Source: Gemmatimonadota bacterium (GTDB lineage Bacteria; Gemmatimonadota; Gemmatimonadetes; Longimicrobiales; RSA9). From it: DNA of 55,604 nucleotides. The position numbers were made by a program, and so were the translations under genes. This document shows positions 1-55,604 of the stretch, one piece after another (position 1 is the stretch's first letter; the number at the start of each line of letters is the position of its first letter). The DNA is taken from the NCBI GenBank assembly GCA_007126035.1, contig SLCC01000174.1, forward strand, positions 1 to 55,604, read 5' to 3'. A model generated the notes under the pieces. It did not search any database. It had not been told where the DNA came from and worked only from the letters and a program-made list of their open reading frames with translations.

Positions 1-22
1 TGATCGAGGCGGCGGCTGGGGC

Positions 23-51
23 TGGACGTACTGACGCCGGTCCACTAGCAT
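23..51 (+). promoter_or_regulatory. Probable sigma70-type promoter of tRNA-Val
   Basis: TGGACG (23-28, four of six matches to TTGACA), a 17-bp spacer, then TAGCAT (46-51, four of six matches to TATAAT). The expected start near 58 lies only about 4 nt before the tRNA, a spacing usual for stable-RNA genes. This is a consensus match by eye, not a proven start. Confidence 0.45.
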
Positions 52-61
52 CCTGCCGCGA

Positions 62-136
62 GGGTGCGTAGCTCAGTTGGTCCAGAGCGTCCGGTTTACA
101 CCCGGAAGGTCACAGGTTCGAGTCCTGTCGCGCCCA
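62..136 (+). tRNA. tRNA-Val (anticodon UAC)
   Basis: A complete 75-nt cloverleaf folds by hand. The acceptor stem GGGTGCG pairs with CGCGCCC (one G-U pair) and A136 is the discriminator. The D stem is GCTC/GAGC. The anticodon stem TCCGG/CCGGA closes the loop TTTACAC, giving anticodon UAC, which reads GUA and related valine codons. The T stem ACAGG/CCTGT carries the loop TTCGAGT. The 3' CCA is not encoded, so it must be added after transcription. Confidence 0.96.
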
Positions 137-140
137 TCGG

Positions 141-178
141 GACGGGCCCGCCGCCGCCTCGCGGCGCGTCGGGCCGTC
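141..178. terminator. GC-rich hairpin between tRNA-Val and the convergent peptidase gene
   Basis: GACGG (141-145) pairs with CCGTC (174-178), CCCG (147-150) with CGGG (170-173), and the tip CCGC-CTC-GCGG closes it. The hairpin sits between two converging genes, so it could end transcription from both sides. There is no U tract, so either it acts by structure alone or it is not a strong intrinsic terminator. Confidence 0.45.
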
Positions 179-202
179 GCAGCCAAAGCCTGCTCCCAGC
201 TC

Positions 203-2443
203 TCAGCGCATTCCCGTCGTTTCGCCGCCCAGCAGCTCCTGTAGCAGTGCTTCCGCCAGGTACACGTTGCGCAGAGCCTGGATGATCCCCGCCGAGTGGA
301 CGCCCACCGAGCGGCCGGCCTCGAGGGAGAAGAGGAACTCGTTGGGTAGCTGCTCGATGTTACCGTCGAAGGCAATGCCCACGACCCGGCCTTCCTGATC
401 GATCATGGGACTGCCGCTGTTGCCGCCGGTGATGTCGTTGGTGGTGACGAAGTTGTAGTAGGTGCTCATGTCCACGTGATCCCTCCGCTCCGCGAAGGGC
501 TGTGGCAGCGTCCACGGCATCTCGTCGCCGAAGCTGTTGGCCCTATCGTACAGCCCGAAGATGGACGTGAAGGGCGGCGCCATGGTCCCGTTGAAGGGGT
601 AGCCCTGCACCACTCCGTCGGTGATCCGCAGGGTGAAGGTGGCGTCTGGCGGGATCTGGGTCCCGAAGACGGCGAACAGTGCCTCGGCCAGCCGCTGCTC
701 CTGGACCGTCTGGTCCGCGCCTATCCCGGCCCAGCGCCGCATGACGTCCCGGTGCCGGGTATCCATCGCACGGGCCAGGACTACCATGGGGTCGGTGCTG
801 GCCGCCAGGGCCGCTTCGCCGCCGGCCATGAGCTCCTGCCGGTAGGCAGCGTCCAGGATCCTGCTCTCGCGGGCGACTCGTTCCGCCGTCGCCGCCGGTG
901 TCTCGTCAGCGCGCAGGACCGGGTCGTATACCGGGTCGTCATCCGGGAGCCAGCGGTCCGCCAGGTCCAGCCGGACCACGAGCAGGGGCAGCGCCAGCGC
1001 CGGGTCGGGCTCCGTCGGCCCCTCCAGCAGCTGGCGGACCTGCTGGAGCCCCTCGCCCCGGTAGGCGGGCAGCCGCTCCTCCTCTGGCCGGGCGGACTCC
1101 CTGATGTAGCGGACCAGCATGCCAGCAATCTGCGTGTAGGGGTCGCCCAGGAAGTCCACGTTGTACAGGTTGACCCGGTGATATATCTCGTTGCGTCGGG
1201 CGGCGATGTCCGCCATCCGGTCCCAAGCGTCGCCGTAGTCCGCCTGGAGCTCCGGATCGGCTCGGACACGGCCGCGGAAGTCACGCTCCCAGAGGATCTT
1301 GCGGCCCATGAGGAGCGTGTCCTGGAGCCCGCCGAGCTGGCCGGTGAAGGCCTTCAGGCTGTTGTCCACGCTGAAGATCGTCTCCCGCACCTCCCGCTCC
1401 TGCTCCGGGCCCAGGTCGGCGTAGGCGTTGAGCACCTCGCTCTGACCGGCCAGGAAATCGACGATGAACGGGTGGCGTGACCGCTGCTCGTAGATCAGCT
1501 GAGACACGGTGGCGAGCCGGGCCGTGGAGCCGGGGTTCCCGGTGATGAAGACCAGCTCCCCGTCCGCAGCGCCCCGTGCGTTCCAGCGGAAGTAGTCGGG
1601 CGTGCTGGCCACCGTCTCGCCGTCGGGTTCGTACGCCCGCAGGAACGCCACATCAAGATTGTAGCGAGGGTAGGTGAAGTTGTCCGGATCGCCGCCGTAG
1701 AATCCCGCCTGCACGTCCGGCGCCCAGACCAGCTTGACGGGTGCGTAGCGCTGGTACTGGTAGAGCTGGTACTGGCCGCCGTGGAACAGCTCCACCACCT
1801 GGCAGGCGAGCCCGGTGGCGGCGACGCACTCCTCCTCGATCTGCTGGCGCACCTGCGCCTGGGCTACTGCCACCTGCTCCGCCGGCGTACCCGGCGGCGC
1901 CGCGCCATGGACCCTGGCCGTCACGTCATCGATGTCCACGAGCTGGTCCAGGAACAGCCCCGGACAGGTCAGCTCACCGGCCGAATGCGGGGCGTAGAAC
2001 CCGTCGACAACATAGTCTTCGGTCTCCGTCGACACCGCCTCGATGCAGTCCAGCGCGCAGTGATGGTTCGTCATCACCAGGCCCGTGGGCGAGACGAACG
2101 AGGCCGAGCAGTGCCGGCCGTACCGCACCGAAGCCAGCCGGACGTGATCCAGCCATTCCTGCGTGGGGGAGAACCCGTACGTCTGCTGCCAGTACTCTGT
2201 GGGCGGGTTCTCGAAGGTCCACATGGTACCCAGCTCCAGGCCGGTGAGGACGGCGGTCTCCGCGGCCCGCAATGCGGCAGGCGACGGCTGGAGCGGACCG
2301 ACCCATTCCGACGGGTCCTGGTCGGGAACGGCCGGGACCGGCGCGGCTGGCGGCGGCGCCGCCGGCGCGCAGCCCAGGGCCAGGATGAGAGGGAGCGCCG
2401 GGAGGACGGCGGCGAGACGGAGGCTGCTCGGGGTTGTTGGCAT
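203..2443 (-). CDS. S46 family dipeptidyl-peptidase, lipoprotein, DPP7-like
   Basis: An exported serine exopeptidase that would remove dipeptides from the N-terminus of peptides in the periplasm or at the outer membrane. The start chosen is the ATG at 2443, with GGAG 8 nt before it; an in-frame GTG at 2461 lacks this. The product is 746 aa. Its N-terminal hydrophobic segment ends in a lipobox (LALGC, Cys about 25), so it is probably a lipoprotein. The chymotrypsin-like fold shows the His motif TNHHC near residue 127 and the serine motif TGGNSGSP near residue 676. The residue 18 positions after the catalytic Ser is Gly (FDGN). In the S46 family this position is Gly in DPP7 (hydrophobic P1) and Arg in DPP11 (acidic P1), so a DPP7-like preference is inferred. 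Length is close to the usual 700-720 aa. Confidence 0.9.
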   Translation of the reverse strand: MPTTPSSLRLAAVLPALPLILALGCAPAAPPPAAPVPAVPDQDPSEWVGPLQPSPAALRAAETAVLTGLELGTMWTFENPPTEYWQQTYGFSPTQEWLDHVRLASVRYGRHCSASFVSPTGLVMTNHHCALDCIEAVSTETEDYVVDGFYAPHSAGELTCPGLFLDQLVDIDDVTARVHGAAPPGTPAEQVAVAQAQVRQQIEEECVAATGLACQVVELFHGGQYQLYQYQRYAPVKLVWAPDVQAGFYGGDPDNFTYPRYNLDVAFLRAYEPDGETVASTPDYFRWNARGAADGELVFITGNPGSTARLATVSQLIYEQRSRHPFIVDFLAGQSEVLNAYADLGPEQEREVRETIFSVDNSLKAFTGQLGGLQDTLLMGRKILWERDFRGRVRADPELQADYGDAWDRMADIAARRNEIYHRVNLYNVDFLGDPYTQIAGMLVRYIRESARPEEERLPAYRGEGLQQVRQLLEGPTEPDPALALPLLVVRLDLADRWLPDDDPVYDPVLRADETPAATAERVARESRILDAAYRQELMAGGEAALAASTDPMVVLARAMDTRHRDVMRRWAGIGADQTVQEQRLAEALFAVFGTQIPPDATFTLRITDGVVQGYPFNGTMAPPFTSIFGLYDRANSFGDEMPWTLPQPFAERRDHVDMSTYYNFVTTNDITGGNSGSPMIDQEGRVVGIAFDGNIEQLPNEFLFSLEAGRSVGVHSAGIIQALRNVYLAEALLQELLGGETTGMR

Positions 2444-2573
2444 GGCTGTCTCCGATGACACGCATGGTCAGACTACTAAGTGCTCCAACGTACGACGCCG
2501 GCCGCCGGCCGGCGAGTGCGTCCCAGTGGGCAGCCCGGAGCGGATGGGGCTGGCTTCATCCCCGAGGCGGTAA

Positions 2574-2588
2574 CCGGCCGTGAGCCGG
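2574..2588 (-). terminator. Small hairpin downstream of the Ku genes
   Basis: CCGGC-CGTGA-GCCGG lies about 30 bp past the stop of the second Ku gene on the minus strand. It is a five-base-pair stem without a U tract, so it is only a weak terminator candidate. The rest of the 175-bp gap before the peptidase gene holds GC-rich sequence with no clear promoter. Confidence 0.25.
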
Positions 2589-2618
2589 CCACCGCCCGGG
2601 CACCTGTGGTGGTCCCGC

Positions 2619-3599
2619 TCAGGCACTCTTCCGCAGGGCTCGGATCAGCTGCTCCTTGGTCATCCCGCTGCGCCCGGCGATGTCCAGCTCCCGGGCATAG
2701 TCGTACAACTCGGCCTTGGACATCTCCCGCAGGTCGCGACCCCGGGGTGCGCGACGGGCGTCGCCCCGGCGGGACCGGCGGGGCCCAGGCTCGGGCGGGC
2801 GGAGGCTGCGCTTGAGCACCTCCATCAGGTCGATCACCTCGCCCCGCTCCTCTTCTTCCACCAGCTCTGCCGGGGCGGCCACCACATCCTGCCCCTTCTC
2901 CCGCTTCGCCTCGACCAGGTCCAGCAGGCGCCGGGATTGGGTGTCTTCCAGCTCCGACTCGTCCAGCGTCTTCCGGGTCAGCCGGTCGATAGCCTTCTGA
3001 ACGGGCCCCGCCCGGTCCCGCGCCAGCTCGGGCCGCTCCGGTAGGTCGATCTCCTCGACGGGACGGATCTCCTCGGGGAAGCGAAGGGTCTCGGCTCGCA
3101 GGATCCCACGGTCCGCCAGGATCGCCACCAGGTACTCCTTGGTACGCATCACGAAAGTCGCGATGCCCGCCCGGTTGGTCCGCTCCATGGTGGCGGCCAG
3201 GAGCCGGTAGGCCTTGGTGGACTGACCGGCTGGCGTGAGGAAGTACGCCCGCTCGAAGTGCACGGGCGGGATCGAGTCACGGTCGACGAAGCGGCGGAGA
3301 TCGATGTCCCGGGACTTCTCCGGCTCGAGCGCCTCCAGCTCCTCGTCGGTGACGACTACGAAGCGGCCCTTCTCGATCTCGTAACCACGTACCAGCCGGT
3401 CGTAGGGGACCTCCCGCCCCGATTCGGGCTCGTAGTAGCGCCGGACCAGCGGATTGCCGTCCGGGGAGAGCATGCGCAGGGAGACGCCGCTGGACCGGGT
3501 GGCCGGGAACAGGTTCACCGGGATGCTCACCAGCCCGAAGCTGATGGTGCCCGACCAGAATGATCGGGCCGCGACCGCGCGGGTGATGTCCTCAGGCAC
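2619..3599 (-). CDS. Ku protein with C-terminal SAP-like tail
   Basis: Prokaryotic Ku, the DNA-end-binding ring protein of non-homologous end joining. The chosen start is a GTG at 3599 that overlaps the end of the upstream ku gene (GTGCCTGA) and has GGAG 7 nt before it. This gives 326 aa and places the Ku beta-barrel start (RSFWSGTISFGL) near the N-terminus, as in the family. Residues about 13-255 form the Ku core. A basic linker rich in Arg, Pro and Gly follows, and the last 36 or so residues (MSKAELYDYARELD...MTKEQLIRALR) resemble a SAP or Rho-N type helix-extension-helix DNA-binding motif. It lies directly downstream of a second Ku gene in an apparent operon with aceBA. No LigD ligase is in the window. 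Confidence 0.93.
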   Translation of the reverse strand: MPEDITRAVAARSFWSGTISFGLVSIPVNLFPATRSSGVSLRMLSPDGNPLVRRYYEPESGREVPYDRLVRGYEIEKGRFVVVTDEELEALEPEKSRDIDLRRFVDRDSIPPVHFERAYFLTPAGQSTKAYRLLAATMERTNRAGIATFVMRTKEYLVAILADRGILRAETLRFPEEIRPVEEIDLPERPELARDRAGPVQKAIDRLTRKTLDESELEDTQSRRLLDLVEAKREKGQDVVAAPAELVEEEERGEVIDLMEVLKRSLRPPEPGPRRSRRGDARRAPRGRDLREMSKAELYDYARELDIAGRSGMTKEQLIRALRKSA

Positions 3600-4371
3600 T
3601 CTTCCGCTCCTTCGCCGCACGGATGCTGGCCTCGAGGGACTCGGCCAGGTCGGGTGGCGCCTTCCGCTCCGGGGGCGGGCGGAACTCAATGGTCTTGCCC
3701 TCCGCCTTGGCCTGGACCAGCTCCAGGATCCGCTCCCGGTACTCGTCCCGGTAGTCCTCGGGCCTGAACTCGTCCTCGAGGGCGGCCACCAATTGCTCAG
3801 CCATCTTCAGCTCCTTCGGGTCAGGCTGACGGCCCCGGGGCGGCTCGAGGGCGGAGACGGGTATCACCTCATCGGCCCGGCGCAGTGTGATCAGGACGAG
3901 GTGGCCGTCTTCGGCACGGAGCGCCCCCACGTACTCCTTCTTTCTCATGGTCCAGCGGGCCAGACCCTCCTTGCCCTCCCGCTCCAGCGCCTCGACCAGG
4001 GCGTAGTAGCCTTCCACGTCCTGGTCGGGGCCCAGCTGGTAGGGGCGGTCGTACCATTCGTGGCTGATCAACTCCGGGTCCAGGAACCGGCTCAGCTCGA
4101 TCTCGCGAGACGGCTCGGGCTGGATCGACTCCAGCTCCTCGTCCTCCAGCACGACGAATACACCGTCGTCGAGCTCGTAGCCCCGCCGGATCTCCTCGTA
4201 GGGGACGACATCGCCCGTGAGCGGGTCTACCATCCGCTGCTGCACGGGGTGGAGCGTCTCCGGGTCCAGGAGGCGGAAGCTCACGCCCCGGTCCTGGACG
4301 CCGGAGTAGAGCTTCACCGGCGTGGAGATGCCCGCGAATCGTATTACGCCCTTCCACATTGCACGGGCCAT
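3592..4371 (-). CDS. Ku protein (short form)
   Basis: A second, shorter Ku homologue of 259 aa. It opens with MWKGVIRFAGISTPVKLY, the usual start of bacterial Ku, and continues through the conserved SFRLLDPET, YEEIRRGYE and WTMRKKEYV regions. Unlike its neighbour it ends soon after the core and has no SAP-like tail. The ATG at 4371 is preceded by GGAGG at 4377-4381. It starts 13 bp after the isocitrate lyase stop and overlaps the next ku by 8 bp. Bacterial Ku usually acts as a homodimer; adjacent, unequal copies raise the possibility of a heterodimer (inference). Confidence 0.93.
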   Translation of the reverse strand: MARAMWKGVIRFAGISTPVKLYSGVQDRGVSFRLLDPETLHPVQQRMVDPLTGDVVPYEEIRRGYELDDGVFVVLEDEELESIQPEPSREIELSRFLDPELISHEWYDRPYQLGPDQDVEGYYALVEALEREGKEGLARWTMRKKEYVGALRAEDGHLVLITLRRADEVIPVSALEPPRGRQPDPKELKMAEQLVAALEDEFRPEDYRDEYRERILELVQAKAEGKTIEFRPPPERKAPPDLAESLEASIRAAKERKSA

Positions 4372-4384
4372 GTCGTCCTCCAGG

Positions 4385-5746
4385 TCACCCCCGGGCGAAC
4401 TGTGCCGCCTCAGTGGACTCCTTCATCGCCCCGGTGCTGGCCTTGCCGTGGGACAGCGTCTCCAGGACCAGGTCGAAATAGTTGCCGCCCACCTCGCGTT
4501 GGTGTTTGACGGCGGTGTAGCCCTTGTTCTCCAGATGGAACTCCCGCTCCTGGACCCGGACGTAGGCCTCCATGCCCCGGGCGTCGTACTCCCGGGCCAG
4601 CTCGAAGGCGCCCAGGTTGATCAGGTGCCAGCCAGCCAGGGTGATGAACTGGTAGCGATAGCCCATGGCGGCCAGCTCGTCCTGGAACCGGGCCACCGTC
4701 TCGTCATCCAGGTGCCGCTTCCAGTTGAACGACGGCGAGCAATTGTAGGCCAGCGGCTTGCCCGGATACTCGTCGTGGATGGCCTCGGCGAAGCGGCGCG
4801 CCTCGTCCAGGTCTGGCGTCTTGGTCTCGCACCAGAGGAGGTCGGAGTAGGGCGCGTAAGCCAGGGCTCGGGCAACGGCCGGCTCCAGGCCGCTCCGCAC
4901 CCGGAAGTAGCCCTCGGAGGTGCGCTCCCCGGTGAGGTACTCCCGGTCTCGTTCGTCGATGTCGCTGGTCAGGAGCGCGGCCGCCTCCGCGTCGGTGCGG
5001 GCGAACAGGACCATGGGCACGTCCAGGACGTCCGAGGCCAGTCGGGCGGCGCTGAGGACGTGGATGAACTGGGACGTGGGGACCAGGACCTTGCCGCCCA
5101 TGTGGCCACACTTCTTCTCCGCCGCCAACTGGTCCTCGAAATGGACGCCGGCGGCACCGGCCTCCACGTAATTCCGGGCCAGCTCGTAGGCGTGGAGGGG
5201 GCCGCCGAAGCCTGCCTCCGCATCCGCCACGATGGGAGCCATCCAGTGGGTGTCGACGCGGCCGTCGTTCTCGCTCCACTCGATCTGGTCCGCTCGCTTC
5301 AACGCGTTGTTGAGGCGACGAACCAGCATGGGACCGCTGTTGCTCGGGTACAGGCTCTGGTCGGGGTAGGTGTGGAGCGACAGGTTCATGTCGCCGGCCA
5401 CCTGCCAGCCGCTTACGTACAGGGACTGGAGCCCCGCCCGTACCATCTGGACCGCCTGGTTCCCGGTGAGGGCGCCGAAGGTGCACACCGGCTCGTCGCC
5501 CCCGGTGATGAGGCTCCAGAGACGATCCGCGCCCAGGCGCGCCGTGGTGTGGTCCTCCCGGACCGAGCCCCGGAGGCGGACCACGTCACGGGCGCTGTAG
5601 GGTCGCTCGATGCCTTCGTACCGGGGCGATGCCCAGCGCTCCTCGAGCTGCCGGACCTGCTCGTCGAATGGCACGACGGCCCGATCCTCACGAGGCGTGG
5701 TGGACCGTTCCGCCTTGCCGTCGCCCCAACTGCTGCGCTCTCTCAA
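4385..5746 (-). CDS. aceA: Isocitrate lyase
   Basis: Cleaves isocitrate to glyoxylate and succinate, the first step of the glyoxylate shunt. The 453-residue product carries the catalytic signature KKCGHMGGK (residues 211-219, with nucleophilic Cys213) and the family segments [13 protein letters not shown]-like [11 protein letters not shown] and YNCSPSFNW. The best start is a TTG at 5746, because GGAGG at 5755-5759 is 8 nt upstream and the malate synthase stop lies 14 bp before. The rare TTG start may limit translation. It is the second gene of an aceB-aceA-ku-ku unit. Confidence 0.96.
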
Positions 5747-5760
5747 AACGTCCGCCTCCG

Positions 5761-7353
5761 TCAGTCCAGGTTTTCGTAGCCGGGCAGGGTAAGGAAGCCC
5801 GTGAACTCGTCGCTGAGGACCAGGGAATCCAGGAGCGCCCGGGCGTCGTCGAGCCGGCCCGTGTACGCCGCCTCAGGATCACCGCCCAGAGCGGACAGCT
5901 CTTCGTCGCGGATCCGCTCGTAGAGCTCGGCCGTCATGGTGCCGCCGTCCGCCAGCGGGGTGTTCGTGTGGCGCCACTGCCAGAGCTGGGAGCGGGAGAT
6001 CTCCGCCGTGGCCACGTCTTCCATCAGGTTGTCGATGGCGGCGGCGCCCCAGCCGTCCAGCCAGGCTGACAGGTAGCGAAGAGCCACACTGATGTTCTGG
6101 CGCACTCCCGCACTGGTGACCTGGCCCGGCGTGTCGGGTACCCCGAGCAGGTGGGCCGCCGTGACGGCAACCTCCTCAGGGAGCCGGTGCTTCTGGTGGG
6201 GCTGACCCTCCAGGACCTCGTCAAAGACTTCGCGCGCCACCGCCTCCAGACCGGGGTGGGCGATCCATGTGCCGTCGAAGCCGTCCCGGCTCTCCCGGAC
6301 CTTGTCCTCTCGCACCTTCTGGAAGGCCTGACGGTTGATCTCCTCGTCCTTGCTGGGGATGAAGGCCGCCATGCCGCCCATGGCATGCGCGCCCCGACGA
6401 TGACAGGTCCGGACCAGGAGCTTCGTGTACGCGCGCATGAAGGGAACCGTCATCGTGACCTGGCCGCGGTCGGGCAGGACGAAGTCGGCGCGGTGCCTGA
6501 ACGTCTTTATGACACTGAAGATGTAGTCCCAGCGGCCGGCGTTCAGGCCAGCGCTGTGTTCCCGCAGCTCGTACACGATCTCGTCCATCTCGAACGCCGC
6601 CAGAATGTTCTCGATCAGGACCGTGGCCCGGATCGAGCCGCGAGGGAGACCCAGCTCGTCCTGGGCGAACAGGAAGACATCGTTCCAGAGACGGGCCTCG
6701 AGGTGACTCTCCAGCTTCGGGAGGTAGAAGTACGGGCCGCTGCCTCGGTCCAGAAGCTCACGGGCGTTGTGGAAGAAGTAGAGGCCGAAGTCGAACAGAC
6801 TGGCGGAGACAGGCTCGCCGTCAACCACCAGGTTCTTCTCCGGCAGGTGCCAGCCACGGGGACGGACCAGGAGCGTGGCCACCTCAGCGTCCAGCTCGTA
6901 GCGCTTGCCCTCCGGATTCTCGAACTCGATGGTCCGACGGACCGCGTCCCGGCAGTTGACCTGGCCGGCCACCACGTTCGACCAGGTGGGCGACAGGGCG
7001 TCCTCGAAATCGGCCATGAAGACGTCGGCCCCAGAGTTCAGCGCGTTGATCATCATCTTCCGGTCGACGGGGCCGGTTATCTCGACCACTCGCTTCCGCA
7101 GGTCCGCGGGCGTGTCCGCCACTCGCCAGTCGTCTGCCCGAACGGCCCTGGTGGAGTCCAGGAAGTCGGGCATCTCACCGCCCAGGATCCGTTCCTGACG
7201 ATCGACTCGAGCGGAGAGTAGATGGCGACGTCGCTCGTCGAACTCGTCGTGAAGGCGCACCAGGAACCGCAGCGCGTCGGGGGTGAGCACTCGCGCAGCG
7301 TCAGGATGATCGCTGGCGCGAAGAGTCGCACGATCAGTGATGGCCTTGGCCAT
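5761..7353 (-). CDS. aceB: Malate synthase A
   Basis: Condenses glyoxylate with acetyl-CoA to malate and completes the glyoxylate shunt with aceA, allowing growth on acetate or fatty acids. The ATG at 7353 gives 530 aa, very near the 533 aa of the enterobacterial enzyme, and has GGAGG 10 nt upstream. An ATG 42 bp further up has no ribosome-binding site. Family landmarks include [13 protein letters not shown], the [16 protein letters not shown] segment, GRWDYIFS and MGGMAAFIP. It is the first gene of the minus-strand unit and is divergent from the L,D-transpeptidase gene; a possible sigma54-type site is noted upstream. Confidence 0.96.
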
Positions 7354-7449
7354 CGGCTTGCCGCCTCCGGCTATCTGTTCGAGATTGGCGAACATGGTGC
7401 GTCTGGCAGGACCTTCGCGGCATGTCCGCGTTCACAGGTAACGGGCTGT

Positions 7450-7466
7450 TGCAGTCAGTGTGCCAG
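7450..7466 (-). promoter_or_regulatory. Possible sigma54-type promoter for aceBA-ku-ku
   Basis: Read on the minus strand, CTGGCACACTGACTGCA matches the -24/-12 consensus YTGGCACGRNNNTTGCW at 11 of 14 defined positions, with the required 10 nt between GG and GC. It would give a leader of roughly 85 nt before aceB. No enhancer-binding site or activator gene was identified, so this could be chance. Confidence 0.25.
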
Positions 7467-7474
7467 GGGCAAGT

Positions 7475-7489
7475 CTGGCGACTCGCCAG
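7475..7489. promoter_or_regulatory. 15-bp palindrome in the aceB / L,D-transpeptidase divergent region
   Basis: CTGGCGA-C-TCGCCAG is a perfect 7-bp inverted repeat around one base. It lies between two divergent genes and 9 bp from the sigma54-like site, a fitting place for a dimeric regulator. No regulator gene is adjacent, so the partner is unknown. Confidence 0.35.
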
Positions 7490-7493
7490 GAGG

Positions 7494-7512
7494 GCGAGCC
7501 TGGGCGGCTCGC
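7494..7512 (+). other. Hairpin in the L,D-transpeptidase leader
   Basis: GCGAGCC-TGGGC-GGCTCGC forms a 7-bp perfect stem with a 5-nt loop, ending 27 bp before the start codon. It could shape the mRNA leader or be part of an operator. There is no U tract, so a terminator is unlikely. Confidence 0.3.
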
Positions 7513-7539
7513 AGCAGGGCCTGGAGGTTGGAGAGTGGT

Positions 7540-8331
7540 ATGAGACTGGTTGTGGGGGTCTTGGGCTTGGCGGCGCTGGCGGGCTGTGTGCCGGCGGGGC
7601 CGGTGCCGGGTTCAGGGACGGGAGCGCTGGCGCCGGAGGTGCGGGAGCGGGTGCGGGTGCCGGCCAGCCCGTTGGAGGTGCCGCCAGCCGAGAACGGCGA
7701 CCCGGAGGCGTGGAGGGCGGCGCTGGAGGCGAGCGGTGAACGGATCGTCGTCTCGAGGGACGCTCGTCTCCTCTGGCTCATGGCGGGTGATTCCGCGATC
7801 TTCACGGCGCCGGTGGCGGTCGGAAGGGATACGATCTTCCGGTACGGACAGCGGGAGTGGGATTTCAACACGCCCACGGGTCGCATGACGGTGCTGGCCA
7901 AGGAGAAGGAGCCGATCTGGGTGCCGCCGGACTGGCACTACCTGGAACAGGCGGTGGAGAGAGGGCTGGAGCCGGTGTACCTGCGCTCCGGACAGCGGGT
8001 GGCACTCTCGGACAGCACGGTCATCGAGGTGCGAGGGAACGACGTGGGTCGGGTGAACCGGTTCGGCAACTGGCACCCGTTCACGCCGGGCGGGCAGATA
8101 ATCTTCGATGACAAGATATTCATCCCGCCCATCGGCTCGCCGCAGCGCCGGATCCCACAAGTGCTGGGAACCCACAGGCTAATCCTGCGTGACGGCTACC
8201 TGATCCATGGCACACCCGAGGAAGACTCCATCGGCGAGTGGGCCAGCCACGGATGCGTGCGGATGCTGAACCAGGACGTGGCCCGCCTCTACCATATGGT
8301 CCGGGTGCGCACTCCCGTCTACGTGTACTGA
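7540..8331 (+). CDS. L,D-transpeptidase (YkuD domain), lipoprotein
   Basis: A periplasmic peptidoglycan cross-linking enzyme that would form 3-3 links between meso-diaminopimelate residues or attach proteins to the wall. The ATG at 7540 has GGAG 6 nt upstream and yields a 263-aa protein with a short signal sequence and lipobox (LAGC, Cys16), so it is probably membrane-anchored. The catalytic YkuD signature is at the C-terminus: IHGT, then SHGCVRM, with nucleophile Cys239. The longer open frame upstream of this start overlaps the divergent promoter region and is not likely coding. It is followed 4 bp later by an alcohol dehydrogenase gene. Confidence 0.93.
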   Translation: MRLVVGVLGLAALAGCVPAGPVPGSGTGALAPEVRERVRVPASPLEVPPAENGDPEAWRAALEASGERIVVSRDARLLWLMAGDSAIFTAPVAVGRDTIFRYGQREWDFNTPTGRMTVLAKEKEPIWVPPDWHYLEQAVERGLEPVYLRSGQRVALSDSTVIEVRGNDVGRVNRFGNWHPFTPGGQIIFDDKIFIPPIGSPQRRIPQVLGTHRLILRDGYLIHGTPEEDSIGEWASHGCVRMLNQDVARLYHMVRVRTPVYVY

Positions 8332-8335
8332 CTTT

Positions 8336-9334
8336 ATGCGTGCTATGGTGCTGGAACAGCCGCAGCGGCCGCTCCGGCTTACGGAGATGCCGGCGCCGGT
8401 GCCGGGCGCCGGACAGGTCCTGATACGGGTTCGGGCCTGCGGCGTCTGTCGTACGGATCTGCACATCGTGGACGGCGAGCTCGCTGAGCCGGTGCTGCCG
8501 CTGATACCGGGGCATCAGGTGGTGGGCGACGTGGTGGCATGCGGCCCCGACGCTGGCTCCCTCGAGCCGGGCCAGCGGGTAGGTGTTCCCTGGCTGGCGT
8601 GGACCTGTGGCCGGTGCGACTTCTGCGCCGGCGGGCAGGAGAACCTGTGTGATCGGGGTCGCTTCACCGGCTATCACGTACAGGGCGGGTTCGCAGAGAT
8701 GATGACCGCCGACGCCCGTTTCGCATTCCCGCTGCCAGACACCTTCTCCGATGTCGAAGCAGCCCCCCTCCTCTGCGCGGGGCTCATAGGATACCGCGCC
8801 TATCGGATGGCCATGGAGACTGCCGGGGCCCTGCGTAGACTGGGTATCTACGGGTTCGGGTCGGCCGCCCACATTCTGTCACAGGTGGCCATCTTCCACG
8901 GACTCGAAGTCTTTGCCTTCACCAGGCCCGGCGACCGGCAGGGCCAGGAATTTGCCCGGGCGCTGGGCGCCTCATGGGCAGGTCCGTCGGACCAGCCGCC
9001 GCCGGAAGCCCTGGACGCCGCCGTCATCTTCGCGCCGGCCGGGTCACTGGTGCCCGCGGCCCTGCGCGCCGTCCGGAAGGGGGGGTCCGTGGTGTGCGGC
9101 GGGATCCACATGAGTGACATACCATCCTTCCCCTACCAGGACCTCTGGGGCGAGCGCTTGCTGCGGTCGGTGGCCAACCTGGAGAGGCGCGACGCCCATG
9201 AGTTCCTCGATGCCGCCGGGCAGGTGCCCGTGCGCACACACGTCAACCCGTATCCCCTGAGCCGGGCCAATCACGCTCTCCAGGACCTCAGGGATGGCCG
9301 GCTGCACGGCGCCGCCGTCCTCGCCATCCACTAA
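8336..9334 (+). CDS. Zinc-dependent alcohol dehydrogenase family protein
   Basis: A medium-chain dehydrogenase of 332 aa, probably NAD(P)H-dependent and cytoplasmic; the substrate is unknown. The catalytic zinc site is CGVCRTD (Cys38) with PGHQ (His60; this position pair is more often His-Glu). The structural zinc loop has four cysteines at 91, 94, 97 and 105. The nucleotide-binding turn is GIYGFGSAAH. The overall pattern (ACGVCRTDLH, PWLAWTCG, CAGLIGYRA) matches the subgroup known as adh_fam_2. It starts 4 bp after the transpeptidase stop and has no clear ribosome-binding site, so translation is probably coupled, although no metabolic link between the two is evident. Confidence 0.9.
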   Translation: MRAMVLEQPQRPLRLTEMPAPVPGAGQVLIRVRACGVCRTDLHIVDGELAEPVLPLIPGHQVVGDVVACGPDAGSLEPGQRVGVPWLAWTCGRCDFCAGGQENLCDRGRFTGYHVQGGFAEMMTADARFAFPLPDTFSDVEAAPLLCAGLIGYRAYRMAMETAGALRRLGIYGFGSAAHILSQVAIFHGLEVFAFTRPGDRQGQEFARALGASWAGPSDQPPPEALDAAVIFAPAGSLVPAALRAVRKGGSVVCGGIHMSDIPSFPYQDLWGERLLRSVANLERRDAHEFLDAAGQVPVRTHVNPYPLSRANHALQDLRDGRLHGAAVLAIH

Positions 9335-9362
9335 CGATGAAACCCCGCCGATGCCGGCCACG

Positions 9363-9385
9363 TACGGAACACAGAGATTTCCGTA
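9363..9385 (+). terminator. Hairpin after the alcohol dehydrogenase gene
   Basis: TACGGAA and TTCCGTA form a 7-bp perfect stem around a 9-nt loop, 29 bp after the dehydrogenase stop and just before the small membrane-protein gene. No U tract follows, so partial termination or mRNA-end protection is as likely as full termination. Confidence 0.3.
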
Positions 9386-9400
9386 TCCGTCGAGGGCGCC

Positions 9401-9667
9401 ATGGAAGAGCTGATCCCGATCGTACTGTTCCTCTGCATCGCAGGCGTGCTGATCCTGCGACCCATATCCAAGAAGCTCGGACTCCTGCTCGAGGCCATGG
9501 CCCGGGAACGAACGACAGCGCCACAGCGCACCATCCCCGAGGTCCAGATCGAACGGATCACCAGCAGCCTCGAGCGGCTCAACAATCGGCTCGACCTCGT
9601 CGATGACCGCGTCGCCTTCATGGAGCGCCTGGTGGAAGAACGACCCCACCGCCGCCTCACTGGCTGA
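9401..9667 (+). CDS. Small single-pass membrane protein with coiled coil
   Basis: Not recognised as a named family. The 88-residue product begins with a hydrophobic segment (residues about 5-20, IPIVLFLCIAGVLIL). A basic stretch follows, then a helical part with regular hydrophobic spacing (about 48-82, ERITSSLERLNNRLDLVDDR) that looks like a short coiled coil. The layout recalls small membrane-anchored helper proteins such as PspB, but no homology is claimed. GAGGG precedes the ATG at 9401. Its stop codon lies inside the first unit of the minisatellite, so repeat change could alter the C-terminus. Confidence 0.65.
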   Translation: MEELIPIVLFLCIAGVLILRPISKKLGLLLEAMARERTTAPQRTIPEVQIERITSSLERLNNRLDLVDDRVAFMERLVEERPHRRLTG

Positions 9668-9812
9668 GACCCGCGTCGCTGGCTAAGTACCGCGCCGGTA
9701 GCTAAGTACCGCGCCGGTGGCTGAGCTCCGCGTCGCTGACCGGACCCGTGTCGCTGACCGGACCCGTGACGGTGGCCGAGGCCCGCGCCGGTGGCCGAGG
9801 CCCGTGTCGCTA
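9663..9812. repeat. Tandem minisatellite, eight degenerate 18-19 bp units
   Basis: Eight consecutive units of 19, 19, 19, 19, 18, 18, 19 and 19 bp follow the pattern GCTGAGNCCCGCGTCGCTG or its variants GCTAAGTACCGCGCCGGTG and ACCGGACCCGTGTCGCTG. Units 2 and 3 differ at one base. The array begins at the stop codon of the small membrane-protein gene and runs into the otherwise empty region before the TPR gene. Each unit contains a short near-palindrome, but no gene, origin or phage site was recognised. Confidence 0.85.
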
Positions 9813-9972
9813 GCGTGCCCGTCCTCGCTTCCTCCCTGGAAACATCTGATTGCCCGACGTGTAGCAAGACCGTGGACCGACTGGGCTTAGGCCCGAAGTT
9901 TGCCTGCGCTGACGCGCTGGCCGCGACACATGCTCACGGGTCAGGGGCTGGGTGGCGCTGGAACAAGGAGGC
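9813..9972. other. Non-coding stretch between minisatellite and TPR-gene promoter
   Basis: Together with the repeat and the TPR leader this makes a gap of about 490 bp without a credible gene. It contains one small hairpin (GGGC-TTA-GGCCC near 9885-9897). A short frame with a CPTC motif starts inside the repeat, but it has no ribosome-binding site and an unconvincing composition. Nothing else stands out. Confidence 0.5.
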
Positions 9973-10001
9973 TTGCTTGCGTGAGTACTGCCGTCTACAA
10001 T
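9973..10001 (+). promoter_or_regulatory. Sigma70-type promoter of the TPR protein gene
   Basis: TTGCTT (9973-9978), a 17-bp spacer and TACAAT (9996-10001, five of six matches). The predicted start near 10008 gives a leader of about 150 nt before the TPR gene. The same -35 hexamer and spacer occur at the alr promoter in this window. Confidence 0.6.
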
Positions 10002-10160
10002 GACGGCTTGGTATGACAAGCGAGCTTCCGGTACGTTCCACAAAGCGCTCCGAACTTTCTGGCACGTTGCGGGATATTAAGGTAACAGGTGACGGGTCGG
10101 AGCGGCCCGGCTCGTCAGCGTGATTCCTTTCCAGAGCGGAGACCCTGGAGAATGAAGCAA

Positions 10161-11894
10161 ATGATCGGAAGACAGGCGTGGATGGGAGTCCTGCTACTGT
10201 TGGTTGCAGGAGTGGCGACAGCGCCCGTGGAGGCGCAGCAGGATGCGGGTGAGCGCATCACGATCCTGGTGCCCAACTTGGCGCCAGGTGAGGGCCTTCG
10301 CGACCGGTTCGGTAACCGGACCGCGCGGGAGTTGCGCTCGCTGATCGACGACCTGCACACCCATCAGACGGTGGACGATCGGGATCTGAGATCTGTTCTT
10401 CGGCAGTACGACCTGAGGACCGAGGATCTCTATCAGTGCATCAATGCCCGTCAGCTGGCGATGCAGCAGGGCTGGGGTCTGGTCCTGTGCGGTGAGTACC
10501 AGGCTGCGGGCAACGGCGAGGTGCTTGTCACGGCCAGCTTCATCGGTGCTGAGGGCGGTGAGACGTTCGACGTCGAGCCATTCACGGTGAGCGAGCGTGA
10601 CCCGCAGGCTGCGGCGCGTCAGATTCTCGAGACTTTCGACGAGTGGCAGAGACAGCAGCGTCACACGTACATCTGCTCGCAGTACATGGAGAGCGACCAG
10701 TGGGAACAGGCGCTGACGAACTGCCGGCGGGCGCTGGAGATCAACCCGGACGCCAGGTCGGTCCAGTACATGGTGGCGTTCATCCATCGGGAGCTGGACC
10801 AGCGGGACGAGTCGCTGGCAAAGCTGGAAGCGATCCTGGAGGCCGATCCGATCCATCAGGACGCGCTTCAGCTGGCGGGCATCGTGGCCACGGAGAAGGG
10901 TGAGCGTGAGCGGGCCAGGGAGTACCTGGACCGGTACATGGAGCTGAATCCGGCAGACACGCGGGTGCGCCTGAGCATCGCCACGGACATCGCCAACGCC
11001 GGTGATCCGGAGGCTGCGATGAGCTTCGCGAAGGAGGGGCTGGAGCACGAGCCCGACAACCTGGACCTGCTGACCTATGTCGGCCACTTCGCCACGAACG
11101 CGGCGGTGCAGGCCGAGAGCCGGCTGGCGCGGAACGGTGACGAGGATCCGATCCACATCAGCTCCCTCTTCGCCACGGCGGCCGATTCGTACGAGCAGGT
11201 CCTCGAGGCGCAGGGAGAGGAGACCGACCCCCAGATCCTGGAGCGCCTGGTGATCGCCCAGTTCAAGCTGGGGAGGGCGGATGAGGCCATCGCCCTGGGC
11301 CGTCGCGCTACGGAGATCGCTCCGGACAACGCGGCAGTCTGGGATGCGTATTCCCGTGCCCTCGCAGAGGGTGGGGAGGTCCAGGAGGCGCTGGCTGCCA
11401 TCGAGAGGGTCGAGGAGCTGGGCCGGACCTCGCCCGCTCTGACGCAGCGCTACGCCGGCCTCCAGTTGCAGCAGGGCAACACCGGTGCGGCCGTCAACGC
11501 GCTCCGCGCCGCTGTTGAGCGCGGGGACCTGGAGTCCTCCGATGCCTTCCGGGTCATCTTCCGGCAAGCGCATCAGACCTTCCAGGCAGGCCGTCTGAAT
11601 GAAGCCTACCAGATCCTCGATCAGGCCAGACCCCTCGCCATGGCGGAGAGTGATCGCCTGGCGCGGAACTTCTGGCGGGGCTACTACGTCTTCGAGCAGG
11701 CGAAGGTGGCTCACGAGCCGCAGACCGCCGAGTCGGCGCGGCGGGCCAAGCCCATGTTCGAGAGGGCCATCGAGCTCTTCCAGCAGGCCCGGGGCTACGA
11801 GCAGATCGAGCGCTCCGCGAACGTGCCTGCCTTCATCAACCAGGCACAGCAGTTCCTCGAGATCCAGGATGCGCTGATCAGGCGCGGGCGCTGA
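10161..11894 (+). CDS. Exported tetratricopeptide-repeat protein
   Basis: Specific function not known. The protein starts with a signal peptide (MIGRQAWMGVLLLLVAGVATA, cleavage probably after VEA) and so acts in the periplasm or envelope. Residues about 30-165 look like a CsgG/TolB-N-type alpha-beta domain (ITILVPNLAP, RTARELRSLIDDL, GWGLVLCGEY). The rest, to residue 577, is a string of TPR helices (EQALTNCRRALEINPDA, ARSVQYMVAF, ADEAIALGRRATEIAPDN). The ATG at 10161 is preferred because GGAG lies 10 nt upstream; the ATG at 10152 is only 1 nt from it. Such proteins usually scaffold envelope complexes. The gene is single, with its own promoter and a strong terminator. Confidence 0.8.
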   Translation: MIGRQAWMGVLLLLVAGVATAPVEAQQDAGERITILVPNLAPGEGLRDRFGNRTARELRSLIDDLHTHQTVDDRDLRSVLRQYDLRTEDLYQCINARQLAMQQGWGLVLCGEYQAAGNGEVLVTASFIGAEGGETFDVEPFTVSERDPQAAARQILETFDEWQRQQRHTYICSQYMESDQWEQALTNCRRALEINPDARSVQYMVAFIHRELDQRDESLAKLEAILEADPIHQDALQLAGIVATEKGERERAREYLDRYMELNPADTRVRLSIATDIANAGDPEAAMSFAKEGLEHEPDNLDLLTYVGHFATNAAVQAESRLARNGDEDPIHISSLFATAADSYEQVLEAQGEETDPQILERLVIAQFKLGRADEAIALGRRATEIAPDNAAVWDAYSRALAEGGEVQEALAAIERVEELGRTSPALTQRYAGLQLQQGNTGAAVNALRAAVERGDLESSDAFRVIFRQAHQTFQAGRLNEAYQILDQARPLAMAESDRLARNFWRGYYVFEQAKVAHEPQTAESARRAKPMFERAIELFQQARGYEQIERSANVPAFINQAQQFLEIQDALIRRGR

Positions 11895-11938
11895 TCCGCA
11901 GGAGTCAGGGTCTTCCCAGAAGTCAGGGCCGCTCAGGG

Positions 11939-11970
11939 GCGCCGGCGGGAGTATCTCTCGCCGGCGCTTT
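11939..11970 (+). terminator. Intrinsic terminator of the TPR gene
   Basis: GCGCCGGCGGGAG pairs with CTCTCGCCGGCGC (13 bp, one G-U pair) around a TAT loop and is followed by TTT. It lies 45 bp after the TPR stop. Confidence 0.75.
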
Positions 11971-11972
11971 CC

Positions 11973-12009
11973 GATAGGGAGTAGCGGCGATCCGCCGCTA
12001 CTACCTATC
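11973..12009 (-). terminator. Second hairpin, at the end of the lipid kinase gene
   Basis: GATAGG pairs with CCTATC and TAGCGGCG with CGCCGCTA, separated by small bulges. The hairpin overlaps the stop codon of the minus-strand lipid kinase gene and abuts the TPR terminator, so the two form a back-to-back pair separating converging genes. Confidence 0.5.
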
Positions 12010-12910
12010 CCGATTCGGCCGCCGCCGCCGGCCTCATCACCGCCAGCTTCCGCGACGCCACCGTGTAGTGGAAGCGTTCCCCGGCGATGGCCTCGCCATC
12101 CGCGTTCACCGCCAGCGGAGCCTCACTGTCCACCACCAGGTCCGAGGCATGGAAGTACACCACCCTCGGGTCGTCCAGGTGGTCGCCCGTACGTAGCTCC
12201 GGGAGCAGGGACAGGAACTCCACCCTCGTCATGGCAGGAACGATGAGCACGTCCAGCAACCCGTCGTCCAGTTGCGCACGAGGGGTGACCATGTTGCCGC
12301 CACCGGTTTGCTTGCCGTTGCCCACGGCGAACATGAGTATCTCGCCGTCATGCACCACGTCGGCGGCGACAAGGAACCGCGCCCGGTGCGGCTCCAGTTC
12401 CGTCAGTTGACGGGCACCCGCCACCACGTACGTCCACGGGCCCAGCAGACGCTTCACTTCCTCAGGCGCCTGGCCCGCAGCAGAAACGCCGAAACCGCCT
12501 ACCGACACATTGACGAAATAACGGTCGTTGATCCTACCTACGTCCAGTGGACTGGGCTCACCGTCCACCGCAACTTGCCAGGCCTCGTCCGCGTCCAACG
12601 GGATGCCCAGGCCGGCAGCGAAATCGTTGCCCGTGCCCTCAGGCACCACGCCGAGCCGACCGCGCCAGTCACTGGCCGTCGAGAGCACACCATTCACGAC
12701 CTCGTTCACCGTGCCGTCACCACCCACGGCCACCACAAGATCAGCTCCCGCAGCCGCCAGCGCGGCCGCCTCCCGGCTGCCATCCCCGGCCTCGAATGTC
12801 AGCCGGGGCCACACGTCATGGCCTCGATCGCGCAGTCGGTCGACCCAGGACCGCACCGTCTCCAGCTCCGAAAGACCCTGACGGGGGCGGACTATCACTC
12901 CGATGCGCAC
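12005..12910 (-). CDS. Diacylglycerol kinase family lipid kinase
   Basis: A cytoplasmic or membrane-peripheral kinase of 301 aa from the DagK/YegS/BmrU family, which phosphorylates diacylglycerol or related lipids with ATP. It shows the nucleotide-binding GGDGTVNEVVNG motif, the following VVPEGTGNDFA segment and the metal-site region NVSVGGFG, with LDDGLLDVLIV in the C-terminal domain. The GTG start at 12910 has a GGAGGAGAGGG run upstream at slightly long spacing. The exact lipid substrate cannot be told from the sequence; recycling of diacylglycerol from envelope glycan synthesis is the usual role. It is divergent from mraZ across a 264-bp gap. Confidence 0.88.
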   Translation of the reverse strand: MRIGVIVRPRQGLSELETVRSWVDRLRDRGHDVWPRLTFEAGDGSREAAALAAAGADLVVAVGGDGTVNEVVNGVLSTASDWRGRLGVVPEGTGNDFAAGLGIPLDADEAWQVAVDGEPSPLDVGRINDRYFVNVSVGGFGVSAAGQAPEEVKRLLGPWTYVVAGARQLTELEPHRARFLVAADVVHDGEILMFAVGNGKQTGGGNMVTPRAQLDDGLLDVLIVPAMTRVEFLSLLPELRTGDHLDDPRVVYFHASDLVVDSEAPLAVNADGEAIAGERFHYTVASRKLAVMRPAAAAESG

Positions 12911-13075
12911 CGCATACCCTCTCCTCCAGATCTCAGGGACGCCCGGCCGGTGGGTGCCGGGACCGACGCGCCGGTGGTGACCGGGCGCAAGCGCCGGGCC
13001 GCGCCTGGGCCAGTGTAGCTCGAACCCAGCGGGAGTGCCACGACCGCCCAGGCGGCGGACCCCGTGTTATCAGTC

Positions 13076-13105
13076 TTGACACCAGGTGGGGCAGCCGTCT
13101 ACGTT
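13076..13105 (+). promoter_or_regulatory. Promoter of the dcw cluster (mraZ)
   Basis: A perfect TTGACA -35 (13076-13081), an 18-bp spacer and TACGTT (13100-13105, a weak -10). The predicted start near 13112 falls inside the MraZ repeat array. A poor -10 with a consensus -35 is common for regulated promoters. The rest of the divergent gap back to the lipid kinase is GC-rich and shows no other clear site. Confidence 0.6.
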
Positions 13106-13107
13106 GG

Positions 13108-13141
13108 TGGCGTGAGGTGGGAGGCAGTGGGGAATAGTGGG
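13108..13141 (+). promoter_or_regulatory. MraZ-binding box (TGGG repeats, 10-bp period)
   Basis: TGGG occurs at 13118, 13128 and 13138, exactly 10 bp apart, with an imperfect fourth copy (TGGC) at 13108. In Escherichia coli, MraZ represses its own promoter by binding TGGG-N repeats with 5-nt spacers, which gives this same 10-bp period. The array starts 3 bp after the -10 and covers the predicted transcription start, so autorepression of the cluster is likely. Confidence 0.75.
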
Positions 13142-13174
13142 GATCCAGGCCACCACCGGCCCATCATGGGGCGT

Positions 13175-13606
13175 ATGCCGACATTCCTGGGACAGTACAC
13201 GTACACGCTGGATGAGAAGGGGCGGGTCAGTCTTCCCGCACCCTTCCGGCGGGAGGCGGAGGAGCAGCGATTCGTGCTGCTCCAGGTCCATCCCCCGGCG
13301 CTTGCGTTGTATCCGGAGTCGGCGTGGCGGGAAGTGGAGGACCGTCTTCGCGGTGTGCTCCGCAACGATCCTGATGCCAGGTACTGGGTGTTGCGTGTGA
13401 TGTCGAGCGCGGTAGAGGTGGTGCCGGACTCACAGGGTCGGATCCTGATCCCTTCGCGGCTGCAGGATTGTGCACATCTGTCGGGTCAGGTTCTGATGGT
13501 GGGTGTGATCGACAAGGTGGAGTTGTGGAATCCGTCGGAATTCGAGGGAGCGGTAGAGGGGAAGGAGGGCGATTTCGCGCGATACGCGCCGCAGATCTTC
13601 CGTTGA
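13175..13606 (+). CDS. mraZ: Transcriptional regulator MraZ
   Basis: First gene of the dcw cluster. MraZ has two AbrB-like swapped-hairpin domains and forms a ring that binds repeats upstream of its own gene. The product from the ATG at 13175 is 143 aa, the usual length. It carries both copies of the family motif: LDEKGRVSLPAPFR near residue 12 and DSQGRILIPSRL near residue 84. An ATG 9 bp upstream is possible, and neither has a strong ribosome-binding site. Upstream TGGG repeats match its expected operator. Confidence 0.95.
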   Translation: MPTFLGQYTYTLDEKGRVSLPAPFRREAEEQRFVLLQVHPPALALYPESAWREVEDRLRGVLRNDPDARYWVLRVMSSAVEVVPDSQGRILIPSRLQDCAHLSGQVLMVGVIDKVELWNPSEFEGAVEGKEGDFARYAPQIFR

Positions 13607-13630
13607 CGAGTTCATGGGCGTGGTGGTGCG

Positions 13631-14545
13631 ATGAGCGTTTACCATGAGCCGGTGCTGGTATCGGAGGTGGTGGGTTTCCTGGAGCCTGGTCGGGGAGGCC
13701 TGTTCCTGGATGGTACTCTGGGCGGTGGTGGTCACACTGCGGCGATTCTGGCTGCGACACCGCGGGCCCGGGTGCTGGGGGTGGATCGGGACCCGGCGGC
13801 CATCCGGGAAGCGGAGCGGCGCCTGGCTGTGTACGAGGACCGGTTCGAGACAGTGGAGGCGGATTTCGCGGATGTTGCGGACAGGCTGGGTGCGGCTCTG
13901 GCGGGCGCGGTCCTGGACCTGGGTGTGTCGTCACACCAGATCGACGAGGTGGCGCGTGGCTTCTCATTCCGTCCTGGCAGCCCGCTGGACATGCGCATGT
14001 CGGGGCGTGGAGGTGTGACGGCGGCGGAGATATTGAACACGTACGCGGAGGCTGACCTGGCGCGTTTGCTCAGGGAGTTCGGGGAGGAGCGTCGTTCCTG
14101 GCCGCTGGCGCGGCGCATCGCGGCGCGTCGTCGCGAGTCTCCGTTCGAGGTGAGCGAAGACCTGGTTTCGGTGCTGGAGGATCTGTACGGGCACCGGTTG
14201 TCGGTGCAGGACAAGGCCCGGGTGTTTCAGGCGTTGCGGATCGAGGTGAACCGTGAGCTGGATTCCCTCGGCCGGGCCCTGCCTGCGCTGCGGGACCGAC
14301 TGGAGCCCGGTGGAGTGCTCGTGGTGATCTCGTATCACTCGCTAGAGGACCGGCGCGTGAAGAATGCGTTTCGGGAGTGGAGTCGGGAGTGCGTCTGTCC
14401 GCCGGAGCTGCCGGTCTGTCATTGCCGCGGTGTTGCTCTTGGCGAGACGCTGACGCGGAAGGTGGTGCGCCCGACGGCGGAGGAGGTGGCATCGAATCCC
14501 CGTTCCAGGAGCGCACGTTTGCGGGCTTGGAGGAAGGCGTCATGA
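13631..14545 (+). CDS. rsmH: 16S rRNA (cytosine(1402)-N(4))-methyltransferase
   Basis: S-adenosylmethionine-dependent enzyme that methylates N4 of C1402 in the ribosomal P site. At 304 aa it is of normal length. It shows the start YHEPVLVSEVV, the SAM-binding segment FLDGTLGGGGHT, DLGVSSHQID, FSFRPGSPLDMRM and the C-terminal ISYHSLEDRRVKNAFR. It sits second in the cluster, 24 bp after mraZ, and its stop overlaps the ftsL start (ATGA). Confidence 0.97.
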   Translation: MSVYHEPVLVSEVVGFLEPGRGGLFLDGTLGGGGHTAAILAATPRARVLGVDRDPAAIREAERRLAVYEDRFETVEADFADVADRLGAALAGAVLDLGVSSHQIDEVARGFSFRPGSPLDMRMSGRGGVTAAEILNTYAEADLARLLREFGEERRSWPLARRIAARRRESPFEVSEDLVSVLEDLYGHRLSVQDKARVFQALRIEVNRELDSLGRALPALRDRLEPGGVLVVISYHSLEDRRVKNAFREWSRECVCPPELPVCHCRGVALGETLTRKVVRPTAEEVASNPRSRSARLRAWRKAS

Positions 14546-14877
14546 GGAATCGGTACCTGGTCCGGGCGTGCCTGCTGTTCATCCTGCTGCTCGGCTCTCT
14601 GACGGTAGTGGTCTGGCGCCAGAGCCGTGCGCTGGAGATGCAGCGATCGCTGGAGGCGGTACGTCAGGCCAGGGCGGTGGAGGAATCCCGGCGGTCGTCT
14701 CTGTTGCGGTTGGTCGAGCAGCTGGAGAGCCGACCGCGGGTATCGGAGGCTGCGGCGTCGCGACTGGGTATGCGCCTGCCGTCAGGTGAGGAGCTGGTGA
14801 TTCTTCCGCTCGGGGAGCTGATTCCGGCCCGTCTGGCGGGCGAGCTGGCAGCTGCTGGGCGGGATGGGGGCGGATAG
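14542..14877 (+). CDS. ftsL: Cell division protein FtsL
   Basis: A small bitopic inner-membrane protein of the divisome that bridges FtsQ and FtsWI. The ATG at 14542 overlaps the rsmH stop and has GGAGG 8 nt upstream, giving 111 aa. A transmembrane helix covers residues about 8-25 (RACLLFILLLGSLTVVVW), followed by a coiled-coil stretch (about 28-65, LEMQRSLEAVRQARAVEESRR) and the short C-terminal part. FtsL is poorly conserved, so the call rests on topology, size and position between rsmH and ftsI. Confidence 0.85.
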   Translation: MRNRYLVRACLLFILLLGSLTVVVWRQSRALEMQRSLEAVRQARAVEESRRSSLLRLVEQLESRPRVSEAAASRLGMRLPSGEELVILPLGELIPARLAGELAAAGRDGGG

Positions 14878-14879
14878 TC

Positions 14880-16859
14880 ATGAGCCAGCCTGGCGCCCTG
14901 CATGTCCGTCGTCGTCGCCTTCTCCTTGTGGGCCTGGTGCTGGTGGGTCTCGTCCTCATGGTCCGCGGTTTCCAGGTCCAGGTGGTGCAGGCGGCGGAGT
15001 GGGAAGCTCGGGCTGCGCGTCAGCATCGGGAGCGGGTATCTCTGCCGGCGGCGCGTGGGGTGATCTACGATCGCAATGGCATACCGTTGGCGACGAACCG
15101 GGAGCGGATCCGGGTGGCGGTAGCGCCTTCGGAGGTCAGCGACCCGGAATCGACGGGACGTCGGCTCCGGGAGGTCCTGGGTCTGGACGCGGCAGGGGTG
15201 CGGCGGGCGCTGGATCCCGGCCGGCGCTGGGTGTTGCTTCCGGGCCGATACGAGCCGTCGGTACGAAGCGAGCTGACGGGGCTGGCGGGCATCTATCTGG
15301 AGCGTGAGCTGGAGCGGTTCCATCCTCATGGCTCACTGGCGCGCGAGCTCCTGGGCGCTGTCGCTGCTGATGGGCGGGCCCTCAGCGGGCTGGAGTACGG
15401 GCTGGACGAGGTGCTGCGTGGGAGTGACGGCTACGCGGTGGTCAGGAGGGACGGGCGTGGTGACCCGATACCGGGCGCCCTGTTGACGGTGGTCGAGCCG
15501 CGGCCGGGCAACGATGTACACCTGACCCTGGACCTTGGTCTCCAGGCCATAGCGGAGCAGGCCCTGGCCGGGGCGATCGCGGAGCAGAACGCCGCCGGTG
15601 GCGATCTGATCTACGCCGACCCCAGGAGTGGCGAGGTGCTGGCGGCGGCGAGTCGGCGAGACGGCCGGGTGCAACATTGGCGAGGCGTCACCGATCCGTA
15701 CGAGCCCGGCTCCACGCTCAAGCCTTTCGTCCTGGCGGCGCTCCTGGAGCGGGGCCTGGCTACACTGGAGGACACGGTCTTCGCCGAGCGCGGCTGGATG
15801 CAAAGGGGGCGGCGAACCATCCGGGACGTGACGTCACATGGCTGGCTCACGGTGGCGGAGGTGCTCCAGCTCTCGTCGAACGTGGGGATGGTGAAGCTTT
15901 CCGAGCGCCTCGATTGGCACGCCCACTACGAGGTTCTCAGGGATTTCGGCTTCGGCACGCCCACTGGTGTTGCCTACCCGTCGGAGTCGGGCGGTCGGTT
16001 GACGCGGCCGGACGGCTGGTCGGCCTATTCACAGGCCAGCCTGGCCATGGGGTACGAGATCTCGGTCACGCCGTTGCAGATGACCATGGCCTACGGGGCA
16101 CTGGCCAATGGCGGCCGGCTCCTGGAGCCGCGGCTGGTGAGGGAGGTCCGGAGCCAGGAGGGACGGCTGGTGGAGCGCTGGGGCCCCTCCGAGGTGAGGC
16201 GGCCGGTGAGGACGGAGACGGCAGCCATGGTGGCGGGTGTCCTGGCCGACGCGGTCCAGGACGGGACGGGGCGGCAGGCGAGGTTCGGGGACTTCGGTGT
16301 GGCGGGGAAGACGGGGACGGCCCGGGCCTTCGAGCATGGAAGGTACCGGCACGATGCCTACACCGCGTCCTTCGCCGGTTTCTTCCCGGCCCGTGACCCC
16401 CAGATGGTCTTCCTGGTCAAGCTGGATCGCGGCGGGCAGTACGGGGGTGCGGTCGCGGCGCCGTTGACCAGGACAACCCTTGCCGCTGCCATGGCAGCGC
16501 GGGCCACGCCCCTGGATCGTCGCGCGGTGGCACTGTCCATCCCGGATCCCGGGACTGACGGGTCGGCAGGGTGGGACATGGACGCAGCGCGACCTGGCCC
16601 GTGGCTCCCTCCGGCGCCCGGGCCATTCGTGTTCCAGCTGGCCGCCGGCGCGCCCGAGGAGGCGGTGGTGGTAAGCGAGCGCGTTCCGCTGCCGAACGTC
16701 GTGGGCTCCAGTGCCAGGGAGGCCGCGGCGGAGCTGCACGCGGCGGGCTATCGTGTAGTGCTGGACGGTGTGGGTACCGTCCGCTCAATGGTACCGAGGG
16801 CAGGGTCGGCGGCGGAGCGAGGGACACTGGTCCGCCTGACGCTGGGGGGGTCGCGGTGA
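14880..16859 (+). CDS. ftsI: Peptidoglycan D,D-transpeptidase FtsI (PBP3) with PASTA domain
   Basis: Septal class B penicillin-binding protein that cross-links peptidoglycan with FtsW. The 659-residue protein has one N-terminal transmembrane helix (about 13-29) and the dimerisation domain starting at RGVIYDRNG. The transpeptidase motifs are STLK (278-281, active Ser278), SSN (332-334) and KTG (477-479). Residues about 602-656 form a PASTA domain (VPLPNVVGSSAREAAAELHA...). PASTA is typical of Gram-positive PBPs and also occurs in Spo-VD-like FtsI of some diderms. The stop overlaps the murE GTG. Confidence 0.95.
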   Translation: MSQPGALHVRRRRLLLVGLVLVGLVLMVRGFQVQVVQAAEWEARAARQHRERVSLPAARGVIYDRNGIPLATNRERIRVAVAPSEVSDPESTGRRLREVLGLDAAGVRRALDPGRRWVLLPGRYEPSVRSELTGLAGIYLERELERFHPHGSLARELLGAVAADGRALSGLEYGLDEVLRGSDGYAVVRRDGRGDPIPGALLTVVEPRPGNDVHLTLDLGLQAIAEQALAGAIAEQNAAGGDLIYADPRSGEVLAAASRRDGRVQHWRGVTDPYEPGSTLKPFVLAALLERGLATLEDTVFAERGWMQRGRRTIRDVTSHGWLTVAEVLQLSSNVGMVKLSERLDWHAHYEVLRDFGFGTPTGVAYPSESGGRLTRPDGWSAYSQASLAMGYEISVTPLQMTMAYGALANGGRLLEPRLVREVRSQEGRLVERWGPSEVRRPVRTETAAMVAGVLADAVQDGTGRQARFGDFGVAGKTGTARAFEHGRYRHDAYTASFAGFFPARDPQMVFLVKLDRGGQYGGAVAAPLTRTTLAAAMAARATPLDRRAVALSIPDPGTDGSAGWDMDAARPGPWLPPAPGPFVFQLAAGAPEEAVVVSERVPLPNVVGSSAREAAAELHAAGYRVVLDGVGTVRSMVPRAGSAAERGTLVRLTLGGSR

Positions 16860-18361
16860 CGAAGCTGCGAGCGCCGTCGCCGATCCTGCTCTCGAAGGTG
16901 GTGGAGCGCCTGGCGGAGGAGGGCCTGGTGCGCGAGGCGCCCAGCGATGACGTGTGGCTCGAGGGGGTGACAGCCGACAGCCGGTTGGTGGTGCCGGGAG
17001 ACCTCTTCTGTGCCTGGACCGGCACCGTTCGGGACGCCCACGTCTTCGTGGCCTCGGCCGGCGAGGCGGGAGCGGTGGCGGCGGTGGTCGAGCGGGCGGT
17101 TGTGGGCGCGATCCCGCAGGTGGTGGTGAAGGACGGCAGGGCGGCGGCGGCGCTGGCCGCCGATGAGGTCATGGCTCGCCCGGGCGAGGAGTTGGTCCTG
17201 GCTGGTGTGACCGGCACCAACGGCAAGACCAGCACGGTATGGCTCCTTCGGCACCTGCTGTCTGGCCGCTATGCCACGGCGTCGCTGGGCACGGTGGGAG
17301 CGGTGCTCGGCGATGGTGTCCCGCTGCCGGGGACCGAGTCACTGACAACGCCCGGGCCGGTGGGAATGGCTCTCACCATGCGTTCGTTCGTGGACCACGA
17401 CATCGAGGCGGTGGCCCTGGAGGTCTCGTCCCACGCCCTGGATCAGGGACGAGTCAGGGCTCTGCGTTTCAACGCCGCGGTCCTGACCAACCTCTCCCGC
17501 GACCATCTGGACTACCACGGTTCGTTCGAGCGCTACCGGGAGACGAAGCGGGCAATCGTCGATCTGGTGGCGGGCGACGGCGTGGCGGTGCTGAACGCCG
17601 ATGAGCCGGCGTGGGACGGCCTCGACCAGCGGGTGCCTCGTGCCATCCGGTTCGCCGTCGAGGGTGGCCGTGGCGCCAGTGTGGCGGAAGTGGTGGCTGC
17701 CGACGTGAGCCACACGCTCCGCGAGTCTCGCTTCAAACTGATCTCGCCATGGGGCGAGGCGGTGGTAGGGTTCCCGCTGCCAGGGGCCTACAACGTGCAG
17801 AACGCCCTGGCGGCGGCGGCGGCGGCCCTGGGGCTGGGCCTCGGGCTGGATGAGGTGGCAGCCCGGCTCGACACGGCGCCCCAGGTGCCCGGCCGCCTGG
17901 AGCGGATCACGGACTGGCCATGTCCGGTCTTCACCGATTATGCCCACACACCCGACGCCCTCGAGCGGGTGCTGGCTACGCTCAGGTCGACGACGCGGGG
18001 CCGGGTCATCGCGTTGTTCGGGGCGGGCGGAGACCGTGACGTGGGCAAGAGGCCTCTCATGGGTGAGGTGGCGGCCGGTCTCGCTGACGTACTGATCGTG
18101 ACATCGGACAACCCCCGAACCGAAGACCCGGAAGTGATCATAGATCACGTCATGGCAGGCATCGACCGGGCTGACGTGGTACGAATAACGGACCGCCGGG
18201 CGGCGATCCACCGGGCCTTGGAGCTGGCTGAGCCCGAGGACGTGATACTGTTGGCCGGCAAGGGCCACGAGACGTACCAGGTGCTGGGCACGGAGACGGT
18301 GGCGTTCGACGAGCGAGAGGTGGTAGCGGAGTGGATCTCCGAGAAGGACGGACCGGCATGA
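16856..18361 (+). CDS. murE: UDP-MurNAc-L-Ala-D-Glu:meso-diaminopimelate ligase
   Basis: Adds the third residue of the peptidoglycan stem peptide, using ATP in the cytoplasm. The GTG start at 16856 overlaps the ftsI stop (GTGA), with a run of seven G just upstream; the protein is 501 aa. Motifs are the P-loop GVTGTNGKTST, ALEVSSHALDQGRV, NLSRDHLDYHG and the specificity loop SDNPRTEDP. The DNPR sequence is the signature of meso-diaminopimelate rather than lysine enzymes, so the wall is of the A1-gamma type. Confidence 0.96.
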   Translation: MTKLRAPSPILLSKVVERLAEEGLVREAPSDDVWLEGVTADSRLVVPGDLFCAWTGTVRDAHVFVASAGEAGAVAAVVERAVVGAIPQVVVKDGRAAAALAADEVMARPGEELVLAGVTGTNGKTSTVWLLRHLLSGRYATASLGTVGAVLGDGVPLPGTESLTTPGPVGMALTMRSFVDHDIEAVALEVSSHALDQGRVRALRFNAAVLTNLSRDHLDYHGSFERYRETKRAIVDLVAGDGVAVLNADEPAWDGLDQRVPRAIRFAVEGGRGASVAEVVAADVSHTLRESRFKLISPWGEAVVGFPLPGAYNVQNALAAAAAALGLGLGLDEVAARLDTAPQVPGRLERITDWPCPVFTDYAHTPDALERVLATLRSTTRGRVIALFGAGGDRDVGKRPLMGEVAAGLADVLIVTSDNPRTEDPEVIIDHVMAGIDRADVVRITDRRAAIHRALELAEPEDVILLAGKGHETYQVLGTETVAFDEREVVAEWISEKDGPA

Positions 18362-19776
18362 GCAGCTGGACGGAGAGGGACGTGCTGGCGGCGCTGCCGC
18401 TGGCGGATCGGCTGGACGGAGCAGCGACGCGTGAGGATTCCGGGAGTGACTCTCTCGCCTACAGCAGCATCAGCACCGACACCCGCAGTATGGCGCCGGG
18501 TGCTGTGTTCGTTGCGCTGCGGGGAGAACATTTCGACGCCCACGAGTTTCTGGGCCAGGCGGCGGAGCGGGGGGCGCGGGCGGCGGTGGTGGAAAGGATC
18601 CCGGCGGGCGCTCCCCCGCTCCGCTACTACCAGGTCCCGGACACGCTGGCCGCTCTCGGTCGCCTGGGCCGTTACCGCCGACGCCAGGTGGACGGGCGGG
18701 TGGTGGCGATCACCGGTACCGCGGGCAAGACGACGACCAAGGAGATGGCCCGCGCGGTGGTGGGTACGCGTTACGTGACGCACGCCACGTCCGGCAACCT
18801 GAACAACCTGGTCGGCGCCCCGCTCACCCTGGTGGATACGCCACTGGATGCCGAGGCCCTGGTGGTGGAGATCGGCACCAACGCTCCCGGGGAGATCGCT
18901 CGACTGGCGGAGATGGTCGAGCCGGATGTGGGGATCGTGACCGGTGTCGCTGCCGGGCACCTGGAAGGGTTCGGCACGATCGAGGGGGTACTGCGGGAGA
19001 AGACGACCCTGGTCTCACGCCTCAGTCCCGGTGGCCTGGCGCTGGTGGCCGACGAGCCGGCATCGCTCCCGGACCGGGCGAGGTCCCTGACCCGGCGGGT
19101 CAAGGTGGCGGGTTGGAGCTCCCGGGCCGATAAGAGCCTGCGGGCCGAGTCTCTGCGCATCGACGGGCAGGGACTGGTCAACTTCCGCTGGCAGGGCCGG
19201 GACGTTGCCCTCCCCTTCGGCGGCCGCGCCCATGTGCGGAATGCGCTTCTGGCCCTGGCCCTGGGCCTGGAGTGGGGCGTTGACCTGGATGACGCTCTGG
19301 CCACCCTCAGGTCGCTGCCCCCGCCCAAGCTCCGGGGCGAGATCTTCCGGATCGGCGGGCTGGCGGTGATCGCCGATTGCTACAACTCGAACCCAGCGAG
19401 CCTGGATGCCGCCATGGACACTCTGCTGAGCATGCCCCGGGCCGGCGGCCGCGTCGTGGTCGTGGGCTCCATGCTCGAGCTGGGCTCCCAGAGCGACGTT
19501 CTCCATGCCCAGGCTGCCCGGTCCATAGCACGGTCGGATCTGGACCTGGTGGTGGCGGTGGGGCTATTCGAGCCTGCGTTCCGGCCCCTGGCGGACCAGT
19601 TGGGGGAGCGCCTGGTCCTGGCCGAGGACGCCGAGTCGGCATTCGAGCCCATGGCGGAGCGATTGCAAGGCGAAGAGATCGTGCTGCTGAAGGGCTCCCG
19701 TGGGGTGGCGCTGGAGCAACTGATCCCCAAGCTCGAATCCCGCTTCAGCGGGGGCGGGCGGAAGAAGGGAGACTGA
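18358..19776 (+). CDS. murF: UDP-MurNAc-tripeptide:D-alanyl-D-alanine ligase
   Basis: Completes the UDP-MurNAc-pentapeptide by adding D-Ala-D-Ala. The ATG at 18358 overlaps the murE stop, giving 472 aa. Landmarks are SSISTDTRSMAPGAVFVALRG (N-terminal uridine-binding domain), the P-loop ITGTAGKTTTKEM, EIGTNAPGEIARL and DCYNSNPASLDAAMDTL. Its substrate D-Ala comes from alanine racemase, encoded at 38047 in this window; no D-Ala-D-Ala ligase gene is present. Confidence 0.96.
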   Translation: MSSWTERDVLAALPLADRLDGAATREDSGSDSLAYSSISTDTRSMAPGAVFVALRGEHFDAHEFLGQAAERGARAAVVERIPAGAPPLRYYQVPDTLAALGRLGRYRRRQVDGRVVAITGTAGKTTTKEMARAVVGTRYVTHATSGNLNNLVGAPLTLVDTPLDAEALVVEIGTNAPGEIARLAEMVEPDVGIVTGVAAGHLEGFGTIEGVLREKTTLVSRLSPGGLALVADEPASLPDRARSLTRRVKVAGWSSRADKSLRAESLRIDGQGLVNFRWQGRDVALPFGGRAHVRNALLALALGLEWGVDLDDALATLRSLPPPKLRGEIFRIGGLAVIADCYNSNPASLDAAMDTLLSMPRAGGRVVVVGSMLELGSQSDVLHAQAARSIARSDLDLVVAVGLFEPAFRPLADQLGERLVLAEDAESAFEPMAERLQGEEIVLLKGSRGVALEQLIPKLESRFSGGGRKKGD

Positions 19777-19780
19777 TCGG

Positions 19781-20884
19781 GTGCTCTATCATCTCCTGGT
19801 CCCGCTGGCCGACTACCATATCGCCTTCAACCTGTTCCGTTACATCACGTTCCGCGGGGCCGGCGCCATGGCTACGGCGCTCATCATATCCTTCGCGTTG
19901 GGACCCTTCATCATCGAACGGCTCCGGGTCCTCCGGGTCGGCCAGGTGGTGCGGGACGAGGGGCCGGCGGAGCACCTGCCCAAGGCGGGCACGCCCACCA
20001 TGGGCGGTGTCCTGATCCTGGTGGCCACCACCACGGCCACCCTGCTCTGGGCCGACCTCACCGCCGCGAACGTCATCATCGCCACCGTCGTCCTCCTCTG
20101 GACGGGAGCGCTTGGGTTCCTGGACGACTACCTGAAGGTGGTCCGCAAGCGGAGCGAGGGACTGGTGGCCCGCTACAAGCTGGTGGGGCAGGGCCTCATC
20201 GGCATGCTCATGGCCCTGGCCCTGCTGCTGCTCCCCATCATGGAAAACCCGACCTGGACCATGATCCCGTTCTTCGCCGACTGGCACGTCACCTTCCACT
20301 GGTGGGCCTTCATACCGTGGGTGATGCTGGTGCTGGCGGGGAGCTCCAACGCCGTCAATCTCACCGACGGACTGGACGGCCTGGCCGCCGGGCTGGCGGC
20401 TATCGCCGCCGCCACATTCGCCGTCTTCGCCTACGTCATCGGGCGGGTCGACACCGCCCAGTACCTGGGCCTGATGTACGTACCCGGTGCCGGTGAGCTC
20501 TCCATATTCTGCGCCGCCCTGGCAGGGGCTGCTCTGGGCTTCATGTGGTTCAACGCCCACCCCGCCGAGGTCTTCATGGGCGACACCGGCTCCCTGGCCC
20601 TGGGCGGCGCCATCGGCGCGGTGGCGGTCCTGCTGAAGATGGAGTTCGTCCTGATCCTGGTGGGCGGGGTGTTCGTCCTGGAGGCGATATCGGTGATGCT
20701 CCAGGTGGGGTACTTCAAAGTGACGGCCCGCCGGTTCGGCGCCGGCCGCCGCCTCTTCTACATGGCGCCCCTCCATCACCACTTCGAGAAGAAGGGCTGG
20801 GCCGAGTCCAAGGTGATAATCCGGTTCTGGATCCTTGGCATCCTGTGCACACTCATGGCTTTCAGCACCCTCAAGATCCGATGA
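19781..20884 (+). CDS. mraY: Phospho-N-acetylmuramoyl-pentapeptide-transferase
   Basis: Integral membrane enzyme that transfers phospho-MurNAc-pentapeptide to undecaprenyl phosphate to make lipid I. The GTG start at 19781 has GGGAG 9 nt upstream; the protein is 367 aa with about ten transmembrane helices. Catalytic and signature segments are GTPTMGG, FLDDYLKVVRK (the Asp-Asp pair), NLTDGLDGLAAG, FMGDTGSLALGG and the HHH-containing MAPLHHHFEKKGW. It overlaps the murD start. Confidence 0.97.
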   Translation: MLYHLLVPLADYHIAFNLFRYITFRGAGAMATALIISFALGPFIIERLRVLRVGQVVRDEGPAEHLPKAGTPTMGGVLILVATTTATLLWADLTAANVIIATVVLLWTGALGFLDDYLKVVRKRSEGLVARYKLVGQGLIGMLMALALLLLPIMENPTWTMIPFFADWHVTFHWWAFIPWVMLVLAGSSNAVNLTDGLDGLAAGLAAIAAATFAVFAYVIGRVDTAQYLGLMYVPGAGELSIFCAALAGAALGFMWFNAHPAEVFMGDTGSLALGGAIGAVAVLLKMEFVLILVGGVFVLEAISVMLQVGYFKVTARRFGAGRRLFYMAPLHHHFEKKGWAESKVIIRFWILGILCTLMAFSTLKIR

Positions 20885-22269
20885 TAGAGCTGGTCGGCGT
20901 ACTCGGGCTGGCCCGGAGCGGGAAGGCGGCGGCGAAGCTGGCGCTGGCCTCGGGCAGCGCCGTCTTCGCGTCGGACACCGGCGACGACGAAGGGCTCAGC
21001 GTGGCGGCCAGCCAGATCAGGCAGGCCGGTGGAGAGGCGGAGACCGGCGGACACAGCGCCGACCGCCTGGCCGAGTGCGACCTCCTGGTCGTCAGCCCAG
21101 GTATCCCGCCGGACGTGCCCGTCCTCCGGGATGAATCGCTCCGGCACGTACCCCGCATATCCGAGCTCGAGTTCGCGTTCCGGCACCTGAGTGCCTCCGT
21201 CATTGCCGTCACGGGCACCAACGGGAAGACCACCGTCACCGCCTGGGCCGCCTACCTGCTGGAGGAGATGGGCCTCGACGTGGCGGCGGCGGGCAACATC
21301 GGCCTGGCGCTCTCGGAAGTGGCCGCCTGGGAGCGCCAGCCGGAATGGGTGGTGGTGGAGGCCAGCTCCTATCAGCTGGGCGGGACCGCCAGCTTCGACC
21401 CCAGGGTCGGCGTCGTCACCAACCTCGCCCCGGACCACCTGGACCGCTATCCGGATCTGGCCAGCTACTACGGGGACAAGGCCCGGCTGTTCCAGAACGC
21501 CAGTCCGGCGAGCGTCTGGGTGCTGAACGGCGAGGACCCGGCGGTCATGGAGCTGCCGGGCGACGCCCCGGGGCGCCGCCTCCTGTTCCGTGCCGAGACC
21601 CAGCCCGACCCGGACGAGGAGGGTGCGTGGGTGGGCGCGAGCGGTGAGCTGGTGTTGCGTGTGGGTCAGACCGAGCTGGCGCTCGCGCGGGCGGACCAGC
21701 TGGGCCTCCTGGGCTCCCACAACCGCGGCAACGCCCTGGCCGCGGCGCTGGCAGCGTATGCCGCGACGGGTCACGCTGAGACCCTGGGTCCGGGCCTCCG
21801 GTCCTTCGCGCCCCTGCCGCACCGGCTCGAGCCGGTGGCCACTGTGGGGGGCGTTCTCTGGGTGAATGATTCGAAGGCGACGAACGTGACCTCCGCCCGT
21901 GTCTCCATCGAGGCCATGGACCGTCCCACGATACTGTTGCTGGGCGGTCGTCACAAAGGCGAGTCCTACAAGCCTTTGCTGCAAGCCTTCCCGGGTCGAG
22001 TGAAGGTGGTGCTGGCCTACGGCGAGGCCGCGGACAGGATCACAGCCGAGCTGACGACGACGGGGGTGGATCGAGTGGAGCGTGTGGACGGACCCCTGTC
22101 CGCCGTTGTCCAGCGCGCTGCTCGATTGGCCGACCCGGGCGACGCCGTGCTGCTGGCCCCTGCCTGTGCCAGCTTCGACATGTTCAGTGACTACGAGGAG
22201 CGGGGCACGGAGTACGCGCGTCTCGTGCGAGCCATGGCCTCGGACCCATCGGAGGCGACCGATGGCTAG
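20881..22269 (+). CDS. murD: UDP-MurNAc-L-alanine:D-glutamate ligase
   Basis: Adds D-glutamate to UDP-MurNAc-L-alanine. The ATG at 20881 overlaps the mraY stop (ATGA), for 462 aa. Motifs are GLARSGKAAA (N-terminal nucleotide-like fold), the P-loop VTGTNGKTTVTAW, EASSYQL, NLAPDHLDRY, LPHRLEPV and NDSKATN. The N-terminus is compact. It ends 8 bp inside ftsW. Confidence 0.96.
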   Translation: MIELVGVLGLARSGKAAAKLALASGSAVFASDTGDDEGLSVAASQIRQAGGEAETGGHSADRLAECDLLVVSPGIPPDVPVLRDESLRHVPRISELEFAFRHLSASVIAVTGTNGKTTVTAWAAYLLEEMGLDVAAAGNIGLALSEVAAWERQPEWVVVEASSYQLGGTASFDPRVGVVTNLAPDHLDRYPDLASYYGDKARLFQNASPASVWVLNGEDPAVMELPGDAPGRRLLFRAETQPDPDEEGAWVGASGELVLRVGQTELALARADQLGLLGSHNRGNALAAALAAYAATGHAETLGPGLRSFAPLPHRLEPVATVGGVLWVNDSKATNVTSARVSIEAMDRPTILLLGGRHKGESYKPLLQAFPGRVKVVLAYGEAADRITAELTTTGVDRVERVDGPLSAVVQRAARLADPGDAVLLAPACASFDMFSDYEERGTEYARLVRAMASDPSEATDG

Positions 22270-23479
22270 GTGGGGTCCATGGAAGTGGCGCGGCGGCGAG
22301 CCGGACCGGCCCAGGGCGGTGGAGGACCTGAGTCGTCTGGGCAGCGGCTGGGAGAGCGGTGCCGTCTTCGCTCTCACCGCGCTGCTCGTTTCCGTGGGCC
22401 TGGTAACGATGTACAGCTCCAGCGCGGTGATGGCGCAGGGTCAGGGGCTCGTTCCGCATCACTACCTCCTGCGCCAGATGTCCGGTGCACTGCTGGGCAT
22501 GGTGGCCCTGCTGATGGCGGCCCAGATGGACTATCGCCGGTTGCGGCCTCTTGCATGGCCCCTGGTGGGCGTCGTCGTGGTGATGCTCTTCATCATGCTG
22601 TTGCCGGCGGCCTCTTCCATCGCGCCCGAGGCCAAGGGCGCCCGCCGCTGGCTACTCCTGGGACCGGTTACGGTACAGCCGTCGGAGGTGGCCAAGCTCG
22701 CGGTGATCGTCTGGACGGCGGCATTGGTGGTGAAGAAGCAGGACCGGCTGCGGAGCCTGAGCCGGGGGCTGGCCCCGCTACTCGTCGTCTGGGGGCTGGT
22801 GGCCGGGCTCATCCTGCTTCAACCCGATCTGTCCACGGCGCTGCTGCTGGTGGGGCTTGCTGGGCTGGTCGCTTTCGCCGGTGGCGCGCGGCCGGCGCAT
22901 TTCGTGGTGCTGGTGTTGGCGGCTCTCCCGTTCCTGTGGGGGCAGGTCGCCAAGGCCGGCTACCGGATGGAGCGATTGCTCACCTTCCTGGATCCCCGTG
23001 CCGACCTGGCCGACATGGGTTACCAGATCAACCAGTCCCTGATAGCACTGGGGAGTGGCGGTCTGGTGGGGCAGGGGCTGGGGCGGGGTCAGCAGAAGTT
23101 CGGGTTCCTGCCCGAGCCACACAACGACTTCATCCTGGCGATGATAGGCGAGGAGTGGGGCTTCCTCGGGGTGGCAGCGCTACTGGTGCTGTTCACCACG
23201 TTCGCCCTCGTGGGCTACCGCATCGCTCGTGGGGCGGCTGATCTGTTCGGCTTCCTCCTGGCCGTGGGTGTCACCAACCTTGTGGTGGTCCAGGCGTTCC
23301 TCCACATAGGCGTCAATCTGGCCCTGGTGCCCGCCACAGGTGTCACCCTCCCCTTCATCTCGTACGGCCGCTCGAGCCTGGTCGTCTGCCTGGCGGCGGC
23401 CGGCATCCTCATGAGCGTGGGGCGCGTGAGCGACCAGCGTGGTCGCGCACTGGCCCGTGTCCGGGGAGCCGGCCCATGA
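22262..23479 (+). CDS. ftsW: Septal peptidoglycan polymerase FtsW (SEDS family)
   Basis: Membrane glycosyltransferase that polymerises lipid II at the septum with FtsI. The ATG at 22262 has GGAGG 6 nt upstream and overlaps murD by 8 bp; the product is 405 aa with about ten transmembrane helices. Typical segments are KGARRWLLLGPVTVQPSEVAKLA, LLQPDLSTA, GYQINQSLIALGSGG and the signature near residue 370, which here reads LPFISYGRSS rather than the more usual GGSS. The short hydrophilic N-terminus (about 35 residues) is cytoplasmic. Confidence 0.95.
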   Translation: MARWGPWKWRGGEPDRPRAVEDLSRLGSGWESGAVFALTALLVSVGLVTMYSSSAVMAQGQGLVPHHYLLRQMSGALLGMVALLMAAQMDYRRLRPLAWPLVGVVVVMLFIMLLPAASSIAPEAKGARRWLLLGPVTVQPSEVAKLAVIVWTAALVVKKQDRLRSLSRGLAPLLVVWGLVAGLILLQPDLSTALLLVGLAGLVAFAGGARPAHFVVLVLAALPFLWGQVAKAGYRMERLLTFLDPRADLADMGYQINQSLIALGSGGLVGQGLGRGQQKFGFLPEPHNDFILAMIGEEWGFLGVAALLVLFTTFALVGYRIARGAADLFGFLLAVGVTNLVVVQAFLHIGVNLALVPATGVTLPFISYGRSSLVVCLAAAGILMSVGRVSDQRGRALARVRGAGP

Positions 23480-24606
23480 GCACCAGGGTCATCTTCGCCG
23501 GCGGTGGCACGGGCGGCCACCTCTATCCTGCGTTGAACATCGCGCAGGCACTGGTAGAGGCGCGGGGTGACGTGAAGCCGTTGTTCGTGGGCGCTCGACG
23601 TGGCGTGGAGGCCCGGGTGCTGCCCGACAAGGGGGTGGACCATAGCCTGCTCCCGCTGGAACCGATACGCAGGGACCGCGTCTGGCAGAACTGGCGTCTG
23701 GTGCCGGCGCTTCTGACCACCACCTGGGGCCTGGCACGGCTGACGATCCGGGAGCGGCCCAGCCTGGTGGTGGGGACCGGCGGGTATGCCAGCGGCCCGG
23801 CCTGCGCCTGGGCCGCGCTCACCGGTGTGCCCCTGGCCATCCAGGAACAGAACTCGGTGCCGGGCCTGACCACCCGCTGGCTCAGCCGGTTCGCCCGGCA
23901 GGTGCACCTGGGATTCCCCGAGGCGGGCGCCCGCCTCCGGACCGGGAAGCGTACGGAAGTCCACGTCCACGGAAACCCCATCCAGCCGCCGGACCTGGAC
24001 GTGGACCGGGGGCAGGCGCGGGATACCTTCGGCCTGGGCCGGGATTCCACCGTGGCGCTGGTCGTCGGCGGTAGCCAGGGCGCGAGGGCCATCAACGACG
24101 CTCTCCTGGGCGGCCTTGCCAGGGTAGCGGAGGGTGGCGCGGAGCGGCCTGCGTCGCTGGAGGTCCTCTGGGCCACGGGTCCGGCGAACATCGACGCGGT
24201 CCACCAGCGCCTGGACTCGCTGGACCTGGGCCACTGGGTCCATGCCGTCGGCTACATCGACAGGATGCCGGCGGCGCTGGCCGCCGCGGATCTGGCCATC
24301 TCGAGGGCCGGGGCGATGGGCACGGGCGAGATCCTGGCCTGGGGCATACCCTCGATCCTCGTGCCCCTGCCCACAGCCGCGGCGGACCACCAGGCTGCCA
24401 ACGCCAGAGCCCTGGAGGAGTTCGGCGCCGCGATAGCCCTGCCGGAGACCGAGGCGACGCCCGAGCGGCTCTGGACCGAGCTGACCGGCCTGGTCGCCGA
24501 CACGGGCCGCCGTGAGGCCATGGCCAGGCGGGCACGGGAGCGGGCCAGGCCTGACGCCGTGCGGCGTATCGCCCTGGACCTCCTCCGGATACTGGAGGCA
24601 TCATGA
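23476..24606 (+). CDS. murG: Lipid II synthase, UDP-GlcNAc transferase MurG
   Basis: Peripheral inner-membrane GT28-family enzyme that adds GlcNAc to lipid I to form lipid II. The ATG overlaps the ftsW stop and is preceded by GGAG; length is 376 aa. Motifs are the N-terminal FAGGGTGGHLYPAL, GTGGYASGPACAWA, QEQNSVPGLTTRW, the VVGGSQGARAIND turn and the C-terminal SRAGAMGTGEILAWGIPSILVP nucleotide-sugar site. Confidence 0.97.
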   Translation: MSTRVIFAGGGTGGHLYPALNIAQALVEARGDVKPLFVGARRGVEARVLPDKGVDHSLLPLEPIRRDRVWQNWRLVPALLTTTWGLARLTIRERPSLVVGTGGYASGPACAWAALTGVPLAIQEQNSVPGLTTRWLSRFARQVHLGFPEAGARLRTGKRTEVHVHGNPIQPPDLDVDRGQARDTFGLGRDSTVALVVGGSQGARAINDALLGGLARVAEGGAERPASLEVLWATGPANIDAVHQRLDSLDLGHWVHAVGYIDRMPAALAAADLAISRAGAMGTGEILAWGIPSILVPLPTAAADHQAANARALEEFGAAIALPETEATPERLWTELTGLVADTGRREAMARRARERARPDAVRRIALDLLRILEAS

Positions 24607-26036
24607 GCAGGCACCGCTTCACGCCCGCCGAGCAGGCGGCGGAGCTCGACCTGCTGGCCCTGGGCAGGCAGGGCCCGATCCACTTCATGGGCGTATGCGG
24701 TGCTGGCATGTCCGCGTTGGCGGAGTACGTGGCCCGGTCGGGCGGCGCCGCAACCGGTTGCGATGCCAAGGCGGCAGCGGCCCCGTCCACCCTGGCCGAG
24801 TGGGGCGTGCCGGTGGCGGACGGCCATGACCCGGGCCACGTGGCCGGCGCTTCCGCCGTCGTCGTTACCGCGGCCGTGCCCCCGGACCATCCTGAGCTGG
24901 AAGAGGCCCGGCGCAGGGGCATTCCGGTGCTGAAGCGGGCTACGGCCCTGGGCGCCCTGGTCAACAGGGGCAGGGTCATCGCCGTGGCCGGCACCCATGG
25001 TAAGACCACCACCACCGGGATGGTCGGCGTCACCCTGGCCGAGGCCGGGCTCGATCCGACCGCCTTCGTGGGGGGGCGGATCCCCGCCTGGCGGGGCGGG
25101 CTGAGGACGGGCGGCAGCCTGTTCGTGGTGGAAGCGGACGAGTACGACCGCTCCTTCCTGGCGCTGCGACCGGACCTGGCTGTGGTGACCAATCTCGAGC
25201 CGGACCACATGGAGATCTATGGCGCCCTCGATTCGCTGTACCAGGCCTTCGTGGAGTTCCTGAGGCCGGTACCCAGCGACGGCGTGATCGCCATCTGCGC
25301 CGACGACCCGGGATCCATGGCGGTGGCCGAGCGGCTCGCCGATAGCCGAGTCCTGACCTACGGCACCTCCCGGGACGCCCGGCTCCAGGCAGTGGACGTG
25401 GTCGCGACCCAGGATCACACCCGATTCACTGCCGTCGAGGACGGCCGTAGCCTGGGCGATTTCTCCATATGGCTCCCGGGCCAACACAATGTCAGGAACG
25501 CACTGGCCACCCTGGCCGTGACGTCCCGGGCAGGGGCCGATCTGGACTCGGTGCGACGTGGGCTGGCCGGGTTCATGGGGGTCGAGAGACGGTTCCAGCA
25601 GCTGGGCGAGTTTGCCGGTGTGGTGGTGATCGACGACTACGCCCACCACCCGACGGAAGTGGAGGCGACCCTGAACGCGGCGCGGGAGCGCTACCCCGGC
25701 CGCCGCCTGGTCGCGGTCTTTCAACCCCACCTCTACACCCGGACGCGGGACCTCTGGCAGTCCTTCGGCGGCGCGCTGGCCGCCGCCGACGTGCTCTGGG
25801 TGACGGAGATATTTCCGGCGCGGGAGCCGCCCATCGAAGGGGTCACCGGCGAGCTCGTGGCCGGGGCAGCCCGGGATGCGGGCGGCAGGGTCGTATTCAG
25901 GCCGTCGCTCGCCGAGCTCATAAGCGAGTTGCCCGACCACTTGGAGCCGGGCGACGTGTGCGTGCTCATGGGCGCCGGAGACATAAGCGAGCATGCCCAT
26001 GAGCTGACCGCCCGCCTGACGGAGAGAGAGCGATGA
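24603..26036 (+). CDS. murC: UDP-N-acetylmuramate:L-alanine ligase
   Basis: First of the four Mur ligases, adding L-alanine to UDP-MurNAc. The 477-residue product shows FMGVCGAGMSALA at the N-terminus, the P-loop VAGTHGKTTTTGM, the EADEYDRSFL segment, NLEPDHMEIY, GVERRFQQ and VIDDYAHHPTEV. GGAGG lies 4 nt before the ATG, which overlaps the murG stop. In many clusters murB and ddl follow; here ftsQ follows at once. Confidence 0.97.
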   Translation: MSRHRFTPAEQAAELDLLALGRQGPIHFMGVCGAGMSALAEYVARSGGAATGCDAKAAAAPSTLAEWGVPVADGHDPGHVAGASAVVVTAAVPPDHPELEEARRRGIPVLKRATALGALVNRGRVIAVAGTHGKTTTTGMVGVTLAEAGLDPTAFVGGRIPAWRGGLRTGGSLFVVEADEYDRSFLALRPDLAVVTNLEPDHMEIYGALDSLYQAFVEFLRPVPSDGVIAICADDPGSMAVAERLADSRVLTYGTSRDARLQAVDVVATQDHTRFTAVEDGRSLGDFSIWLPGQHNVRNALATLAVTSRAGADLDSVRRGLAGFMGVERRFQQLGEFAGVVVIDDYAHHPTEVEATLNAARERYPGRRLVAVFQPHLYTRTRDLWQSFGGALAAADVLWVTEIFPAREPPIEGVTGELVAGAARDAGGRVVFRPSLAELISELPDHLEPGDVCVLMGAGDISEHAHELTARLTERER

Positions 26037-26779
26037 TCGAGCAGGTCCGTTCCCGGCGTTGGGTCGAGGTGCTAGTCGCCGTCGCGGCGGTCGCCGTCAT
26101 GTCCTCGGTGTTCGTCCTGTTGCCCCGGGCGCTCCGGATGCTGGGCTACTTCGCTGTCGAGCACGTGGAGGTGGTGGGGACCCGGTTCACGGAACCGTAC
26201 GCGGTGGTGGAGGCCGCTGGCGTCCTCGAGGGCTCCAACGTGTTCGAGGATCTGGATCACTGGCGGCAGGGCGTGCTCTCCTTGCCCCTGGTCGAGGACG
26301 CCACCGTTCGTCGGCGCCTGCCCTCGACCCTCATGATCCAGATCCGTGAAGCGGAACCGGTGGCGCTCGTGGCAACTGACCGGCTGGTGCCTGTGGATGC
26401 CGCCGGGCGCACCGTTGCCCTGGACCCGGCGGGCGTGGCCCTCGACCTGCCGGTGCTGACTGGAGTTGACCTCGAAGAGGAGCAGCTTTCCCACAGCGGG
26501 CTCGCCGCCCTCCAGCTGCTCCACCTCATGAGGGGCCAGGCACCAGGCCTGGCGGACCGCGTCTCCCAGTTACACGTGGCGGCGGGCACGCTCCGGGTGG
26601 TGTTTACCCATGGGCCGGAAGCCCTCCTGCCCGCCGACGCAGGCCCCCTGCACCTGACCCAGTTGTGGCTGACCTACGCCGACCTGTCGAGTCGGGGCGA
26701 GCTGGGGCTGGCGGGCCGCATCGACATCCGGTTCCGTGACCAGGTCGTGGTTTCCTTCAATCGCACATCCGTGAGCTGA
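26033..26779 (+). CDS. ftsQ: Cell division protein FtsQ
   Basis: Bitopic divisome protein that gathers FtsB, FtsL and FtsWI. The 248-residue product has a short cytoplasmic N-terminus, one transmembrane helix (about 10-30, VEVLVAVAAVAVMSSVFVLL) and a POTRA domain (FAVEHVEVVGTRFTEPYAVVEAAGV), then the beta domain with RRRLPSTLMIQIREAEPVAL. The start overlaps the murC stop (ATGA) and the end overlaps ftsA by one base (TGATG). Confidence 0.93.
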   Translation: MIEQVRSRRWVEVLVAVAAVAVMSSVFVLLPRALRMLGYFAVEHVEVVGTRFTEPYAVVEAAGVLEGSNVFEDLDHWRQGVLSLPLVEDATVRRRLPSTLMIQIREAEPVALVATDRLVPVDAAGRTVALDPAGVALDLPVLTGVDLEEEQLSHSGLAALQLLHLMRGQAPGLADRVSQLHVAAGTLRVVFTHGPEALLPADAGPLHLTQLWLTYADLSSRGELGLAGRIDIRFRDQVVVSFNRTSVS

Positions 26780-28002
26780 TGATGAGTACGTTCGTCGTGG
26801 CCGGCCTCGATATTGGATCAACCAAGACCTGTGCGGTCCTGCTCGAGGTGTCCGTGGAGGAGGAGCGGAGGCCTTCGCACCGGGTGATGGGTGTCGGGCA
26901 GTCACGCACCGGTGGCGTGCGCAGGGACGTGGTCACCGACCTCGAGGAGACCACCGCCTCAGTGAAGGCGGCAATGAAGGAGGCGGAGCTCATGGCCGGC
27001 GTCCGCGCAGAACGGGTCTTCGTCGGGATCGCCGGTACCCACATAGATGCGAATATCTCGACCGGCGTGGTGGCGGTGGGAGGCGGCGAGATCAGCGCCG
27101 GCGATGTGGAGCGGGTCCACCAGGTGGCCAGGGCAGTGGTCGTCCCCTCCGACCGGGAGGTGCTCCACGTCCTGCCCCAGGAGTATCGCGTCGACGGACA
27201 GTCCGACATCCGGGACCCGGTGGGCATGGCCGGCACCCGGCTCGAGGCGGAGGTCTACATCATCACGTGCGGCTCCGCCGCGGCGGCGAACCTGCGCAAG
27301 GCGGTGGGCCGGGCGGGTTACAAGGTGGAGGCGTTCGTCCACGAGCCCCTGGCCACGGCCCGGGCGGTCCTAACCGATGACGAGCGGGAAGTGGGTGTGG
27401 CCCTGGCGGAACTGGGCGCCGCCACCACGGAGCTGGCAGTGGTCCGGGATTCGAAAATCCACCACCTGGCAACCATCCCCTGGGGCAGCGCCGCAATCAC
27501 CAACGACCTGGTGAAGGGTCTCTCCGTACCGTTCGCAGAGGCGGAGCGGGCCAAGGTCCAGTACGGCGTCGCCTCCGCTCAACTGGTGGACCCGCGCGAG
27601 ACCGTGGACCTGCCGGGGCCGGGGCCGGGTGTGGTGCGACAGGTGGCCCGGGAGCTGATCGCCCACATCATCGAACAGCGGCTGGACGAGATCCTGGAGC
27701 TCGCCGCCGCAGAGATCGAGCGCTCCGGAGAAAGCGAGGAGCTGGGTGCCGGGATCATACTCACCGGTGGCGGAGCAGAGCTCGTCGGGACGGTGGACCT
27801 GGCACACCACGTATTCGGCCTGCCGGCCAGGGTAGGCACGCCGGGCGCCGAGTTGGGTGGGCTGGCAGACGCTGTGCGCAAGCCCCGCTTCGCCACTGCC
27901 ACGGGGCTGGCCCTGTTCGGTGCGGACGCACGACTGGCAGGCGGAAGTGGCATGCCCGGTACCATGGGCAAACTCGTTACCTGGCTGCGGGAGTTCTTCT
28001 GA
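26779..28002 (+). CDS. ftsA: Cell division protein FtsA
   Basis: Actin-like ATPase that tethers FtsZ filaments to the inner membrane. The 407-aa product opens with AGLDIGSTKTCAVL (phosphate 1 motif) and holds the SHS2-type 1C domain (residues about 85-165), the LAELGAATTELAVV segment and GIILTGGGAELVG (adenosine motif). The C-terminus, MGKLVTWLREFF, is a fitting membrane-targeting amphipathic helix. Two ATG codons stand in tandem at 26779 and 26782; either may be used. Confidence 0.96.
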   Translation: MMSTFVVAGLDIGSTKTCAVLLEVSVEEERRPSHRVMGVGQSRTGGVRRDVVTDLEETTASVKAAMKEAELMAGVRAERVFVGIAGTHIDANISTGVVAVGGGEISAGDVERVHQVARAVVVPSDREVLHVLPQEYRVDGQSDIRDPVGMAGTRLEAEVYIITCGSAAAANLRKAVGRAGYKVEAFVHEPLATARAVLTDDEREVGVALAELGAATTELAVVRDSKIHHLATIPWGSAAITNDLVKGLSVPFAEAERAKVQYGVASAQLVDPRETVDLPGPGPGVVRQVARELIAHIIEQRLDEILELAAAEIERSGESEELGAGIILTGGGAELVGTVDLAHHVFGLPARVGTPGAELGGLADAVRKPRFATATGLALFGADARLAGGSGMPGTMGKLVTWLREFF

Positions 28003-28138
28003 CGATGACCGGGATCAAGAGACAACCGGACCCGCCCGCTGGGGCGGTGGCCGATAGCAGGACGGCAGTGAGCAACCGAGCATGTTCTGGAGGCGGCGCG
28101 AGGACGCGGCCGATCCAAAAACCTGAAGGAGGGCGGCA

Positions 28139-29452
28139 ATGATGATCTTCGAGTTCGAGGAAGCGGCGGCGCAGAACGCACGGATGAAGGTTATAGGCGT
28201 CGGCGGCGGCGGCGGCAACGCCGTGAATCGCATGATCGACGAGGACCTGGAGGGTGTGGACTTCATCTCGGTGAACACCGACTCCCAGGCGCTCAAGCAA
28301 TCCAAGTCACAGATCAAGATCCAGATCGGGAAGAAGCTGACGCGGGGGCTTGGCGCAGGCGCACGGCCGGAGATCGGACGCCAGGCCATCGAGGAGAGCC
28401 GGGACGAGGTGCGGCGTGTGCTCGATGGAGCAGACCTGGTCTTCGTCACCTCCGGCATGGGTGGCGGCACGGGGACTGGCTCGGCGCCCATTATCGCCGA
28501 GATGGCACGGGAAATGGGCGCGCTCACCATAGGCATCGTCACCCGCCCCTTCCTCTTCGAAGGCAAGAAGCGGATGCGCCAGGCGGAGCAGGGACTGGCC
28601 GAGCTGCGCAGGACCGCCGATACCGTCATCGTCGTGCCCAACGAACGCCTGCTGAGCGTAGTGGGAAAGGGCACTTCCTTCCGTGATGCGCTGAAGAAGG
28701 CGGACGAGGTCCTGCTCCACGCCACCCGGGGGATCAGCGATCTGATACACGTCACCGGTGAGGTGAACGTAGACTTCGCCGACGTCCGGACCGTCATGGC
28801 CAGCCGTGGACCCGCACTCATGGGAACAGGCTACGGGGCCGGAGAGAACCGGGCCGTGGATGCCGCCCAGGAGGCCATCTCCTCTCCGCTTCTGGACAAC
28901 GTCTCCATCGCGGGGGCGCAGGGCGTCCTCATCAACATAACCGGCGGGATGGACCTGACCATCGACGAGGTCACCACGATCGCTTCCGTCATCCAGGAGG
29001 CGGCGGGAGAGGAGGCGGAGATCATCTTCGGCGCCGTTCACTCACCCGATCTCGAGGGCGAGGTGCGGGTCACCGTCATCGCTACGGGGCTGCTCCAGGA
29101 GGAGGACCTCCGCCCCGCCGGGATGGCCGCCACCCGCGCAGGGTTCGGCCGGCCGGAGCGGAGCTTCGCCTCCGCGGGTATGACAGCCGCCGGTGTGAGG
29201 CGGACCGAGCCGGAGCGGGCCAGCATGACCGGCGCCAACCATGGCTCGAACGGGGGTGTCGGCTACATGAGCCTCGGACAGGAGCCCGAGATATCCGTGC
29301 CGCCAGGGCCACCCCAGCCGCCTCTGGCGGAGACCGCTGACCGGATCTACACGGACGATGCGCCATTCCCGCGTCCGCCGCAGCGGGCCCTTGCGAGAAC
29401 ACAGCTCACGGACCTAGACATACCCACGTTCATCCGCAGGCAAATGGACTGA
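28139..29452 (+). CDS. ftsZ: Cell division GTPase FtsZ
   Basis: Tubulin-like GTPase that forms the Z ring. The 437-aa protein carries [14 protein letters not shown] near residue 19, the GTP-binding [10 protein letters not shown] (108-117), the [11 protein letters not shown] synergy (T7) loop and a variable linker (about 330-420). The C-terminal peptide is [12 protein letters not shown], which binds FtsA and other tethers. AAGGAGG sits 6 nt upstream of the ATG at 28139; a second ATG follows at once. It is separated from ftsA by 136 bp, the longest gap in the cluster, which may allow separate control. Confidence 0.98.
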
Positions 29453-29472
29453 GGACGGTCCCGGGGAGATCG

Positions 29473-30747
29473 ATGAAGATCCGATTCCGAGTGCTGGCGA
29501 TCGGCGCGTTGTTGGCGTGGGCAGTGGGCTTCGTGCTGGTGCAGCCCAGAGGTATCCAGGACCCGGTAGCCGGGACCCCGCTGCTGGAAGCGCTCTACGC
29601 GCCGCCGGCGGACATGACGGAGGAATACCTGCTCCAGCGTGGAGAGACGCTGTCGGACGTGTTCACCAGGGCCGCCCTGGGAGGCGGCGAGCTCAGCGGT
29701 GTCATCCTGGCCCTCCAGCAACACATCGACCCACGGCGGATCAGGGACAACACCAGGATCCTCGTCCACCGCTGGTATGCAGACGGCTCACCCCGTGCCG
29801 TCGACCTCGTGCTGAGCTCCGATAGCACGCTACGGCTCAGACGCGGCGAGATCGGCTGGTCAAGCGAGGTCCAGCACGTGGCCACCACCGTGGACACCGT
29901 GGTGGTGGCGGGCGTCATCGGCAGCGGCTCCAGCCTCTACTCTACCATGGTGGCCGCCGCGCCCCAGGACCTGCCCAGACGTGAGCGCGAGGCGCTCGTC
30001 TACCGACTGGCTCACATCTATGGCTGGGAGATCAATTTCGTCACCGACATTCGACCGGGTGACTCCTTTCGCGTGGTGTTCGAGCGGGATGTGAGGCCCG
30101 ACGGCACCTCCCGTGACTCGCGGGTCCTGGTCGCGGAGGTCGACAACGAAGGGCGCTCCATCCCCGCCGTCTATTACGAGCTTGGCGGCGAGGGCGGCGA
30201 TTACTACCAGCCGGACGGCCGCTCTCTGCGCCTGGCGTTCAACCGGTATCCGGTCGAGATGGTGCGGATCACATCGAACTTCGCCCACAGCCGATACCAC
30301 CCGATCCTGCGACAGAACCGGCCGCACCATGGGACCGATTTCGGGACGGGCCACGGCACGCCGGTCATGACCACGGCGGACGGGACGGTTTCGTTCGCCG
30401 GCTGGAGCGGTGGCTATGGCAACCTGATCAAGATCGATCATGGCAACGGCTACGAGACCCGCTATGCCCACCTGAGCCGATTTGCACGTGGCATCTCCAG
30501 GGGCGCCCGGGTGCAGCAGGGTCAGGTGATCGGTTACACTGGCGCCACCGGACTTGCCACGGCTCCACACCTCCACTTCGAGTTCCGTCTCCATGGCAGG
30601 CCGGTGGACCCGCGAACGGTGCGACTGCCAGCTGCGCCCCCGGTTCCTCCGGAGCACATGGACGAGTTCCAGGAACTGGCCCAGGCGCGCATGGCCCTCC
30701 TGGACTCGGTGCCGCTGCCCGGAGCAGAGCCCCGACAGGTGGACTGA
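29473..30747 (+). CDS. M23 family metallopeptidase (MepM/LytM-like)
   Basis: A probable periplasmic endopeptidase that cuts peptidoglycan cross-links, or an activator of such enzymes. The 424-aa product has an N-terminal membrane anchor or signal (residues about 5-25), then an OapA/LysM-like domain (QRGETLSDVFTRAALG...DPRRIRDNTRILV). The C-terminal LytM domain has its zinc ligands in HHGTDF (HxxxD) and HLHFEF (HxH), with YGNLIKIDHGNGYETRYAHLS between them. All key residues are present, so it should be active. It lies 20 bp after ftsZ with GGGGAG before the ATG, suggesting co-expression with division genes. Confidence 0.92.
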   Translation: MKIRFRVLAIGALLAWAVGFVLVQPRGIQDPVAGTPLLEALYAPPADMTEEYLLQRGETLSDVFTRAALGGGELSGVILALQQHIDPRRIRDNTRILVHRWYADGSPRAVDLVLSSDSTLRLRRGEIGWSSEVQHVATTVDTVVVAGVIGSGSSLYSTMVAAAPQDLPRREREALVYRLAHIYGWEINFVTDIRPGDSFRVVFERDVRPDGTSRDSRVLVAEVDNEGRSIPAVYYELGGEGGDYYQPDGRSLRLAFNRYPVEMVRITSNFAHSRYHPILRQNRPHHGTDFGTGHGTPVMTTADGTVSFAGWSGGYGNLIKIDHGNGYETRYAHLSRFARGISRGARVQQGQVIGYTGATGLATAPHLHFEFRLHGRPVDPRTVRLPAAPPVPPEHMDEFQELAQARMALLDSVPLPGAEPRQVD

Positions 30748-30955
30748 CAGGCCGGCAGGCGGGTCGGCGGCTTCGCCACGTCCGGGGCAGGCCCCGCTCG
30801 GGTGACCGGCTCCGCGCCATGCCCGGGGTAGCGACGTATCCGGGACGGGTGCGCGTCCGGCTGACCTCCGCTAATGTCCTGGTGCGGCTCTTTCGTTCAT
30901 CATTGAGAGGTGCCGTTGGAGAGCCTGGAGCCGATAGACGAGCAGGGAGAGGGCA
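30748..30955 (+). other. Intergenic region between the M23 peptidase and ftsY
   Basis: A 208-bp gap with GC-rich sequence, a weak GGCG-GCTT-CGCC hairpin near its start and no convincing promoter. The last 60 bp are less GC-rich and hold the ftsY ribosome-binding region (GGGAGAGGGCA). Confidence 0.4.
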
Positions 30956-31891
30956 GTGCCGAGATCGAGACTGTTCCGGACGGGCGAGGAGAAGAAGAGC
31001 CTCTGGCAGCGGGTGAGGGAGATCGCGCTCACGGACGTGGGTGTGGTCATGAGCGGAGGCCTGGACCAGGACGCTCTGGAGCGGTTGGAGGAGCTGCTGC
31101 TGGCCAGTGACTTTGGCGTCTCGGCCACGCTGCGCCTGGTGGACCATGTGGAGGATCTGACCCGGTCGGGCAGGGTGCAGACCGAGGCGGAGTTCAGGGA
31201 GGCGGTGCAAGCCGAGATCCAGCGCATCCTGACAGCCGGTCATTCCGATCGGCAGTTGCACCTGCCCCCGCCAGGCGAGCTCGCTATCGTCCTGATGGTG
31301 GGGGTGAACGGGGTGGGGAAGACGACGACCATCGGCAAGCTGGCCCACCGCCTGGGCCGCCAACGTCGCCGCGTGCTCCTTGCCGCCGGTGACACCTTCC
31401 GCGCCGGGGCCATCGACCAGCTCCGGATCTGGGCCGATCGTGCGGGTGCCGAGTTCGTCGGCGCCAGACAGGGCGCTGACCCCGCCTCGGTGGCCTTCGA
31501 CGCGGTGGACGCCGCCCGGTCCAGGCAGTGCGACACGGTCGTGGTGGACACTGCCGGACGTCTTCATACCCAGGGTGACCTGATGGCTGAGCTGTCCAAG
31601 GTGGGCCGGGTCCTGGCCAGGAAGGTGGAAGGCGCACCCCACGAGACCTTGCTGGTGCTGGACGCCACCGTAGGCCAGAACGCCATCCGGCAGGCCCAGC
31701 AGTTCAACCAGTCGCTGGCGTTGAGCGGTCTGGTGCTGGCCAAGCTGGACAGCACCGCCAAGGGTGGGGTCGTGGTGGCGCTGAAGCAGGAGCTCGACGT
31801 GCCGGTCAAGCTGGTAGGTGTGGGAGAGGCCATCCAGGACCTGGAGGAGTTCGATCCCGAGCAGTTCAGCCGGGACGTGCTCGAGGCCTGA
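30956..31891 (+). CDS. ftsY: Signal recognition particle receptor FtsY
   Basis: GTPase that receives ribosome-SRP complexes at the inner membrane. The GTG start at 30956 has GGGAG 6 nt upstream and gives 311 aa: only the N and G domains, without the long acidic A domain of enterobacteria. Motifs are GVNGVGKTTTIGKLA (G1), LAAGDTFRAGAIDQL, VDTAGRLHTQGDLM (G3), LAKLDSTAKGG (G4) and LVGVGEAIQDLEEFDPE. It is followed by recG after 12 bp. Confidence 0.97.
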   Translation: MPRSRLFRTGEEKKSLWQRVREIALTDVGVVMSGGLDQDALERLEELLLASDFGVSATLRLVDHVEDLTRSGRVQTEAEFREAVQAEIQRILTAGHSDRQLHLPPPGELAIVLMVGVNGVGKTTTIGKLAHRLGRQRRRVLLAAGDTFRAGAIDQLRIWADRAGAEFVGARQGADPASVAFDAVDAARSRQCDTVVVDTAGRLHTQGDLMAELSKVGRVLARKVEGAPHETLLVLDATVGQNAIRQAQQFNQSLALSGLVLAKLDSTAKGGVVVALKQELDVPVKLVGVGEAIQDLEEFDPEQFSRDVLEA

Positions 31892-31903
31892 TCCGAGGGT
31901 CTG

Positions 31904-33979
31904 ATGCCCATCACTTTCATCCTCGACGGGCCGGCCCAGTACCTCAAGGGCGTTGGCCCCCGTCGCGCCGAGCAGCTGCACAGGCTGGGGGTGCGCAGCG
32001 CCCGGGACCTGCTGTTCCACGTGCCCAGGCGCTATGAGGACGCCAGCACCGTCGCTCCCATCAGCGGGCTCGAGATCGGCATGGATGCCACCGTGATCGG
32101 GGAGGTGGTGAGCAAGGACGTGCTACCTACCCGGAAGGGGCTGCGCATATTCAACGCAGTGATCCGGGATCGGACGGGTCTGATCGAGTGCTCCTGGCCT
32201 GGCCAGCCGTTCCTGGACCGGAGCATCCAGAAGGGTGACCGCCTGCTCGTCTCGGGCCCCGTGCGCTTCTTCCACGGCCGACAGATCCAGCCCCGGGAGT
32301 ACGTGGTCCTGGGTCGGGCCGACTCGCCGGACGAGGGCGGCCTGGTCCTGCCCATCTACCCGAGCACCGAAGGTCTGTCCCAGCGGATGATCCGCCTGAT
32401 CCTGGAGCAGAATCTGGATCGGCTCCTCCCGCTCCTGGTAGACCAGGACCCGTTTCAGCCCGATCACCTGGCCCGCCTCGACCTTCCTCCTCTGCACGAG
32501 GCCATCGAGACCTTGCACCGGCCAGCCTCCATCGCCGCCGCCGAGCGGGCCCGGCGCCGCCTGGCCTACGGCGAGCTGTTCTTCCTCCAGCTACTCCACG
32601 CCCGGGCCCACCAACAGGCCACACGGGAGCGGGCGGGCATAACGTTCCGTCGGACCAACGCCCTCATCCGACCCTTTCATGACAGCCTCCCGTTCAAGTT
32701 GACAGGGGCCCAGAAACGGGCGGTCCGAGAGATCTTCGCCGACATGAGTGCCGGCCGCAGGATGAACCGCCTGCTCCAGGGCGACGTGGGCTCCGGCAAG
32801 ACCGTCGTCGCCCTGCTCGCCATGCTCCTGGCCGCGGAATCGGGCTATCAGGCGGCCCTCATGGCGCCCACCGAGCTCCTGGCGGAACAGCACGCCCGCA
32901 CCATGAGCGGCCTGCTAGTCGGCCTCGGCGTGGACATGGTCCTGCTGGTTGGTCGGCAGAAACGGCACGAGCGACGAGCGCTGAGGCAGGCCATAGCCAG
33001 TGGCGATGTGGCGCTGGTGGTCGGGACCCACGCCCTGATCCAGGAGGGAGTCGAGTTCGGGAAGTTGGGTCTGGCCGTGATCGACGAGCAGCACCGGTTC
33101 GGCGTGCGGCAACGCATGCAGCTCGCCGCCCTGGGACAGGAGCCAGACGTGCTGGTGATGAGCGCCACCCCCATCCCCCGATCCCTGGCCCTCACCCTCT
33201 ACGGGGACCTGGACATGAGCGTGCTGGATGAGCGGCCGCCAGGACGTAAGCCCATCCGGACCGGCATACGTGACGACGCCGCCCGGGCCAAGGTCTGGGA
33301 GTTCGTCCGGGAGCAGGTGGAGGCAGGCCGGCAGGCCTACGTGGTCTACCCCCTGGTCGAGGAGTCGGAGAAGGTAGACCTCAAGGCGGCCAGCGCCGAG
33401 TACGACCTGCTCCGGACCGATGTCTTCCCGGACCTGGAAGTGGGCCTGATGCACGGCCAGCTGCCAGCGGAGCGCAAGGACCAGGTGATGCGGGCCTTCG
33501 TCGCCGGTGACATCCACGTCCTGGTCTCCACCACCGTCATCGAGGTGGGCATCGACGTGCCCAATGCCACCGTCATGGTCATCGAGCATGCCGAGCGGTT
33601 CGGCCTGTCCCAGCTCCACCAGCTCCGGGGCAGGATAGGTCGGGGCGCCGACCAGAGCTGGTGCATCCTGATGACCAGCGGCTACGAGGCACGGGAGCGA
33701 CTGGACGTCCTGGCCAGGACCGAGGACGGCTTCGAGATCGCTCGCGCCGACCTGGGCATCCGCGGAATGGGCGACCTGTTCGGCAGCAAGCAGCACGGCA
33801 TGCCGGAGTTCCGGTTCTTCGATCCCTGGCAGCACGAGGCCCTCCTGGGGCACGCCCGGCGTGAGGCCTGGGCCATCGTGGAAGCAGACCCGGAGCTGGA
33901 GCGGCCGGAGCACCGGCGCTATCGGGATGAGCTGGTCCAGCAGTACGGTGAGAGGGCAAGGCTCTATGACGTGGGGTAG
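31904..33979 (+). CDS. recG: ATP-dependent DNA helicase RecG
   Basis: Branch-migrating helicase that remodels stalled forks and Holliday junctions. The 691-aa protein has the N-terminal wedge/OB region (KGVGPRRAEQLHRLGV, then VIRDRTGLIECSWPGQ). The superfamily 2 core follows: Walker A QGDVGSGKTVVA near residue 292, DEQHRFGVRQR (motif II) near 391, MSATPIPRSLALTLYGDLD (motif III) and QLRGRIGRG (motif VI). The C-terminal FGSKQHGMPEFR is typical. The ATG at 31904 follows GAGGG. Confidence 0.97.
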   Translation: MPITFILDGPAQYLKGVGPRRAEQLHRLGVRSARDLLFHVPRRYEDASTVAPISGLEIGMDATVIGEVVSKDVLPTRKGLRIFNAVIRDRTGLIECSWPGQPFLDRSIQKGDRLLVSGPVRFFHGRQIQPREYVVLGRADSPDEGGLVLPIYPSTEGLSQRMIRLILEQNLDRLLPLLVDQDPFQPDHLARLDLPPLHEAIETLHRPASIAAAERARRRLAYGELFFLQLLHARAHQQATRERAGITFRRTNALIRPFHDSLPFKLTGAQKRAVREIFADMSAGRRMNRLLQGDVGSGKTVVALLAMLLAAESGYQAALMAPTELLAEQHARTMSGLLVGLGVDMVLLVGRQKRHERRALRQAIASGDVALVVGTHALIQEGVEFGKLGLAVIDEQHRFGVRQRMQLAALGQEPDVLVMSATPIPRSLALTLYGDLDMSVLDERPPGRKPIRTGIRDDAARAKVWEFVREQVEAGRQAYVVYPLVEESEKVDLKAASAEYDLLRTDVFPDLEVGLMHGQLPAERKDQVMRAFVAGDIHVLVSTTVIEVGIDVPNATVMVIEHAERFGLSQLHQLRGRIGRGADQSWCILMTSGYEARERLDVLARTEDGFEIARADLGIRGMGDLFGSKQHGMPEFRFFDPWQHEALLGHARREAWAIVEADPELERPEHRRYRDELVQQYGERARLYDVG

Positions 33980-34070
33980 CGCCGCCGGCGACCTTCCCAG
34001 CCACATGCCACAACACTCGTCGCGAACCTGTTCGACAGTCCTCGGGGCTGACCGGGCCCTGTCAACTCGT

Positions 34071-35621
34071 CTAGAGCCCGCCCAGCTTCTGTTGCACCTC
34101 ACGCCACCCCTCCGGGGTCCAGTCTGGCGCTTGCGGGTCCATGGCGATCTCATGGGCCAGGTGGAACGCCAGCCGTGCCACGCGGGCAAGCTTGTCGGTG
34201 TCGATCAGCTCGGGGCGGTCGCTCTGCTGATGGTAATCCTCGTGGTCCCCGGTGGTGAAGAATACGGCCGGGATCCCGCGCTGGATGAACGAGAGCTGGT
34301 CGCTCCTGAAGAAGAACATCTGCTCCGGCACAGGGTCCTCGATGACCGTGAGCCCCAGGTCAGGCCGGTCGACCACGCGCTGGAGGAACTGCTCCAGGGT
34401 GGAGTACTCCTGGCCTATGGCGATGACCGTATCAGGCGATGTGCGGCCGATCATGTCCAGGTTGATGTTCGCCACCACACGCTGCAGCGGGATGGTGGGG
34501 TCTTCGGCGAACGCCTGTGAGCCAAGCAATCCGTGCTCTTCGCCACTGACCGCCAGGAACACGACGGAGCGGGCCGGCGCCTCGGGAAGGGCCATGAAGG
34601 CGGACGCGATCTTGATCAGGGCCGCGGTGCCGGAGGCGTTGTCGTCGGCGCCGTTGAATATTGAGTCGCCCCTCTCGTCCGGCTCACCCACGCCGAGATG
34701 GTCGAAGTGGGCCGTGATCAAAACGTAGGTGTCCTGGAGCGTGGGGTCGGAGCCCCGTCGCATGGCCACCACGTTGGGCGGATAATGGACCTCCCGGGCC
34801 CGCTCATAACGTATTTCCACCCGGGCATCGCCCAGTCTACCGGGTCCAGCGGCACGTGCCGCCGTCAGGTCTCCGCCGGCAGCAGCCACCAGGCCGACCG
34901 CCGCCTCCTCGGCGATGCCGACGATGGGCATCGGGCCCTGCTGCTCGCCGGTCATGGCGGCGAGCTGGGCCAGGATGTCACGGGGCAGGTCCGGGTCCAG
35001 GACCAGGATGACGCCGGCGGCAGCGGCGGCAGGGGCGAGTGAAGCGCCCAACCGCTGCTGCCACTCCAGGTCGAGCTCTGCTCCCGGCAGGTCGAATACT
35101 ACGAGGCTGCCCTGGGCCGCGGCAGGCAGCCTCTGGACTTCGCCCGCTGTGCCAGCATAGAACAGAGGCGCCTCGAGCGCCGGCCGGGGCCCGGGGATGA
35201 GGAAGTAGTCCGCCTGGTACGCGGGCGCCGGAGTCTCCTGGCCGGGCACTTGGATGACCGTGGCGTCCCGGTCGAGGATGACCCGGTCCCATTCCCAACG
35301 GTGTATGAACGTGCCATCGTCACCCGCCGGCTCGACACCGATCTCGCTGAAGCGATGGGCGAGATATACCGCCACCTTCTCCAGCTCCTCGCTCGGGGTC
35401 TGCCGGCCCATGGTCGAGTCGTGGGCGATGGCGTGTACCTCCCGGCCGATCGCTTCCGGCGTGATGGTGGCGGCTGCCTCCACCAATGTCGCCACATCGA
35501 TGGTGGGCGCCGTGACGGGGGTGGGTGCCACTGCCGGCGCCGCCGGCGCGCAGGCGGTGACCATGACGACGGCGGCGACCAGCCAGATCGCGCGCCCGAA
35601 GACCGCTCTCATGGGATGCAT
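34071..35621 (-). CDS. M28 family metallopeptidase, lipoprotein
   Basis: A di-zinc aminopeptidase exported to the envelope. The start is uncertain: ATG 35621 or 35612 or TTG 35642, none with a good ribosome-binding site; 35621 gives 516 aa. The signal ends in a lipobox (VTAC), so it is probably lipid-anchored. A PA-like insert is in the middle. Zinc and catalytic residues are visible as ITAHFDHLG (His), GADDNASG (Asp), SGEEHGLLG (Glu-Glu), NINLDMIG (Asp) and TTGDHEDYH (His). Substrates are unknown; with the S46 peptidase it may help use external peptides. Confidence 0.9.
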   Translation of the reverse strand: MHPMRAVFGRAIWLVAAVVMVTACAPAAPAVAPTPVTAPTIDVATLVEAAATITPEAIGREVHAIAHDSTMGRQTPSEELEKVAVYLAHRFSEIGVEPAGDDGTFIHRWEWDRVILDRDATVIQVPGQETPAPAYQADYFLIPGPRPALEAPLFYAGTAGEVQRLPAAAQGSLVVFDLPGAELDLEWQQRLGASLAPAAAAAGVILVLDPDLPRDILAQLAAMTGEQQGPMPIVGIAEEAAVGLVAAAGGDLTAARAAGPGRLGDARVEIRYERAREVHYPPNVVAMRRGSDPTLQDTYVLITAHFDHLGVGEPDERGDSIFNGADDNASGTAALIKIASAFMALPEAPARSVVFLAVSGEEHGLLGSQAFAEDPTIPLQRVVANINLDMIGRTSPDTVIAIGQEYSTLEQFLQRVVDRPDLGLTVIEDPVPEQMFFFRSDQLSFIQRGIPAVFFTTGDHEDYHQQSDRPELIDTDKLARVARLAFHLAHEIAMDPQAPDWTPEGWREVQQKLGGL

Positions 35622-35757
35622 GTGATCAGATAACGGTTTCAAAACATGTGGCCGCGAACTGCGGCGCCGGACAATGGCCCGTTACGGAGTGTACCTACCA
35701 CCCACCATCCGGACAACCCGGGCTGGCAGTTTGCGTGGCTGAAACCGGGCGCCCATC

Positions 35758-35777
35758 TTCCGTCCCTCGATACGGAA
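35758..35777 (+). other. Small hairpin just before asnS
   Basis: TTCCGT-CCCTCGAT-ACGGAA forms a 6-bp stem ending 16 bp before the asnS start and 6 bp before its AGGAG site. It may affect translation start. No T-box or other known leader was recognised in the 172-bp divergent gap, and no clear promoter was found. Confidence 0.3.
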
Positions 35778-35793
35778 AACTGGCAGGAGCACC

Positions 35794-37092
35794 ATGGCTG
35801 ATGGCGTAGAGGTAAGACATCTGGGGCAGCACGTGGACCAGGTGGTGGAGATCACCGGCTGGGTCCAGACCACGCGGTCGCACGGGAAGATAGGGTTCGT
35901 CGTCGTGCGGGACGGGACCGGGGCGGTCCAGTGCGTGGTGGCGAAGAAGGAGGCGAGCGAAGAGGTCTGGCAGACCTTCGCGGACCTGACACAGGAGACC
36001 ACTGTCCGGATCAGCGGACAGGTGCGGGCAGACCACCGGGCGCCCGGTGGTCACGAGCTCACCGTGACCGCCCTCGACGTGGTGTTCGCCTCGGTGGACG
36101 AGTTCCCGATCCAGCCGAAGGAGCACGGCGTCGAGTTCCTCCTGGACAACCGCCACCTCTGGCTCAGGTCGAGCCAGCAGCGGGCGGGCCTCAGGGTGCG
36201 CGACGAGGTGGAGATGGCGATCCACCAGTTCTTCTACGACCGTGACTTCGTCCGCATCGATACGCCCATCCTCTCCGGCGCCATCGGCGAGAGCGCGGGG
36301 ACGCTGTTCGAGACCGACTACTTCGGCGACAAGGCGTACCTGGCCCAGACGGGTCAGCTATACGTGGAGGCCGCCGCCGCCGCGTTCCGCAAGGTCTACT
36401 GCTTCGGACCCACCTTCCGCGCGGAGAAGTCCAAGACCCGGCGCCACCTGACCGAGTTCTGGATGGTGGAGCCCGAGGTGGCGTTCGCCGATTCGGACGA
36501 CAACATGAGGCTGCAGGAGGAGTTCGTCAGCTACCTGGTGCAGCGGGCGGTGGAGAGGTGCGCCGATGAGCTGGCGATCCTGGAGCGGGACTCCAAGGCC
36601 CTCGAAAACGTCAAGCCACCGTTCCCACGGGTCAGCTACACCGAGGCCATTGCCTTCCTCCAGGAGAAGGGTCACGACATCCAGTGGGGTAGCGACCTGG
36701 GCGCCCCCGACGAGGTGGCCATCAGCGACCAGTACGACCGGCCGGTCTTCGTCCATGACTATCCCAAGGCGGCCAAGGCCTTCTACATGAAGGAGAACCC
36801 CGACGACCCGCGGACCGTCCTATGCAACGACCTGCTGGCGCCCGAAGGCTACGGCGAGATCATCGGCGGCAGCCAGAGAGAGGACGACCACGACCGGCTG
36901 CTGGCAAGGATCCGCGATGAGGACCTGCCCGAGGAGGCCTACGCCTGGTACCTGGACCTCCGGAAGTACGGCAGCTTCCCACACTCAGGGTTCGGCCTGG
37001 GGGTGGAACGGACCGTGGCATACATTACCGGGCGGCGCCATATCCGGGAGTTGATAGCTTTTCCGAGAATGATCAACCGGCTCTACCCGTAG
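35794..37092 (+). CDS. asnS: Asparaginyl-tRNA synthetase
   Basis: Class IIb enzyme that charges tRNA-Asn. The 432-aa product has the N-terminal OB-fold anticodon domain (residues about 15-100, VEITGWVQTTRSHGKIGFVVVRDG) and DNRHLWLRS. Class II motif 2 is FGPTFRAEKSKTRRHLTEFWMVEPE and motif 3 is GFGLGVERTVAYITG. The ending HIRELIAFPRMINRLYP is characteristic of AsnS rather than AspS. AGGAG precedes the ATG at 35794. Its presence implies that the organism charges tRNA-Asn directly. Confidence 0.95.
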   Translation: MADGVEVRHLGQHVDQVVEITGWVQTTRSHGKIGFVVVRDGTGAVQCVVAKKEASEEVWQTFADLTQETTVRISGQVRADHRAPGGHELTVTALDVVFASVDEFPIQPKEHGVEFLLDNRHLWLRSSQQRAGLRVRDEVEMAIHQFFYDRDFVRIDTPILSGAIGESAGTLFETDYFGDKAYLAQTGQLYVEAAAAAFRKVYCFGPTFRAEKSKTRRHLTEFWMVEPEVAFADSDDNMRLQEEFVSYLVQRAVERCADELAILERDSKALENVKPPFPRVSYTEAIAFLQEKGHDIQWGSDLGAPDEVAISDQYDRPVFVHDYPKAAKAFYMKENPDDPRTVLCNDLLAPEGYGEIIGGSQREDDHDRLLARIRDEDLPEEAYAWYLDLRKYGSFPHSGFGLGVERTVAYITGRRHIRELIAFPRMINRLYP

Positions 37093-37094
37093 AG

Positions 37095-37112
37095 CCGGGG
37101 CTCGGCCCGGTT
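37095..37112. terminator. Hairpin between the convergent asnS and mazG genes
   Basis: CCGGG-GCTCGG-CCCGG followed by TT, in the 35-bp space between two converging genes. A short stem with little U tract, so a modest terminator candidate. Confidence 0.35.
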
Positions 37113-37127
37113 GGGGGCCTCGCGGGG

Positions 37128-38015
37128 TCATTCTTTGGCTTTGACTTCGTCCCAGAGGCGGTCCAGCTGGGGGAGGTCGGCGTCTTCCAGGGCTATGCCT
37201 CGTTCGACGGCCATGCGTTCCAGGGCTTCGAAGCGGCGGGTGAATTTGGTGTTGGCGGTGTGTAGTGCGGTGAGTGCGTGGGCGCCGGCCAGGCGGGTGA
37301 GGTTGACGACGGCGAAGAGCAGGTCGCCCAGCTCCTCTTCCAGCGCCTGGACGGCAGCTTCGCGCTCGGGGCTGGCGTCCGGAGCGGCGTCCGGGCCGGC
37401 GTCCGGGGCGGCGCTGTGAGGGCCGGCCTGATCGGCTGATGGCGCGGTGTCGGGATCCGAGCCTACCGCAGGTGTGGTGGCCGCGCCCAGGGCTTCCATG
37501 GCCTGCCGCACCTCTTCCAGTTCCTCGGCCACCTTCTCGAAAGCGCCGGTGGCATCCGCCCAGTCGAACCCGACGGCGGCTACCCGGTCCTGGATCCGGT
37601 GCGCCTTGCTGAGGGGGTCGAGGCCGCGGGCCACGCCGTGGAGAATGCCACTGTCGGCGCCTCGCTCCCTGGCCTTCATCATTTCCCACTCGTCTGCTTC
37701 TCCCAGCCCGTAGAGGTGGGGGTGGCGACGCTCCATCTTATCGATGACCTTGCCCGCCACCTCAGCCGGGCCGAAAGCCTGACGCTCCTCGGCCAGGACG
37801 AGCTGGAAGGCCAGGTTGAGCAGCAGGTCCCCGAGCTCGGCGGTCAGGGCGGCTTCGTCGCCGTCCGCGATGGCATCCGCTGCCTCGTGCGCTTCCTCCA
37901 GGAGGTAGGGGATCAGCGACGTGGGCGTCTGGGCCGCGTCCCAGGGGCAGTGGGCCCTGAGGAACCGGACCAGGTCCATGACGCGCTCGAGGGCGTCTGT
38001 TTGCTTGTGCTCCAC
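37128..38015 (-). CDS. mazG: Nucleoside triphosphate pyrophosphohydrolase MazG
   Basis: Hydrolyses (d)NTPs to monophosphates and pyrophosphate, for nucleotide-pool cleaning or lowering of ppGpp. The 295-aa product has two MazG domains: CPWDAAQTPTSL, LLEEAHEAADAI and ELGDLLLNLAFQ in the first, and EELGDLLFAVVNLTRLAG in the second. Between them is an unusual linker of about 40 residues rich in Ala, Pro and Asp, encoded partly by 12-bp tandem repeats (37374-37416). The GTG start at 38015 has no ribosome-binding site and lies 9 bp after a -10 element, so the mRNA is probably leaderless. It is divergent from alr. Confidence 0.93.
   Translation of the reverse strand: MEHKQTDALERVMDLVRFLRAHCPWDAAQTPTSLIPYLLEEAHEAADAIADGDEAALTAELGDLLLNLAFQLVLAEERQAFGPAEVAGKVIDKMERRHPHLYGLGEADEWEMMKARERGADSGILHGVARGLDPLSKAHRIQDRVAAVGFDWADATGAFEKVAEELEEVRQAMEALGAATTPAVGSDPDTAPSADQAGPHSAAPDAGPDAAPDASPEREAAVQALEEELGDLLFAVVNLTRLAGAHALTALHTANTKFTRRFEALERMAVERGIALEDADLPQLDRLWDEVKAKE
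37374..37416 (-). repeat. 12-bp tandem repeats inside the mazG linker
   Basis: Three units on the plus strand (GGCGTCCGGAGC, GGCGTCCGGGCC, GGCGTCCGGGGC) and a partial fourth. In the mazG frame they encode Pro-Asp-Ala-Gly/Ala/Ser repeats, so copy-number change would lengthen or shorten the linker without breaking the frame. Confidence 0.7.
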
Positions 38016-38029
38016 GGGAGGTCTATACT
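38001..38029 (+). promoter_or_regulatory. alr promoter
   Basis: TTGCTT (38001-38006), a 17-bp spacer and TATACT (38024-38029, five of six matches). The expected start near 38036 leaves a leader of about 11 nt without a ribosome-binding site. The -35 lies within the first codons of mazG. Confidence 0.65.
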
Positions 38030-38053
38030 ATTGGATTTCGTCGCATATGCCAA
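38025..38053 (-). promoter_or_regulatory. mazG promoter, overlapping the alr -10
   Basis: On the minus strand TTGGCA (38053-38048, five of six matches), a 17-bp spacer and TAGTAT (38030-38025, four of six). Its -10 overlaps the alr -10 by five bases on the opposite strand, and its -35 covers the alr start codon. The expected start near 38018 puts transcription almost at the mazG GTG. Confidence 0.65.
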
Positions 38054-39180
38054 TCGCTGAAGCGCGCGCATGGGTCGAGCTGGACGCCGGGGCCCTGCGC
38101 GCAAACTATGATACGATCAGGCGGTCGGTCGTAAAGGGGACCGCCATCATCCCCATGGTGAAGGCGGACGGGTACGGGCTCGGCCTCGAGTTGGCGGTCC
38201 GTACGCTGGAGCCGCTGGAGCCGTGGGGCTTCGGCGTGGCCACTGTCCGGGAAGGCGAGGCCGTTCGCCGGTTGGGCGTGACGCGGCCCGTGCTGCTGAT
38301 CACGCCGCTGCCGATGGGCGAGGTGCAGCTGGCGGCCCGCTGTCGTCTGACGGTAGGGATCTCGTCCATGGACGCTCTGGACGCCTGGGTGGGGGCGGCG
38401 GACCGCCTCGGCGGGGAGGCTCTTGACTTCCACGTCGAGGTGGACACCGGCATGGGCCGAACCGGGCTGGACTGGCGGGAGGTCGGCGACTGGGGGCCGG
38501 CGGTCATGAGCCGGCTGGGGCCGGGTGTGAGGTGGAGCGGGTGTTTTACCCATTTCCACAGCTCCGACCTGCCGGACGAGCGGCCCGGGATGGCGCAGTG
38601 GGAACGTTTCCAACAAACGCTCGTACAACTTCCAGTACCTGCGACGGATCTGATGGTGCACGCGTCCAACAGCGCGGCCATCCTGAGATGGCCGCGCTTC
38701 GGTGCGGATGCGGTGCGGCCGGGGATCTTCCTGTACGGTGGTCACCCTGCGCCGGGGGTGGAGGGCGTGCCGGCGCCGGTGGGGGTGGCGGCGGTGCGGT
38801 CGCGACTGTTGCTGGTCCGGCAGAAGCTTCCCGACAGCACGGTGGGATACGCTGCGACGTACACCGCCCGGTCGCCTGAGCGTTGGGGGACGGTTGGGAT
38901 AGGGTACGCGGACGGCATACGCCGGGCGGTGGGCAACGTGGCGTCAGTGCTGGTCCGGGGACGGAGGGTGCCGGTGATCGGTCGTGTCAGCATGGATTCC
39001 CTGACCGTTTCTCTTCAGGATGTGCCTGATGCGAAGGTCGGGGATGTGGTGACGCTCATCGGCGAGGCTGGCGGACAGCGGATCACGGTAGACGAGTTTG
39101 CTTCGTGGGTGGGCACGATAAGCAACGAGATCCTGACGGGTCTCGGCGATCGCTTGCCCAGAGTGAAACGTGATGGGTGA
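38047..39180 (+). CDS. alr: Alanine racemase
   Basis: PLP enzyme that makes D-alanine for the peptidoglycan peptide, feeding MurF through D-Ala-D-Ala. The ATG at 38047 gives 377 aa with the PLP lysine at Lys39 (MVKADGYG). The catalytic tyrosine is at about 268 (VGYAATYTA), HFHSSD lies in the barrel, and the C-terminal domain has RVSMDSLTV. The longer upstream open frame crosses the promoter and is not used. It has almost no leader and no ribosome-binding site, and it is followed after 19 bp by a lipoprotein gene. Confidence 0.96.
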   Translation: MPIAEARAWVELDAGALRANYDTIRRSVVKGTAIIPMVKADGYGLGLELAVRTLEPLEPWGFGVATVREGEAVRRLGVTRPVLLITPLPMGEVQLAARCRLTVGISSMDALDAWVGAADRLGGEALDFHVEVDTGMGRTGLDWREVGDWGPAVMSRLGPGVRWSGCFTHFHSSDLPDERPGMAQWERFQQTLVQLPVPATDLMVHASNSAAILRWPRFGADAVRPGIFLYGGHPAPGVEGVPAPVGVAAVRSRLLLVRQKLPDSTVGYAATYTARSPERWGTVGIGYADGIRRAVGNVASVLVRGRRVPVIGRVSMDSLTVSLQDVPDAKVGDVVTLIGEAGGQRITVDEFASWVGTISNEILTGLGDRLPRVKRDG

Positions 39181-39199
39181 CTTGGAGCGGATAGCTTAG

Positions 39200-40483
39200 A
39201 TGCGCCGGATATGGATGGCGGCCCTCGGGTTGCTGATGGTAGTGGTGGTGAGTTGCACTGAAGAGGGTCTCACGGGAGTGGGCGCTGATCTCATGGGTCC
39301 TGGTGTCCGTACCTTCGAGGTGACGCTGGATGCCTCGCGGTTCCTGGTCCGGGACACCGCCTTCGACCGTATCGGGACGTTGAACGACGCGGTCTTCCAC
39401 ATGGCGGCCCACCAGTTCGAGGGGGTACTGGACGCCCGTACGCTGTTGTCGCTCCGGCGACCACTGACCGTCTCCTATACGATGGACGACGAGGCTCGTA
39501 CGGACACGATTGCGGCTCTGGTGGGCGGTACGCTGACGCTGGTGGTGGACACCATCGCAAGCGGTCCTGGCCCGATCGATCTGGAGGTGCTCCAGGTGAC
39601 TGAGGAGTGGCACCGGGAGAGCGCTACCTGGACGGTCCGGTTGGACACGGCTGACTTGCGGGAGACCTGGGCGACGCCTGGCGGGAGCCCGGGCCCGGTG
39701 CTGGGAGGTGGCACGTGGACCTCTGGCGACACGCTCCGGATCCTCATGGATTCGGCGGCGGTGGCCGTCTGGGACGACACGGCGGCCGCCAGGGTCGGGG
39801 GACTGGTGCGTGTTGCCAGCCCTGACACGCGGATCTTCTTCGAGGAGATGAGCTTCGAGTTCGATGTGACACCCATGGACGTGGACACGGTGGTCACCGC
39901 CGGGTCCCTGGTATCCAACAAGATCATCCTCACCCCCGAGCAGGACGCGGAGCCGGCGCCTGGCGTGCTTCGGGTCGGCGGCCTCCCCGCGTGGCGCTCG
40001 ATGTTGAGGTTCCAGGCGCTGGATGACGCGGAAATCCCCTGCGGGCCGGGCGAGCCGGCAGATTGCACGATTCCGGTCCGGGACGTGACGATCAATAAGG
40101 CGTCGTTGGTCCTACACCCGGTGCTTGCCGGCCCTCGCCGGGTCGAGCAACCGATGTACATCGAAGGAAGGGCAGTGCTGCAGGGGCCGGGCGTAACGCT
40201 GGTGCGGGCACCATTGACCCCTCCCATCGGTACTTCGACCGATCCGATCATGCCGTCATTGTTCGTTGCACCGGCACCTGATTCGCCGGTGCAGGTGCCG
40301 ATCACGGGTTACGTGCGGAGCCACGCCGATCCGGACGAGCAGGCGGTCCCGCTGTGGTTGGCGCTGACGGCTCTGGGTGAGCGAGGGCAGTTCGGCTATG
40401 CGGCCTTCGGGGGCGTGGAATCCGACAGGCCGCCCAGGCTCCGCCTCATGGTCTCCGTACCCGATCAGGAACTGGTTCGATGA
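39200..40483 (+). CDS. Lipoprotein with DNRLRE-like repeat domain
   Basis: Function not recognised. The 427-aa product begins with a signal and lipobox (VVVVSC, Cys19), so it is probably anchored in the outer membrane. The segment LEVLQVTEEWHRESATWTVR resembles the pattern of DNRLRE/CBM96-type beta domains, in which a hydrophobic strand is followed by W-E-ATW. Much of the rest is predicted beta structure with two cysteines (CGPGEPADC) that could form a disulfide. Its stop overlaps the next gene (ATGA), which encodes a probable outer-membrane barrel, so the two likely work together at the surface. Confidence 0.7.
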   Translation: MRRIWMAALGLLMVVVVSCTEEGLTGVGADLMGPGVRTFEVTLDASRFLVRDTAFDRIGTLNDAVFHMAAHQFEGVLDARTLLSLRRPLTVSYTMDDEARTDTIAALVGGTLTLVVDTIASGPGPIDLEVLQVTEEWHRESATWTVRLDTADLRETWATPGGSPGPVLGGGTWTSGDTLRILMDSAAVAVWDDTAAARVGGLVRVASPDTRIFFEEMSFEFDVTPMDVDTVVTAGSLVSNKIILTPEQDAEPAPGVLRVGGLPAWRSMLRFQALDDAEIPCGPGEPADCTIPVRDVTINKASLVLHPVLAGPRRVEQPMYIEGRAVLQGPGVTLVRAPLTPPIGTSTDPIMPSLFVAPAPDSPVQVPITGYVRSHADPDEQAVPLWLALTALGERGQFGYAAFGGVESDRPPRLRLMVSVPDQELVR

Positions 40484-41694
40484 GAAGTATGAAGATATTC
40501 GTCTCCGGCCTGGTGGTGGTCGGGCTCGCCACGGGGTTCGCCGGCGCAGTGTCGGCGCAGTCGATCACCGCCGCCCGGGGTCCGGGCTATCCCGTGCTGC
40601 CTACCGACGGACGCTCGGTCACCATGGGCGGCCTGGGAATTGGTCTGCACGGGCTTACTGCGACCATGGTCAACCCCGCCGCCGCTGCCAGGATGACCAG
40701 GCGTGGTGCTCTGGTGGCCCTGGAGGTGACCGAGCGCAATGTCCGGATCGGTGATGCCGAAGATGAATTAGGTACCACCCGCTTCCCGCTCATTCGCGTG
40801 GCTTTCCCCATGGGTGGCGTGGTTCTCACCACCGGCTACGGCGGGTTCCTGGACCAGAACTGGGGGTTGGTACGGGAGGGCGAGCAGGTGCTGGGAGATA
40901 CCACGGTAGCTTTCTCTGATCGGCTGATATCGGATGGTGGCGTGGGCCAGTTCCAGTTCGGGCTGGCAGTGCCGGTGGGCGAGCGGCTGGATCTCGGCGC
41001 GGCGGTCGGGGTCCACCTGGGCAGCCAGCGTGTGGAGTATTCCCGGCGCTTCGAGGTTGGGACCGAAGGGTTTGTCGACCCGTTCCAGGAGATCATGAGC
41101 TGGCGCTACAGCGGGCCCATGGCGCAGGTTGGCGCCCAGTGGGCGCCGGCTGACATGGTTCTGGTCGCGGCCAGCCTTACCTGGTCCGGCACCCTGGTCG
41201 GTGATTCTACGGCAGGTCGGGCCGGGCGCCGGGAGCTGGATCTCCCCCTCCAGATAGCTGGCGGCGCCAGCGGCGTCCTGGTCCCGGGCCTCATGGCCAC
41301 AGTGTCAGGTCGCTGGAGCGGCTGGAGCGTTACGGACGCCGACGCCATAGGTGTCTCGAGTCCTGCTGGGCCTGCCTCCTCTCGTGACACGTGGGAGGTC
41401 GGCGGCGGGTTGGAGTGGGCGCCAATACGTCCTGCCGCGACCCGTATATTCCCGCTCCGTGCTGGCATTCAATACCGACAGTTGCCTTTCCCGTTCGCCG
41501 AGGAGGCGCCCACCGAATGGTTCGCCAGTGTCGGCGGTGGGATGAGGGTGGGCCCGGACCCGCAGAATCCGCTTGCTGCCGTGGACCTGGCAGTGCAGAG
41601 AGGTACCCGTACCGCCGACGGCGCGGGCACCTTCGGTGACCTGACGGAGCGTATGTGGCGCTTCACCGTCTCCGTCGGTCTGTTCGGTAACTGA
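40480..41694 (+). CDS. Probable outer-membrane beta-barrel protein
   Basis: Not assigned to a named family. The 404-aa product has a cleavable signal (SGLVVVGLATGFAGAVSAQ, cleavage after SAQ or nearby). It is rich in Gly and in alternating hydrophobic strands such as LDLGAAVGVHLGSQRVEY and MVLVAASLTWSG. The early PTDGRSVTMGGLGIGL...MVNPAAAA resembles the start of PorV/FadL-like barrels, and the final strand RFTVSVGLFGN ends close to the C-terminus. It is translationally coupled to the lipoprotein gene upstream. A substrate or export role is unknown. Confidence 0.7.
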   Translation: MRSMKIFVSGLVVVGLATGFAGAVSAQSITAARGPGYPVLPTDGRSVTMGGLGIGLHGLTATMVNPAAAARMTRRGALVALEVTERNVRIGDAEDELGTTRFPLIRVAFPMGGVVLTTGYGGFLDQNWGLVREGEQVLGDTTVAFSDRLISDGGVGQFQFGLAVPVGERLDLGAAVGVHLGSQRVEYSRRFEVGTEGFVDPFQEIMSWRYSGPMAQVGAQWAPADMVLVAASLTWSGTLVGDSTAGRAGRRELDLPLQIAGGASGVLVPGLMATVSGRWSGWSVTDADAIGVSSPAGPASSRDTWEVGGGLEWAPIRPAATRIFPLRAGIQYRQLPFPFAEEAPTEWFASVGGGMRVGPDPQNPLAAVDLAVQRGTRTADGAGTFGDLTERMWRFTVSVGLFGN

Positions 41695-41705
41695 CCCGAA
41701 GAGCT

Positions 41706-43178
41706 ATGGCTGTGCCCCCGACCTCGCCCCACAATCCTCGCAAGGCGTACGTAGAGACGTACGGCTGCCAGATGAACATCAGCGATAGCGAGCTGATGGA
41801 GGGAGTCCTGGCGGCCAGCGGGTTCGCAGTGGCGCGCACGCCGGATGAGGCGGACGTCATCCTGGTGAACACCTGCGCCATCCGTGAACATGCGGAGCAG
41901 CGGGTGCTGGGCCGGGTCGGTGAGCTGAACCGCCTCAAGGGTGACAGGCCCGATCTGGTCATCGGTGTCACCGGTTGCATGGCCCAGCGCATGGGCGAAC
42001 GGTTGCTGGACAGGGCTGGCCACGTGGACCTGGTGATGGGGCCCGACAGCTATCGCAAGCTGCCGGAGGTATTGCGGGCGGTGCGACCGACGCTGTCGGA
42101 AGGACAGGCGCAGGTCGGCAGGAGTGGCTCGGGGAGAGGGGGACACCGGCTGCCGGTGCTGCAGACGTCGTCGCCACAAGCGATCGGCTGTTCAGCGGAG
42201 CATGGTGGGTCGCGGGCGGCGGTCCTGGAGCTGGAAGCGCACGAGAACTACGAGGGGCTGGAGGTCCGACGCACCAGTTCGGTCGGTGCCTGGGTCCCCG
42301 TCCAGCGGGGCTGCAACTACCGGTGCACCTACTGCATCGTGCCGTACGTGCGGGGCGCGGAGAAGAACCGCTCCCCGGAGCGGGTGCTGGAGGAAGTGCG
42401 CGGCATCGTGGCCCAGGGCATTCCAGAGGTCACGCTGCTGGGTCAGACCGTCAACTCGTACGCCGACGGGGACTGGGACTTTGCCCGGCTACTGAAGGCT
42501 GTTGCAGGCGTGGACGGGATCAGTAGGGTCCGCTTCACGTCGCCGCACCCGAACGACGTGACACCGGCCTTGATAGAGGTGATGGCGGCGGAGGAAGTCG
42601 TCTGTAAGCACCTCCACCTGCCGGTCCAGGCCGGTCATGACCGGACGCTGAAGCGGATGGTCCGGCGCTACACGGTGGACCGGTTCATGGCTGTCGTGGG
42701 CTCATTGCGGCAGGCCATGCCAGACATCGCCCTATCCACGGACGTGATAGTGGCGTTCCCGGGCGAGACGGACGAGGAGTATCAGGCCACGCTGGAGCTC
42801 ATGCGGGCAGTGCGCTTCGATGATGCCTTTACCTACAAGTACTCGTTGCGGGAGGGGACGCCGGCCAGCCGACTGCCCGCCTCTGACTTCGTGCCGGAGC
42901 CAGTGGGCCAGGCACGGCTGGAGGCGCTCATCCGCGTGCAACGAGAGATCCAGGCGGAGATCAACCGGTCCGAGGTCGGTCGGGTGGAAGAGGTGCTGGT
43001 GGAGCGGGTGGCCCGCAGCCACGGGGACGTGTTGGGCCGGACCGGCCGGAACAAGGTGGTGGCGTTCCCCGGTGACCCATCCCTCATCGGCTCGTTCGTC
43101 GAGGTCCGCCTGGATCGCACCACTGGAGCCACTTTCGTGGGCAGCCGCGCAGAGGCCGACGAGGCCAGGGTGGCCTGA
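41706..43178 (+). CDS. miaB: tRNA-2-methylthio-N6-dimethylallyladenosine synthase
   Basis: Radical SAM methylthiotransferase that modifies A37 of tRNAs reading UNN codons. The first Fe-S cluster is bound by Cys21, Cys57 and Cys91 (YGCQMN, VNTCAIRE, VTGCMAQ). The radical SAM cluster is bound by Cys203, Cys207 and Cys210 (RGCNYRCTYC). A TRAM domain ends the 490-aa protein (EEVLVERVARSHGDVLGRT). The radical SAM cysteines lie about 46 residues later than in the E. coli enzyme. Some of this is N-terminal, but most is a Gly/Ser-rich insert between the two domains (about residues 128-170). Confidence 0.95.
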   Translation: MAVPPTSPHNPRKAYVETYGCQMNISDSELMEGVLAASGFAVARTPDEADVILVNTCAIREHAEQRVLGRVGELNRLKGDRPDLVIGVTGCMAQRMGERLLDRAGHVDLVMGPDSYRKLPEVLRAVRPTLSEGQAQVGRSGSGRGGHRLPVLQTSSPQAIGCSAEHGGSRAAVLELEAHENYEGLEVRRTSSVGAWVPVQRGCNYRCTYCIVPYVRGAEKNRSPERVLEEVRGIVAQGIPEVTLLGQTVNSYADGDWDFARLLKAVAGVDGISRVRFTSPHPNDVTPALIEVMAAEEVVCKHLHLPVQAGHDRTLKRMVRRYTVDRFMAVVGSLRQAMPDIALSTDVIVAFPGETDEEYQATLELMRAVRFDDAFTYKYSLREGTPASRLPASDFVPEPVGQARLEALIRVQREIQAEINRSEVGRVEEVLVERVARSHGDVLGRTGRNKVVAFPGDPSLIGSFVEVRLDRTTGATFVGSRAEADEARVA

Positions 43179-43210
43179 TCGCCTGAATCCGGCTGCGGCG
43201 TGGGCCTGAC

Positions 43211-45610
43211 ATGCGCCGCGCCCCCCTTGTCTTCGCCGTCCTCGCCCTCGCCCTCGGCCTCGCCGCAGGCCTCACCCGCCTCCCCGCTGAGTCGTCCATT
43301 CCACCGCTCCTGTTCCTCAGCCTGGCAGGCGCCACCCTCTGCTGGCTGCTGGCCGCGCGGTCGCCCGACACCGGGCATCAGCTTACACTCGTCCTGCTGG
43401 CGGCGGCTGGGGTGCTGCTGGGCGGCACGGCGCGGATCGAGTTCCAGCGGTCATGCCTGCACTGGGTCCCCGACGACGGGGAGGTCGCCATCGTCGGCCG
43501 GGTGGTGGCTGGTGAAGGGGACCGGGTCCGGATCCGCCTGATCGCCGTCGGGCATGGCGACGACGGGGTGCCGTGCACGCTGGAACTGCCAGCCCGCTGG
43601 CGCGGCGGTGAGGCGGCCCGGTCTGATCCGCCCGCCGTGGAAGATAGCGCCGCGGTCCCGCCCGGCCAGGACGAACCCCGCCAGTTGCTGCCTCTCCGGC
43701 CCGGGATACTTGTGGAGGCGGAAGCGCGCTGGTGGAGGCCGCCCGGCGCAGGCTCGCCGCCACTCCGCCGGCCTGGCGCACTCCTGCTGGAGCGCGTTGT
43801 CCGGACCGTTGAGGAAGAGCGGCCACCGCCCCTCCTGGAGCGCATGCGCGGTGCCGCCCGGGGGCGGGCGGATCTGCTGTTCGGCTCCCAGTCACCGCTG
43901 GCGGCGTCTGTTCTCCTGGCTAACCGTGACGGCCTGGATCCAGAGGTCCGGGACAGGTTTGCCAGGGCCGGCCTCAGCCATCTGCTGGCGATCTCCGGTC
44001 TCCACGTCGGTCTCGTCTGCGGGATCCTCCTCCTGACTGGATCGCTGATGCGACTGAGCCGCCGCGGCGCTGCTATCCTGGCCGCAGCCGGGACGGTCTC
44101 TTACGTGGTCATGCTGGGCGCGCCCCACTCGGCTCTGAGGGCTGCCCTCCAGCTGGTGCTGCTCCTGGCGGCGACGATGCTGCAGCGGCCGACCCGGACC
44201 GAGGCGCTCGTCGCCACCGCCGCCTTGCTCATCTTGGTCCTCGAGCCTGCCGCCCTCTTGAGCCCTGGCTTCCAGCTCTCCTTCGCCGGCGTGGTCGGCC
44301 TGCTGGTACTCCGCCCGCCCTTCCTCCGTCTGCTTCAGCGAGGTGCTGGCGGCGGGCGCTTGGGCCGGGTCCACCGGTGGCTGGCCGATGCGCTGGCGAC
44401 GAGCATCGCGGCCACGCTCTCTACCACGCCCATCGTCGCATGGCACTTCGGGCAGGTGGCGCCCATCGGGATCCTGGCCAACCTGCTGGCGATCCCACTC
44501 CTGTCCATCACGCTGCCGGCCCTGGCGCTTGCCCTGCTCGTCGGCGGAGCCTGGCCAGCCGCTGGCGCCTTCCTGGCCGGTCCAGGCGCTCTGGGGCTGG
44601 CGGCTCTGGACCGGACGGCCGCGCTGGCCGCTGCGCTGCCAGGCGCGGGCATGGCCGTCCATGGCACCACCGCACTGCTCCTGACGGCCGCCTTGGCTGT
44701 AGGCTACTTTGCCAGTGGGCGGCTGGGTCGGGCCCGCCCCGTGATTCGGGCCCTGGTATGGGCCGGGGTCGCCTGCGCCTTGTTGGTGGCGGCCACCATC
44801 AGGCCACCTTCGAATACCGTCGAGATACACGTGATCGACGTGGGGCAGGGCGACGCCATCGCCCTGCGTAGCCCCGCCGGTCGGTGGCTCCTCGTCGACG
44901 CCGGTGTGGCCGGTCTGAACTACGATGCCGGTGAGCGGAGGGTGGTCCCGTACCTGGCTCGCCGTGGCGTCCGCCGTCTCGAGGGACTGGTGCTCACCCA
45001 CCCGCACCTGGACCACATCGGCGGCGCCGGCGCGGTGGTCCGGAGCCTACGGCCCCGCTGGGTGGGCGACCCCGCATCTCCAGCCGCCTCCCGCCCCTAT
45101 CTGGCCCTCCTGGAACTGGCTCTCGACGGCCAAACGCCGTGGATGGGTCTCCGACAGGGCCATTCCCTGGTCCTGGACGACGTGACGGTAGATTTCCTGC
45201 ATCCGCAGATCATCGGGGCTGCAGAAGATGACCTGAACGAGCTGAGCGTGGTGATGAAGATATCGTATGGCGAGTTCACAGCCGTGCTCACCGGCGATGC
45301 AACGGCCAGGGTCGAATCCAGCCTGCTCCGGCACCATGGGGGCAGCCTCCGCGCCAGTGTACTCCAACTCGGCCACCACGGCAGCTCCACCTCCAGCTCG
45401 CCCGAATTCCTGGCGGCCACCGCCCCGGAAATCGCTTTCCTGTCGGCAGGCGAAGGGAACCGGTACGGCCACCCTCATGCCTCTGTGATCGAGCGCGTCG
45501 AGGCAAAGCAGGCGCGCGTGCTGCGCACCGATCGCCACGGCTCCATTATACTGAGAGCCGACGGCCGCGGGAGCGTGGAGGTCCGCAAGGAGCGGGGTGC
45601 CGTCCAGTGA
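43211..45610 (+). CDS. comEC: DNA internalisation competence protein ComEC/Rec2
   Basis: Inner-membrane channel that carries single-stranded DNA into the cytoplasm in natural transformation. The 799-aa protein has N-terminal membrane helices and an OB-like loop (about 90-200), then the competence domain with LLAISGLHVGLVCG and LSPGFQLSFAGVVGLL. The C-terminal metallo-beta-lactamase domain has IDVGQGDAIAL, LTHPHLDHIGG (zinc ligands), VLTGDAT and LGHHGSSTS. All motifs are intact, so the organism may be competent, although no pilus or comEA gene lies in this window. Confidence 0.95.
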   Translation: MRRAPLVFAVLALALGLAAGLTRLPAESSIPPLLFLSLAGATLCWLLAARSPDTGHQLTLVLLAAAGVLLGGTARIEFQRSCLHWVPDDGEVAIVGRVVAGEGDRVRIRLIAVGHGDDGVPCTLELPARWRGGEAARSDPPAVEDSAAVPPGQDEPRQLLPLRPGILVEAEARWWRPPGAGSPPLRRPGALLLERVVRTVEEERPPPLLERMRGAARGRADLLFGSQSPLAASVLLANRDGLDPEVRDRFARAGLSHLLAISGLHVGLVCGILLLTGSLMRLSRRGAAILAAAGTVSYVVMLGAPHSALRAALQLVLLLAATMLQRPTRTEALVATAALLILVLEPAALLSPGFQLSFAGVVGLLVLRPPFLRLLQRGAGGGRLGRVHRWLADALATSIAATLSTTPIVAWHFGQVAPIGILANLLAIPLLSITLPALALALLVGGAWPAAGAFLAGPGALGLAALDRTAALAAALPGAGMAVHGTTALLLTAALAVGYFASGRLGRARPVIRALVWAGVACALLVAATIRPPSNTVEIHVIDVGQGDAIALRSPAGRWLLVDAGVAGLNYDAGERRVVPYLARRGVRRLEGLVLTHPHLDHIGGAGAVVRSLRPRWVGDPASPAASRPYLALLELALDGQTPWMGLRQGHSLVLDDVTVDFLHPQIIGAAEDDLNELSVVMKISYGEFTAVLTGDATARVESSLLRHHGGSLRASVLQLGHHGSSTSSSPEFLAATAPEIAFLSAGEGNRYGHPHASVIERVEAKQARVLRTDRHGSIILRADGRGSVEVRKERGAVQ

Positions 45611-45963
45611 TTCGCCTCGTCGACCTGGCGGCAAGGGCCCTGGCGGGCGGACGGATCGAGGTGAGCCACGTCCTGCCGCCCGGGGTCCAGGTCAGGGCGT
45701 CACGGGTAGTGCCGTGGATAGCCGGCCGGTTGTCCGGAATGGGCCAGCCCGCAGCCGCCGTTGCCCTGGGCCGCACGATCCTGGTCCACCCCGCTGTGAA
45801 GCCTGATGACCGGCTCCTCCGCCACGAGCTGGTGCACGTCGTGCAGTGGACGGAGTCGCCGTACACCTTTCCAATCTGCTATGTTCGCGCCCATATTCGG
45901 CATGGGTACTACAACAACCCATACGAGGTTCAAGCTCGCGCCGCAGAACAGCGCTTAGACTAA
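45607..45963 (+). CDS. Small DUF4157-like putative metallopeptidase
   Basis: A 118-aa protein whose central part reads RHELVHVVQW, giving the zinc-metallopeptidase motif HExxH (His73, Glu74, His77). A possible third ligand, Glu107, lies in NNPYEVQA. The layout matches the DUF4157 family, which is found in toxins, in effectors of contractile injection systems and as stand-alone proteins. There is no signal peptide or membrane segment. The GTG start overlaps the comEC stop (GTGA), so translation is coupled to comEC. Whether it is an active peptidase, and on what, cannot be told. Confidence 0.75.
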   Translation: MIRLVDLAARALAGGRIEVSHVLPPGVQVRASRVVPWIAGRLSGMGQPAAAVALGRTILVHPAVKPDDRLLRHELVHVVQWTESPYTFPICYVRAHIRHGYYNNPYEVQARAAEQRLD

Positions 45964-45977
45964 ACAGGAGCCACGTC

Positions 45978-47006
45978 ATGACGTCCCGATCGGTAGTAAC
46001 CGTTGAACGACACATCACTGATCAGGAAAGGTTACACCCGGAGGCGACCGGTGCCCTGAGCGACATTCTTCGCCACATGGCGCTGTCGGCGAAGATCATT
46101 GCCAGGGAGGTCAACAAGGCTGGCCTAGTTGACATTTTGGGCGCTGTCGGCCGGGAGAACATCCACGGGGAGCAGGTCAAGAAGCTGGACGAGTTCGCTG
46201 ACGATGTGATCTTTGCCGCTTTCGATCACACCGGGCTGTTGTGCTGCATGGCATCGGAGGAGAGCGAAGGGATCCGAGAGATCCCCGAGCGGTTCCCCAC
46301 GGGCAAGTACGCGTTGCTCTACGACCCGCTGGACGGCTCGTCGAACATCGATGCCAACGTCTCCATCGGCACGATCTTCTCCGTTCTCCTGAAGCGGTCC
46401 GACAATCCCCGGGGCACCGAGGCCGACTGCATCCAGAAAGGACGGGACCAGATCGCGGCCGGATACGTGGTCTACGGCTCATCCACGATGATGGTCTATA
46501 CCACCGGCAACGGCGTCCACGGCTTCACCCTTGACCCGTCCATCGGTGAGTTCCTGTTGAGCCACCCGGACATCAAGATCCCGACCCCGGGCAAGCGCAT
46601 CTACAGCGTGAATGAAGGCAACTACGGACGCTGGTCCCCTGGCCAGCGGCGGCTGGTGAGGTACCTGAAGGGAGCGGACGGGGACAACGACAAGCCGTTC
46701 TCCACCCGCTACATAGGCTCCATGGTGTCGGACCTGCACCGGACATTGCTGTATGGCGGACTCTTCATGTATCCTGGAGATGCCAAGGCTCCGAAAGGCA
46801 AGCTCCGACTCCTCTACGAGTGCAACCCCATGGCCATGTTGGTCGAGCATGCCGGTGGCCGAGCGACGGACGGGAAGCGGGACCTGCTGGACATCGAGCC
46901 GACGAGCCTGCACCAGCTGAGCCCCATCTACATCGGGACGAAGGACTACGTGGACCTGGCCCACCGCTTCGTCGAAGAGGAAGCGGCAGAGCCGGTAGGC
47001 GCCTGA
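45978..47006 (+). CDS. fbp: Fructose-1,6-bisphosphatase class I
   Basis: Dephosphorylates fructose 1,6-bisphosphate in gluconeogenesis. The ATG at 45978 has AGGAG 7 nt upstream and gives 342 aa. Metal and substrate motifs are ASEESEG, LYDPLDGSSNIDANVSIGTIFS, YVVYGSSTMMVYTTG, the sugar-binding KRIYSVNEGN region and YECNPMAMLVEHAGG. The end of the gene overlaps the convergent add gene by 61 bp. Together with PPDK and the glyoxylate shunt in this window, it supports growth on C2 and C3 compounds. Confidence 0.96.
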   Translation: MTSRSVVTVERHITDQERLHPEATGALSDILRHMALSAKIIAREVNKAGLVDILGAVGRENIHGEQVKKLDEFADDVIFAAFDHTGLLCCMASEESEGIREIPERFPTGKYALLYDPLDGSSNIDANVSIGTIFSVLLKRSDNPRGTEADCIQKGRDQIAAGYVVYGSSTMMVYTTGNGVHGFTLDPSIGEFLLSHPDIKIPTPGKRIYSVNEGNYGRWSPGQRRLVRYLKGADGDNDKPFSTRYIGSMVSDLHRTLLYGGLFMYPGDAKAPKGKLRLLYECNPMAMLVEHAGGRATDGKRDLLDIEPTSLHQLSPIYIGTKDYVDLAHRFVEEEAAEPVGA

Positions 47007-48028
47007 GCATCGAGCTGTGCCCTGACCTCCTCTACCAGCACCCGCTTCTGCTGGTAGGGGAGGAAGGCGCTCTCGAAGCCGTAGATCACTATCTGGCACA
47101 ACTCGTCCCAGTCGAAGCTCAGGTGGCGGTGGGCTCGCCAGTACTCCTCCGTCACCGTCGTGTCGCTCATCAACCGGTTGTCGGTATTGAGCGTGACCAC
47201 CAGCCCCTCGTCGTAATACAAGCGTAGCGGGTGGTCCGCGAAGCTCTTCACCGCCCGCGTCTGCACGTTGGATGTCAGGCAGATCTCCAGCGGGACCCGG
47301 AAGTCATTCAGGTACTGCATCAGCTCCCGGTCCTCGAAGAGGCGGGTGCCGTGCCCGATCCGGTTCGCGTTGCAGTAATGGAGGGCCTGGTGAATCGACG
47401 CGGGGCCGTATGCCTCGCCCGCGTGGATCGTGGTTGCAATGTTCGCGTTGCGGGCCCGGTAGAAGGACTCCCTGTGCAACTTTGCCGGGTTGTTGTACTC
47501 CGCGCCCGCCAGGTCGAAGGCTACAACCCCGTGGTCCTTGAACTGCACCGCCAGGTCCGCCAGGCGCAGCGAGGTGTGAGGGCTCATGTTCCGGATCCCG
47601 CAGATGATCACGCCGGTCCGGATGTCGAACTCGGTTTCTGCTCGCTGGAGCCCCTGCACCGCGGCCGCCACCGCCGCCTCCATGCTGAGGTCCCCCTGGA
47701 GGTGCAGGGCCGGGGAGAAGCGGGCCTCCAGGTAGCGCACGTTCTCGGCGGCAGCGTCCTCACCCAGCTCGAAGGCGATCCGCTCCAGGGCGTCCGCCGA
47801 TTGCATCACGGACAGAGTCACATCGAAGCGGGTCAGGTAGTCGAGCAGGTCCCGGGCGTTCTGCACGTGCATGTAATCGGCCAGGCTCGCCAGGTCGGGG
47901 TGGGGCAGGGTCACGCCCTGCTCGTCGGCCAGCTCGATGAGCGTGGTCGGCCGCACCGAGCCATCCAGGTGCACGTGCAGGTCCGTCTTGGGCAGACGGT
48001 GTATCGCTTCCCGGGCTAAAGTTCCCAT
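46946..48028 (-). CDS. add: Adenosine deaminase
   Basis: Zinc hydrolase that deaminates adenosine (or adenine in related enzymes) in purine salvage. The ATG at 48028 has GGAG 4 nt upstream and gives 360 aa. Motifs are LPKTDLHVHLDGS (metal His pair), TIHAGEAYGP (His and catalytic Glu), RIGHGTRL and the metal/substrate Asp pair in LNTDNRLMS. The longer frame upstream runs into ppdK. It lies 15 bp after the ppdK stop. The last 20 codons overlap fbp on the other strand. Confidence 0.92.
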   Translation of the reverse strand: MGTLAREAIHRLPKTDLHVHLDGSVRPTTLIELADEQGVTLPHPDLASLADYMHVQNARDLLDYLTRFDVTLSVMQSADALERIAFELGEDAAAENVRYLEARFSPALHLQGDLSMEAAVAAAVQGLQRAETEFDIRTGVIICGIRNMSPHTSLRLADLAVQFKDHGVVAFDLAGAEYNNPAKLHRESFYRARNANIATTIHAGEAYGPASIHQALHYCNANRIGHGTRLFEDRELMQYLNDFRVPLEICLTSNVQTRAVKSFADHPLRLYYDEGLVVTLNTDNRLMSDTTVTEEYWRAHRHLSFDWDELCQIVIYGFESAFLPYQQKRVLVEEVRAQLDAQAPTGSAASSSTKRWARST

Positions 48029-48042
48029 AGGGCTCCAGTCTC

Positions 48043-50712
48043 TCAGCCCACGGTCTGCAACCGTTGTTCCTCCTGCGCCTCGGTGTCGGCCTCGTAGAGG
48101 GCGGCAATGGCGGCGGCCAGGCGAGCCACCGGCACCCGGAACGGGGAGCACGACACGTAGTCAAGCCCCAGGTGGTGACAGAACGTGACGGAGCTGGGGT
48201 CGCCGCCGTGCTCACCGCAGATCCCGACCTTCAGGTCCTGACGTGCGCCCCGGCCCCTCTGGGTGCCCATCTCCACCAGCTGTCCCACGCCCTCCTGGTC
48301 CAGGACGCGGAATGGGTCCTCCGGCAGCAGGCCCTGCTCGATGTACAGGGGCAAGAACGAGCCGGAGTCGTCTCGCGAGATCCCGAAGGCCGTCTGGGTC
48401 AGGTCATTCGTCCCGAAGGAGAAGAACTCGGCCGTCTCAGCTATTCGGTCCGCCACCAGGGCGGCCCTGGGCAGCTCGATCATGGTCCCGACCAGGTAGT
48501 CGACGCGACGGCCTCGCTCGTTGAAGACCAGTTCCGCCACGGCACGGATCAGCTGGTCTTGCCTCTGGAACTCTTCGGGCACTGCCACGAGCGGGATCAT
48601 GATCTCCGGCAGGACACTTACCCCCTCCTCGGCGACCTTCACCGCCGCCTGAAGGATGGCCCGGGCCTGCATCTCGGTTATCTCGGGGACGGTCGTGCCC
48701 AGGCGTACGCCCCGGTGGCCCAGCATGGGATTGGCTTCACGGTGCCGCTCGACCGCCACCTTCACCTGGAGCAGCGGCCTGCCCATCGCCTGCGCCATCT
48801 CCTCCATCTCCTCATCCCCGTGGGGCAGGAACTCGTGGAGCGGCGGGTCCAGGAGACGGATTGTGACCGGGTAGCCGTCCATGGCCCGGAAGATCCCCTC
48901 GAAGTCCGACTGCTGCATGGGCAGCAGCTTCCCCAGGGCCGTCCTCCTGGACTCGGCGTCGGAGGCCAGGATCATCTCCCTGATGGCCAGGATCCGTTCT
49001 GCCCCGAAGAACATATGCTCAGTCCGGCACAGGCCGATGCCCTCGGCACCGAACTCCCGGGCCTTGGCCGCGTCCTGCGGCGTGTCGGCGTTGGTGCGCA
49101 CGCGGAGTCGGCGGAAGCCGTCAGCCCATTCCATCAGGCGACGGAACTGCTCCGACAGCTCCGGCTCCACCGTGGGCACCCGGCCCAGGAGGACCCGCCC
49201 GCTGGCCCCGTCCAGGGTGATCCACTCGCCTTCCTTGATCCGCCGCCCCTGTGCCTCGAAGTAGCCGTCCCGGCCATGGATGTCGATCTCCCGAGCGCCT
49301 GCCACGCACGGCTTGCCCATCCCCCGCGCCACCACCGCGGCGTGGGACGTCATCCCGCCACGAGACGTGAGGATGCCCTGGGACACGGCCATGCCCGAGA
49401 AGTCGTCAGGCGACGTCTCCTGGCGGACCAGGACCACGGGCTCACCCTCTTCGGCAAGGCGTACGGCGTCATCCGGGTCGAAGACCACCCGCCCCGCGGC
49501 GGCACCCGGCGACGCTGGCAGGCCCACGGCCAGCTGGTCGGGCTCCACGGCGGGGTCCAGACCCGGGTGCAGGAGCTGCTCGACCTGTTCCGGGTCCACC
49601 CGGGTCACCGCGGTCTCCGGGGAGATCAGTCCCTCGTCCACCATCTCCACGGCAATGCGCACCGCCGCCGCCGCCGTCCGTTTGCCCGCCCGGGTCTGGA
49701 GCATATAGAGCCGGCCCCGCTCCACGGTGAACTCCACGTCCTGCATCTCCCGGTAGTGGCGCTCGATGCGGTCCTGGACCTCGAGCAGCTCCGCGTACGG
49801 GCCCGGGAGCAGCCGCTCCATCTCCGTGATGGGTAGCGGGTCACGGGTTCCCGCCACCACGTCCTCGCCCTGGGCGTTCAGCAGGAACTCGCCGTAGAAG
49901 ACCTTTTCGCCGGTGCTGGGGTCACGGGTGAAGGCGACGCCGCTGCCCGAGTCGGCGCCCATGTTCCCGTACACCATGGTCTGGACGTTGACGGCCGTGC
50001 CCAGATCGTCGGGGATGCGGTGGTGGCGGCGATAAGCCATGGCCCGATCGCCGTTCCACGAGTCGAATACGGCGTTGATGGCGCCCCACAGCTGCTCCTC
50101 CGGGTCCGAGGGGAAGGGCGAGCCTGTGGCGTCCTCCACCAGGTCCAGGAAGGTCCTGACCAGCCCCTTCAGCCCGTCCGCGCTGAGTTCTGTGTCCTGC
50201 TTCACGCCCTCCCGGTCACGCAGTTCGGACAGGGCCGCCTCGAAGGCGTGGTGGTCGACTCCCAGGACCACGTCGCCGTACATCTGGACGAACCTGCGGT
50301 ACGAGTCCCAGACGAAGCGCTCATCGTCTGACTCGCGGGCCAGCGCCTGGGCAGTTCTGTCATTCAGGCCGAGGTTCAGCACCGTGTCCATCATCCCGGG
50401 CATGGAGAGCTTGGCGCCACTCCGGACGCTCAGCAGCAGGGGCTGCCCTTCGCTGGCGCCGAATCCCTTGCCAGTGCTCTCCTCGAGGCGGGCGATGTTC
50501 CTCTGGACCTCCGATGGCAGCTCCGGCGGAACGTCTCCTTGCTCCATGTAATGGCGGCAGGCGTCGGTGGAGATGGTGAAGCCCGGAGGGACGGGCACTC
50601 CCATGAGGGTCAGCTCGGCCAGGTTGGCTCCCTTGCCGCCAAGCAGATCCTTTAGGTTCTGGTTCCCGTCCGCCTCACCATCGCCGAAATAGTAGACCCA
50701 ACGAGCGCTCAT
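48043..50712 (-). CDS. ppdK: Pyruvate, phosphate dikinase
   Basis: Interconverts pyruvate, ATP and phosphate with PEP, AMP and pyrophosphate. The ATG at 50712 has GGGGG 5 nt upstream and gives 889 aa, near the family norm. It has the N-terminal ATP-grasp domain (LLGGKGANLAEL, SGAKLSMPGMMDTVLNLG), the swivelling domain with phospho-histidine motif TSRGGMTSHAAVVARGMGKPCV, and the C-terminal PEP-binding barrel (GTTVPEITEMQ, FSFGTNDLTQTAFGISRDD, KVGICGEHGGDP). In this setting it is likely gluconeogenic. The 156-bp gap to purF holds no clear promoter. Confidence 0.97.
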   Translation of the reverse strand: MSARWVYYFGDGEADGNQNLKDLLGGKGANLAELTLMGVPVPPGFTISTDACRHYMEQGDVPPELPSEVQRNIARLEESTGKGFGASEGQPLLLSVRSGAKLSMPGMMDTVLNLGLNDRTAQALARESDDERFVWDSYRRFVQMYGDVVLGVDHHAFEAALSELRDREGVKQDTELSADGLKGLVRTFLDLVEDATGSPFPSDPEEQLWGAINAVFDSWNGDRAMAYRRHHRIPDDLGTAVNVQTMVYGNMGADSGSGVAFTRDPSTGEKVFYGEFLLNAQGEDVVAGTRDPLPITEMERLLPGPYAELLEVQDRIERHYREMQDVEFTVERGRLYMLQTRAGKRTAAAAVRIAVEMVDEGLISPETAVTRVDPEQVEQLLHPGLDPAVEPDQLAVGLPASPGAAAGRVVFDPDDAVRLAEEGEPVVLVRQETSPDDFSGMAVSQGILTSRGGMTSHAAVVARGMGKPCVAGAREIDIHGRDGYFEAQGRRIKEGEWITLDGASGRVLLGRVPTVEPELSEQFRRLMEWADGFRRLRVRTNADTPQDAAKAREFGAEGIGLCRTEHMFFGAERILAIREMILASDAESRRTALGKLLPMQQSDFEGIFRAMDGYPVTIRLLDPPLHEFLPHGDEEMEEMAQAMGRPLLQVKVAVERHREANPMLGHRGVRLGTTVPEITEMQARAILQAAVKVAEEGVSVLPEIMIPLVAVPEEFQRQDQLIRAVAELVFNERGRRVDYLVGTMIELPRAALVADRIAETAEFFSFGTNDLTQTAFGISRDDSGSFLPLYIEQGLLPEDPFRVLDQEGVGQLVEMGTQRGRGARQDLKVGICGEHGGDPSSVTFCHHLGLDYVSCSPFRVPVARLAAAIAALYEADTEAQEEQRLQTVG

Positions 50713-50868
50713 TCTGGCCCCCAAATGGTTGATTCGATTCAGGCATCTCCGCGCACCTGCGTCGCAAGATGCGTCGGCTGGAACATCGGTGCCAGCCCGT
50801 GTCGTCCGCAGGGTTCGCACCACGGTGACCGGTCTGGCCCACATGGCGCGCCTGGTGGTGTCCGGTGC

Positions 50869-52251
50869 TCAGCAGGTGGTGGGAACTTCGAGTCCGTGCT
50901 CCAGGTCCAGCAGTGGCGCCACGTATTCACCTGAGAAACACGCATGGCAGAACGGCCCGGACTCCGACACGGCGTCGACCATTCCTTCCAGCGACAGATA
51001 ACCCAGGGAATCCACGTTCAGGCGCTGGCGGATCTCCTCCACCGTGAGCCGCGCGCCGATCAGTTCCTCTCGCGTAGGCATGTCGATGCCGTAGAAGCAG
51101 GGGTAGCGTACCGGCGGGCTCGAGATCCGGAAATGGACCTCCGCGGCGCCGGCCTCCCGGATCAGCCTGATCAGGCCCATGCTGGTGGTGCCGCGGACCA
51201 GCGAATCATCCACGACCACCACCCGTTGGCCTTCCAGCACCTCGCGCACGGCGTTGTACTTGATCCTGACCCGGAAATCGCGGCCCTGCTGCGTGGGGTG
51301 GATGAAGGTACGGCCCACGTAATGGTTCCGGATCAGTCCCAGCTCGTAGGGGATGCCGCTCTCCTCGGCATAGCCCAGGGCAGCTGAGTTGGAGGAGTCG
51401 GGCACGCTGAAAACGATGTCCGCCTCCGCCGGCTGCTCACGTGCCAGCTGTCGGCCGAAGGCGCGCCGGGCCCGGTCCACGCTCTGGCCCCAGACCCGGG
51501 AATCGGGCCGGGTGAAGTACACCAGCTCGAAGATGCAGTGTTGCCGCGGCGCGTTCGAGTCGATGCTCTTCAGGGAGGTCAGCTCGTGCCCGCGGATCCG
51601 GATCATCTCGCCCGGCTCGATGTCCCGGACGAAGGTGGCGCCCACCAGGTCCAGGGCGCAGCTCTCGCTGGCGGCCATCCAGCCGCCGTCGGGAAAACGG
51701 CCCAGGCACAGCGGCCGGTACCCCCAGGGATCGCGGGCGGCGTAGAGGGTCTGTCCCACGGTGATGATGACCGAGAAGGCGCCCGTGAGCCTGGACAGGG
51801 CTTCCGTGATCTGTTCCTCTACAGAGGGACAGCGGGACCGTGCTATGAGGTGGACGATGACTTCCGAGTCTATGGTCCCCTGGAAGAGGGCCCCTTCCTC
51901 GACGAGCTCGGTACGGAGCAGCCCGGCATTGGTGATATTGCCGTTGTGGACGAGGCCCAGGTCGCCCTCCCGATAGCTGACGACTATGGGCTGGGAGTTG
52001 ACCAGGCCAGCGCCGCCGGCCGTGGAGTAGCGGGTATGGCCCAGGGATAGGCTGCCTGGAAGGGTGTCCAGGTCCTCATCCGAGAAGGCTTCCGCCGCGA
52101 GTCCGCCGCGGCGGGAAAGGCGGGCGTAGCCATCGTCGTTCACCGCCGAGATCCCGACCGATTCCTGGCCCCGATGCTGTAACGCGTACAGCCCCATGAA
52201 CACCAGGCGCGCGGCATCGGCCGCGCCACTCACGCCTACGATGCCGCACAT
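50869..52251 (-). CDS. purF: Amidophosphoribosyltransferase
   Basis: First step of purine synthesis, making 5-phosphoribosylamine from PRPP and glutamine. The 460-aa product has the N-terminal nucleophile Cys2 directly after Met (MCGIVGV), so only Met removal is needed, unlike the Bacillus enzyme with its longer propeptide. The glutaminase domain shows LQHRGQES, GHTRYST and HNGNITN. The PRPP site is VVVVDDSLVRGTTS. Four cysteines at the places of the Bacillus 4Fe-4S ligands are present (QHCIF, YPCFYG and CHAC), so it is probably an iron-sulfur enzyme. It lies 27 bp after purL. Confidence 0.97.
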   Translation of the reverse strand: MCGIVGVSGAADAARLVFMGLYALQHRGQESVGISAVNDDGYARLSRRGGLAAEAFSDEDLDTLPGSLSLGHTRYSTAGGAGLVNSQPIVVSYREGDLGLVHNGNITNAGLLRTELVEEGALFQGTIDSEVIVHLIARSRCPSVEEQITEALSRLTGAFSVIITVGQTLYAARDPWGYRPLCLGRFPDGGWMAASESCALDLVGATFVRDIEPGEMIRIRGHELTSLKSIDSNAPRQHCIFELVYFTRPDSRVWGQSVDRARRAFGRQLAREQPAEADIVFSVPDSSNSAALGYAEESGIPYELGLIRNHYVGRTFIHPTQQGRDFRVRIKYNAVREVLEGQRVVVVDDSLVRGTTSMGLIRLIREAGAAEVHFRISSPPVRYPCFYGIDMPTREELIGARLTVEEIRQRLNVDSLGYLSLEGMVDAVSESGPFCHACFSGEYVAPLLDLEHGLEVPTTC

Positions 52252-52278
52252 GCTTCAACCCTCGCTCCCCTCATCTCC

Positions 52279-54585
52279 TCAATCCCCTACTGCGCCCGCC
52301 GACTCCGGCGCAGCCATGATCCGTGGAATCGCGGTGTGGTACTCCAGCGCCAGCTCGGTGGCCGGGACCCGCACCGTCGTCGCCGTGGCCTGGATCTCGA
52401 TCGTCGCATCCCCGTCCGCCTCGCCCACGGTGCCGATACGCCGGGCAGGTACTCCGTGGGCGGTGGCCAGTTCCAGGACCCCGTCCACGTCGGCCTCGGT
52501 GCAGGAGACCACTATCCGGCCCTGCGCCTCACCGAAGAGCAGTGCGTCCATCGGGAGGTCGTCCTCCAGGGTGACCTCGAAGCCGCGGGGCTCCTCGAGC
52601 CGGAAGACTGCGCTCTCGGCCAGGCATACCGCCAGGCCGCCCTCGGCGCAGTCGTGGGCGCTGGCCAGCAGCCCCGCGTCGATCATGGCCAGGACTGCGT
52701 GCTGGAGCGATCGCTCCGTCGCCAGGTCGACCCGGGGCACCTGCCCCGCGGTGCGCCCGTGGATCGTCTTCAGGTACTCGGAAGCCCCCAGCTCCTCCGT
52801 GTTCCGGCCCAGGAGCAGGATGGCGTCTCCAGCCGTACGGAACGCTGCGCCGATGGACTTGGAGACATCATCGATCACGCCCACCATGCCCACGACCGGG
52901 GTGGGGAAGATGGCGCCCCGGGGGTTCTCGTTGTACAGCGACACGTTGCCACCCACCACCGGCGTCTCCAGGGCACGACAGGCCTCGGCCATCCCCAGCG
53001 TCGATTCCCGGAGTTGGAAGTACACTTCCGGCTTGTGCGGGTTGCCGAAGTTGAGATTGTCGGTGACGGCCCTGGGCCGCGCTCCCACGCAGACCAGGTT
53101 CCGGGCGGCTTCGGCCACCGCTATCATCCCGCCCCGCCGCGGGTCGAGGTACACGTATCGTGCGTTGCAGTCCACCGTGGCCGCAATCCCTCGCCGCGTG
53201 TCCCGGATCCGCAGCACGCCCGCATCGCCGCCAGGGGGCTGCACGGTGTTGGTCCTGACGGTGGAGTCGTACTGCTCATGGACCCACGCCTTGGAAGCGA
53301 TGTTGGGCGCTCCCATGAGGGAGAGGAGCTTCTCTGATGGAGTCCGGTCATCGTCGATGGTGGCGAGCTCGCCCGGGTCCCACTCCCGGAGCCGGCGGAC
53401 CTCCTGCGACTCGATGGCGTCACGGGTGTAGGTGGGGCAGTCCACGATGGCGCGGCCCGGGATCTCGGCGACGATCCGGTCACCTTCCCTGACACGGTAG
53501 AGACCGTCGTCGGTGACCCGGCCGATAACGGCTGCTTCCAGCTCCCACTTCTCCAGGATCCTGACCACCTCGTCTTCGTGGCCCGCCTTGGCCACCACCA
53601 GCATCCGCTCCTGTGACTCGCTGAGCAGGATCTCGTAGGGCGTCATGCCCGGCTCGCGGACGGGGACCCGGGCGACGTCAATGTCCACGCCCGTCCCCGC
53701 CCGGGCCGCCATCTCGGTGGACGCCGAGGCCAGCCCCGCTGCCCCCATGTCCTGTATGCCCACGATATGCCCCGAGCGGATCAGCTCCAGCGAGGCCTCG
53801 AGCAGGAGCTTCTCCGTGAACGGGTCGCCCACCTGGACCTGGGGCCGGCGTGCGTCCGCCTCGTCGGACAGCTCCTCGCTGGCGAAGGTGGCACCGTGGA
53901 TGCCGTCGCGTCCCGTGCGCGCACCCACGGCCAGGATCGGGTTGCCAGGGCCGGACGCCGTCGCCCGGATCAGGTCCTCCTTCTTCATGAGCCCGATGGC
54001 CATGGCGTTCACCAGCGGATTGCCTTCGTACGACTCGTCGAACCACGTCTCGCCACCGATGTTGGGGATGCCCACGCAGTTCCCGTAGTCACCCACCCCC
54101 TTCACCACCCCGGCGAACAGGTAGCGCACGCGGGGGCTCGAGAGTGGGCCGAACCGGAGGGCGTCCAGCACCGCGATGGGCCGGGCGCCCATGGTGAACA
54201 CGTCGCGCAGGATCCCGCCCACGCCCGTGGCCGCGCCCTGGTACGGCTCGATGGCGGACGGGTGGTTGTGGGACTCGATCTTGAAGGCGACGGCGTAGCC
54301 ATCGCCGATGTCGATGACGCCGGCGTTCTCGCCCGGGCCCTGCAACACCCACGGCGCCTCCGTGGGCAGCAGCTTGAGCAGCGGCTTGGAGTTCTTGTAG
54401 CCGCAGTGCTCGGACCAGAGGGCGCTGAACAGGCCCAGCTCAGTGTAGGTGGCGTCCCGCCCCAGAACGTCACGGATCTGGTCGTACTCCCCACGCGTGA
54501 TCCCGTGCTCGTCGACCAGCTCCGGCGTGATCTCCGGGTCGCCCGGCCTCGGCTCCAGCGCCTGAATACCTGCCTGTCCTCCCAT
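52279..54585 (-). CDS. purL: Phosphoribosylformylglycinamidine synthase, large subunit (small PurL)
   Basis: Synthetase subunit of the PurSQL complex, which converts FGAR to FGAM with ATP and ammonia from PurQ. At 768 aa it is the small form that needs PurS and PurQ. Motifs are [54 protein letters not shown] and GGNVSLYNE. The ATG at 54585 overlaps the purQ stop by one base (TGATG) and follows GAGGAGGT. Confidence 0.97.
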
Positions 54586-55319
54586 CAGCCCACCTCCTCA
54601 CCCGCCGCGGCCCTGGCCCCGGCGTCCTGGCCCTCCAGATGGTCTCGTATCGATTCGAACAGCGGCAGCCCGTCAACCCCTCCCAGAAGACTCTCCACCA
54701 CCCGCTCCGGGTGCGGCATCAGACCCAGGACGTTACCAGCCTCGTTGATCAGCCCGGCGATGTTGTTCATGGAGCCGTTCGGGTTCGCCGCGTCAGTGGC
54801 CTGACCACCGGCGTCCACGTACCGGAACACCACCTGGCCGCCATCCTCCAGTCGATCCAGTGTCTCCCGGTCCGCCACGAAATTGCCCTCCCCGTGAGCC
54901 AGCGGAAGGCGGAGGACCTGCCCCGACCGGTAGCGCCGGGTATAGATGGTGTCTGTCTGTTCCACCCGGAGCAGCATGTCTTTGCCCAAGAACCGCAGGT
55001 CACGGTTCCGCACCAGCGCACCCGGCAACAGGCCCGCCTCGCACAGGATCTGGAACCCGTTGCAGATGCCCAGCACCGGGCGACCCGAATGCGCCGCCCG
55101 GATGACATGGTCCATGACCGGGCTGAACCGGGCGATCGCCCCCGCCCGCAGATGATCGCCGTAGCTGAAGCCACCCGGCAGTATCACGAGGTCCGGGTCC
55201 CCCAGCTCCGCCTCCCGATGCCAGACGAAATAGGCCTCCTCGCCCAGCACGTCGTTGATAGCCTTGTAACAGTCGTAATCACAGTTGGAGCCCGGGAAGG
55301 TGACCACCGCAGCCCTCAT
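54585..55319 (-). CDS. purQ: Phosphoribosylformylglycinamidine synthase, glutaminase subunit
   Basis: Class I glutamine amidotransferase that supplies ammonia to PurL. The chosen ATG at 55319 overlaps the purS stop (TGATG) and has GGAGG 7 nt upstream; a TTG directly before it is less likely. The 244-aa protein has [29 protein letters not shown], the nucleophile Cys in LGICNGFQ, and the His-Glu pair in LMPHPER. Confidence 0.97.
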
Positions 55320-55573
55320 CAAACCGCCTCCAGCTCGATGGAATAGTCCTCCGTGACCGGGTTCGCCAACAGCTTACGGCACATCTCCTCCGCCCGTTCC
55401 CGCGCCTCCGCCTCGTCTGCCGCCCTAAGCCCCAGCCGGATCAACTTGCCAACACTCACCCCCGTTACACCGTCGAAGGACAGAGAGTGCAGCGCATGCT
55501 CCACCGCCTTCCCCTCCGGATCCAACAGCCCCGCCCGGGGCGTCACCCGCACCGCCAACCTGTACTCCGTCAC
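55319..55573 (-). CDS. purS: Phosphoribosylformylglycinamidine synthase subunit PurS
   Basis: Small 84-aa dimeric subunit that couples PurQ to PurL. It starts at a GTG at 55573 preceded by GAGGGGA. The sequence shows [21 protein letters not shown] and VGKLIRLGL, typical of the family. It is the first gene of the purS-purQ-purL-purF run within this window; the region further upstream lies outside it. Confidence 0.95.
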
Positions 55574-55604
55574 ATTCCCCTCACCGTTGAAGTGCCCCCG
55601 CCCA

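Follow-up and report, generated by a model that had tools for sequence, protein, structure and literature searches.

Can 53 bp of DNA serve as the promoter of two divergent genes, and does transcription in one direction then exclude the other? The question was raised by positions 38001–38053 of the window, the whole stretch of 55,604 nt that was analysed, from a draft Gemmatimonadota genome of 3.88 Mb with a GC content of roughly 68%. The genes mazG and alr lie head to head at this position, separated by a gap of 31 bp. Both names, given in a first-pass annotation, were borne out by domain matches (Table 1). The named relatives of the alanine racemase were almost all Gemmatimonadota MAGs, and its ATG at 38047 was the in-frame start closest to the conserved N-terminus. 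The only Rfam match in the window was a tRNA at the window edge. The 53 bp probably form one bidirectional housekeeping promoter, with a leaderless mazG and an alr that has a short leader lacking an SD sequence (probability about 0.82). Apart from the promoter, an Ala/Pro/Asp-rich insert was observed between the two MazG domains (residues about 177–222; window 37350–37490), which was missing or unalignable in relatives, whose matches break at 176/223.

Table 1. Genes, promoter elements and predicted transcription starts at the mazG/alr locus (window coordinates).
Feature	Position	Strand	Basis or remark
mazG, nucleoside triphosphate pyrophosphohydrolase, 295 aa	37128..38015	-	GTG start 38015-38013; TIGR00444, PF03819
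alr, alanine racemase, 377 aa	38047..39180	+	ATG start 38047-38049; TIGR00492, PF01168/PF00842
shared 7-bp core TATACTA	38024..38030	.	sequence; TANNNTA kept at the locus in f1, f3, f4, f5, f7
alr -10 TATACT	38024-38029	+	sequence
mazG -10 TAGTAT	38030-38025	-	sequence
alr -35 TTGCTT (lineage form TTGC)	38001..38006	+	inside mazG codons 4-5
mazG -35 TTGGCA (lineage form TTGACA/TTGACG)	38048..38053	-	over alr codons 1-3
predicted mazG transcription start	38018 (no later than 38015)	-	inferred from -10 position; leader 0-3 nt
predicted alr transcription start	about 38036-38039	+	inferred from -10 position; leader ~8-11 nt

The first-pass annotation had described two sigma70-type promoters facing apart within the 53 bp, and every coordinate that it gave proved correct when the sequence was re-read. 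The two -10 hexamers shared the bases 38025–38029, and each -35 element lay over the opening codons of the gene opposite, as had been described. Both -35/-10 spacers were 17 bp long, and the distance from the -10 to the start codon was 17 nt for the alr ATG and 9 nt for the mazG GTG. The core reads TANNNT on either strand. The -10 elements overlap on opposite strands with their key -7T and -11A reciprocal, which is one defining feature of a bidirectional promoter. These elements and spacings are read directly in the DNA, and from them we infer that both promoters are used by the native RNA polymerase. The exact transcription starts were placed by the usual 7-bp distance from the -10, and the predicted sites, 38036 and 38018, were 18 bp apart. 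The same rule returned the leaders of the annotation, about 11 nt for alr and 0–3 nt for mazG. No SD 4-mer was found within 20 nt of the mazG or the alr start, in agreement with the reported absence of a ribosome-binding site on either side. Compared with the E. coli consensus, the plus promoter was weak (-35 3/6, -10 5/6, total 8/12) and the minus promoter moderate (-35 5/6, -10 4/6, total 9/12). The plus promoter was missing from the promoter scan list because only 8 of its 12 consensus positions match.

The seven-letter core most likely lets RNA polymerase start either way. The AT-rich TATACTA would act as a single melted site in a GC-rich region, and sigma region 2 could engage either strand because the 7-mer reads TANNNT on both. 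The orientation would be set by the -35 elements, TTGC for alr and a TTGACR-like sequence for mazG, each located in the opposite gene among its first few codons, and transcription would start at two points about 18 bp from each other. For mazG, the message would begin 0–3 nt before the GTG and be translated leaderless, and the alr message would carry a leader of about 8–11 nt without an SD sequence.

An mRNA was regarded as leaderless when its 5' end lay within 0–5 nt of the start codon. The mazG gene had a TANNNT in the expected range of about 10–15 bp before the start (TAGTAT, 9 nt, GTG) and lacked an SD sequence. No start other than its GTG at 38015 preceded the conserved N-terminus, and a longer mazG frame is impossible because the -10 TAGTAT opens with the in-frame stop TAG. 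It is thus well supported, from these letters, that mazG is leaderless or near-leaderless, with a predicted leader of 0–3 nt. In alr of this genome, the -10 was 17 nt from the start and outside the expected range of about 6–10 nt; this gene is predicted to have a short leader without an SD sequence and is not leaderless. The claim of leaderless starts is thus supported for mazG and unsupported for alr of this genome, which appears leaderless in relatives of families f3 and f7 (f1 is the family of the window, f2 and f3 belong to the same order, and f4, f5, and f7 are placed elsewhere in the class, in different families or orders). In f3, the -10 TAGAAT of alr also held an in-frame stop, and the GTG at 9 nt was the only N-terminal start. 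In both f3 and f7, both genes start 9 nt from the -10, which gives a nearly symmetric pair predicted to be doubly leaderless.

A published signature of leaderless genes is a TANNNT about 10–12 bp upstream of the start codon (PMC3160421), which mazG fits at a slightly greater distance. Among 485 genes of this genome, 21 had a TANNNT 6–10 nt before the start, with 24 expected. An initial excess at 7–9 nt in 142 genes was gone in the 485, and a genome-wide leaderless habit was rejected. Since there was no excess, the lineage showed no general tendency towards leaderless genes in this test. A literature search for leaderless genes in Gemmatimonas or Gemmatimonadetes found no paper.

The symmetric pattern TTGNNN-(16–18)-TANNNTA-(16–18)-NNNCAA occurred once in the 3.88-Mb genome, in the mazG/alr gap. 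The reversed-pattern control gave two sites per direction in the same genome, so about 1–2 sites are expected genome-wide by chance; in one given 31-bp gap, the expectation is of the order of 1e-5. Gene surveys of the genome covered 60 sampled stretches. Among 83 divergent neighbour pairs in 728 kb, mazG/alr was the only one in which a TANNNTA core had an in-frame start 5–20 nt away on each side. Off-locus matches in two relatives, G009 and G010, were rejected as instances of the same device and resemble a DtxR-type box beside a metal-binding ABC protein gene. At these loci (L211, L212; G009:C3, G010:C116), TTTAGNCTAACCTAAA formed a DtxR/MntR-type palindrome adjoining the start of the metal-binding ABC transporter protein gene, and the divergent partner was a carboxypeptidase-regulatory-like/TonB-type gene.

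Lack of conservation of the TATACTA core and its spacing in relatives had been named as grounds for refutation; the comparison found both kept in f1, f3, f4, f5, and f7 and did not refute the description. In an uneven sample of mostly uncultured organisms, mazG was divergent to alr in 95 of the 116 different sequences upstream of alr that were compared across the phylum, and the shared core recurred with both -35 elements at mazG/alr in these five families of the class. The core of f1 and f3 was TATACTA, TAGAATA or a close form. The alr-side TTGC was 17 bp from the core (18 in a few) in nearly all core-keeping relatives, whereas the mazG-side TTGACR was usually spaced by 18 bp, compared with 17 in this genome. 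A stricter pattern, in which the mazG start must be exactly 9 nt from its -10, was found at the locus in 17/21 f3 genomes, 5/12 f1 genomes, and 0/121 f2 loci; its reversed control gave 5 matches in 154 genomes. A looser pattern detected the same device in f4, f5, and f7, where 20 of the matches were checked one by one; alr was present in 20/20 and a mazG-like protein opposite in 19/20. The device was conserved over alr identities of about 40–60%. The closest relative at the site, G006 (L021) of another genus, had the same geometry with ATG as the mazG start. The shared core was absent across the whole family f2, in the same order as the window, and the core is therefore dispensable.

Several relatives deviated at this locus. 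Upstream of alr in f2 (e.g. L126, L136, L101, L146), the place of the shared core was taken by a conserved element resembling GTTCTTGGCATCTTT and lying immediately ahead of ATGTCAAC of alr, which is reminiscent of Bacteroidetes TAnnTTTG promoters. In L048, L052, L057, L060, L068, L078, and L080, a conserved 8-codon frame (ATG ATA GCN NNN CNC GYC GTC NNA TGA) preceded alr. It starts about 13 nt past a -10 of the TATCTT/TATGTT type, ends in an ATGA overlapping the alr start, and resembles a nearly leaderless upstream frame whose translation is coupled to that of alr. In the f7-like loci L046, L047, L234, and L235, the divergent partner was reduced or diverged; in L046 and L047, the frame 9 nt from the shared -10 was without the first MazG domain, and the double 9-nt geometry was kept. 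One draft genome, G033, held three copies of the alr/mazG promoter (C82, C109, C116), two of them near contig ends, as paralogues or from a mixed bin. In L144/L215 (G051), a tandem repeat (GCCACTGAGCACACGCAGCGTGC...) was located in the alr N-terminal region, between the promoter and the conserved protein start.

The start codons of both genes shifted among the families, and the -35 elements kept their 17 or 18 bp to the core despite these shifts. The mazG start was locked at 9 nt from the -10 in most of f1, in f3, and in f7, and was an ATG at 18–19 nt, mostly with an SD sequence, in f4 and f5. Where the 7-bp rule places the mazG transcription start, no purine was conserved, which counts against the predicted site. 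The alr start was found at 9, 10, 12, 16–18, and 24 nt over the relatives: GTG (f3) or TTG (f7) at 9 nt, candidate GTGs at 10–18 nt (f4), and ATG at 16–18 nt (f1) or 24 nt (f5). Since the core was kept while the start codons moved, it is under selection and is not an accident of -10 symmetry. Codon choice was also unusual under the -35 elements. The mazG Gln at this position was encoded by CAA in all of the f1/f3 loci with a reading frame across it (23/23), compared with 32/251 (12.7%) elsewhere in these genes, and the alr Ser was encoded by TCA in 17/17, compared with 16/365 (4.4%). These counts overstate significance because the relatives are not independent by descent, and the rare-codon contrast is large despite this shared descent.

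It was considered whether the alr promoter (TTGC-17-TATACT) works alone, with the mazG-facing -10 a by-product of symmetry and mazG transcribed from elsewhere. The inherent near-symmetry of -10 elements (PMC10268837) fits this explanation, as does the persistence of an alr-side promoter-like element without the mirrored A in both f2 and the TATCTTG clade (L048 and others). However, the mazG-facing TTGACR keeps its 18-bp spacing to the core from family to family though the alr start moves, the rare TCA is retained beneath it, and the mazG start is locked at 9 nt from TAGTAT in f1, f3, and f7. Another mazG promoter would have to lie inside alr, where the scan gave one weak site (38135–38108). 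An alr-only promoter is thus unlikely.

The remaining alternatives are less probable still. Translation of alr from a longer mRNA could use GGGAGG (38016–38021) as an SD sequence, by way of a short TTG frame (38031–38060) that overlaps the alr start; the GGGAGG does lie 9 nt before the TTG at 38031, and the 9-codon frame ends with TGA at 38058–38060. However, GGGAGG is part of the promoter spacer and precedes the predicted alr transcription start, and this very improbable reading was rejected because the sequence is not conserved in relatives. The elements could also be functionless promoter-like letters that arose by chance in a short AT-poor gap, given that consensus matches are common in general and that the plus hexamers alone were below the standard scan threshold. 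This is scarcely credible for a sole genome site positioned exactly in the 31-bp divergent gap and conserved over such distant alr proteins; among the sequences compared, conservation in relatives is the strongest evidence against chance.

The preferred reading, one bidirectional promoter, leaves the question of exclusion. Two polymerases are unable to occupy the site at once. From this, the first-pass annotation had concluded that D-alanine supply and nucleotide-pool cleaning would be mutually exclusive, a proposal that was unsupported. All five E. coli bidirectional promoters assayed initiated so seldom at the basal level that neither direction held down the other; weakening one direction left the other unraised, and the partner was repressed only when one direction was strongly activated (PMC12825309). 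With basal activity in E. coli too low for competition, the best reading is compact, low, constitutive expression; by this analogy, the two housekeeping genes likely share a single melting site that provides such output and is not a switch. A wider proposal can be made tentatively. The locus may be a class-wide, vertically inherited Gemmatimonadota bidirectional promoter, near-palindromic and doubly leaderless in f3 and f7 (start, 9 nt, TANNNTA, 9 nt, start), in which the -10 doubles as a start-fixing in-frame stop, the N-termini are written by the opposite -35, and selection holds the outputs of mazG and alr at a constant ratio by way of the common melting site.

Judged by its sequence, the mazG/alr arrangement is real, conserved over much of the class, and a clean example of a known promoter type with no new mechanism. 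The families form a natural series of SD-led mazG (f4/f5), leaderless mazG (f1/f3/f7), and absent core (f2), which lets the effects of core sharing and of leader loss on expression be asked separately. A literature search for a promoter link between alr and mazG found no paper. Bidirectional promoters are known mainly through genome-wide start-site maps. Like the TA-led leaderless genes surveyed previously (PMC3160421), mazG has a TANNNT at a short fixed distance before an ATG or GTG and no SD sequence. Unlike the distance of ~12 in that survey, whose text does not name Gemmatimonadota, the mazG -10 is 9 nt from the start, with its first T 15 nt upstream and a predicted leader of 0–3 nt.

As defined by Warman, Grainger and colleagues and described in PMC12825309 and PMC10268837, bidirectional promoters have overlapping -10 elements on opposite strands, with starts 7–25 bp apart and both directions served by one fragment. 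The commonest start spacing is 18 bp, because -7T and -11A then coincide between the strands (PMC10268837; PMC12825309). The mazG/alr locus resembles the promoters described there in its shared TANNNTA, predicted starts 18 bp apart, reciprocal -7T and -11A, a -35 on each side, and a divergent pair with two predicted mRNAs. In contrast to them, mazG, and alr too in f3 and f7, is predicted to be leaderless with its start 9 nt from the -10, the -35 elements lie within the opposite genes, and a single locus, known here from sequence alone, is conserved across a bacterial class. Furthermore, the E. coli examples are often regulator/target pairs, whereas mazG and alr encode two unrelated housekeeping enzymes.
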